A stretch of 36,941 nucleotides of DNA, from positions 1 to 36,941 of the forward strand of contig CACNQW010000012.1 of assembly GCA_902622745.1 (NCBI GenBank), in the 5' to 3' direction. The position numbers were made by a program, and so were the translations under genes. Shown piece by piece: positions 1 through 36,941 of the stretch (positions within the stretch are counted from its first letter, which is position 1; every line of letters starts with the position of its first letter). The notes beneath the pieces were generated by a model that saw only the letters and a program-made list of their open reading frames with translations, had not been told where the DNA came from and made no database searches. This stretch comes from an uncultured SAR116 cluster alpha proteobacterium (GTDB lineage Bacteria > Pseudomonadota > Alphaproteobacteria > Puniceispirillales > Marisalimonadaceae).

Positions 1-707
1 TGTGTCTACCAACAAGTGAAATAGTTGAAAAAATTGCAGTTGGGGAAGACGGATTAATAAATGACCTTAAAAAAAATACATTTATAATTGATATGACCAC
101 TGGTGAACCTGAGGTAACAAGAAATATATTTAACGTACTTGCTAAAAAAAACATAAACTTTGTTGACGCTCCTGTAAGTGGTGGCCCTAGAGGTGCAAAA
201 GACGGAATAATAGCTATAATGGCCGGTTGTGAAGAAATTATTTTTCAAAAAATTAAGCCATTACTCAATATAATTAGTAAAAACGTTTTTCATGCTGGTC
301 CAATAGGAAGTGGACATAGTTTAAAAGCAGGAAACAATTTACTAAATCTCATTTGCAGAATAGCTACTTTTGAGGTTATTTCTATGCTTGTTAAAGATGG
401 CATTGATCCAAAAAAAGCTGTAGAAGTTATTCAAAAAAGTTCTGGCAGAAATTACGCAACTGAAATTACTTTACCAGATAATATTTTATCGGGAAAAATG
501 TTCCAAGGATTTACAACAGGTCTGATGAATAAGGATGCTTCAATAGCTCTGAAGAATGGAACTTTGTTAAATGTTAATCTCCCTTTAGGAGATCTCTCAA
601 AAAAGATTCTCCAAGAAACAATAGATGATTTTGGATTAGATGCTGACATGAGCAAAGTTGCAATAAATTTTGAAGAAAAGAATCAAATAAAACTCAGACC
701 TGATTAA
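1..707 (+). CDS. NAD(P)-dependent 3-hydroxyisobutyrate dehydrogenase-like oxidoreductase (5' partial)
   Basis: The reading frame is open from base 3 (first visible codons Cys-Leu-Pro-Thr-Ser) and continues to TAA at 705-707, giving 234 residues; the true start lies upstream of the window. The beta-hydroxyacid dehydrogenase signature DAPVSGGPRGA is at visible residues 55-65. The catalytic-lysine motif GSGHSLKAGNN has its Lys at about visible residue 108. Family members are about 290-300 residues, so roughly 60-65 residues carrying the N-terminal GxGxxG nucleotide-binding motif are missing. Enzymes of this family oxidise 3-hydroxyisobutyrate, 2-hydroxy-3-oxopropionate (tartronate semialdehyde) or related beta-hydroxyacids in the cytoplasm; the exact substrate cannot be told from this part. 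It converges on the flavin monooxygenase gene with only 16 bases between the stops. An internal ATG at 93 is not the start, because the conserved fold extends upstream of it. Confidence 0.9.
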   Translation, partial: CLPTSEIVEKIAVGEDGLINDLKKNTFIIDMTTGEPEVTRNIFNVLAKKNINFVDAPVSGGPRGAKDGIIAIMAGCEEIIFQKIKPLLNIISKNVFHAGPIGSGHSLKAGNNLLNLICRIATFEVISMLVKDGIDPKKAVEVIQKSSGRNYATEITLPDNILSGKMFQGFTTGLMNKDASIALKNGTLLNVNLPLGDLSKKILQETIDDFGLDADMSKVAINFEEKNQIKLRPD

Positions 708-723
708 TAAGTAATGAATATAA

Positions 724-2454
724 TTATTTTATTTCTTTAGATATTTGAAAACTTAAATATTTAGAGAATATTCTGCATTGAGCCAAACTTCCCGCTATAA
801 ACCACAATCCTTTCTGATTTGTTTTTACAAACATATTATTTAATTCTTGTTTTTTGGTATCAAAATTCCAAATTTTTCCTACTTTATTTGCAACTTCATT
901 ACCAAAAAATTTTTTAACCATGTATTCTTGCCCTTTATATCCGGTTGCAAATACAAAACTGTCATATTCTAATTTTTTAGAATTATGAATAATCCCATTA
1001 CTTAAAAATTCTTTAATATCTGAGAATTGTATTAGTTTAATTTTTTGATCAGCAACTAAATTTGACGCTCCAACATTAAAATAATATCCTCCACCCCTTG
1101 TTAAATACTTAAATTGCCAACCTGTGTTATTCTCACCATAATCTAAAATAAAACCAATTTTTTCTAATTTTTTTAAAAGTTCACTATCTAATTTTTTTGA
1201 TTGTTTTGTTAAAATTTGATGTGTTTTTTTTAAAACGCTTAATGGACTAGAAATAGCAATTAAATCACAATCATCAGTTGATGGTCCTTCTTGATACAAT
1301 GCATAAGGTAATTGTGCACTTGGTTCAAGATTAACAATCATTGTTGGAGATCTCTGAACCATTGTAACATTTGCACCATTTGCGTGTAAATCTTGACAAA
1401 CATCATGTGAACTAGTTCCAGTTCCAAATACTAAAACATTTTTGTTTTGGTAGAGTTTACCACTTTTAAAATAACCAGAATGAATTTTTTCACCTTTGAA
1501 ATTTTCTATCCCTTTAATATCTGGCATTTGAGGAACAGAACTAACACCGATCGCCATAACAATATGTTGAGGTTTTATTTTCTTAATTTTTCCATTAAAA
1601 TCCCTAATTTTGACATCCCAAATTTTATCTTTAGATAGATATTCAGCTGATATAAATTCAGTAGTGTTCCAAACATTTAATTCTAAACTTTCTGCATAAT
1701 ATTCAAACCAACCTGCTAATTTATCTTTAGCGATATATGTTGGCCATGTTTTAGGAAAAGGCATTAAAGGCAGGTGATTAACTTGTGTTTGATTGTGCAG
1801 AGTTAAAGAATGATATCTTTTTCTCCAATTATCTCCAATTCTTTCATGTTTATCGATAACAAGTGTATCAATATTTAATTGTTTCAATCTTGACGCTATT
1901 GATAATCCTGCTTGTCCACAGCCGACAACTAAAACTGTTGGCTCTCTATCAATGTATAATCTTTCAAAATTTCTAATATCTAACCAATTTGGTGCCTTAA
2001 AATCTCGAATTGTCGAAGTTCTAGAACTAACTTTTTTAAAGTTTAGTTCTTTTAATGAGGTAGAAATTGACCAACATTTAAAATGTTTAGGATTTTTTTT
2101 TGAAGGTGTTAATCTTAGAACCCCTTCGCCAATGCCTTCCTTTGTTTTAAAAGAGAAAATTGCTTCAATCACCTTTTCTCCAGCGCGAGAGACTTGTCTT
2201 GGAGGAGTTCTACTTGGATCTATAAAAAAATTGCTTGCATTTTGTTTTCTAATATTGTTTTGCAATATATTACTGAAATTTTTAATTCCTGTGAAAGTAA
2301 TAATATCACCAGTAATTGAAACAAAATCTCTCCAATGTGACTCTGAATGGAAGAGATCATCATGATTAATTTTATCATCATTCAAAAAATCGTTAAAATT
2401 TAAAAACCAATTTTCACAAATATTTGAAAAATCAATATTGTTAAAGTCCAACAT
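724..2454 (-). CDS. Flavin-containing monooxygenase with N-terminal NTF2-like extension
   Basis: This 576-residue protein has two Rossmann dinucleotide motifs: VVGCGQAG near residues 176-183 for FAD and VFGTGTSSHD near 342-351 for NADPH. Between them, FKGEKIHSGYFK at 319-330 fits the class B flavin monooxygenase fingerprint FxGxxxHxxx(Y/F). A late FATGYKG motif is typical of the FMO/YUCCA-type group. Residues 1-150 precede the FAD domain and look like a small alpha+beta (NTF2/SnoaL-like) domain, as in long FMO-like proteins of proteobacteria; that domain call is inference. The likely reaction is NADPH- and O2-dependent oxygenation of a soft nucleophile or a carbonyl; the substrate is unknown. 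The start is ATG at 2452-2454 with only a weak AGG upstream. It is divergent from the hydratase-like gene at 2528, 73 bases away, so the two may share a control region. Confidence 0.85.
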   Translation of the reverse strand: MLDFNNIDFSNICENWFLNFNDFLNDDKINHDDLFHSESHWRDFVSITGDIITFTGIKNFSNILQNNIRKQNASNFFIDPSRTPPRQVSRAGEKVIEAIFSFKTKEGIGEGVLRLTPSKKNPKHFKCWSISTSLKELNFKKVSSRTSTIRDFKAPNWLDIRNFERLYIDREPTVLVVGCGQAGLSIASRLKQLNIDTLVIDKHERIGDNWRKRYHSLTLHNQTQVNHLPLMPFPKTWPTYIAKDKLAGWFEYYAESLELNVWNTTEFISAEYLSKDKIWDVKIRDFNGKIKKIKPQHIVMAIGVSSVPQMPDIKGIENFKGEKIHSGYFKSGKLYQNKNVLVFGTGTSSHDVCQDLHANGANVTMVQRSPTMIVNLEPSAQLPYALYQEGPSTDDCDLIAISSPLSVLKKTHQILTKQSKKLDSELLKKLEKIGFILDYGENNTGWQFKYLTRGGGYYFNVGASNLVADQKIKLIQFSDIKEFLSNGIIHNSKKLEYDSFVFATGYKGQEYMVKKFFGNEVANKVGKIWNFDTKKQELNNMFVKTNQKGLWFIAGSLAQCRIFSKYLSFQISKEIK

Positions 2455-2527
2455 TTAATTGCCTATATTTTTGTTTAAGTTAAACTATAAATTAAGGATT
2501 TTCAATAATGTATATTATAGATTTAAA

Positions 2528-3301
2528 ATGACAAAAACTTCTGAAATAGCAAAATTTCTTATTAATGACCACCTCAATAAAATAAAATACAGAAATCTTC
2601 CTGAAGATTTAACACCTAAAGATATTAATGAAGCTTATTTAGCTCAGAAAGAATTTCAAGAAAATTGTGGAAGAGGTAAACTTGGAGGATTTAAAATTGC
2701 TCTTGCCTCAAAAGTTCAACAAGAATTGTGTGGTATTGATCATCCTATTGCAGGGGGAATATTTGAAAGTGAAATTTATCATTCACCTTTTGAAGTTGAT
2801 TTTGGCTCTTATCATGGTTTAGGTTTAGAGTTTGAACTTGCAATGGAAATTAGCGAAGATCTAAATTCTAAATCTATTAAGTTTGATAGAAATAATGTAC
2901 TTGATTGTATCTCAAATATTTATTCAGCTTTTGAATTAATAATTGACAGAGACGCAGATTACGAAAATATAGATGCTTTAAGTATGGCATCAGATAATGT
3001 TTGGTGTGCTGGAGTAATCCTTGGTAACCCGATTGAAAATTGGAAAAATGTTGATTTTAATACATTAAAATCAACATTGTATTGGAATGATGAAAGTCCT
3101 CAAGAGGCTATCATAAAAGACGCAAATCCTTTTGATACACTTGCATGGGTAATTAATCTACGGTTGTCACTAAATTTAAATATCCCAAAAGGAAGTAAAA
3201 TCATTACAGGCAGCGTTATTAAAACGAGATCTCCAAAAAAAGGTGATGTTGTAACTTATAATGTTGGAAACTTGTCAGAAACAAAAATTCGTCTTATTTA
3301 A
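2528..3301 (+). CDS. 2-keto-4-pentenoate hydratase-like protein (FAH superfamily, MhpD type)
   Basis: This 257-residue protein matches the length and order of the MhpD/HpcG hydratase-decarboxylase group of the fumarylacetoacetate hydrolase superfamily. Visible signatures are KLGGFKIALAS near residue 51, LGLEFELAMEI near 98-108 with putative metal-binding Glu101 and Glu103, and a late GNP...LAW...GSKIITGS block. Family members hydrate 2-hydroxypenta-2,4-dienoate-type products of extradiol (meta) ring cleavage, which fits the extradiol enzymes at the far end of this window, although they are 30 kb away. I chose ATG at 2528 over an in-frame ATG at 2459, because the extra 23 residues are not family-like and would begin 5 bases from the divergent monooxygenase start. 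The gene overlaps the convergent TSUP gene by 8 bases (3294-3301). Whether it acts as a hydratase or as a decarboxylase is not decided by the sequence. Confidence 0.82.
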   Translation: MTKTSEIAKFLINDHLNKIKYRNLPEDLTPKDINEAYLAQKEFQENCGRGKLGGFKIALASKVQQELCGIDHPIAGGIFESEIYHSPFEVDFGSYHGLGLEFELAMEISEDLNSKSIKFDRNNVLDCISNIYSAFELIIDRDADYENIDALSMASDNVWCAGVILGNPIENWKNVDFNTLKSTLYWNDESPQEAIIKDANPFDTLAWVINLRLSLNLNIPKGSKIITGSVIKTRSPKKGDVVTYNVGNLSETKIRLI

Positions 3302-4073
3302 AAAATGCGTCAAATATCATTTTGATTGCAATGAAAGTAAAAAAAATTAAAAGTAATTTTTTAAATAAATCTTTTTTAATACCACCTCTAATTTTCTCTC
3401 CAATATAAAACCCAATCAAAGAAAAAAGAGCTCCCATTAAACCATATTTAAACATTTCATTACTTAACACATCAGTAGTGTAATACCCTAAAAATACTGG
3501 GAAACATCCCATCAAGATAAAAAAACCACTAACATCCACAAAATGTTTTGGAGATACATCTTTTATGAAAAGATAAATAGTAATGGGCAAAGCCCACAAT
3601 GATGTAATACCGCCAATCAATCCGGACAAGCCTCCAAAAACGAATTGCAATTTTAAATCATTAACTTTAATTTTTTCAAACTTTATTGATAGTGAATTTG
3701 TTATAACAAATAAAAGAACCATAGAACCAAAAATGGCACTGACCAATTGATTTCCAATTTTTGCTGCAAAAAAAGAAGAAATTAATAAAAATCCGATTAT
3801 AGATATTACAAAATATTTATACTCTTTTATAATTTGCAACCTATTATCTGCTCTATAAAATTGCCATAAATTTGAGATTGTCATTGGTATTAAATTTAGA
3901 CCTAAAGCTGTAATTGGATTTACAAAAAAACACAAAATTGCCATACCTGTTGTTGGCAATCCAATTCCTATAATTCCTTTAATTATTCCGGCAATAAAGT
4001 ACGTAACCGACATAATTGTAAACAAATCTAAATTATTTAAATGCTCCAAAAAAAACCTATTTTCAAATTTCAA
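3294..4073 (-). CDS. TSUP-family (TauE/SafE) membrane permease
   Basis: This is a hydrophobic protein of up to 259 residues with about eight predicted membrane segments. It has the internal duplication typical of TSUP permeases: an N-terminal half with AGIIKGIIGIGLPTTG and a C-terminal half with GGLSGLIGGITSLWALP. Family members export or import sulfite, sulfoacetate, taurine-derived sulfur compounds or other small organic anions. The upstream start at 4073 is a TTG. An in-frame ATG at 4013 would give 239 residues, but it would cut into the first hydrophobic helix, so I keep the longer start with reserve; neither has a clear ribosome-binding site. It lies 18 bases after ppx on the same strand, so it is probably the last gene of the ppk-ppx transcript. 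Its 3' end overlaps the convergent hydratase gene by 8 bases. The substrate is unknown. Confidence 0.82.
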   Translation of the reverse strand: MKFENRFFLEHLNNLDLFTIMSVTYFIAGIIKGIIGIGLPTTGMAILCFFVNPITALGLNLIPMTISNLWQFYRADNRLQIIKEYKYFVISIIGFLLISSFFAAKIGNQLVSAIFGSMVLLFVITNSLSIKFEKIKVNDLKLQFVFGGLSGLIGGITSLWALPITIYLFIKDVSPKHFVDVSGFFILMGCFPVFLGYYTTDVLSNEMFKYGLMGALFSLIGFYIGEKIRGGIKKDLFKKLLLIFFTFIAIKMIFDAFFK

Positions 4074-4091
4074 AAACTTTATTATTAAATT

Positions 4092-5567
4092 TTATATATT
4101 TTTATCAATAATTTTGTAATTAAGTTTGCAGGCATTTGCAAAAGCTTTTAACCTTCTTTCTGAATTAGAATCAAAAAGAATTTTGCCTTTTGGCTTTAAC
4201 ACACAAACTAACTTTTGATTTTTAATGTTTATATCTATTGAGTCTAAATTTTTTGGATTTCCAGCGCTAAATGTATATAAAAACCTTAATCCTATTCCAA
4301 CAGCAAAGGCTGATTGTTTTTCTTTTTCAGTTAATAAGCTAATTAATTTTTTTGAAATCGATTTTTTATCTTTTAGGCCCACGTAACGATGATAAATTGC
4401 CTGAGCTAACCAAATACGTTCTTTGTGGAGTAAATTTTTTAAAGGTAAAGATATAATTCTTTCTGCTGCAATAGCTCCTCTTAAATCTGAAAGTTCATTC
4501 CATGATATGTCTGATAGTTGGCAGGCTAACTTAAATAATCTTTTTAATTTTAGACCAACTAAGTCTTCCATTAATGGATCCAAAAACTTTTTAATTGCAC
4601 TCTGCATTCCATTAAATCTCTGATTCTTAGTAAAATATTTAATATTTGAAGATTTATCCGGATTTATGATTTTTGAGGGGTTTAGTTCAGACACAATTCC
4701 ATCTCTAATACTTGTTCCGGTAATAATTATTTTTTTTGGATCACATGCTAATATTAAATTTTGCATTATATTTGCCGCGTTCTTAATTGTAGGCATACGG
4801 TTTTGAGGAATTCCAGGAAATTCTTTTTCAGCATCCATTATTTTATCTAATAGTAAAACTGATTTTTCAATTTTTATTGATAAGCCATGAATTAAGTAGA
4901 GTGGATAATTTGAATCTTTTATATATGCTGAACCTAAACTTCTAAAACTTCCACCGGTACCATAAAAATTAATGTTATTTGAATTCTTTAGCCATTTAAT
5001 TGATTTAAATAAATTTGTGATTTCATGTTGATTAACTGGTATTAGGTGACCAATATCTAAACTTTCTAATTTTTTTATTTTACCTTTTTTGATCAAAATT
5101 AATTCTAAACTACCTCCACCTAAATCAGCAATTATCCCATTTTTAATTGGAACATTACTGACTAAACCCAAAGCGGCTAACTCAGCTTCTTCATTTTTCG
5201 TTAATATACGAATTTTTGAAGAAAGAATTTTTTCAGCTGGCAAAATAAACTCTTTATTATTTTTTGAGTTTCTTACAGCTGCAGTTGCAACTGGCACAAT
5301 ATGTTTTACTTCCATATTTTTTATGATAATTGAAAATCGTTGTAAGGCTTTTAATGCTCTAGAAATAGATCTAGTTGACAACTTTCCAGTTTCAAACAAT
5401 TTTTCACCTAACCTACAATTAATTCTTTCATTAAAAAGAGGATAAGGATATTTTCCAGAATCAGGATAAATCACTAACCTTACAGAATTAGAACCAATAT
5501 CTATGATTGCTAATTTTGATTTTTTAAGTTTAAGTTTTAATATTTGGGAAGTTTTTTTTACAGACAT
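4092..5567 (-). CDS. ppx: Exopolyphosphatase / guanosine pentaphosphate phosphatase (Ppx/GppA family)
   Basis: This 491-residue cytoplasmic enzyme of the actin-like ASKHA fold removes terminal phosphate from polyphosphate and may also act on pppGpp. The two phosphate-binding loops are visible: DIGSNSVRLV at residues 23-32 and DLGGGSLEL at 148-156. ATAAVRN at 94-100 and GTGGSFRSLGSAY further on are also family motifs, and a C-terminal HD-like helical region follows, as in full-length Ppx (E. coli Ppx is about 510 residues). Its ATG overlaps the ppk stop codon by one base (TAATG at 5565-5569 on the reverse strand), which indicates translational coupling with the synthesising enzyme. The polyphosphate maker and breaker are therefore made from one message. 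The choice between Ppx and GppA activity cannot be settled from sequence alone. Confidence 0.93.
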   Translation of the reverse strand: MSVKKTSQILKLKLKKSKLAIIDIGSNSVRLVIYPDSGKYPYPLFNERINCRLGEKLFETGKLSTRSISRALKALQRFSIIIKNMEVKHIVPVATAAVRNSKNNKEFILPAEKILSSKIRILTKNEEAELAALGLVSNVPIKNGIIADLGGGSLELILIKKGKIKKLESLDIGHLIPVNQHEITNLFKSIKWLKNSNNINFYGTGGSFRSLGSAYIKDSNYPLYLIHGLSIKIEKSVLLLDKIMDAEKEFPGIPQNRMPTIKNAANIMQNLILACDPKKIIITGTSIRDGIVSELNPSKIINPDKSSNIKYFTKNQRFNGMQSAIKKFLDPLMEDLVGLKLKRLFKLACQLSDISWNELSDLRGAIAAERIISLPLKNLLHKERIWLAQAIYHRYVGLKDKKSISKKLISLLTEKEKQSAFAVGIGLRFLYTFSAGNPKNLDSIDINIKNQKLVCVLKPKGKILFDSNSERRLKAFANACKLNYKIIDKNI

Positions 5568-7687
5568 TAAGCAGTTTTGAATTTAGATAGAGTTCCTTGG
5601 CCAGATAAACTTGGATTTTTCATAAAATAAGAATGTGAACAAAAATTAAGCTTATCCTCTAACTTAACATATTCTCCAGTCTGTTCAAGCAACCATGAGT
5701 TTTTTGTGTCGTTGATTAGTGCTGGAATAACTTGAGTTAATATTTGGCTTCTTACTGTTTCATTTTTGAGTGGCACATAAGCTTCTACTCTTGTATATAG
5801 ATTACGAGGCATCATATCTGCAGACGATATGTAAACATCATTTTTAATAGATTGAAATTCTCCACCATTTGCAAAAACATATATTCTACCATGCTCTAAA
5901 AACCTTCCAATAATTGATTTAACTATTATATTTTCTGACAATCCTTTTACATTTGGCTTTAAACAACAAATACCACGAACAAATAAATTTATTTTTACTC
6001 CTGCATTTGATGCTTCATAAAGCTTTTCAATTAATTTAGAGTCTACTATAGCATTGCATTTAATCCAAATTCCTGAAGGCAAATTTTTCTTTGCAAAATG
6101 AATTTCATTTTCAATTTTTTTTATTAACCACTCAAAAGAGGAGTTTGGTGATATAATTAATTCTTTCATATCTTTTGGCTGAATATGACTAGTTAAGAAA
6201 TTAAATACCATCATTGCATCATTACAAATATTTTTATCTATTGTAAAAAATGAAAAATCTGTATAAATTTTTGCTGTTGATGGGTGGTAATTCCCTGTCC
6301 CACAATGCGTATAAGATACGAGTCTATTATTTTCTTTTCTTGTAATTAAAGAGAGTTTTGAATGTACTTTAAGATCTACCAATCCATAAGCAACTTGAAC
6401 ACCAGCTTTTTCTAAAATTCTTGCAAGCTGAACATTGTTTTCTTCATCAAAACGTGCTTTTAATTCAATGATTGCTATTACAGTTTTACCTTTTTCTGCC
6501 GCTTTTACCAAAGCTTCAACAATTGGAGATGATGGAGTTGTCCTATATAATGTTTGTCTAATTGTAAGGACATCTTCATCTTCAGCTGCCTGATTTAGAA
6601 AATTTACAACCACATCAAAAGTTTCAAAAGGATGGTGAATGATTATGTCTTTATTTCTTATTGCTAAAAAACAATCTCCTTTAAAATCATAGATTCTTTG
6701 AGGAAATCTTGGCTTATATGGTTTGTAAAAAAACGTGCTATTAAAATAATTAAATAATTCTTTATAATTATCTAAATCTATAAATTGGTCTGTAATATAA
6801 ATTCTAGACTTATTTATACTTAATTCTCTTTGTAAAAGTTTTTGCGTATTCTTAGATAAATTACTTGAAATTTCCAAGGATACAACTTCACCTCTTCTTC
6901 TTGCTTTTAATGCTGATTCAAATTCATCAATTAAATCGTCAGCTTCATCATCAATTTCAATTTCTGAATCTCTCAAAACTCTGAACATTCCAAAGTTTTT
7001 TAATTTGTGATTTGGATAAATTTTATCGATAAATCTTGTAATCAAATCCTCAAGCAAAATATATTTATGCTCTTCACCTGGAAGTCTTACAAACCTATTG
7101 AGATTTTTTGGAAGTAGTATTACTGAATTGATTTCTTTGTTTGTTCCGTGTGACATTTCAATAAACAACCCCTTACCTTGATTTTGAATGAAAGGGAAAG
7201 GGTGAGCTGGATCAAGTGTTGTTGGAGCAATAAGTGGAATAATGTTTTCTTCATAATATTTTTCAATCCATTTATTTTCTTTTTGTGATAAATCTTCAAT
7301 TTTGCAAAAGCTAATTTTAAGTTTTTTTAATTCATGGATTAAATTTTTTAAGAGTACATTCTGATTTAACTTGAGTTTTCTTGTAAGACTTAAAATTTCA
7401 TTCATTAATGTGTCGATACGCTTTCCTGTAAATGGTATAATTTCATATTTTCTAGTTATTAGTTGGTAAAGACCAGCAATCCTTACCATAAAAAATTCAT
7501 CTAAATTCGTAGCACTAATTGTTAAAAATCTTAATCGTTCTCCAATTGGGATAGTCAAATCGAAAGCAGTTTTTAAAACTCTCTCATTAAATGACAACCA
7601 ACTCAATTCTCTATCAAAAAAAAGATCTTTTTGTCCAAGATAATCTAGTTTTTGTGTTGTCAAATTATTCTTCAGTTTTATCTCCAT
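5567..7687 (-). CDS. ppk1: Polyphosphate kinase 1
   Basis: This 706-residue enzyme polymerises the gamma-phosphate of ATP into polyphosphate and can run in reverse. All PPK1 regions are present: the N-terminal FFDRELSWLSFNERVL (about 23-38), SATNLDEFFMVR (58-69), APTTLDPAHPFPF (154-166), and two phospholipase-D-like catalytic domains. The autophosphorylated histidine corresponds to His442 in LKVHSKL (E. coli His435). The second catalytic histidine is His599 in LEHGRIYVFANGG (E. coli His592). SSADMMPRNLYTRVE near 621-635 is also canonical. Length is normal for the family. The ATG at 7685-7687 has AAGGA at 7695-7699 (reverse strand) as ribosome-binding site; this site lies in the foot of a hairpin, annotated separately. 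It is the first gene of the ppk-ppx-TSUP run. Confidence 0.97.
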   Translation of the reverse strand: MEIKLKNNLTTQKLDYLGQKDLFFDRELSWLSFNERVLKTAFDLTIPIGERLRFLTISATNLDEFFMVRIAGLYQLITRKYEIIPFTGKRIDTLMNEILSLTRKLKLNQNVLLKNLIHELKKLKISFCKIEDLSQKENKWIEKYYEENIIPLIAPTTLDPAHPFPFIQNQGKGLFIEMSHGTNKEINSVILLPKNLNRFVRLPGEEHKYILLEDLITRFIDKIYPNHKLKNFGMFRVLRDSEIEIDDEADDLIDEFESALKARRRGEVVSLEISSNLSKNTQKLLQRELSINKSRIYITDQFIDLDNYKELFNYFNSTFFYKPYKPRFPQRIYDFKGDCFLAIRNKDIIIHHPFETFDVVVNFLNQAAEDEDVLTIRQTLYRTTPSSPIVEALVKAAEKGKTVIAIIELKARFDEENNVQLARILEKAGVQVAYGLVDLKVHSKLSLITRKENNRLVSYTHCGTGNYHPSTAKIYTDFSFFTIDKNICNDAMMVFNFLTSHIQPKDMKELIISPNSSFEWLIKKIENEIHFAKKNLPSGIWIKCNAIVDSKLIEKLYEASNAGVKINLFVRGICCLKPNVKGLSENIIVKSIIGRFLEHGRIYVFANGGEFQSIKNDVYISSADMMPRNLYTRVEAYVPLKNETVRSQILTQVIPALINDTKNSWLLEQTGEYVKLEDKLNFCSHSYFMKNPSLSGQGTLSKFKTA

Positions 7688-7688
7688 G

Positions 7689-7733
7689 AAAAAATCCTTG
7701 AATTATTTAACTTAATTTCATCAATAATTCAGG
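7689..7733 (-). promoter_or_regulatory. Hairpin plus U-tract covering the ppk ribosome-binding site
   Basis: On the reverse strand, CC-TGAATTATT (7733-7723) pairs with AATAATTCA-A-GG (7707-7696) across a 15-base loop: nine base pairs, then one bulged A, then two G-C pairs. The GG at the foot is part of the ppk Shine-Dalgarno AAGGA (7699-7695), and six U residues follow (7694-7689) just before the ATG. The element could be a weak terminator for the upstream SDR gene, an attenuator, or a translation-blocking hairpin for ppk. The base pairing is seen directly; the function is inferred. Confidence 0.45.
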
Positions 7734-7771
7734 AATTTAGTATTTTATAAGCTATATATGTTACCAATATA

Positions 7772-8533
7772 TTACATAAATTTCCCAGCTGTCCATCCAC
7801 CATCAACTGTTAGAATAGAACCAGTGCAGAAACTGGATTCATCACTTGCTAAAAATCTAACTGCATTAGATACCTCTTCAGGTTCACCAACTCTATTCAT
7901 AGCGTGAATCCCATTAATTTTTTTAGCTACTTCTTTATCTTGAAAGTATCTTTCAGTTAGAGGAGTTCTAATGACCCCAGGAGCGACAGCGTTAACTCTT
8001 ATATTATTTTTAGCTAAATCCATCGCTAATTGCTTAGTTAATCCAACGGTTGCATGTTTTGATGTTGTGTAAGCACATCTGGAATTAGCTGCCACTATAC
8101 CTAATGTAGAGGCAGTAATAACAATATTTCCTGTTTTATTGTGTTTTACACAATTTTTAGCAAACGTTTGAGCTGATAAAAATACTCCGTTGACGTTTAC
8201 ATCAATAACTTTTTTCCAATCTTCAAATTCTAAATCTAACATTGGAGTGATTTCTCTGATACCAGCATTACAAAAAACAATATCGCAAACTCCATATTTT
8301 TGGTTTAAAACTTCAAATACATTTTTTGTTTGTTCTAAATTTGTTACATCTAGTTGGAGAGGTTCTGCAATTCCTCCATTACTGATTATTTGATTAGATA
8401 ATTTTTTTGCCATTTCAAAATCAATATCTGTTACTGCTACAATTGCACCCTCATTACCAAAATCTAAAGCAGTTTTAAAACCTATGCCACCTGCTGAGCC
8501 AGTAATTAATACTATTTTATCCTTAAATCTCAT
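7772..8533 (-). CDS. Short-chain dehydrogenase/reductase (classical SDR)
   Basis: This 253-residue NAD(P)-dependent oxidoreductase has the classical SDR layout: TGSAGGIG at residues 11-18 for the cofactor, NAG at 89-91, catalytic Ser142 in ITAS, and the YxxxK pair Tyr155/Lys159 in AYTTSK. The substrate loop follows VAPGVIRTPL, and the C-terminal GSILTVDGGW is typical of the FabG/3-ketoacyl reductase and sugar-alcohol dehydrogenase groups. Asp36 after beta-2 (VTDID) suggests a preference for NAD over NADP. The substrate is not predictable. The ATG at 8531-8533 has GAGGA seven bases upstream on the reverse strand. It is divergent from ridA with 64 bases between the starts, and its stop lies 84 bases before the ppk start on the same strand. 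Confidence 0.9.
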   Translation of the reverse strand: MRFKDKIVLITGSAGGIGFKTALDFGNEGAIVAVTDIDFEMAKKLSNQIISNGGIAEPLQLDVTNLEQTKNVFEVLNQKYGVCDIVFCNAGIREITPMLDLEFEDWKKVIDVNVNGVFLSAQTFAKNCVKHNKTGNIVITASTLGIVAANSRCAYTTSKHATVGLTKQLAMDLAKNNIRVNAVAPGVIRTPLTERYFQDKEVAKKINGIHAMNRVGEPEEVSNAVRFLASDESSFCTGSILTVDGGWTAGKFM

Positions 8534-8597
8534 ATGCTAATCCTCACTATTTATAATAGTTTACAATTAATTTTAAAAAAAACTATAGGAGTTATTT

Positions 8598-8981
8598 ATG
8601 ATTGAACATTTAACATTTTCAGATGGTCCAAAAAGAGTGGGGCCATTTAGTCATGCTGTGAAATCTGATGAATATTTATTTGTAACTGGACAAATGCCTA
8701 CCTTAGAAAATGATCCAAGTAAATTAGTCTCAAATGATATTAGAGACCAAACTCATCAAGTTATTAAAAATTTATCAACCGTACTTAAAAAATCAAATAT
8801 CCCTTGGGAAAATATAATATTTGTAAGAATTTATTTGGTTAACTTTCAAGATTTTGATATCGTCAATCAAATATATGAAACATACTTTTCTAAAGATAAA
8901 TTACCAGCAAGAACATGCATTGGTGTAACAGGTCTAGCTGTAGGTGCATCAATAGAAATTGATTTAATAGCAAAAACATAA
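8598..8981 (+). CDS. RidA-family enamine/imine deaminase
   Basis: This 127-residue protein belongs to the RidA (YjgF/YER057c/UK114) family, which are trimeric enzymes that hydrolyse reactive enamine/imine intermediates made by PLP enzymes; related subfamilies act in amine and aromatic catabolism. Arg105 in PARTCIGV, equivalent to the carboxylate-binding Arg105 of E. coli RidA, is present, as is the C-terminal VGASIEIDLIA block with Glu120. The start is supported by AGGAG at 8587-8591, six bases before ATG. A TATAAT hexamer at 8552-8557 lies in the divergent gap but has no good -35 partner. The azlCD pair follows 15 bases downstream, suggesting one transcript linked to branched-chain amino-acid metabolism; RidA protects that pathway in enteric bacteria. 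Confidence 0.92.
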   Translation: MIEHLTFSDGPKRVGPFSHAVKSDEYLFVTGQMPTLENDPSKLVSNDIRDQTHQVIKNLSTVLKKSNIPWENIIFVRIYLVNFQDFDIVNQIYETYFSKDKLPARTCIGVTGLAVGASIEIDLIAKT

Positions 8982-8996
8982 ATATAAACAATTAAT

Positions 8997-9692
8997 ATGA
9001 AAACTGAATTTAAGAAGGGATTAAAACAAGGATTTAGTCTTCCTGGTTTTGCTATGGGATCTGCAATGATTGGCTTTGGCGCCTTAGCATATGAATCAAA
9101 TCTAGATTACTTTGTTACAATAGCATCAATGTTATTTTTATGGAGCATGCCTGGTATGATTTTGTTTGTTACTTTAATTTCGTCAGGAGCTTCAATAATA
9201 TTAATGTTTATGAGCATTTTTTTGGCAAACATAAGAACATTGTTCATTGTACTTTCTGCGTTTTTAACTATGAATGTTGCTTCTCAAAAAAATTCTTTTT
9301 TAAATAAGTTGTTTTGGGCACAATGGGTTAGTCCGACAGCATGGACTGTTATTTCAACAAATCCCGACAAAATTCCAAAAAATTATATCTTTAGTTATTA
9401 TAAAGGGTTAGCAATTGGTTTAGTGGTAATGTGTTTTATTGGATTATCAATTGGATATTTAATATTTAGTAAATTATCAAAGGAACTTATTACTATCCCA
9501 ATTTTTTTCATACCTTTGTATCTAATGATATTAATGTTAAGTGCCAAAGATAAGATTTATATTATTACGATTGTCTTTAGTGGTTTGCTACTAATCGTAA
9601 GTTATCCATTTTTAGGTGATTGGAGTATTTTAACTTCGGGATTGTTATCAGCTATACCAGGTTATGTAACTGGGAGGTTTTTAAAAATATGA
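8997..9692 (+). CDS. azlC: AzlC-family branched-chain amino acid exporter, large subunit
   Basis: This 231-residue integral membrane protein opens with the AzlC pattern KKGLKQGFSLPGFAMGS-like segment followed by GFGALAYESNLD, and has an SxxMFLWSMPGM-type helix. Hydrophobic segments are spread along the whole length, about six or seven. AzlC (YgaZ in E. coli) forms a two-component exporter of valine and other branched-chain amino acids with the small protein AzlD (YgaH). The stop codon shares the four bases ATGA (9689-9692) with the start of the downstream azlD, the usual arrangement for coupled translation of this complex. It follows ridA by 15 bases. The family call is strong; the exact substrate is inferred from the family. 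Confidence 0.85.
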   Translation: MKTEFKKGLKQGFSLPGFAMGSAMIGFGALAYESNLDYFVTIASMLFLWSMPGMILFVTLISSGASIILMFMSIFLANIRTLFIVLSAFLTMNVASQKNSFLNKLFWAQWVSPTAWTVISTNPDKIPKNYIFSYYKGLAIGLVVMCFIGLSIGYLIFSKLSKELITIPIFFIPLYLMILMLSAKDKIYIITIVFSGLLLIVSYPFLGDWSILTSGLLSAIPGYVTGRFLKI

Positions 9693-10039
9693 CAATCTCT
9701 TTATTTGATCAAAATACTATAATTTTACTATTTGTAGCTTTTGCAGGAATGATTATATGGAGATATTTAGGCGTTTTATATTCAAAAAATATTGATAACG
9801 AATCTGTAATTGCAAAAACAATTAACTCAATAGCCTATGGAATGACAACAGCTATTGTATTTAAAATAGTTTTTTTTCCTGATAATGCTCTCAATTTAAT
9901 ACCTAATTCTGATAGAATAATTCCTTTTTTTATAGGAATTATTGTATTTTTGGTTTTTTCCAAAAATACAAGTTTTGGACTTATAACTGGGATTAGTAGT
10001 TTTTCGTTTTTAATATTATATAGAAATTATATAGTCTGA
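9689..10039 (+). CDS. azlD: AzlD-family branched-chain amino acid exporter, small subunit
   Basis: This is a 116-residue protein with four hydrophobic segments, the usual AzlD size and profile (AAFAGMIIWRYLG-like first helix, IIPFFIGIIVFLVF near the middle). I place the start at ATG 9689, which overlaps the azlC stop as ATGA and has GGGAGG at 9672-9677 upstream; an in-frame ATG at 9620 would place 23 unrelated residues inside azlC. It is the small partner of AzlC in amino-acid export. It ends one base before the convergent acyl-CoA dehydrogenase stop at 10041, leaving no room for a dedicated terminator between them. Confidence 0.82.
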   Translation: MTISLFDQNTIILLFVAFAGMIIWRYLGVLYSKNIDNESVIAKTINSIAYGMTTAIVFKIVFFPDNALNLIPNSDRIIPFFIGIIVFLVFSKNTSFGLITGISSFSFLILYRNYIV

Positions 10040-10040
10040 T

Positions 10041-11204
10041 TTATTCAACTAACTGCTTTGCTATAATTATCTTTTGCAATTCATTTGTACCTTCACCAAT
10101 TGCTAACAAAGGCGCATCTCTATAATATCTTTCAATATTATATTCTGGTGAATATCCAAAACCTCCATGAATTCTCATAGCTTCAGTTGAATTAAATAAA
10201 GCTGTTTCGGTAGCATAAAGTTTTGCCATTCCAGCTTGCAAATCAGATCTTTGTCCACTGTCATATGCTATAGCCGCTTGTTCTGTAAGTAATCTTGAGG
10301 CTTCTAATCTAGTTGCCATTTCTGCTAACTTTATTTGAATTGATTGGTGATTTGAAATTGGTTTTCCAAATGTTTTTCTAATTTTAGAATATTCTATAGA
10401 ATCATCCAATGCGGCCTTTGCAAGTCCAACCCCTCTTGCTGCAACATTAATTCTTCCTAATTCTAAACCTGACAATATTTGCTGCAGACCTCTACCTTCT
10501 TCAGTGCCGATTAAATTTTCTAATGGTATTTCAACATCATTGAATTGAACTTCTCCTGTATCGATACCTCTATAGCCTAGTTTCTTTAATTTTCTTGGAA
10601 TATAACCTTGGTCTTTATGAACTAATAATAAACTCATTCCTTTATGAGGTGGTGAAATTTCATTATTTGTCTTAACCAATACTGCTAAAACATCTCCTTG
10701 AACTGAATTTGTTATCCATGTTTTAGTTCCATTAATTTTATACTTTGTATTATCTTTAGTTGCTTTTGTTTTTATTGATTGTAAATCTGTTCCACAATCT
10801 GGTTCTGTTAAAGCAATACCTCCTCTTAATTCACCACTTGCAAATTTAGGCAGATAAAAATTTTTCATTTCATCGGTGCCAAACTTTTCTACAGCAGCAC
10901 ACATAATTAAATGAGAATTAAAAATACCAGATACTGACATCCAAACAGATGACACATTTTCTACAATTTTAGAATAAGTAACAGCAGACAACCCTAATCC
11001 ACCATAATCTTCAGATATCGTTGCTCCAAAAAGACCTAATTCAGCCATTTTGTCAGCTATGTCTTGAGGATATTTATCCTCAGATTCAAATTCTTTAACA
11101 TAAGGTTTAACATCTTTTTCTAAAAACTTATCTATGCTGCTAAGAATAAGTTTATCATTTTCAGAAGTGTCCAAATTTATTTTTGCTAGTTTCTGATCGT
11201 CCAT
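10041..11204 (-). CDS. Acyl-CoA dehydrogenase
   Basis: This 387-residue FAD enzyme introduces an alpha-beta double bond into an acyl-CoA and passes electrons to ETF. The three-domain ACAD fold is evident: an N-terminal helical part, the FAD/substrate block ALTEPDCGTD (131-140), WITNS (163-167) in the middle domain, and the C-terminal RIHGGFGYSPEYNIERYYRD block. Glu371 in GEGTNELQ is the expected catalytic base at the short/medium-chain-type position. The length is usual. The chain or branched-substrate preference cannot be read from the sequence. It lies 20 bases downstream of the MmgE/PrpD gene on the same strand, so the pair probably forms an operon. A purine-rich GAGAG-type site precedes its ATG. 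Confidence 0.93.
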   Translation of the reverse strand: MDDQKLAKINLDTSENDKLILSSIDKFLEKDVKPYVKEFESEDKYPQDIADKMAELGLFGATISEDYGGLGLSAVTYSKIVENVSSVWMSVSGIFNSHLIMCAAVEKFGTDEMKNFYLPKFASGELRGGIALTEPDCGTDLQSIKTKATKDNTKYKINGTKTWITNSVQGDVLAVLVKTNNEISPPHKGMSLLLVHKDQGYIPRKLKKLGYRGIDTGEVQFNDVEIPLENLIGTEEGRGLQQILSGLELGRINVAARGVGLAKAALDDSIEYSKIRKTFGKPISNHQSIQIKLAEMATRLEASRLLTEQAAIAYDSGQRSDLQAGMAKLYATETALFNSTEAMRIHGGFGYSPEYNIERYYRDAPLLAIGEGTNELQKIIIAKQLVE

Positions 11205-11224
11205 TTACTTTCTCTCTTTCTTAT

Positions 11225-12598
11225 TTAATTACTTAGCTCAAATAATGAATCTATGTAGTTCGCATTATCTAGTTTAAGCATAAAATTTTTAAGTTCATCA
11301 GATTTTTCTGTTTTTAAGTATGGTTCTACAAGACCGTCAAATTTCTCAATAAACTCATCTTCTGTCATGAAATTTTCTGGATCGCCTTTTGGAATTTTAA
11401 TAAATCTTTCATGCTCTTCACCATTAACTTTAATTTTAACATTGGCACTCATATATTCTGGGCAACATTCTTCAGCCTTTTTGTCGTGAGCAGTTTTTAT
11501 TCGTTTACATAAAGATAGAGTTTCATTATCAGTTAAACTATTTTTATAATCATCCCATACAAAACTTCCATTTTTTGCAGCTATAGCTGCACAAAAGGGC
11601 ATTGAAAATTGTCCATCAACTATATTCTTAGGATTTCTTTTTTCTTCTAAGGGAACACCGATAATATTTAATGCTGTATTTGATAAACCAATTTCAACAT
11701 CTTCTAGCTCTTTAAAATTAAAACCTATTTCTTCTTTAAGTTCTAACAAACCATCTATTGCTGCATGACTGTATCTACAAGATGGGTAGGGCTTTACACC
11801 TAAATTAAGCGTTTCAAAATTTTCACCTAAAGCATTTAAGGCTTTTTTAGAATCTCCACCAGAAACAAAAGAATTTAAATATCCCCATTTACCCTCAAAA
11901 GCTTGTTGTGGACCTTTAAAACCCTCCAAAGCTAAAACAGCACATTTTAATCCATTTTGGGCAGCTTGACCAACATGTGATCTTTTTGTCCAAGATCCAT
12001 CGTTTAAAAATTCCATTGAACCCGATGACTGACTTAAGGCTATACCAAAGGCTGAAATAAATTGATCTTTATTTAATCCCAAAATATGACCAGTTGCCGC
12101 AACAGCGCCAAAAATTCCACAAGTGGCAGTTGGATGAAATCCTCTATTATAATGTTTAGATGCTCCACCTGCCAAACCAAGTCTTATTTGAATTTCATAA
12201 CCTATAACACAAGCTGTTATTAATTGTTGTCCTGAACAGTTTTTCATTTGTGCAGCTGAAAGAGCAGCAGATAAAATTGGTGCACTTGAATGAAGAGAAG
12301 CTTCAGCATGAGTATCGTCAAAGTCTAGAGAATGTGCTAAAGTACCATTGATTAGAGCGGCAGCAGAGGGTGCATAATTGTTTTTATCTGAAAAAACTTT
12401 ACAATTACCTTTATCCAAATCTAATGTTTGAACAGCTTTAATCAAACTTTCCGTTGATTCTGCATCATGCCTTGCTCTGATGATTATTCCAACAGTATCT
12501 AAAATAAGTAGTTTAGTTCTTTCAACTACTTCTTTAGGTAATTTGTCAAATTTAATGTTTTCACAAAATTCAGCTAATTTTTCTGTTAATTTTTCCAT
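11225..12598 (-). CDS. MmgE/PrpD family protein (copy 1)
   Basis: This 457-residue protein of the MmgE/PrpD superfamily includes 2-methylcitrate dehydratase, cis-aconitate decarboxylase and iminodisuccinate epimerase among its relatives. The active-site signature HSLDFDDTHAEASLHSSAP is present, as is GFHPTATCGIFGA. I start it at ATG 12596-12598; a TTG three codons upstream is in frame but less likely. The neighbour 20 bases downstream is an acyl-CoA dehydrogenase, and a divergent amidase begins 80 bases upstream. These do not match the classical prpBCD methylcitrate operon, because no methylcitrate synthase or lyase is near. It therefore probably handles another small carboxylic acid. A second member of the family sits at 19730-21049. 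Confidence 0.88.
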   Translation of the reverse strand: MEKLTEKLAEFCENIKFDKLPKEVVERTKLLILDTVGIIIRARHDAESTESLIKAVQTLDLDKGNCKVFSDKNNYAPSAAALINGTLAHSLDFDDTHAEASLHSSAPILSAALSAAQMKNCSGQQLITACVIGYEIQIRLGLAGGASKHYNRGFHPTATCGIFGAVAATGHILGLNKDQFISAFGIALSQSSGSMEFLNDGSWTKRSHVGQAAQNGLKCAVLALEGFKGPQQAFEGKWGYLNSFVSGGDSKKALNALGENFETLNLGVKPYPSCRYSHAAIDGLLELKEEIGFNFKELEDVEIGLSNTALNIIGVPLEEKRNPKNIVDGQFSMPFCAAIAAKNGSFVWDDYKNSLTDNETLSLCKRIKTAHDKKAEECCPEYMSANVKIKVNGEEHERFIKIPKGDPENFMTEDEFIEKFDGLVEPYLKTEKSDELKNFMLKLDNANYIDSLFELSN

Positions 12599-12608
12599 AT
12601 CTCTCAAC

Positions 12609-12635
12609 TTGTATTTATTTCAGTTAAGTTATAAT
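12609..12635 (+). promoter_or_regulatory. Possible sigma70-type promoter for the amidase gene
   Basis: TTGTAT at 12609-12614 is followed after 15 bases by a perfect TATAAT at 12630-12635. Transcription would begin near 12642, about 37 bases before the amidase ATG at 12679 and downstream of the alternative ATG at 12634, which overlaps the -10 box. The spacer is two bases shorter than ideal and AT-rich DNA gives chance matches, so confidence is modest. Confidence 0.35.
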
Positions 12636-12678
12636 GTTATTATTTATTAATTTTTTTTCAATTTATTTTATTTTTTTT

Positions 12679-13956
12679 ATGACTAAACCATTTGAATTAA
12701 CTGCTACAAAAGCTCTTGAATTAATTGATCAAAATAAACTTTCATATTTAGAATGGATTGAAAGTTGTTTAGGAAGAATAAAAATAAGAGAACCTTTTAT
12801 TAAAGCCTTTTCCTACATTGATTATAAGAAACCAATCGAATTAGCAAAAAAATGTGATCAAATAAAAAAGAAAAATTTTGGAATACCATTTGCTGCAAAA
12901 GACATTATTGATATTGAAGGTATGCCTACACAAATGGGCACACCTTTTTATTCAGAAAATATACCAAAAAGAGATGCTGGAAGTGTCGCAATCGCTAAAC
13001 ACAATGGCTGTATTCCTATTGGTAAGACAGTAACAACTGAACTAGGTCACAGACACCCTGGCCCAACTGTTAATCCTCATAATTATGAACATACCCCAGG
13101 TGGATCTAGCTCTGGCTCAGCTGCTGCAGTAGCAGAAAACATGGTACCTATTGCTTTTGGAACCCAAACAACTGGTTCTGTTATAAGACCTGCAGCTTAT
13201 TGTGGAGTTATAGGCTATAAACCAACTTATGGAGATTTTGATAAATCAGGAATTTTACCAAACTCACCATCTATAGATACATTAGGTCTTATGGCTAGAT
13301 CGATAGAAGATATACTTATTATGAGGAATATTTTAATAGAAGAAGAATGTTTATTAAATGAAAATTTAAATATTAATAATATTAGGTTTGCATTTGTTAA
13401 GACTCCCTACTGGAATAAAGTAGATGACGACACTAAAGTTCATCTAGAAAATTTTATTTCTAGTCTGATAGAATCAAAAGTTAATGTAGAAGAAATAGAT
13501 TTAAATAATTTAATTTTAGAGTCTAGTGAAATACATAAAAAAATAAGCGGATATGAATTTAAAAGATCTATTTCCGCTGAGCGTTTTCACCACTATAATG
13601 AACTAAGTGATATCCTAAGAAATGGAAGGCTTAGTGACGGTGAAAATATGTCATTGAGAGATTACCATTATTTATTTGATCAACTTGAAAGACATAAACA
13701 TATGATTAATAACAAGATATCTTCTTATGACTGTATAATATCACCGAGTGCTCTAGGCGAAGCACTAAATGGTTTAGAATATACAGGCTCACCAGTATTA
13801 AATACGACTTGGACTTTATTAGGTTTGCCATCCATAACACTACCAATGTTTAAAAGCAAAAATAATTTACCAATAGGTTGTCAATTTATTTCAAAGAAGG
13901 CTGATGATAATAACCTTTTGAGTATTTCAAAAAAAATACTCTTAGAATTTAGCTAG
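12679..13956 (+). CDS. Amidase signature family hydrolase
   Basis: This 425-residue amidase-signature enzyme has a complete Ser-cisSer-Lys triad: Lys74 in FAAKDIIDIEG, cis-Ser143 in PGGSSSGSA and nucleophile Ser167 in GTQTTGSVIRPA. Such enzymes hydrolyse amide bonds (amides, urea derivatives, acyl-amino acids); it could also be a GatA paralogue, but the lone genomic setting and short C-terminal part argue for a catabolic amidase. I chose ATG 12679, which gives the normal MTKPFELTATKALELI beginning. The upstream in-frame ATG at 12634 would add a hydrophobic 15-residue run lacking charge near its start and overlaps a TATAAT box. Its stop overlaps the convergent dctM stop by four bases (13953-13956). 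The substrate is unknown. Confidence 0.88.
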   Translation: MTKPFELTATKALELIDQNKLSYLEWIESCLGRIKIREPFIKAFSYIDYKKPIELAKKCDQIKKKNFGIPFAAKDIIDIEGMPTQMGTPFYSENIPKRDAGSVAIAKHNGCIPIGKTVTTELGHRHPGPTVNPHNYEHTPGGSSSGSAAAVAENMVPIAFGTQTTGSVIRPAAYCGVIGYKPTYGDFDKSGILPNSPSIDTLGLMARSIEDILIMRNILIEEECLLNENLNINNIRFAFVKTPYWNKVDDDTKVHLENFISSLIESKVNVEEIDLNNLILESSEIHKKISGYEFKRSISAERFHHYNELSDILRNGRLSDGENMSLRDYHYLFDQLERHKHMINNKISSYDCIISPSALGEALNGLEYTGSPVLNTTWTLLGLPSITLPMFKSKNNLPIGCQFISKKADDNNLLSISKKILLEFS

Positions 13957-15236
13957 CCAAAATGAGAAGTTATTAATAATGAAGGTAAAGTAAGAGCTAA
14001 AGCAGGAAATAAAAGTACTATTATTAAAACAACTGTATCTGATATACAAAATGGGAATGAGCCCCTAATCACAGTCGTTACAGGTAATTTTGTGACACCA
14101 CTTACAGCAAATAAGTTAAGTCCAACAGGTGGAATTACGCTTCCGATTTCTATACATAAAGCTGTTAAAATTCCAAGGTGTACAGGATCAACTCCAAGTG
14201 CTAATGCAACGGGGAAATAAATAGGTACAGTTAAAACTAAAATTGCAACACCTGTTAAAAACATAGATAAAAATAGCAAAGAACCCATTAAAGCAAACAA
14301 AAATCCAAGCCTTGATAAACCTAAAGTACCAGCCCATTCAGCTATCATCTGAGGCCATCCCATATTAGCAAGATAAAACTGAAATATACCTACACATCCT
14401 AACAAAAAGAAAACTACAGCTGTTAAATTCATAGTCCTTACAGTCGTTGGCATTAATTCTTTTAGAAAAGTCTTTCTTTTAAAAACCAGACCATAAAATA
14501 ATGCGTAACTAGCAGCAGCAGCACCTGCTTCTGTTGGAGTAAATACTCCTCCATAAAGTCCACCTAAAATTATAACTGGCATCAACAAAGCTGGCCAAGC
14601 GTCTTTAAATGAAATCCAAACCTCACACAAGTCAAATTTTCCTCGAGGTAATTTTATAAATAATGAAACGCTAATGATTATAACTGCATCACTTATTGCT
14701 AACATTATGCCAGGCACAATACCTGCAAAAAATAAATCAATAATTGATATCTCTGTAATAACACCAAACAAAATAAGAGTAATACTTGGTGGTATCAATA
14801 AAGCTATCCCACCAGCTGAGGCAATTACTCCAGCCGCCATCCATTTAGGATAACCTCTTTTTACAAGCTCCGGATATGCGATAACACTCATTGCTGCGGC
14901 CATAGCTGTTGAAGAACCTGATATTGCCCCAAATAAAACTGCTGCTAAAAGAGTTGCATATGCGAAACCACCTGGAACCCAACCAACTAAAGAATCAGCA
15001 AATCTAAATAAACCTGCAACAAGGCCTGTTCTTTCCATTAAAAAACCAGCATAAATAAAAAAAGGTATTGCTACTAAAGTATATTTAGTTAGAAAGCTAA
15101 AAAAAGCTTCGAATAAAGTACTGTAAGTAAGGAAATCATCAAATAGTACACCAATCGCAGTAGCACCAGCTAATGAAATTCCAATAGGAACTCCAGCAAA
15201 TAAAAGCATAAATAATGTACTACCTAAACTCCACAT
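13953..15236 (-). CDS. dctM: TRAP transporter large permease subunit DctM (system 1)
   Basis: This 427-residue integral membrane protein of the TRAP-T family provides the ion-coupled (usually Na+) transport pathway. It has about 12 hydrophobic segments and family motifs: FAGVPIGISLAGATAIG at the start, FFIYAGFLMERTG near 55-70, GAISGSSTAMAAAMS near 100, and two FTPTEAGAAAA/IGSVIPPVGLNLF blocks in the second half. Its start lies 13 bases after the dctQ stop. It is the last gene of the leftward arm of the catabolic island, and its 3' end overlaps the amidase stop by four bases. Substrate specificity resides in the DctP protein; the gene context suggests a carboxylate that feeds the CoA-ester genes upstream. 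Confidence 0.95.
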   Translation of the reverse strand: MWSLGSTLFMLLFAGVPIGISLAGATAIGVLFDDFLTYSTLFEAFFSFLTKYTLVAIPFFIYAGFLMERTGLVAGLFRFADSLVGWVPGGFAYATLLAAVLFGAISGSSTAMAAAMSVIAYPELVKRGYPKWMAAGVIASAGGIALLIPPSITLILFGVITEISIIDLFFAGIVPGIMLAISDAVIIISVSLFIKLPRGKFDLCEVWISFKDAWPALLMPVIILGGLYGGVFTPTEAGAAAASYALFYGLVFKRKTFLKELMPTTVRTMNLTAVVFFLLGCVGIFQFYLANMGWPQMIAEWAGTLGLSRLGFLFALMGSLLFLSMFLTGVAILVLTVPIYFPVALALGVDPVHLGILTALCIEIGSVIPPVGLNLFAVSGVTKLPVTTVIRGSFPFCISDTVVLIIVLLFPALALTLPSLLITSHFG

Positions 15237-15249
15237 AACAATTTTCTAT

Positions 15250-15801
15250 CTAAACATCCGTTGATAATTCAACTTTTTCAGTGAAATGATCACCCTTGAT
15301 ATAACTATGAATATCTTCAATAATTTGAAAAAAAGCCACTAGTGACATTAAACCTAAGCCTATAGCTAAACAAGTATGAAATGGCCACATATAAAAAAAT
15401 AAACTTTCAGACAACTCACTTATTTTAATTGAATATTGTATAGTAGATATAGCTGTATAAGTTAATGATGCACAAAAAATACAAACTGTAGTTGAAACAA
15501 AAATTTTTGCAAATCCAATTAATCTAAAAAACTTATAAGCACTCAATAATTGAAGTACAGCACTCATAACTAAATGCCCTCTTTTAATTTGTGTTACACA
15601 AATGAAAAAAGCAACAGAGCACATTGTAGCATAAATAACTGCATCCTGACCCCACTCAAATACAACTCCTAAAATATATCTTCTAAAAATTTCAGCTAAA
15701 GCAAATAAGGTTACACATATCATCAAAAGAGCTGACATAGTTCCTAATATCTTCTCGATCCAGAGTTTAATCAATTCAGAAATTTGGTAAAATTTTTTCA
15801 T
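15250..15801 (-). CDS. dctQ: TRAP transporter small permease subunit DctQ (system 1)
   Basis: This 183-residue membrane protein has four hydrophobic segments, the DctQ pattern. The first helix runs through GTMSALLMICVTLFALAEIF with the conserved following RRYI, then FEWGQDAVIYA, a third segment with the HLVMSAV-type motif, and a last helix at LAIGLGLMSLVAFFQI. It pairs with DctM to form the membrane part of the transporter. The ATG at 15799-15801 has no clear Shine-Dalgarno sequence. A strong terminator-like hairpin ends about ten bases upstream of this start, so expression likely depends on read-through from dctP. Confidence 0.9.
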   Translation of the reverse strand: MKKFYQISELIKLWIEKILGTMSALLMICVTLFALAEIFRRYILGVVFEWGQDAVIYATMCSVAFFICVTQIKRGHLVMSAVLQLLSAYKFFRLIGFAKIFVSTTVCIFCASLTYTAISTIQYSIKISELSESLFFYMWPFHTCLAIGLGLMSLVAFFQIIEDIHSYIKGDHFTEKVELSTDV

Positions 15802-15811
15802 AATTAGTCGT

Positions 15812-15842
15812 AAAAAAAGGCCTAAAAAAATTTAGGCCTTTT
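15812..15842 (-). terminator. Intrinsic terminator-like hairpin between dctP and dctQ
   Basis: On the reverse strand, AAAAGGCCTAAA (15842-15831) pairs perfectly with TTTAGGCCTTTT (15826-15815) around a four-base loop, and the T run continues through 15812. The GGCC core and U-rich tail are those of a rho-independent terminator. It lies eight bases after the dctP stop and ten bases before the dctQ start, inside what is otherwise one operon. It probably permits partial read-through, making much DctP and little DctQM, or protects the 3' end of the dctP message. Confidence 0.8.
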
Positions 15843-15850
15843 CTTCAAAG

Positions 15851-17020
15851 TTACTTACGTGACTTCTTTTTATATAAAGCTGTTCCTTTTGCAAATTTTG
15901 CAAAGTCTGCAGCAAAAGCAGAACAATCTGTCTTTTCTAGTGGATCTGATCCTAACGGATTTGCTTTAACTAAAGCAGCAGCTTCTGTTGTGAATTGATC
16001 AACCATTTTATCACCAGTTGCATCAACTTTAGTTTTAATCCAGTTATTTGTAGCACCACCTTCAGCCTTTTGTAAAACACCCGCTTCTGATGGGTTCATT
16101 ACATAAATACCAGGCTTAGACTTATCTGTTACTTTATACTTATCAACAAGTCTCTTATCATTACAAAAGTTTATTGCCTTTTGATATGGTATAAAATCGT
16201 TAACGATAATATCAGATAGAGCTTTTTGCTGTTCTGGTGTTAGCGATGACCACCATTTGTTAGATGCACCAATCCAATAGTAGTCACCAACAATACCATT
16301 GATGCCTGCTACAGTAAAATATGGAGCTTGCTCTTTTGTTGCGTTAAATCCACCTAAACTTGTTAATAATCCATCAATCACTCCAGTTTGAAGTGCAGGT
16401 GGAACATCTCCAAATGACATTGTAGTTGGGTTTGCCCCTAATGATCCAAGCAATGCATTTTCAGCAGGTCCCATACTTCTAATTTTTTTACCCTTAAAGT
16501 CAGCTGGAACAAGCAATCTACTCTTAACTGCTCCTGCGCCCATATACATACTTAAGTGACCAGAACCAAAAATTGTAATTCCATGTTTGTCATTAAATAC
16601 TTTCTTTAACTGAGCAAAAGTTTTTGTACCATCTAATCCATTAATAGCACCAGGTGTAGTTAACTTACCAGCTCCTACAATTGTATTAGCTAGAGGCTCA
16701 ACTGAAGAAGTTTTACCAAACTGACCAGTCATCATTTCTAAATTACCTTTTGTTAAGGCCTGTGTACCTTTTGGCACATTATAAAGTGATTTAGCCCAGT
16801 AAATTTGTACTTTACTTCCTGGAATTTTCTTTTCAACTTGCTCTGCAAAAAACATTTCTGCAATAGCTGCAGGATGTGGCGGACCAGAGTGGTCTGATGC
16901 CCATCTCATTTTAATTGGTTCAACTTTACCGTGTCCATCTGCGATAGCATTTGTTGAACCTAATGAAAATACAGCTGCAACTGCTGCAACTGCTGTCATT
17001 AATTTCTTATCTAATCTCAT
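15851..17020 (-). CDS. dctP: TRAP transporter solute-binding protein DctP (system 1)
   Basis: This 389-residue secreted binding protein has a typical signal peptide: MRLDKK, a hydrophobic alanine-rich core and a cleavage region near STNAIADG. The mature part has DctP-family features, including KKIRSMGP with the conserved substrate-carboxylate-binding arginine, and LQTGVIDGLLTS. It is longer than the usual ~330 residues, like TRAP binding proteins of the DctP subgroup with C-terminal extensions. I chose ATG at 17018-17020 because GGAGG (17032-17028 on the reverse strand) sits seven bases upstream and the signal peptide starts there; the ATG 18 codons upstream (17074) adds a non-secretory segment. 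It follows the CoA-transferase gene after 122 bases that contain a possible promoter, and precedes a terminator-like hairpin. The ligand is probably an organic acid. Confidence 0.93.
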   Translation of the reverse strand: MRLDKKLMTAVAAVAAVFSLGSTNAIADGHGKVEPIKMRWASDHSGPPHPAAIAEMFFAEQVEKKIPGSKVQIYWAKSLYNVPKGTQALTKGNLEMMTGQFGKTSSVEPLANTIVGAGKLTTPGAINGLDGTKTFAQLKKVFNDKHGITIFGSGHLSMYMGAGAVKSRLLVPADFKGKKIRSMGPAENALLGSLGANPTTMSFGDVPPALQTGVIDGLLTSLGGFNATKEQAPYFTVAGINGIVGDYYWIGASNKWWSSLTPEQQKALSDIIVNDFIPYQKAINFCNDKRLVDKYKVTDKSKPGIYVMNPSEAGVLQKAEGGATNNWIKTKVDATGDKMVDQFTTEAAALVKANPLGSDPLEKTDCSAFAADFAKFAKGTALYKKKSRK

Positions 17021-17111
17021 GAATTTTCCTCCAAAACATAGATTTAATTTATTAATTATTAAGACACTAAACATATAATACTCTGTTAATCAAAGGTTTT
17101 TTAGTTCATAT

Positions 17112-17141
17112 GTTATATAAAAAAAATATTGATTAACTCAA
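17112..17141 (-). promoter_or_regulatory. Possible sigma70-type promoter for dctP
   Basis: On the reverse strand TTGAGT (17141-17136) is separated by 18 bases from TATAAC (17117-17112), roughly 85 bases before the dctP ribosome-binding site. It lies in the only sizeable gap (122 bases) inside the leftward arm, so separate transcription of the transporter is plausible. One arm of a 9-bp inverted repeat (17129-17137) overlaps the -35 box. The match is moderate and the region is AT-rich. Confidence 0.35.
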
Positions 17142-17142
17142 A

Positions 17143-18345
17143 TTATATAATATCTTTATTTTTCAATGACTTAATTTCTTCCATTGAATATCCTAATTTG
17201 GTAAATATCTCTTCATTGTGCTCACCTAATTCAGGTGCTGTTTTATCAACATGATTTTCAGTATCGAATCTTATTGGCGTTTTTAGTAGGCTTATATTTT
17301 TTTTATTTTTAGTCGTTATAGTCTGAATGTTATTTCTTTCTTTAACAAATTGATTTTCAAGTGATGACTTAACATCTAATATTGGTGCAGCTGGAACATT
17401 ACCTGCAAAAATTTTTAGCCATTCTGACGTAGACTTTTTACTTAATTCTGTATCTAAAATTTCTGTTATTAGACTTCTATTCTCCTGTCTCAATTTAAAA
17501 TTTAAAAACCTTTTATCTTCTCCCAAGTCTTTTCTATCTATATATTCACAAAGAATAGGCCAAAAACTCTCTTTATTGCACATTAAATAAATCCAACCAT
17601 CAGAAGTTTTATACAATTGACATGGGACTAAAACAGGATGAGCAGACCTATCTAATCTTTCAGGTTTATAATCTGAGTTTAAGGCCCACGCAGCTACATA
17701 ACTTTGATTAAACATAGCCGTATCAAAAAGACTTACATCAATATCTCTTCCATTCCCTGTATCTCTCGCTGATAAAACACCACTCACTAAACTAAATGCC
17801 ATAGTTAATCCAGCCATGTAATCTACAATAGACAAACCAAATCTTGCCGGGGGAGCATCAGGTTCCCCAGTTAAAGAAAAGTACCCTGCCTCAGCTTGCA
17901 TTAAATAATCATAACCTGGCCAATTTTTTCTTGATCCTTCTCTTCCATAAGCAGAACAATGAGCAGCAACTATTTTTTTATTATATTGCTTTAATTGGTC
18001 AAATGTAATTCCTAACTTTTCAGGTACATCACCTCTAAGATTATTACAAACTGCATCGCTTTCTTTAACTAATTTACCTAAAATTTCTTTTCCTTCATCA
18101 GATAAAATATTAAGAGTTATACTTTTTTTGTTTCGGTTTAATGCTTGAAAGAAGATACCTGATGCTGAATTTCTTTCTTCATCAATGAAATAAGGACCAA
18201 GTGCTCTTAAGTAGTCTCCATCAGTTCCAGCTGGCTCAATTTTTATTACCTCAGCCCCTAAATCTGATAAATATTGTGAACCAAATGGACCTGCTCCATA
18301 TTGTTCAAATGCTAAAACTTTTAATCCTGCTAAAGGTAGGCTCAT
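17143..18345 (-). CDS. Family III CoA-transferase (CaiB/BaiF type), copy 1
   Basis: This 400-residue class III CoA-transferase moves CoA between carboxylic acids through a covalent aspartyl intermediate. It opens with LAGLKVLAFEQYGAGPFG, and the predicted nucleophile is Asp175 in GLSIVDYMAG. RNKKSITLNI and GREGSRKNWPGYDYLMQAEAG are family blocks. Mesaconyl-CoA C1-C4 transferase, succinyl-CoA:mesaconate and formyl-CoA transferases belong to this family. In this setting (MaoC hydratase, CitE-like lyase, hotdog hydratase upstream) activation or isomerisation of a C5 dicarboxylate is the favoured role, but this is inference. It lies 15 bases after the MaoC gene and is followed by the dctP promoter region. 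Confidence 0.92.
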   Translation of the reverse strand: MSLPLAGLKVLAFEQYGAGPFGSQYLSDLGAEVIKIEPAGTDGDYLRALGPYFIDEERNSASGIFFQALNRNKKSITLNILSDEGKEILGKLVKESDAVCNNLRGDVPEKLGITFDQLKQYNKKIVAAHCSAYGREGSRKNWPGYDYLMQAEAGYFSLTGEPDAPPARFGLSIVDYMAGLTMAFSLVSGVLSARDTGNGRDIDVSLFDTAMFNQSYVAAWALNSDYKPERLDRSAHPVLVPCQLYKTSDGWIYLMCNKESFWPILCEYIDRKDLGEDKRFLNFKLRQENRSLITEILDTELSKKSTSEWLKIFAGNVPAAPILDVKSSLENQFVKERNNIQTITTKNKKNISLLKTPIRFDTENHVDKTAPELGEHNEEIFTKLGYSMEEIKSLKNKDII

Positions 18346-18360
18346 TTTTACAACTCTTAG

Positions 18361-18894
18361 TTACTTTGTTTTTGAAATAATTTCATCAACAACACTATGA
18401 CCTCTTTTAGCAACTAAAAAAGATCTAACCATATCCATTACAATCACATTATCTTGATTTTTTCCAATATGCCTTACTCTTACTATACCTTGGGTCGGTC
18501 TTGATTTAGATTCTCTTTTATCAAGTACCTCTGTTTCAGAATATAGAGTATCTCCAACAAATACAGGTGCAGGTAATTTTATTTCTTCCCAGCCTAAATT
18601 TGCTATTGCTTTCTGACTAGTACCACTCACGCACATCCCCGTAACCAATGATAAGGTAAATGCAGAATTTACAAGATAACGTTTAAATTCTGTTTTAGAC
18701 GCATAATTAGCATCAAAATGCACAGGATGTGTATTCATGGTTAAGTTTGTGAACCAAATATTATCTGTTTCTGTAATAGTTCGACCAGGCCAATGTTCGT
18801 AAATGTCCCCTACATTAAAATCTTCAAAATATCTACCTGGATCTTCTCTATATCTATTTGGTCCAACCTTTTTTATTCCATATAACTCACTCAT
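18361..18894 (-). CDS. MaoC-type hotdog hydratase
   Basis: This 177-residue single-hotdog protein of the MaoC/hydratase-2 family reversibly adds water to an enoyl-CoA. The catalytic segment is NTHPVHFDANYA beginning at residue 54. The usual Asp-x-Asn-Pro-x-His appears as Asn54-Thr-His56-Pro-Val-His59, with Asp61 kept; this variation is also known to me from mesaconyl-CoA-hydratase-like proteins, though without a database search I treat that as a lead. A second conserved part is LPAPVFVGDTLYSETEVL (108-125), the overhang segment of beta-methylmalyl-type dehydratases. The 177-residue length is about half of the ~350-residue mesaconyl-CoA hydratase (Mch), so it would act as a dimer. Its ATG abuts the stop of the lyase gene directly (TAAATG), implying translational coupling. 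Confidence 0.88.
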   Translation of the reverse strand: MSELYGIKKVGPNRYREDPGRYFEDFNVGDIYEHWPGRTITETDNIWFTNLTMNTHPVHFDANYASKTEFKRYLVNSAFTLSLVTGMCVSGTSQKAIANLGWEEIKLPAPVFVGDTLYSETEVLDKRESKSRPTQGIVRVRHIGKNQDNVIVMDMVRSFLVAKRGHSVVDEIISKTK

Positions 18895-19707
18895 TTAAAC
18901 CTCTCTTTCAATAATGGACTTAGCCCTTGCCAAAACAGGAGCATCAACCATTTTACCTTCAAAATTAAAAGCGCCAGTACCTGCAGTTTCAGATGCTTTT
19001 AAAACTCCTTTTGCCCAAATCAATTCTTCATCAGTTGGATTATATGCCCGATGTATAGGTTCAATTTGATCTGGGTGAATAGCAAATTTTCCTTTAAAAC
19101 CCATTGATTTAATAAGCTTAGTTTCACTAAAACATCCTTCCGCATCACGAAAATCTAACCAAACACCATCCAAAGCAATAGTATTGTAAAGAGATGAAGC
19201 GTTAACTATCTTTCCTCTAGAATAAGCCAGAGAATCTATACCCATATCTCCACCTGTCATAGCTGTAAAGTCAGCAGAACCAAAACCTATTCCTGAAAAG
19301 TTTATACCTTCAACATTCCAAAATTCGATATTAGCAATTCCTTTAGGTGTCTCAATTTGTGGAAGAACTAATATGTCTTTTCCTAAATCATTTAAAAATG
19401 ATTTACACTCTTTAGCATCTTCAATTTTTGGTATAGCGATAGAATAAGGAAGATTTGGACAACTCTTCAACATTTTAATATCATCATTATAATCATTAGA
19501 ATCTAAACCATTTATCCTAAGTAAAAATTTTTCAGGTTGATTATCAAAATTGCTTTTTGAAAACTCGATGAAATTTTTACGCCCAAAATCTTTCTTATCT
19601 TTAGCAAGTCCATCTTCTAAATCAAAAATGACTTTATCAGCATTTGATCCCAAAGCTTTTGGAACTCTTTCAATTTTATCCAATGGTAAAAATAAAATAC
19701 TTCTCAT
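18895..19707 (-). CDS. CitE-like CoA-ester lyase (HpcH/HpaI aldolase superfamily)
   Basis: This 270-residue TIM-barrel protein belongs to the citrate-lyase-beta/malyl-CoA/citramalyl-CoA lyase group. Visible motifs are MRSILFLP at the start, FDLEDG (28-33), the CoA-contacting arginine in LLRING (Arg64), Glu119 in LPQIETPKG and Asp146 in GFGSADF, the last two being the expected Mg2+ ligands. The KFAIHPDQIEPI stretch (207-218) closes the barrel. Family enzymes cleave citramalyl-CoA or malyl-CoA into acetyl-CoA plus pyruvate or glyoxylate. The size is closer to stand-alone lyases such as citramalyl-CoA lyase (RipC/Ccl) than to long malate-synthase-like Mcl. It sits directly before the MaoC gene with no gap, and 22 bases after the MmgE/PrpD gene. 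Confidence 0.92.
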   Translation of the reverse strand: MRSILFLPLDKIERVPKALGSNADKVIFDLEDGLAKDKKDFGRKNFIEFSKSNFDNQPEKFLLRINGLDSNDYNDDIKMLKSCPNLPYSIAIPKIEDAKECKSFLNDLGKDILVLPQIETPKGIANIEFWNVEGINFSGIGFGSADFTAMTGGDMGIDSLAYSRGKIVNASSLYNTIALDGVWLDFRDAEGCFSETKLIKSMGFKGKFAIHPDQIEPIHRAYNPTDEELIWAKGVLKASETAGTGAFNFEGKMVDAPVLARAKSIIEREV

Positions 19708-19729
19708 AACTAACTATTTTCTAATTCCT

Positions 19730-21049
19730 TTACTTTAAAAGATTCGTAATATCTTTAGCGTGATATTTTTCAGGACTATTTAATACATTAAAAATTTCAT
19801 TAGATAAATTATCTGACAAAAGAGAAGAAGATTTAGTTAAAATCTTTTTCTCTAATAATTCATTTTCAATTTTATTATTCAAGTCATGACTGTTTTTATA
19901 TATTTCTGAATCATCTTTTAATTCAATTAATGCTTCGGTATTAGTCATTTGATCATTTGGAATAACTTCAACTTTATCTCGAGTTTTTACAATTTTTTCA
20001 TCAAAGCAAATTTCATCATTATAACTATCTAGCCTTCCAGTATCCACCCCGTGAAGAGACATTGCGGCGGTTAACCTATATGAAAACTTTGCCTCTAATC
20101 CTGTTTTTGGGCTATCAATATTACAAACTTGTAACCAAGAAGGTTGTGTTTGAATTGAAATTTTTTCAATTGAATCTGGATTAAAATTATTTTTTGTTTT
20201 CAATTCGTCTAATGCCTCAAGAAAAGCATGCAATCCATGACAACAGGCATGAAATTTATATTTAATTTCAGGAAACAAAAAATCTTTTCCTAAACCATTT
20301 ATTGCTGCCTCAGGTATAGTTTCGTCCCATGCATGTGTTTTCAAAAAACCTTGATTACATTCAATCCCGTTTTCACAACTAACAAATCCTAATTTCGATA
20401 ATTTAGCAGCCTCAATTCCATTTGATGCAGCAATACCTGCATGAAATGGTTTACCCATTGTACCAAATTGTGATTTTAGACCTGATGCTCTTGTTGAAAC
20501 TATACCAAGTGCATTTTCGATTTGTTTAGCATTTAGTTTCAATAATTTTGATGCAACTAAAGTTGCACCAAAAGCACCACTGGTAGCAGTTTGATGAAAA
20601 CCTTTATTATAATGTGAGTAACCAAGGATATGCCCTAACCTAGTTGAAACTTCTACACCGCACATATATGCCAACATTATTTCATCAATTGATGAGCCTA
20701 ACTCTTCACCAAGTGCTAAAGCCGTAGGAAAAGCACTGGCAGTTGGATGACCAGTAAATAAAAAATGAGTGTCATCATAATCCAAAGCATGACCAATAGT
20801 TCCATTTACAAAAGCTGCTGATTTAGAAGATACCTCTTGACCATTCGAAATTAATTTTGAATGACCTTTAGTTTGTTCTTCTTCAATTAATTTAGTTACA
20901 ATTTTTGATACTGGCTCTTCTTTCGCTGCATATGCAACACCACACCAGTCAATCATTGACATTTTTGAAAAAAATATCATTTCATCGTTAAAATTTTGTA
21001 AAGTAGCCTGTGATACAAAATTACTAAAAATTTTTGTCAGATCTGTCAT
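19730..21049 (-). CDS. MmgE/PrpD family protein (copy 2)
   Basis: This 439-residue protein carries the family signature HALDYDDTHFLFTGHPTAS and KGFHQTATSGAFGA. Relatives include 2-methylcitrate dehydratase and cis-aconitate decarboxylase (the itaconate-forming enzyme). Located in one operon with CoA-transferase, hydratases and a CitE-like lyase, it could make or dehydrate a C5/C6 tricarboxylate that is then activated to a CoA ester; this is a hypothesis. Two ATGs stand side by side at 21052 and 21049. AGGAG (21060-21056 on the reverse strand) is three bases from the first and six from the second, so the second is preferred. The site overlaps the end of the upstream gene, indicating coupling. 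It is diverged from copy 1 at 11225-12598. Confidence 0.88.
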   Translation of the reverse strand: MTDLTKIFSNFVSQATLQNFNDEMIFFSKMSMIDWCGVAYAAKEEPVSKIVTKLIEEEQTKGHSKLISNGQEVSSKSAAFVNGTIGHALDYDDTHFLFTGHPTASAFPTALALGEELGSSIDEIMLAYMCGVEVSTRLGHILGYSHYNKGFHQTATSGAFGATLVASKLLKLNAKQIENALGIVSTRASGLKSQFGTMGKPFHAGIAASNGIEAAKLSKLGFVSCENGIECNQGFLKTHAWDETIPEAAINGLGKDFLFPEIKYKFHACCHGLHAFLEALDELKTKNNFNPDSIEKISIQTQPSWLQVCNIDSPKTGLEAKFSYRLTAAMSLHGVDTGRLDSYNDEICFDEKIVKTRDKVEVIPNDQMTNTEALIELKDDSEIYKNSHDLNNKIENELLEKKILTKSSSLLSDNLSNEIFNVLNSPEKYHAKDITNLLK

Positions 21050-21060
21050 CATTTACTCCT

Positions 21061-21912
21061 TTAAAACTTTGCTTCCGCTCTCATAGTTACACCAAATTCT
21101 TTTGTTGCACCCCAACAGCTCACTGAACCATCATCCATTTTATCTACACCAACCACATACTCACTATTTGCAAAAACAGGCGCCATGACTTTATGAGTGA
21201 ATGACTTTACTTGTTTGCCCATCAACTTTTCAGCAGCTCTTAATAAATAAGTTGCCTGAAGTGGACCATGTACAATCAAGCCAGGATAATTTTCTTCATT
21301 AACTGTGTAAGGATGATCATAATGAATTCTATGTCCTACAAATCCAATTGCAGAATATCTAAATAATATCGTTGGATGCATAAAAATTTTTTCACTTAAA
21401 TCTGCTCTCTCAGGTATTTCTTTCGAATAACCTGATCCACCTCCAGACTTTGAAATATCTCTATAAACAATATTATGTTTTTCATTAATGGTTACTTCAT
21501 CATTGACTAAGAAGTTGTATTCTGCTGTTACAAAACACAAAAGACCAGTTCGTCCTTCTTTAACTTGAATATCAGCTACAGTTGATTGTTTAACAACTTT
21601 GTCGCCTACTCTAATTGGTTTTAATACTTTAATTTCACTTCCTGCCCACATTCTTCTTGGCAATGGAACTGGCGGTAAAAATTCTCCCAACGCTGGATGT
21701 GAGTCTACACCAAGTTCATCATTTTTAACCAAATTCCATCCTAACATCCAATGTAATCCAGAAGTGACTGGCTCTCCATCTTTAGGATTTCCTATATCCA
21801 TATTAAGCGTTGCTCTATATCTTTGTTCGACTATTGGTGTCACATAATCAGTAACATTATCTATTTTCCCTATCCATTTTCTTAAATGATCAATATCAAC
21901 TTTTGTAGACAT
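21061..21912 (-). CDS. HTD2/FAS1-like double-hotdog hydratase (mesaconyl-C4-CoA or itaconyl-CoA hydratase type)
   Basis: This 283-residue protein has an N-terminal hotdog with GLHWMLGWN (52-60), LPPVPLPRRMWAGSE (79-93) and a C-terminal hotdog with RYSAIGFVGHRIHYD (185-199) followed by YPGLIVHGPLQA (209-220). This pattern and length fit the FAS1-like dehydratase group that includes mesaconyl-C4-CoA hydratase of the 3-hydroxypropionate bi-cycle and itaconyl-CoA hydratase of itaconate breakdown. His194, His197 and Asp199 are kept. In the relatives I know, an Asn usually stands where this protein has Val192 (TFNGHRIHYD versus GFVGHRIHYD), which may alter activity. It is the first gene of the leftward arm; AGGGA precedes its ATG on the reverse strand. 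The assignment of the precise substrate is inference. Confidence 0.85.
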   Translation of the reverse strand: MSTKVDIDHLRKWIGKIDNVTDYVTPIVEQRYRATLNMDIGNPKDGEPVTSGLHWMLGWNLVKNDELGVDSHPALGEFLPPVPLPRRMWAGSEIKVLKPIRVGDKVVKQSTVADIQVKEGRTGLLCFVTAEYNFLVNDEVTINEKHNIVYRDISKSGGGSGYSKEIPERADLSEKIFMHPTILFRYSAIGFVGHRIHYDHPYTVNEENYPGLIVHGPLQATYLLRAAEKLMGKQVKSFTHKVMAPVFANSEYVVGVDKMDDGSVSCWGATKEFGVTMRAEAKF

Positions 21913-21946
21913 AATAATTAGTCCCTATAATTTTTATTATTGAATT

Positions 21947-21957
21947 AGAATGATTCT
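21947..21957. promoter_or_regulatory. Palindrome AGAATGATTCT, possible operator
   Basis: AGAAT-G-ATTCT is a perfect 11-base palindrome 35 bases upstream of the leftward arm's first ATG. With its flanks (ATTAGAATGATTCTTAT) it resembles the alphaproteobacterial Irr/ICE-type pattern TTTAGAA-N3-TTCTAAA at 11 of 14 defined positions. The symmetry is seen directly; the regulator is a guess, and chance occurrence is possible in such AT-rich DNA. Confidence 0.25.
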
Positions 21958-22099
21958 TATTATTAATTAAATCCCAGATTTTAAATTAGATAAAGTTAAA
22001 AATGTAAAAAATAACAAGATTTTAATTTTACTATTTAAAAAAGTATTATTTAATAGAAGATTAATATAAAAAATTGAATTTTACTATAAATAATATCTT

Positions 22100-22105
22100 A
22101 AGGAG
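22100..22105 (+). promoter_or_regulatory. Strong ribosome-binding site fixing a TTG start
   Basis: AAGGAG at 22100-22105 stands six bases before TTG at 22112. There is no ATG at a useful distance and the protein alignment begins naturally at this codon, so the TPP-enzyme gene is read from TTG. Confidence 0.8.
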
Positions 22106-22111
22106 ATTTTT

Positions 22112-23659
22112 TTGAACGGTGCAGAAACACTTGTCGGAACATTATTGAAAGGTAATGTTAATGTTTGTTTTACAAACCCAGGAACTTCTGAAATGCACTT
22201 TGTCGCAGCATTAGATGATTACAAAAACATGAGAAGTATTTTATGTTTGTTTGAAGGTTGTGCAACTGGTGCTGCTGATGGTTATTTTAGAATGAAAAGA
22301 ACACCAGCATCAACTTTATTACATTTAGGGCCAGGATTAGCAAATGGATTAGCAAATTTACACAATGCAAAAAAAGCTAATTCTGGAATTGTTAATATTG
22401 TAGGTGAACATGCTCTTGATCATATAAAATTAAATGCTCCTTTAACTTCTGACATAGAAGGTATAGCAAGACCTGTTTCGAGTTGGGTTAAAACTAGCAA
22501 ATCATCAAAAGAAATAGGACTGGATGCATTAGAAGCTATAAAAGTAGCCAATAAAAAACCTGGAGAAATTGCAACACTGATATTACCTGGTGACACTGCT
22601 TGGAATGAGGGCTCTATAATTGAAGAAGTTATATTACAAAATAATTCTAAAAAAGTTCCAATAGATTTAATTAAAAAAGCAATAGCAGAAATACAAAAAG
22701 CAAATAACCCATTACTTCTAGTTGGAGGGTCTGCATTAGAAGAAAACAATCTAATTAAAATTGCTCTAATAGCAGAAAAGCTTGGATGTGAATTAAAAAC
22801 AGATTGGTTTAACGCACGATTGGACAAAGGAGCAGGAAGGATAAATTCAATAAGAATTCCCTATGTTGTTGACAAAGCAGTTGAAGCCTTAAAAAATTTT
22901 GACACTATTATTACTATTGGTGCCAGACAACCTGTCGCTTTTTTTGCTTACCCTAATAAGCCTGGAATATTGACCCAAAACAAAACAAAATTTATAGAAT
23001 TAGCTGAATTATCTGATGATATAACATCTTTAATCAATGAATTTTCAGATCTTGTAAATGTTACTTCTAAAAACCCTAATTCAATATCAGAATTTAATCC
23101 TCCCGAAATACCTAAAGGGCCTATTAACACAACTTCTCTCGGCATGGCCCTTGGATCTTTAATACCAGAGAACGCAATTATCGTTGATGAGTCAGTAACA
23201 ACTGGCAGAGAGTTTTTTTATCAAACTTCAGGATCTCATCCTCACACATGGTTAAATAATTGTGGAGGATCTATTGGATTTGGTATGCCTGTAGCAATTG
23301 GCGCAGCAATAGCTTGTCCAAATCAGAAAGTCATTTCTCTTGAAGGTGATGGTAGCGCCATGTATACCGTCCAATCTTTATGGACAATGACAAGAGAGAA
23401 TTTAGATATTGTTATTTTAATTTTTGCCAACCAAAGTTACAAAATTTTGCAAGGAGAATTAAAGAATGTTGGTGTAACAAATCCTGGAAAATCAGCGGTT
23501 GAAATGTTGTCACTTAAAAATCCAGAATTAGATTGGGTTTCAATATCTAAAGGAATGGGTGTAGATGCAGTTAAAGTAGATAATATAGAAGATTTGGTTA
23601 AATATTTTAAACACGGATTAAACGAAAATGGTCCATTTTTAATTGAAGTTTTAATCTAG
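22112..23659 (+). CDS. Thiamine-diphosphate-dependent enzyme (acetolactate synthase/benzoylformate decarboxylase-like)
   Basis: This 515-residue enzyme has the three-domain Pyr-transhydrogenase-PP layout of the POX/decarboxylase family. The N-terminal block FTNPGTSEMHF (20-30) and Glu48 in LFEGCATGAADGYFRM provide the ThDP-activating glutamate. The C-terminal Mg-ThDP motif begins at GDG near 412 and ends at Asn440 in IFANQSYKIL. The middle domain lacks the full FAD-binding pattern of true acetolactate synthases, so a 2-oxoacid decarboxylase or C-C ligase/lyase is likelier than branched-chain amino-acid synthesis. No small regulatory subunit gene follows. It is the first gene of the rightward arm and is read from TTG with a strong ribosome-binding site. 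The substrate is unknown; genes for CoA esters downstream suggest it handles or releases an aldehyde or oxoacid in that route. Confidence 0.87.
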   Translation: MNGAETLVGTLLKGNVNVCFTNPGTSEMHFVAALDDYKNMRSILCLFEGCATGAADGYFRMKRTPASTLLHLGPGLANGLANLHNAKKANSGIVNIVGEHALDHIKLNAPLTSDIEGIARPVSSWVKTSKSSKEIGLDALEAIKVANKKPGEIATLILPGDTAWNEGSIIEEVILQNNSKKVPIDLIKKAIAEIQKANNPLLLVGGSALEENNLIKIALIAEKLGCELKTDWFNARLDKGAGRINSIRIPYVVDKAVEALKNFDTIITIGARQPVAFFAYPNKPGILTQNKTKFIELAELSDDITSLINEFSDLVNVTSKNPNSISEFNPPEIPKGPINTTSLGMALGSLIPENAIIVDESVTTGREFFYQTSGSHPHTWLNNCGGSIGFGMPVAIGAAIACPNQKVISLEGDGSAMYTVQSLWTMTRENLDIVILIFANQSYKILQGELKNVGVTNPGKSAVEMLSLKNPELDWVSISKGMGVDAVKVDNIEDLVKYFKHGLNENGPFLIEVLI

Positions 23660-23701
23660 TAGATAAATTATTAATTTGAACAAATTCATAAATTTAAATA
23701 A

Positions 23702-24055
23702 ATGCCTGTTTTAAAATTATATAAAGATAAAAATATAGATTGTAAGATAGATCTAGTTTCAATTGAGGATTATCTCATTAAAATGATGAATGCAGAACTA
23801 AATGCTAAGTTTGAAAATTGTCAAATAATTTGGATAACAACAGAAATATTCAAATCTGAGGCCAAAATTTATGTTGAATTACTTTTACGAAAAAATGAAA
23901 ATCGTACAAACTTAATTAAAAATAATTTTTTAAAAAAAATTGGTAAAAAATTATCAAAAAGTTTTTCAACAAATATTAGGTTAAGATCTTTTTCAATCAA
24001 AGATGAATTAATTAATGCTGCACAGATTAAATTAGGGGAAGATGATGACGGATAA
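23702..24055 (+). CDS. Small protein, probable tautomerase-superfamily (CHMI/MIF-like) fold
   Basis: This is a 117-residue protein of no family that I recognise with certainty. After removal of Met1 it begins with Pro, and the predicted pattern is strand (PVLKLY), helix (about 18-36), strand (CQIIWITTEIF), strand (AKIYVELLLRK), helix (RTNLIKNNFLKKIGKKLSK), strand (IRLRSFSI). This two-fold beta-alpha-beta order, the N-terminal proline and the length match 5-carboxymethyl-2-hydroxymuconate isomerase and MIF of the tautomerase superfamily, in which Pro1 is the catalytic base. By eye, the second half lines up with CHMI (aligned Trp, a strand, a helix, then SF-[SE]-I). The identity is inference. 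It starts 42 bases after the TPP gene and its end overlaps the next gene start by 11 bases, so it belongs to the same operon. Confidence 0.6.
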   Translation: MPVLKLYKDKNIDCKIDLVSIEDYLIKMMNAELNAKFENCQIIWITTEIFKSEAKIYVELLLRKNENRTNLIKNNFLKKIGKKLSKSFSTNIRLRSFSIKDELINAAQIKLGEDDDG

Positions 24056-24851
24056 AAACATTGTACTTTGCAAAACAGATAATAGAGGAATTGCAAATAT
24101 TCATTTAAACAGACCTCATAAAAATAATGCTTACAATGGGGAGATGATCGAGAGATTACTAGAAGTTTTTGAGGAACTTAATTCTGACAAAACTCTAAAA
24201 GCTGTAGTAATAAAAGGTAATGGAAAACATTTTCAAGCTGGAGCAGATCTAGAATGGTTAAAGGAAATAGGAAAGTTATCAAAAGATGAAAATTTTATAG
24301 TCTCTAAAAAAACTGCTTTGGCAATAAAAGGTCTAACAGAGTTTCCTCGACCTATCATTTCAATAGTTCATGGCGGTTGCTTTGGTGGTGGAACAGGAAT
24401 TGTAGCTGCATCTGATATTGTAATAGCAGAAACAAAATCAATTTTTTCAATATCAGAAACTCGTTGGGGTGTGATGGCAGGCATAATAATACCTCAACTA
24501 AATAAATCTATTGGAGTAAGAAATGTTAGAAGATATGCAATTTCTTCTGAAAGGTTTAATGCAGATGAAGCCAAAAGAATTGGTTTAGTACATGAAGTTT
24601 TAGATCAACAACATATTGATGAAAAGTTAGAATCTATTTTAGATCACATTTTACTATGTGGCCCTGAGGCAATTTACCAAACAAAAATGAGAGCTTTAAA
24701 AGAAGCAAATTTGATTTTGAATGAGAAGGAATTTAATGAATTAGTTGAAGAACATTCACTAAAAAGAATGAGCGATGAGGCTTTTGAAGGTCTGAATAGT
24801 TTTTCTGAAAAAAGATCTCCTTCTTGGTACCCAAAAATAAAGGATAATTGA
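24045..24851 (+). CDS. Enoyl-CoA hydratase/isomerase family protein (copy 1)
   Basis: This 268-residue crotonase-superfamily protein has the oxyanion-hole segments FQAGADLEWL and HGGCFGGGTGI. In enoyl-CoA hydratase two glutamates act: the one in GGGCE is replaced here by Gly (GGGTG), while the one equivalent to QPE is kept as ISE. This one-glutamate form suggests an isomerase, hydrolase or lyase variation, or a methylglutaconyl-type reaction, rather than standard hydration. Two ATGs (24042, 24045) stand together; AGGGGA at 24034-24039 is better placed for the second. The start overlaps the tautomerase-like gene by 11 bases and its TGA is one base from the next ATG, so these genes are clearly co-translated. 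The substrate is unknown. Confidence 0.88.
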   Translation: MTDKNIVLCKTDNRGIANIHLNRPHKNNAYNGEMIERLLEVFEELNSDKTLKAVVIKGNGKHFQAGADLEWLKEIGKLSKDENFIVSKKTALAIKGLTEFPRPIISIVHGGCFGGGTGIVAASDIVIAETKSIFSISETRWGVMAGIIIPQLNKSIGVRNVRRYAISSERFNADEAKRIGLVHEVLDQQHIDEKLESILDHILLCGPEAIYQTKMRALKEANLILNEKEFNELVEEHSLKRMSDEAFEGLNSFSEKRSPSWYPKIKDN

Positions 24852-24852
24852 T

Positions 24853-26202
24853 ATGTCTTCATTAGTTATAAATTCAAAAATCTGGGGCGAAATGTTTGGC
24901 ACTAGAGAAATGTCAGACATTTTTTCAGATAAAAAAACTATACAATATTACCTCGAAGTAGAAGCAGCACTCGCTCGAGTTCAATCAAGATTAGGAATAA
25001 TCCCTAAAACTTGTGGACTAGAAATTTCAAAGGTTGCTAAAACAGATTGGATTGACTGGAAATTATTAGAAAAAAGAACATCCATTGTAGGTTATCCAAT
25101 TTTACCATTAGTTGAACAATTAAGCTTAAAAGTGAAAAAGAACCTTGGGCAGTACTGTCATTGGGGAGCGACAACACAAGATATAATGGACACAGCTGAT
25201 GTTTTACAAATTAGAGATGCTTTATCAATCTTATTATCTGATTTAGTAGGAATTAAAAAAGCTTTAAAAAAACTTGTAAAAAAGTACATCAACACACCAA
25301 TGTCTGGAAGAACTCATTTACAGCATGCATTACCTACTTCTTTTGGCTATAAATGTAGCACATGGTTATCTGGTATTGAGAGGCATATTGATAGAATTAA
25401 AGAAATAAAAGAGAGATTATTTTACGTTTCTTTTTTTGGAGCTGCAGGAACTCTTGCCTCTTTAGGAGAGAAAAATGGCCTAAGGACAAAAAACGGACTT
25501 GCTAAAGAATTAAAATTAAAATCTCCAGATGTAAGTTGGCATTCGATTAGAGATAATTTTTGTGAGTTATCATCTTGGATTTCTCTGGTCAGCGCATCAT
25601 TAGGTAAAATTGCTTATGATGTTATGCTAATGATGCAAACTGAAGTACAAGAGGTTAATGAGCCTTTTATTCACGGTAGGGGTTCATCTTCTACTATGCC
25701 ACAAAAAAGAAATCCAATTTCATCTGAAGTGATTCTAGCTTGTTCTAAACTTTTAAGAGAACATCACTCTGCTATGCTTGATAGTATGGTGTTAGATCAT
25801 GAAAGAGCAACTGGTCAATGGCATTTGGAATGGTACACATTACCTAAAATGTTTATAATTGCCTCTTCTTCATTTCGATGCTCAAGAGAATTACTAGAAG
25901 GAATTCAAGTTGATAAAAATAAGATGATAAATAATTTAAATCAAACTAACGGATTAATTTTAGCCGAATCTGTAATGATGACAATTGCTCCAAAACTCGG
26001 AAGACAAATAGCTCATGATCTCGTATATGATTGCTGTAGAAAATCAATGACTGATAAGATAAGTTTACTTGAAGCACTAATGATGGATAAAAATATATCT
26101 AAAAATTTTATAAAAGAAGAAATAGAATTTTGTTTAAATCCTAAAAATTATCTAGGTGCTGCACCAAGAATGGCAGAGGAACTTTTAAAAAATATCAAAT
26201 GA
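24853..26202 (+). CDS. PcaB/adenylosuccinate lyase-type enzyme (fumarase superfamily)
   Basis: This 449-residue protein of the aspartase/fumarase superfamily has three conserved regions: CHWGATTQDIMDTA near 112-125, SGRTHLQHALP near 153-163, and the signature GSSSTMPQKRNPIS with the mobile catalytic Ser. Its beginning (IFSDKKTIQYYLEVEAALARVQ) and the HWGAT block resemble 3-carboxy-cis,cis-muconate cycloisomerase (PcaB) more than purine adenylosuccinate lyase. The enzymes of this group eliminate or add across fumarate- or muconate-like double bonds. PcaB would need protocatechuate 3,4-dioxygenase (PcaGH), and none is visible here, so the protein may have a new substrate in this operon. It starts one base after the previous stop and ends in ATGA overlap with the thioesterase. 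Confidence 0.85.
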   Translation: MSSLVINSKIWGEMFGTREMSDIFSDKKTIQYYLEVEAALARVQSRLGIIPKTCGLEISKVAKTDWIDWKLLEKRTSIVGYPILPLVEQLSLKVKKNLGQYCHWGATTQDIMDTADVLQIRDALSILLSDLVGIKKALKKLVKKYINTPMSGRTHLQHALPTSFGYKCSTWLSGIERHIDRIKEIKERLFYVSFFGAAGTLASLGEKNGLRTKNGLAKELKLKSPDVSWHSIRDNFCELSSWISLVSASLGKIAYDVMLMMQTEVQEVNEPFIHGRGSSSTMPQKRNPISSEVILACSKLLREHHSAMLDSMVLDHERATGQWHLEWYTLPKMFIIASSSFRCSRELLEGIQVDKNKMINNLNQTNGLILAESVMMTIAPKLGRQIAHDLVYDCCRKSMTDKISLLEALMMDKNISKNFIKEEIEFCLNPKNYLGAAPRMAEELLKNIK

Positions 26203-26624
26203 AAAACTCTTTAAACAAAAATGATTTCTATAACTTTTTAAGTGAGGCTTTTCCTCAAGTTTCAAATTTATTTGAAATAAGAAATTTAACTCCAGGAAAT
26301 GTTTCCTTAGAAATGAGTATCAAACATGAACATTTAAGACCAGGTAATACTATATCTGGACCTACAATGTTTCTATTAGCAGATGTAAGTTTTTATTTAT
26401 CAATTTTATCTAAAATAGGCCCTGAGAGCTTAGCAGTTACAACTAATTGTTCTATTGATTTTTTAAGAAAACCATCTGAAAAAAATTTATATAGTCAAAA
26501 TAGAATTTTAAAAATTGGCAAATCTTTATGTGTGGGAGATGTTTTAATATATTCAGTTGATTTGAAAGATCCTGTAGCTCATGCATCATTAACGTATTCT
26601 ATTCCTCCCAAAAAATCTTTTTAA
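26199..26624 (+). CDS. PaaI-type hotdog thioesterase
   Basis: This 141-residue hotdog protein resembles the PaaI/YdiI thioesterase group. The block RPGNTISGPTMFLLADVS (47-64) carries the helix with the expected acidic catalytic residue Asp62, followed by TTNCSIDFLRKP typical of the group's central strand. It would hydrolyse an acyl- or aryl-CoA to release CoA, for example to rescue a stalled intermediate. The ATGA overlap (26199-26202) with the lyase gene shows translational coupling. No ribosome-binding site of its own is evident. Confidence 0.85.
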   Translation: MKNSLNKNDFYNFLSEAFPQVSNLFEIRNLTPGNVSLEMSIKHEHLRPGNTISGPTMFLLADVSFYLSILSKIGPESLAVTTNCSIDFLRKPSEKNLYSQNRILKIGKSLCVGDVLIYSVDLKDPVAHASLTYSIPPKKSF

Positions 26625-26674
26625 AAAACAAAAATTCTGTTACGTTTTATAAAAATTAAATATTGGAGATTTAG

Positions 26675-27484
26675 ATGAGCTTTGTGGAAACAGAAACAAA
26701 TGGTCAGATTTTTACAATCAGATTAAATAGACCTGAAAGGTTAAATGCACTAAGTACTGTTATTAGAGAAGGAATGGCTGAAGCTTTTACCAAATTTCAT
26801 AATGATAATAATTTAGAAGTTGCTATTTTAACTGGTACTGGAAGAGGTTTTTGCGCAGGCGAAGACATGAAAGAATCGTTAGATAGAGGAATTGCTGGAT
26901 CTCCAAAAGAGATGGTTAAAAAAGATTTAACAAACCCTTTTCAAGATGGGGTTTTACAAAAACCTGTAATAGCAGCAGTAAATGGTTTTGCAATGGGAGG
27001 TGGTTTCATGCTTGTTGAAAGATGCGACTTAAGAATTGCAGTGAAAGAAGCTATTTTTGAAATGTCTGAAGCAAAAAGATGGTTGTTAGGAGGATATAAT
27101 CACGGTCACTATGGTAACTTACCACATCCCGTAGCTACTGAAATGGCTTTTGGTTATAGAATAAACGCAGAAAGAATGTATCAAGTAGGTTTTGTTAATA
27201 GGCTTGTTGACCAAGCAAATTTAATGGAAGAAGCGCATTCAATGGCAAAGCATCTTCTTTCACTTCCACCAGCCTCAAGAGTTAACACTTTGTACATGAT
27301 GAAACATATGGCACCTCAACTACCTTCAAATATAATAAATTTAGCAGAAAAACTTCACCTTCATGGTGATACCGAAGATCGTATGGAAAGCAGGAGAGCT
27401 TTTGCTGAAAAAAGAGAACCAAATTATAAAGGATGGTTAAACCCAGATGATAGATACAATATGCCAAAGTTAGAAGAAGAATAA
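26675..27484 (+). CDS. Enoyl-CoA hydratase/isomerase family protein (copy 2)
   Basis: This 269-residue crotonase-superfamily protein has ETNGQIFTIRLNRPERLNAL at the start, FCAGEDMKES as first oxyanion segment and AVNGFAMGGGFMLVERCD as second. The first catalytic glutamate of canonical hydratases (GGGCE) is Met here, and the second is kept in FEMSEAKRW. A histidine-rich loop YNHGHYGNLPH follows, unusual for hydratases. Like copy 1 at 24045, it may catalyse isomerisation, hydrolysis or retro-aldol-type chemistry instead of hydration. The start at ATG 26675 is supported by GGAGA at 26665-26669. A 50-base gap precedes it, the only real gap in the rightward arm after the tautomerase-like gene, so an internal promoter is possible but not seen. 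Confidence 0.88.
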   Translation: MSFVETETNGQIFTIRLNRPERLNALSTVIREGMAEAFTKFHNDNNLEVAILTGTGRGFCAGEDMKESLDRGIAGSPKEMVKKDLTNPFQDGVLQKPVIAAVNGFAMGGGFMLVERCDLRIAVKEAIFEMSEAKRWLLGGYNHGHYGNLPHPVATEMAFGYRINAERMYQVGFVNRLVDQANLMEEAHSMAKHLLSLPPASRVNTLYMMKHMAPQLPSNIINLAEKLHLHGDTEDRMESRRAFAEKREPNYKGWLNPDDRYNMPKLEEE

Positions 27485-27497
27485 AATAGGTCATAAA

Positions 27498-28709
27498 ATG
27501 AATGCAATTAATGGAGCTTTATCAGGATTAAAAATAGTGGCTTGTTCTACAGCCCAAGCTGGAACTGTGCCATATATGCTCATGGCAGATTTAGGAGCAG
27601 ATGTGATAAAAATTGAAACACCTGTCAAAGGAGATAATAACCGTAAATCAGGTTATTTATTTGGAGAAACTAGTTCTTTTTTTGAAACAAACAATCGTGG
27701 TGTTAAGAGTTTAACTTTAAATCTTAAATCTGAAAAAGGTCAAAAAATTTTACATCAACTTGTAAAAGAAGCCGATATCTTTGGACAAAATTTCAGACCA
27801 GGTGTAGCAAAAAAACTTAATTTTGATTATGAAACACTAGAAAAAATTAATCCTAAAATCATTTATGCATCTGTTTCAGCCTATGGTCCTGACGCGCCAG
27901 ATGGTCATTTGCCAGGCACTGATGCTGTCGGACAAGCACTAAGCGGAATTGCAGAAGCTTATTCTATACCAGGGAACAATTTGAGAACTGGAGTTGCTTC
28001 TGTAGCTGACGAAACCTGTGCAATTTTAACATTTGGAGGAATACTTGCCGCATTTATTAATGCCCAAAAAACAGGTAAGGGCCAAAAACTAGAAACTTCA
28101 CTAGTTGGAAGCGCATTTAGATTACAGGGCTGGACTATGACAACTGCCATGTGGAGTAATAAACCTCCAATTACTGGTGCAAGAATAAACGGAACAAGAG
28201 AACGTCCTGGTATTGCTGCTTGTTTTAATGACAAAAATGGCAAACCTTTTGCTCTTCAATTAGAACCTAACAGTTGGTTAGATGCTATGAATGTTTTAGG
28301 CTTCAAAGACAAATTAGAAAAAGATGGTCTATTAGATTTAGGGTTAGCATTTGAATCAGAAAATAAAAAAACCGAAATCTTAGATAAACTGGCAGAACTC
28401 TTTTCAACTAACGAAAGAGATCACTGGATTTCAATATTGAGAAAAGCTGACAAGATTTCAACCCATGTAAATACAATGTTAGAAGCATCATCTGATCCAA
28501 ATATAGTAAATAATAATTATGTAACTGAAGTTTGGTATCCTGAATTAAATAAAAATTTAAAAGTACATGGAACTCCATGGAAATTTTCTAAAACTCCTGC
28601 AAATATTAAAAGAGCTCCTAAACTTGGTGAACACAATTCAGAAATTCTTAAAAAGTTAGGATATACAGATAATGAAATTGAAAATTTAAAAAACGAAACA
28701 ATTATTTAA
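27498..28709 (+). CDS. Family III CoA-transferase (CaiB/BaiF type), copy 2
   Basis: This 403-residue class III CoA-transferase opens with LSGLKIVACSTAQAGTVPYM and has the predicted nucleophile Asp171 in GVASVADETCA. The blocks DLGADVIKIETPVKGD, NNRGVKSLTLNL and YGPDAPDGHLPGTDAVGQALSG are typical. It closes the rightward arm, 13 bases after the enoyl-CoA hydratase-like gene, and probably activates the carboxylate processed by that arm. It is distant from copy 1 at 17143-18345, suggesting different substrates. Its stop overlaps the end of the convergent carbonic-anhydrase-like gene by eight bases. Confidence 0.92.
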   Translation: MNAINGALSGLKIVACSTAQAGTVPYMLMADLGADVIKIETPVKGDNNRKSGYLFGETSSFFETNNRGVKSLTLNLKSEKGQKILHQLVKEADIFGQNFRPGVAKKLNFDYETLEKINPKIIYASVSAYGPDAPDGHLPGTDAVGQALSGIAEAYSIPGNNLRTGVASVADETCAILTFGGILAAFINAQKTGKGQKLETSLVGSAFRLQGWTMTTAMWSNKPPITGARINGTRERPGIAACFNDKNGKPFALQLEPNSWLDAMNVLGFKDKLEKDGLLDLGLAFESENKKTEILDKLAELFSTNERDHWISILRKADKISTHVNTMLEASSDPNIVNNNYVTEVWYPELNKNLKVHGTPWKFSKTPANIKRAPKLGEHNSEILKKLGYTDNEIENLKNETII

Positions 28710-29232
28710 TTTCTTCAAGCTCTTTTATAAACTTTTTAAAATTATCTACATAATGCTTAGATGATCTAGTCATATCTTTTATCATTTCAGGACTTAATTC
28801 TCTTACTGCTTTAGCTGGAGAGCCAATAATTAACATACCATCAGGAAATTCTTTGTTTTCAGTAACTAAAGCCCCTGCTCCAACAAGACAATTATTTCCA
28901 ATTTTTGCATTGTTAAGAATAGTTGCTCCCATTCCTACCAAAGAATTATTTCCAATAGTACAACCGTGAATTATCGCATTATGGCCTATAGTACAATTAT
29001 TTCCAATTGTTACAGGAGTATTTGGATCAACATGAATAATTGTATTTTCTTGAATATTAGTTTCATTTCCTATTTTGATGAGATCATTATCACCTCTTAA
29101 AACCGAACCAAACCAAATTCCAACATCCTGACCTAGAATAACATTACCTATAACATGTGCATCTGGTGCCACCCAATAAGAACCTTTGGAAGGTAATTGA
29201 GGCTCTTTTTTCCCTAAATTGTAAATCGGCAT
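28702..29232 (-). CDS. Gamma-carbonic-anhydrase family protein (YrdA/PaaY-like)
   Basis: This 176-residue protein folds as a left-handed beta-helix built from hexapeptide repeats: I-G-N, I-G-Q, I-G-N-style units throughout residues 25-140. The three metal-binding histidines are His67 (IIHVDP), His84 (IGHNA) and His89 (IIHGC), the CamH-type spacing. Members act as carbonic anhydrases, or as CoA thioesterases in the case of PaaY of phenylacetate degradation; the aromatic-catabolism neighbourhood makes PaaY-like activity worth considering. The ATG has GGGAGA directly upstream on the reverse strand, a strong site. It is convergent with the CoA-transferase (8-bp overlap) and 152 bases downstream of the pobA stop on the same strand. 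Confidence 0.88.
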   Translation of the reverse strand: MPIYNLGKKEPQLPSKGSYWVAPDAHVIGNVILGQDVGIWFGSVLRGDNDLIKIGNETNIQENTIIHVDPNTPVTIGNNCTIGHNAIIHGCTIGNNSLVGMGATILNNAKIGNNCLVGAGALVTENKEFPDGMLIIGSPAKAVRELSPEMIKDMTRSSKHYVDNFKKFIKELEEIK

Positions 29233-29384
29233 TTTTTCTCCCTAATAATTATATTCATTACTAATGATTAATTCGATCAACAAGGATAATTATTGTCAAG
29301 AAAAGAAAATATTTTACGCTACAATTGAATTATTTTTTATATAAATCCAAATGTGTATTTTTTTCTAATTATTTTTAAAATAAT

Positions 29385-30554
29385 TTAAAATGGTAATCCA
29401 ACGTAATTTTCGGCAAATGATTTCTGAGCTACTTCTGAATTTTCTAAATATTCAATTTCAGTCTCTTGCATTTTTTGATCAAAATCAGACTGATTGGGAA
29501 ATTTATGAAAAGTTACTGTCATCCACCAACTAAATCTAATGGCTTTCCAAACTCTATTTAATGCTCGTTTTGAATATTTAGATAACACCACTTTATTTTT
29601 TTCTTGGTAATATTCTTCTAGGGTCTCAACTAAATAGTTTACATCTGAAAAAGCTAAATTTAATCCTTTTGCACCTGTAGGTGGAACTATATGAGCAGCA
29701 TCACCAACTAAAAATAGATTTCCATAACTCATTGGTTCAACCACAAATGATCTTAGAGGAGCTAGTGACTTCTCTATAGATGGACCTGTTACGAGATTTT
29801 CTAAAGATTCTTCTGGTAATCTTTTTTTTATTTCATTCCAGAAACGATCATCACTCCATTCAGTAGTTTTTTCATCAATTGAAGTTTGGATATAATATCT
29901 ACTTAAATTTTCATTCCGCATAGAAGCCAGAGCAAAACCTGTTTTATGGTTTGCATAAATTAATTCTTCGCTAATTGGAGGAGTTTCAGATAAAATTCCT
30001 AACCATGCAAAAGGGTAAACTCTCTCAAAGGTTTTAATTTTTTCTTTAGGAATTGTATTTCTTGAAACACCATGAAATCCATCACAACCTATTATGAAAT
30101 CCGCATTAATTTTTGTTTCTTTATCAACGATCTTGCATGTAACGTATGGACTACTTGTTTCAATTTCATGAATTTTTACATCTTTAACTGAATTAAAAAC
30201 TTTACCATTATTTTTTTCTCTTAAATCATATAGATCTTTTGTCACTTCTGTTTGACCATAAACAGTTACTTTTTGATTAATCAATTTTTTAAAATCCATT
30301 CTAAATCCACGATTTTTTAAAGACAAAAAAATGCCATCATGAGAAAAACCTTCATCCTTTATCCTTTTGAAAATTCCTGCCTTTTTAAGTAATTTTATGG
30401 TTCCTTCTTCTAAAACACCTGCTCTTATTCTGGATAACACATGTTCTTTTGTGTGTTTTTCTAAAACTAAACAATCAATATTAATATCACTTAAAAGCTG
30501 CGACAATAGTAAACCTGAAGGGCCACCTCCAATGATAAGAACTTGGGTTCTCAT
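29385..30554 (-). CDS. pobA: 4-hydroxybenzoate 3-monooxygenase
   Basis: This 389-residue FAD/NADPH enzyme hydroxylates 4-hydroxybenzoate to protocatechuate. It lines up along its whole length with the well-studied Pseudomonas enzyme (394 residues): GGGPSGLL at 9-16 for FAD, SRIRAGVLE around 41-49 with the conserved arginine, ERVYPFAWLGIL, ELIYANH with the substrate-contacting Tyr, the Ser-x-Arg pair in FALASMRN, GDAAHIVPPTGAKGLNLA for FAD, and the final AENYVGLPF with the C-terminal Tyr. Nothing needed for activity is missing. The next step, protocatechuate ring opening, is not encoded in the window by any recognisable PcaGH or LigAB. The TRAP transporter genes upstream on the same strand (stop 122 bases away) may bring in the aromatic acid. 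Confidence 0.97.
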   Translation of the reverse strand: MRTQVLIIGGGPSGLLLSQLLSDINIDCLVLEKHTKEHVLSRIRAGVLEEGTIKLLKKAGIFKRIKDEGFSHDGIFLSLKNRGFRMDFKKLINQKVTVYGQTEVTKDLYDLREKNNGKVFNSVKDVKIHEIETSSPYVTCKIVDKETKINADFIIGCDGFHGVSRNTIPKEKIKTFERVYPFAWLGILSETPPISEELIYANHKTGFALASMRNENLSRYYIQTSIDEKTTEWSDDRFWNEIKKRLPEESLENLVTGPSIEKSLAPLRSFVVEPMSYGNLFLVGDAAHIVPPTGAKGLNLAFSDVNYLVETLEEYYQEKNKVVLSKYSKRALNRVWKAIRFSWWMTVTFHKFPNQSDFDQKMQETEIEYLENSEVAQKSFAENYVGLPF

Positions 30555-30676
30555 AAAAATATCCAGTGAATCTTATTTCTTAATAACAAAAACATATGTA
30601 AGAATTATAATAAATGAATGTTTTATTAAAAATCAAATTGAATTAAAAAATTAATTTTAAATTTTCGTTACATTTG

Positions 30677-31996
30677 TTAATAAAAAGCCCATAACGTTAT
30701 TAGAGTAATACTTGGAAAAGAAAATAATAGTATTATTCTGATTATATCACTTAACAAAAAGGGTATAACACCTTTAAAAGTATCTATTATAGGTACATCC
30801 TTAGCCATTTTATTAATTATAAATACATTTAGTCCAACAGGTGGAGTTATTAAACCAACTTCAACAACAACTAGAGTTAATATTCCAAACCAAATTGCTG
30901 TTTCTTCTGGAGATAATCCAAAATCAAGTGACATCACTAAAGGAAAAAAAACTGGGATTGTTAACAATATCATTGCTAAGCTATCCATCAAACATCCTAA
31001 AAACAGATATAAAATCATAATACAAGCAACAACTATTAAAGGTTCTAAATTATTTTCTCTTGAAAATTCAGTTAATAAATTTGGAAGCTGAGTTAAAGCA
31101 ATAAAAGAATTAAAAAATTCTGCACCTAATAAAACAAAAAATATCATTCCTGTTGTAACTGCTGTACTTTCAATAACATCAATAAATGACTTTATGTTAA
31201 ATGATTTATTTGTAATGGCTATAATACCGGTTCCTGCAGCACCAATTGCAGCACCTTCAGTAGGTGTAAAAAAGCCCATGTAAATTCCACCAATCATGAC
31301 AACAAAGATCAAGATTATATGCCAAATATTTTTAAATAAATACATACGGTCTTTCCAAGGAACTCTATCTTTAATTGGTCCAGAATTTTGGTTTAATCTG
31401 ACATATAAACTAATTGCAACTACATAACCTAAGGCAGCAAGTAAACCAGGTATGAAAGCACATAAAAACATTTTAGCTATGTTTTGTTCGGTCAGAATAG
31501 AATAGATTATTAATATAACTGAAGGAGGAATTAAAATGCCTAGAGTTCCCCCTGCAGCTAATGCACCAGTACTTAGTGCTCCTGAATACCCTAATCTTCT
31601 TAATTCTGGCAAGGCTACTTTTCCCATGGTTGCTGCAGTCGCCAATGATGATCCACAAATTGCGCCAAATCCAGCACATGCTCCAACCGCAGCCATAGCA
31701 ACCCCCCCTTTTCTATGTCCTAAACAAGCACCAGCAAACTTAAACAATGCTTCACTCATACCAGCTTTAGATGCGAAATTACCCATAAGTAAAAAAAGTG
31801 GAATAACCGAAAGAGAGTAATTTGAAAATAAATGCCATGCACTTGTTTTAGCCAGAGACATAATAGGAAGCCAACCTGTAATTAAAATTGTACCAGTACA
31901 TCCAACTAATAACATGGCTAAACCAATAGGAACTCTGAATGCTAAAAGTGAAAATAGAATTGGAAAAGCAAGAATACCAAGAATATATTTGTCCAT
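30677..31996 (-). CDS. dctM: TRAP transporter large permease subunit DctM (system 2)
   Basis: This 439-residue membrane protein has about 12 hydrophobic segments and the DctM blocks FRVPIGLAMLLVG, CGSSLATAATMG, ILIPPSVILIIY, FTPTEGAAIGA and LITPPVGLNVFII. It forms the transport channel of the second TRAP system. The start lies two bases after the dctQ stop (TAATTATG), so the two subunits are translated together. The protein is clearly diverged from the DctM at 13953-15236, consistent with a different substrate. The neighbours (pobA downstream, extradiol dioxygenase and ring hydroxylase divergently upstream) suggest an aromatic or related carboxylate. Confidence 0.95.
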   Translation of the reverse strand: MDKYILGILAFPILFSLLAFRVPIGLAMLLVGCTGTILITGWLPIMSLAKTSAWHLFSNYSLSVIPLFLLMGNFASKAGMSEALFKFAGACLGHRKGGVAMAAVGACAGFGAICGSSLATAATMGKVALPELRRLGYSGALSTGALAAGGTLGILIPPSVILIIYSILTEQNIAKMFLCAFIPGLLAALGYVVAISLYVRLNQNSGPIKDRVPWKDRMYLFKNIWHIILIFVVMIGGIYMGFFTPTEGAAIGAAGTGIIAITNKSFNIKSFIDVIESTAVTTGMIFFVLLGAEFFNSFIALTQLPNLLTEFSRENNLEPLIVVACIMILYLFLGCLMDSLAMILLTIPVFFPLVMSLDFGLSPEETAIWFGILTLVVVEVGLITPPVGLNVFIINKMAKDVPIIDTFKGVIPFLLSDIIRIILLFSFPSITLITLWAFY

Positions 31997-31998
31997 AA

Positions 31999-32529
31999 TT
32001 AACTTCTCGATAGAACTAATTCACGATAGAATGTGTATAAACAGCATACAGATAATAATCCAAATGAAAATGACACTGGCAAAAAGGGTATCCAAATTGG
32101 AAATTGTAGTAACATAGTTTCTTCTTGATAATTATACATGTCTCTTGCTCCGAAAAACATCCTCCAAGTAAAGAACAAGGCTATAAGTCCATAAATAACT
32201 GAGCTAATACAATCAAAAAAAGCGATTTTTTTGAAATTTAATTTTGCAGTTATGAAATCTACAATAACATTACCTTTTTTTAAATGGCACAAAGGTAAAA
32301 AGGAAGATATCGCAATTGCACTGCCAATTTCAACCAATTCAAAATCACCCACTAGAGGATTTAAGAATATAATTCTACTTAATATTGAAATAAAGTTAAT
32401 TAAAATAACAATGACAAGAATTATACCTCCTAAAATAGCGAAGATATAAGCTAAATCATATAAAAAACGACCAAATTTATCATTTGGTCGTTCCGTAAGT
32501 TCATCAATAGGATTATTTGATAAACTCAT
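31999..32529 (-). CDS. dctQ: TRAP transporter small permease subunit DctQ (system 2)
   Basis: This 176-residue protein has four hydrophobic segments in the DctQ arrangement: helix 1 around IFAILGGIILVIVILINFI, the GDFELVEIGSAIAISSFLP block with the conserved acidic residue, CHLKKGNVIVDF, and a fourth helix SFSFGLLSVCCLYTFY. It starts four bases after the dctP stop. Codons 13-22 (residues around ERPNDKFGRF) coincide with a perfect 11-bp hairpin followed by U residues, which is annotated separately and could lower expression of the permease relative to DctP. No clear Shine-Dalgarno sequence is seen, so coupling to dctP translation is probable. Confidence 0.9.
   Translation of the reverse strand: MSLSNNPIDELTERPNDKFGRFLYDLAYIFAILGGIILVIVILINFISILSRIIFLNPLVGDFELVEIGSAIAISSFLPLCHLKKGNVIVDFITAKLNFKKIAFFDCISSVIYGLIALFFTWRMFFGARDMYNYQEETMLLQFPIWIPFLPVSFSFGLLSVCCLYTFYRELVLSRS
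32462..32492 (-). terminator. Terminator-like hairpin inside the 5' end of dctQ (system 2)
   Basis: On the reverse strand AACGACCAAAT (32492-32482) pairs perfectly with ATTTGGTCGTT (32476-32466) around a five-base loop, and the run of T continues to 32462. It begins 37 bases downstream of the dctQ ATG and encodes dctQ residues in frame. It has the form of a rho-independent terminator, placed so that most transcripts that end there would encode only DctP. The structure is seen directly; termination is inferred. Confidence 0.65.
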
Positions 32530-32533
32530 TTAA

Positions 32534-33562
32534 TTATAGTGATTTTTCATATTTTGAAATTAAGCTTTTTGCTGTATCTAAAAGTTTTTGAGCGTCTAAA
32601 CCTTTTTTATTAGTACTCTTAATCCAATCTTCAGTAACTTTTTTTCCAGCAGCTTTCATTTTAGCTAGTTCTTCACCTTGCAAAGTAAAAAACTGTCCAC
32701 CAGCATCTACTGCTAATTTTCTTGCAGGAACTTCAAAGCCGTCCCAAAGTTTACCTGCCTCTTTTGCTAAAGATAAACCCGAATTGTTGTCAATAACCTT
32801 TTTTTGCGATGGTGATAAACTCTCATACTTTGCTTTATTCATTATGAACAAAAAAGGTGTTGTATATAAACCTCTACTACCTGCAACATTAGTATGTGCT
32901 TTTGTTAATTCTTGCAATTTAAATGAAGGCATAATTTCCCAAGGCACAACCATTCCATCGATTACTCCTTTTGACAATGACGGGGCAACTTTTGGAACTG
33001 GCATCCCGACTGGAGTGGCACCCATACTTTTAAGCATAGTTGTAATTACTCTTGTAGGACCTCTCATCTTCATCCCTTGAAAATCACCAATAGACTTAAT
33101 CAGCTTATTTTTTGTATGTATCATACCAGGAGCGTGTACATGGACTGTTAAGATTTTATAATCTTTTAGATCTTCTGCTCCTATGGTTTCTACATACTCC
33201 TGAACCGCTTGTGATGTTATTACTGATTTTGTTGGCAAAAATGGTAATTCAAAAGCTTCAAGTCTTGGAAATCTTCCTGGTGTATAACCCGCAACTGTCC
33301 AAACTATGTCTACTACCCCTTCTCTGACTTGATCAACTAGCTGGGGTGGCTTTCCTCCAAGTTGCATAGAATAATACATCTCGGTTATAATTTCACCATT
33401 TGATTCTTTTTTTACTTTTTCTGCCCAAGGCAAAACAAATTTTGCATTAGAGTTAGCTGGTGCAGGAACAAATGTATGAAATTTCAAAGTTACCTTATCA
33501 GCTAGTGCAGAAAATGAAAAAAAAGTTAATGATAAAATAATCATTTTTATAAATATTTTCAT
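32534..33562 (-). CDS. dctP: TRAP transporter solute-binding protein DctP (system 2)
   Basis: This 342-residue periplasmic protein has a signal peptide (MKIFIK, hydrophobic core, cleavage near SALA-DK) and DctP-family features: FQGMKMRGPTRV with the conserved substrate-binding arginine, SKGVIDGMVVPWEIM and a C-terminal helical lid. GGAGG (33572-33568 on the reverse strand) is five bases before ATG, which fixes the start. It is the first gene of the second TRAP operon and is divergent from the extradiol dioxygenase (113 bases between starts). The ligand is unknown; neighbours point to an aromatic or related carboxylic acid. Confidence 0.94.
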   Translation of the reverse strand: MKIFIKMIILSLTFFSFSALADKVTLKFHTFVPAPANSNAKFVLPWAEKVKKESNGEIITEMYYSMQLGGKPPQLVDQVREGVVDIVWTVAGYTPGRFPRLEAFELPFLPTKSVITSQAVQEYVETIGAEDLKDYKILTVHVHAPGMIHTKNKLIKSIGDFQGMKMRGPTRVITTMLKSMGATPVGMPVPKVAPSLSKGVIDGMVVPWEIMPSFKLQELTKAHTNVAGSRGLYTTPFLFIMNKAKYESLSPSQKKVIDNNSGLSLAKEAGKLWDGFEVPARKLAVDAGGQFFTLQGEELAKMKAAGKKVTEDWIKSTNKKGLDAQKLLDTAKSLISKYEKSL

Positions 33563-33675
33563 TTTTTCCTCCTAAATTAAGAGAAATTAAATCACAAAAA
33601 AAAATAACTTACTAATATAAATTTAAAAAATTGATTTTAAAAAATCGATTGATAAAATTTAACAAGGTAATTGAT

Positions 33676-34653
33676 ATGGCAATAAAAGCTCTTTCATATT
33701 TAGGCGTTACGTCAGAAAAAATCCAAGATTGGTCTGATTATGCAACAAAGAAACTTGGTATGCAGGAAATTGATAAAACAAAAAACTCTTTGATGCTAAG
33801 AATGGATGATCAAAAACAAAGGTTTTCTATTTCTAATGATGGTGGTGAAGGTTTATCATTTTTAGGCTGGGAAGTAGAAAACAAAAGCGACTTAGATAAT
33901 TTTGCATCAATATTAGATCAAAATAATGTCAAAGTCTCTAGAGGACAAAAATTCCTTTGTGATAAAAGATATGTTGAAGATTTAATTTATTTTAAAGATC
34001 CTGCTGGAAACCAAATTGAATTTATATTTAATCCATTTAAAACCGATGAAGAGTTTAAACCTGGAAGAGCAATATCTGGTTTCAAAACTGGTATTTGTGG
34101 TTTAGGTCACGCAGTATTGCATACTGACAATATAGAACCACTCGTAAAATTTTATCGGGATTTGTTGGGTTTTAAAGTAAGTGATTTTAGTTTTGAACCT
34201 ATTAGACTTCACTTTTTTCATGTCAATGAAAGACATCATAGTTTTGCGCTTGTTGAATCAGGCAAAGTTGGTTTTCATCATTTTATGGTTGAATACAATA
34301 ATTTGGATGATGTTGGACAGGGCTATGATCTTCTTCAATTTGAAGACAATAAAATTGCATATACCATGGGAAGACACACTAATGACTACATGACATCATT
34401 TTATTCTTATTCACCTTCAGGATTTTTTGTAGAAAATGGTTGGGGAGGAAGGCTCATTGATCCAAACACATGGAAGCCTGAATTGACTGATATCGGACCT
34501 AGTTTTTGGGGACATGAAAGACTTCATCTTCCAAAAGATCAAAGGCTAAAATTTAGAGACAAAAGGATTGAAATAGCAGCTAATGGAATTCAGGCACCTT
34601 TAATAATTGATTGTCCTTGGCTTTATCAAAATCAATTCAAAAAAGATGCATAA
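33676..34653 (+). CDS. Type I extradiol ring-cleavage dioxygenase (VOC family, BphC-like)
   Basis: This 325-residue two-domain VOC protein has the iron ligands of type I extradiol dioxygenases in the C-terminal half: His145 (GLGHAV), His202 (FHHFMVE) and Glu253 (FFVENGW). Other active-site residues of BphC are matched: the HH pair 187-188 in NERHHSFAL and Tyr245 in YSPSGF. The enzyme should open a catechol ring next to the hydroxyls. I start at ATG 33676, preceded by AAGG at 33664-33667; the extra 15 residues from ATG 33631 lie upstream of the conserved MAIKALSYLGV start. The next gene, a ring hydroxylase, begins within its last codons (8-bp overlap), so the two act in one pathway. The C-terminal tail after 265 is family-typical. 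The substrate ring is not known. Confidence 0.9.
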   Translation: MAIKALSYLGVTSEKIQDWSDYATKKLGMQEIDKTKNSLMLRMDDQKQRFSISNDGGEGLSFLGWEVENKSDLDNFASILDQNNVKVSRGQKFLCDKRYVEDLIYFKDPAGNQIEFIFNPFKTDEEFKPGRAISGFKTGICGLGHAVLHTDNIEPLVKFYRDLLGFKVSDFSFEPIRLHFFHVNERHHSFALVESGKVGFHHFMVEYNNLDDVGQGYDLLQFEDNKIAYTMGRHTNDYMTSFYSYSPSGFFVENGWGGRLIDPNTWKPELTDIGPSFWGHERLHLPKDQRLKFRDKRIEIAANGIQAPLIIDCPWLYQNQFKKDA

Positions 34654-36109
34654 AACTAAATGTAATGTTTTAATTGTTGGTTTTGGTCCAACTGGATCAG
34701 TGCTTGCTAATTTACTATCAAAATACAATATCACTATCCATATTTTAGAAAAAGAAAACGAAATTTATAATTTGCCTAGAGCTGTTCATTTTGATGATGA
34801 AATTATGAGGATATTTAAAAGTATAGGTATTTTTAAAAAATTTTTAAAAAAAACTATTATCAATAAGGGTACAAAATTTGTTGATGAATATGGTAATCTA
34901 ATATTAGATTGGCCAAGACCAAAAAAAATTACAGAAAATGGTTTTTACCCAAGTTATAGATTTCATCAGCCAGATCTTGAAAAAATTTTAAGAAAAAACT
35001 TAATTAAAAATAAAAGAGTTAAAATTAGTTATAATTCTGAGTTGTTAGAAATATCAGATAAAGGTGATGTTGTTTCTGCAAAATATTTAGATAAAGTCAG
35101 TAATTCTTTTCAAATCATTAATGCAGATTATGTTATAGGATGTGATGGAGCCAATTCTTTTGTTAAAGAATATATTAGTCCAGAAATAATAGATTTTGGT
35201 TTTGAAGAAAAATGGGCAGTTATTGATTTAATTATGAAACAAAATAACAATAACTTACCTGACAGAACTATACAATATTGCAGTAAAAAAACTCCTACAA
35301 CTTACTGTAGAAATGTTGGTAGAAGAAGAAGATGGGAATTTTCTTTAGATAAAAATTCAGTAGATAAAGAAGTTTTAAATGATGATAAAATTTGGCATTT
35401 TTTATCTAAATGGATTACCCCAGAAGATGCAACCATAGAAAGAAAAACAATTTATATTTTTAAGTCATTGATTGCAAAAAAATGGAGAAAAGGAAGAGTA
35501 TTTATTGCTGGAGATGCTGCTCATTTATCACCTCCATTTATGGGTCAAGGAATGTGTTCTGGGATTAGAGACGTGTCAAATCTATTTTGGAAAATAGCTT
35601 ATTGCTGTAATTTTGGACATAAAGAAAAGCTTCTCAAAACTTATGAGAGTGAAAGATTAAAAAATGTAAAAGAATATATCATAACCACAATTAATATGGG
35701 AAGATTATTAAATTCAATTGGTGACTCAAATGTTTCTGATACAGTAAAAGAAGAAAAAGACGGATCTAAAAAAATGACTTCTATAAAACCCCCTTTAGGT
35801 CCTGGATTAGGTGATAATAAAGATAAATTGAGAGGAAAAATTTTTCCTTATATAAATTTACAAAATTCAAACGTTTCAAATTTTGACACACAATTTGAAA
35901 CAGAGTTAGTTTTGCTTTCAAAACAAAACGTAGATAATCAAAAAATCAAGCATATAAATGTGAATAAATATGAAGAAGTAATGAAAGTTTTCAATAAACT
36001 AAATATTAGTGCTTTGATTTTAAGACCTGATAGATTTATTTTAAGTTCATTAAATGATAATTCAAAAATAAATGATTTTATCGATAAATCGATATTGCAG
36101 TTTGGTTGA
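34646..36109 (+). CDS. FAD-dependent aromatic-ring hydroxylase (MhpA-like)
   Basis: This 487-residue flavoprotein monooxygenase of the phenol-hydroxylase/MhpA group has GFGPTG (12-17) for FAD, PRAVHFDDEIMR (44-55), IGCDGANS (164-171) and GDAAHLSPPFMGQGM (289-303). The motifs are those of 3-(3-hydroxyphenyl)propionate hydroxylase, which makes a catechol for extradiol cleavage. Compared with MhpA (about 550 residues) the C-terminal thioredoxin-like domain is short and divergent. The start is ATG 34646, overlapping the dioxygenase stop by eight bases; an in-frame ATG at 34607 lies well inside that gene. The gene order dioxygenase-hydroxylase-second VOC enzyme suggests an operon for a hydroxylated aromatic acid. 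The pairing is established biochemistry; the exact substrate is inference. Confidence 0.9.
   Translation: MHKTKCNVLIVGFGPTGSVLANLLSKYNITIHILEKENEIYNLPRAVHFDDEIMRIFKSIGIFKKFLKKTIINKGTKFVDEYGNLILDWPRPKKITENGFYPSYRFHQPDLEKILRKNLIKNKRVKISYNSELLEISDKGDVVSAKYLDKVSNSFQIINADYVIGCDGANSFVKEYISPEIIDFGFEEKWAVIDLIMKQNNNNLPDRTIQYCSKKTPTTYCRNVGRRRRWEFSLDKNSVDKEVLNDDKIWHFLSKWITPEDATIERKTIYIFKSLIAKKWRKGRVFIAGDAAHLSPPFMGQGMCSGIRDVSNLFWKIAYCCNFGHKEKLLKTYESERLKNVKEYIITTINMGRLLNSIGDSNVSDTVKEEKDGSKKMTSIKPPLGPGLGDNKDKLRGKIFPYINLQNSNVSNFDTQFETELVLLSKQNVDNQKIKHINVNKYEEVMKVFNKLNISALILRPDRFILSSLNDNSKINDFIDKSILQFG
36079..36094. repeat. Perfect palindrome TATCGATAAATCGATA
   Basis: TATCGAT-AA-ATCGATA is a seven-base inverted repeat with a two-base centre. 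It lies in the last codons of the hydroxylase gene, 20 bases before the ATG of the following VOC gene. An ATCGAT also occurs at 33644-33649 in front of the extradiol dioxygenase. It could be an operator or chance; function is not supported further. Confidence 0.3.
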
Positions 36110-36114
36110 AAATT

Positions 36115-36941
36115 ATGAAATTAAGTGCATTACAAGCAGGTTTTAATTTAGATCATATTGCTCTTGAAAGTCCTTCTCCAAATGAGTTATCAAAATTTTA
36201 TAAAAAATTCATTATGATGGAACGCGTTGAAAAAAAAAATGAGGAAATAATTTGCGAGGGACAAAATAGAAAAGTCATATTAATCAAAGGAAAAAAAAAT
36301 AAGCTTTCTTACGCAGGTTTTTCGTGCAGAAATAAAAAATATCTTGAACAATTTAAAAACTTTATAATTGCAAATAAAGTCCCATTTTCAAAATTTGTAA
36401 ATAATCACCTAGAAAAAGGGGCTTTCTCAATAATTGACCCTGATAAAAATATAATATCCTTCGGAATTCGAAAAAAAACAAAAATTGTATTTAAAAATAA
36501 ATTTTGTATGCCTTTACAACATTTAACTTTCGCTAGCAGAGATGTTGAACGATTTGAGCATTTTTATTGTGAAATGTTAGGTTTTAAAATTACAGATAGA
36601 GTTATTCATAAGAATAGAAGTTTAGCTACAAGTTTTTTGACTTCGAATCACGAACACCATACCATCGCCTGTTTCAAATCTAATAAAATTGGTATTGATC
36701 ACTATTCATATGAAGTCAGTCAATGGGAAAATATCAAAATTTTGTGCGATTATTTTTCACAACAAAATATTAAAATAACATGGGGACCAGGAAGGCATGG
36801 TCCTGGAAATAATTTATTTATATTTATTGAAGATTTAGACAAAAATTGGTTAGAATTTTCTGCAGAATTAGAAATAATTCATGATAGAAAAGTAAATGAA
36901 TGGCCACAATCTGAAAAAACTTTAAATTTATGGGGCAAAGG
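36115..36941 (+). CDS. Second type I extradiol-dioxygenase-like VOC protein (3' partial)
   Basis: An open frame begins at ATG 36115, five bases after the hydroxylase stop, and runs without a stop to the window end (275 complete codons). The C-terminal VOC domain has LQHLTFASRDVERFEHFY with His136, GIDHYSYEV with His196 and NWLEFSAE with Glu247, the three iron ligands of type I extradiol dioxygenases. The HEHH stretch (179-182) is like the BphC NERHH motif. The N-terminal domain starts with FNLDHIALESPSPNELSKFY, also VOC-like. It is diverged from the dioxygenase at 33676. It may cleave the ring of a second intermediate or serve a non-cleavage VOC reaction; metal ligands favour dioxygenase activity. 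The last residues lie outside the window. Confidence 0.85.
   Translation, partial: MKLSALQAGFNLDHIALESPSPNELSKFYKKFIMMERVEKKNEEIICEGQNRKVILIKGKKNKLSYAGFSCRNKKYLEQFKNFIIANKVPFSKFVNNHLEKGAFSIIDPDKNIISFGIRKKTKIVFKNKFCMPLQHLTFASRDVERFEHFYCEMLGFKITDRVIHKNRSLATSFLTSNHEHHTIACFKSNKIGIDHYSYEVSQWENIKILCDYFSQQNIKITWGPGRHGPGNNLFIFIEDLDKNWLEFSAELEIIHDRKVNEWPQSEKTLNLWGK

Follow-up and report, generated by a model that had tools for sequence, protein, structure and literature searches.

The two TRAP operons and their hairpins

The window, that is, the whole 36,941-nt stretch of DNA that was analysed, carries two TRAP transporter operons on its minus strand. It belongs to an alphaproteobacterial genome of the SAR116 cluster, and its closest named relatives are single-cell genomes and MAGs of SAR116. 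In the second, dctP, the solute-binding protein gene whose transcript is presumed to be protected (32534-33562; 342 aa), is followed by dctQ for the small membrane subunit (31999-32529; Pfam DctQ; 176 aa), dctM for the large membrane subunit (30677-31996; 439 aa) and then an FAD monooxygenase gene (29385-30554). As the earlier note had stated, only 4 nt separate dctP from dctQ, and a perfect 11-bp stem is written into codons 13-22 of dctQ. This hairpin (32466-32492, minus strand; peptide E-RPNDKFGR) comprises the 5' arm AACGACCAAAT (32492-32482), the 5-nt loop GATAA (32481-32477) and the 3' arm ATTTGGTCGTT (32476-32466), and two additional G.U pairs extend it to 32494/32464. A U-rich stretch, TTTTATATGA (32456-32465; codons F-L-Y), lies 3' of the stem, and the minus strand across the whole element reads GG-AACGACCAAAT-GATAA-ATTTGGTCGTT-TTTTATATG.

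On the dctQ strand the hairpin folds at -15.5 kcal/mol, far beyond coding controls; the near-palindrome also folds on the plus strand, where a 71-nt segment reaches -13.2 kcal/mol (z -3.7), a value equalled by none of 200 shuffles. A ranking of downstream hairpins over all 34 gene 3' ends of the window puts the two dctP genes first and second (-17.9 and -15.5). An automated terminator scan of the window did not call the dctQ hairpin, probably because the program extended the stem into the T run. No second copy of the hairpin sequence was found in the window at up to three mismatches or in the 1.39-Mb genome at up to two, and a dispersed repeat was rejected on account of this uniqueness. The possibility that the dctQ start is misplaced and the stem truly intergenic was likewise rejected, as relatives preserve the RP..FGR peptide in the dctQ frame; reading the sequence by eye, there is no in-frame ATG past the stem, nor any GTG or TTG between the stem and the first membrane helix. 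A second, weaker hairpin occupies dctQ codons 1-11 from the start codon (32496-32528, minus strand; 12 pairs including G.U, 9-nt loop). It is found within the genus only, in most of whose members it is present with G.U changes, and its synonymous p value is about 0.002-0.01.

The first TRAP operon has a dctP-dctQ gap of 49 nt containing the intergenic AAAGGCCTAAATTTTTTTAGGCCTTTTTTTA. The counterpart hairpin, AAAAGGCCTAAATTTTTTTAGGCCTTTTTTT (15802-15850, minus strand), lies between dctP (15851-17074) and dctQ (15250-15801) and has seven T at its end. CoA-transferase, MaoC/mesaconyl-CoA-hydratase-like and MmgE/PrpD genes stand alongside this operon (13953-21912, minus strand), and these neighbours suggest uptake of a branched dicarboxylic acid. 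The second operon is flanked (29385-36109) by FAD monooxygenase genes at 29385-30554 and 34607-36109 and by a divergent ring-cleavage-type dioxygenase gene (33631-34653), which suggests an aromatic acid as its substrate.

Selection on the stem as sense-strand RNA

One account of a coding-region stem is that it is a by-product of the peptide RP..xFGR, with its self-complementary Arg-Pro and Gly-Arg codons, and has no RNA function. CGN-CCN and GGN-CGN do pair at first and second positions, and a given peptide therefore imposes several of the pairs. However, in the register of this stem third positions face third positions (Arg1-Gly, Pro-Phe or Val, and so on), and these, though unforced, co-vary. 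When codons were redrawn according to local usage for an unchanged peptide (2,000 draws per codon solution), the observed hairpin was matched in 0-4 of the 2,000 draws for most codon solutions (p about 0.001). The exceptions were two codon solutions with G.U pairs, matched in 6 and 13 draws. The solutions covered SAR116 genera, L038 and L040, together with L073, L075 and L076 of the gammaproteobacterial Sedimenticola group. Stems with different codons, or with different peptides at that place (for example, WARVHTLVH/WTRAHALVH in L238 and L243, and L073), also occur in Sedimenticola and in further Alpha- and Gammaproteobacteria. A peptide by-product is thus rejected by the synonymous null and the wobble covariation, and we regard it as barely credible.

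The covariation is pronounced. The Arg1-Gly codon pairs seen are CGA/GGT, CGT/GGA, CGC/GGG, CGG/GGC and CGT/GGG, and the Arg-wobble and Gly-wobble positions rank first among 13,695 third-position pairs of dctQ, a control set that shares the same dctQ phylogeny and so retains relatedness. At least nine changes of this wobble pair occurred on the dctQ tree; as this tree comes from a quick method and its branches beyond SAR116 are long and uncertain, only the change count is used. In an alignment of 32 homologous stem sequences, 95.1% of cells are paired, both sides have changed in 7 of the 12 pairs, and the covariation score was reached in none of 500 shuffles; shifting the partner by 1-3 columns reduced pairing to 21-47%. 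The check named beforehand in the earlier note, a search for compensatory changes with varying codons, was therefore passed strongly. Among the cells within intact stems that are not Watson-Crick, 22 are G.U and 2 are A.C, which indicates that the structure forms in the dctQ-sense RNA. A DNA-binding palindrome or an antisense-strand RNA was rejected on this asymmetry and because the stem sequence changes freely. The dctQ hairpin is an mRNA element, maintained by selection on the RNA and encoded within the start of the dctQ reading frame.

Association of the hairpin with an upstream dctP

We surveyed 84 distinct dctP-dctQ junctions in the SAR116 family, using the dctQ-dctM junctions, dctM ends and gene interiors of the fetched loci as controls. 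Hairpins of -12 kcal/mol or stronger occur at 64% of the dctP-dctQ junctions, compared with 1.3% of dctQ-dctM junctions, 0% after dctM and 0-0.9% in gene interiors (0 of 504 windows in dctP interiors). The Fisher p value of 8e-20 overstates independence since the rows are related; the contrast stands within the same operons. Nearly all of these family hairpins are intergenic, with a median start 13 nt past the dctP stop, and location inside dctQ is a trait of the orthologue group to which the window belongs. Beyond the family, among 55 homologues with dctP upstream, mostly from Alphaproteobacteria, 33 (60%) have a hairpin of -15 kcal/mol or stronger, against 3.6% of control windows, and none was found in the 13 homologues without dctP directly upstream. 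The element therefore tracks dctP, not dctQ.

This distribution bears on the idea that the stem is a translation-level device, slowing ribosomes as they enter dctQ, so that less DctQ is made or its insertion into the membrane is timed, with RNA ends unaffected. Several wider homologues place the hairpin within dctQ at +22 to +36, encoding the peptide RPTDPVGR or unrelated peptides, and wider homologues often start the stem at this distance inside dctQ even where the gap is 40 nt, as such a device would have it. However, the mostly intergenic hairpins of SAR116 junctions are unable to affect dctQ elongation, and dctQ genes without an upstream dctP have no strong hairpin. We therefore consider a purely translational role improbable.

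The hairpin is not essential, as a strong one is missing from one TRAP subfamily and has been lost in one clade of orthologues. The subfamily (L125-L139 and L143-L151; gap of about 18 nt, DctQ start MRNKLNKLYLYSGY) is widespread in SAR116, has a junction without a strong hairpin and thus offers a natural negative for stoichiometry tests. In the stem-loss clade (L024, L029 and L156) the hairpin is weak or absent; Arg1 has become Lys or Asn (or is encoded by AGG), and Arg2 has become His in one case. All close relatives keep the stem, and the loss of the stem under the same protein sequence, which the earlier note had named as evidence against its proposal, was not encountered: the single clade without it has mostly changed its Arg residues as well. 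In the divergent related dctQ copies L159 and L160 (G019:C71 and G063:C28), the RP..FGR motif and the hairpin are both gone.

Proposed protection of dctP mRNA

We propose that the dctQ hairpin is probably a 3' protective hairpin that stabilizes dctP mRNA relative to dctQM. The polycistronic dctPQM mRNA would be cut by an endonuclease downstream, and 3'-to-5' exonucleases, for example PNPase, would degrade the fragment back through dctM and dctQ until they stall at the dctQ stem, leaving an intact, translatable dctP message. DctP, required in periplasmic excess, would in this way be made in larger amounts than the membrane subunits. We infer the cleavage, the stalling and the protein ratio; a PNPase gene is present in the genome, and RNase E is encoded in the genus. 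As translating ribosomes would melt the stem, protection would require that few ribosomes occupy dctQ. Elsewhere among the TRAP operons of the SAR116 family, the hairpin in the dctP-dctQ gap would have an equivalent role, and it is because dctP and dctQ nearly abut in the second operon that the stem would lie within dctQ and shape its residues (RP...FGR).

The main rival of a protective hairpin is a partial intrinsic terminator or polarity element, at whose U tail polymerase would stop when dctQ is untranslated, cutting dctQM transcription relative to dctP. In the genus of the window the stem is followed by TTTT-ATAT, as a stem is followed by a U-rich stretch in a Rho-independent terminator, the first-operon counterpart ends in its run of T, and among 47 distinct SAR116 junction hairpins, 24 show five or more T in the next eight bases; the U-rich tail of the window's own copy thus allows for partial termination. 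However, the T content of the tail is what the peptide F-L-Y and AT-rich codon usage predict under synonymous recoding, with no excess, and in several homologues hardly any U tract, or none, follows the retained stem (tails CTGCACACC in L076, CGGTGCACA in L075 and CTTGATGAC in L234). In contrast to a terminator, therefore, the stem is selected but the U tail is not measurably so, and that combination suits a barrier to 3' exonucleases. An attenuator would be marked by a mutually exclusive fold or a leader peptide; the junction folds in the genus instead consist of two compatible hairpins without conserved competing pairing, and no competing anti-terminator fold was seen among the minimum-energy folds inspected. 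The reading of the element as a terminator or coding-region attenuator, put forward in the earlier note, is thus not upheld. Its observation that both operons carry such an element after dctP, reached by two routes, survives as regards a selected hairpin, intergenic in one operon and within dctQ in the other, but not as regards its terminator nature. Partial termination on its own appears unlikely, and it could act jointly with protection.

Long perfect stems at 3' ends would also be compatible with RNase III processing, or with a small RNA that derives from the end of the dctP transcript and terminates at the stem. Against both, the stem sequence changes freely, no conserved seed was seen, and the Rfam 15 covariance models gave no match at E <= 1 across 32200-32800, on which ground a known RNA family was also rejected. 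We consider either role very improbable.

Protective hairpins embedded in coding sequence are already known. In E. coli, the upstream gene is stabilized in 34 operon gene pairs, and in 26 of them a stable hairpin marks the 3' limit of the stable portion. The downstream ORF contains 17 of these 26 hairpins, which lack a U tract and are additionally conserved at wobble positions. Where ABC operons decay differentially, the stabilized gene is invariably the binding protein (PMC5927463). The dctQ element shares with this differential operon decay (Dar and Sorek 2018, PMC5927463) a stable hairpin early in the ORF of the downstream gene, an upstream gene for a transporter binding protein and conservation with constraint at wobble positions, the last seen here in the synonymous null and the wobble covariation. 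By this likeness, its function most likely works as that of the E. coli hairpins does. Differences also exist. The case for the E. coli hairpins was built on term-seq and decay data, that for the dctQ hairpin on sequence comparison; the former have a mean position 107 +/- 56 nt inside the ORF and no U tract, whereas the dctQ stem starts at +38 and has some U tail in the genus of the window; and the E. coli comparison was made within Enterobacteriaceae, whereas the compensatory silent changes in dctQ span bacterial classes and concern a TRAP operon. The malE-malF structure of E. coli (Newbury 1987, as described in PMC5927463) similarly follows a binding-protein gene ahead of membrane subunits, but it is described there as intergenic with a demonstrated effect, whereas the dctQ hairpin is coding and its effect is a proposed one. 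SRPS elements in Clostridium are related to protective hairpins (PMC4423207, PMC8219983). Known operon 3' stem-loops that set subunit stoichiometry, mostly without a U run, are also alike, although those with an assigned role are intergenic and in other operons.

The dctQ hairpin is best read as an unusually well conserved protective hairpin of a known kind. The description of the arrangement as little described is only partly justified, since E. coli provides documented cases of ORF-embedded hairpins that shield the gene before them (PMC5927463). No earlier description of a dctP-dctQ hairpin was found in open-access papers, the literature covered by our search. As far as our searches show, the new elements are the TRAP operon case, silent changes that compensate one another in different bacterial classes, and a hint that a DctQ peptide motif serves the RNA.

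This last point may be extended, tentatively but as a serious possibility, to the view that RNA dictates the RP...GR motif of DctQ before the first membrane helix, its codons having to form the stem that protects dctP, that the motif decays on stem loss (K/N/H in the L028/L156/L157 clade), and that one kind of stability element at the 3' end of dctP, moving between the gap and the dctQ ORF, is common to TRAP operons of Alpha- and Gammaproteobacteria. The Arg replacements in the stem-loss clade are a hint in this direction, being expected if the residues served RNA; protein drift could give the same. An apparent protein motif may thus be an RNA motif, and the locus is an unusually clean case of overlapping codes, in which silent positions co-vary across bacterial classes and keep an RNA stem in a membrane-protein gene. 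Our proposal also gives a testable, sequence-based account of how binding protein may come to exceed TRAP membrane subunits, a ratio that matters to oligotrophic ocean bacteria, which are hard to study in culture.

Hairpins were also seen beside ABC solute-binding protein genes of the genus (Pfam SBP_bac_3 and Peripla_BP_6; L253-L309), where 75% of 52 distinct 3' ends have one of -12 kcal/mol or stronger within 150 nt; part of these carry T tracts and resemble ordinary terminators.
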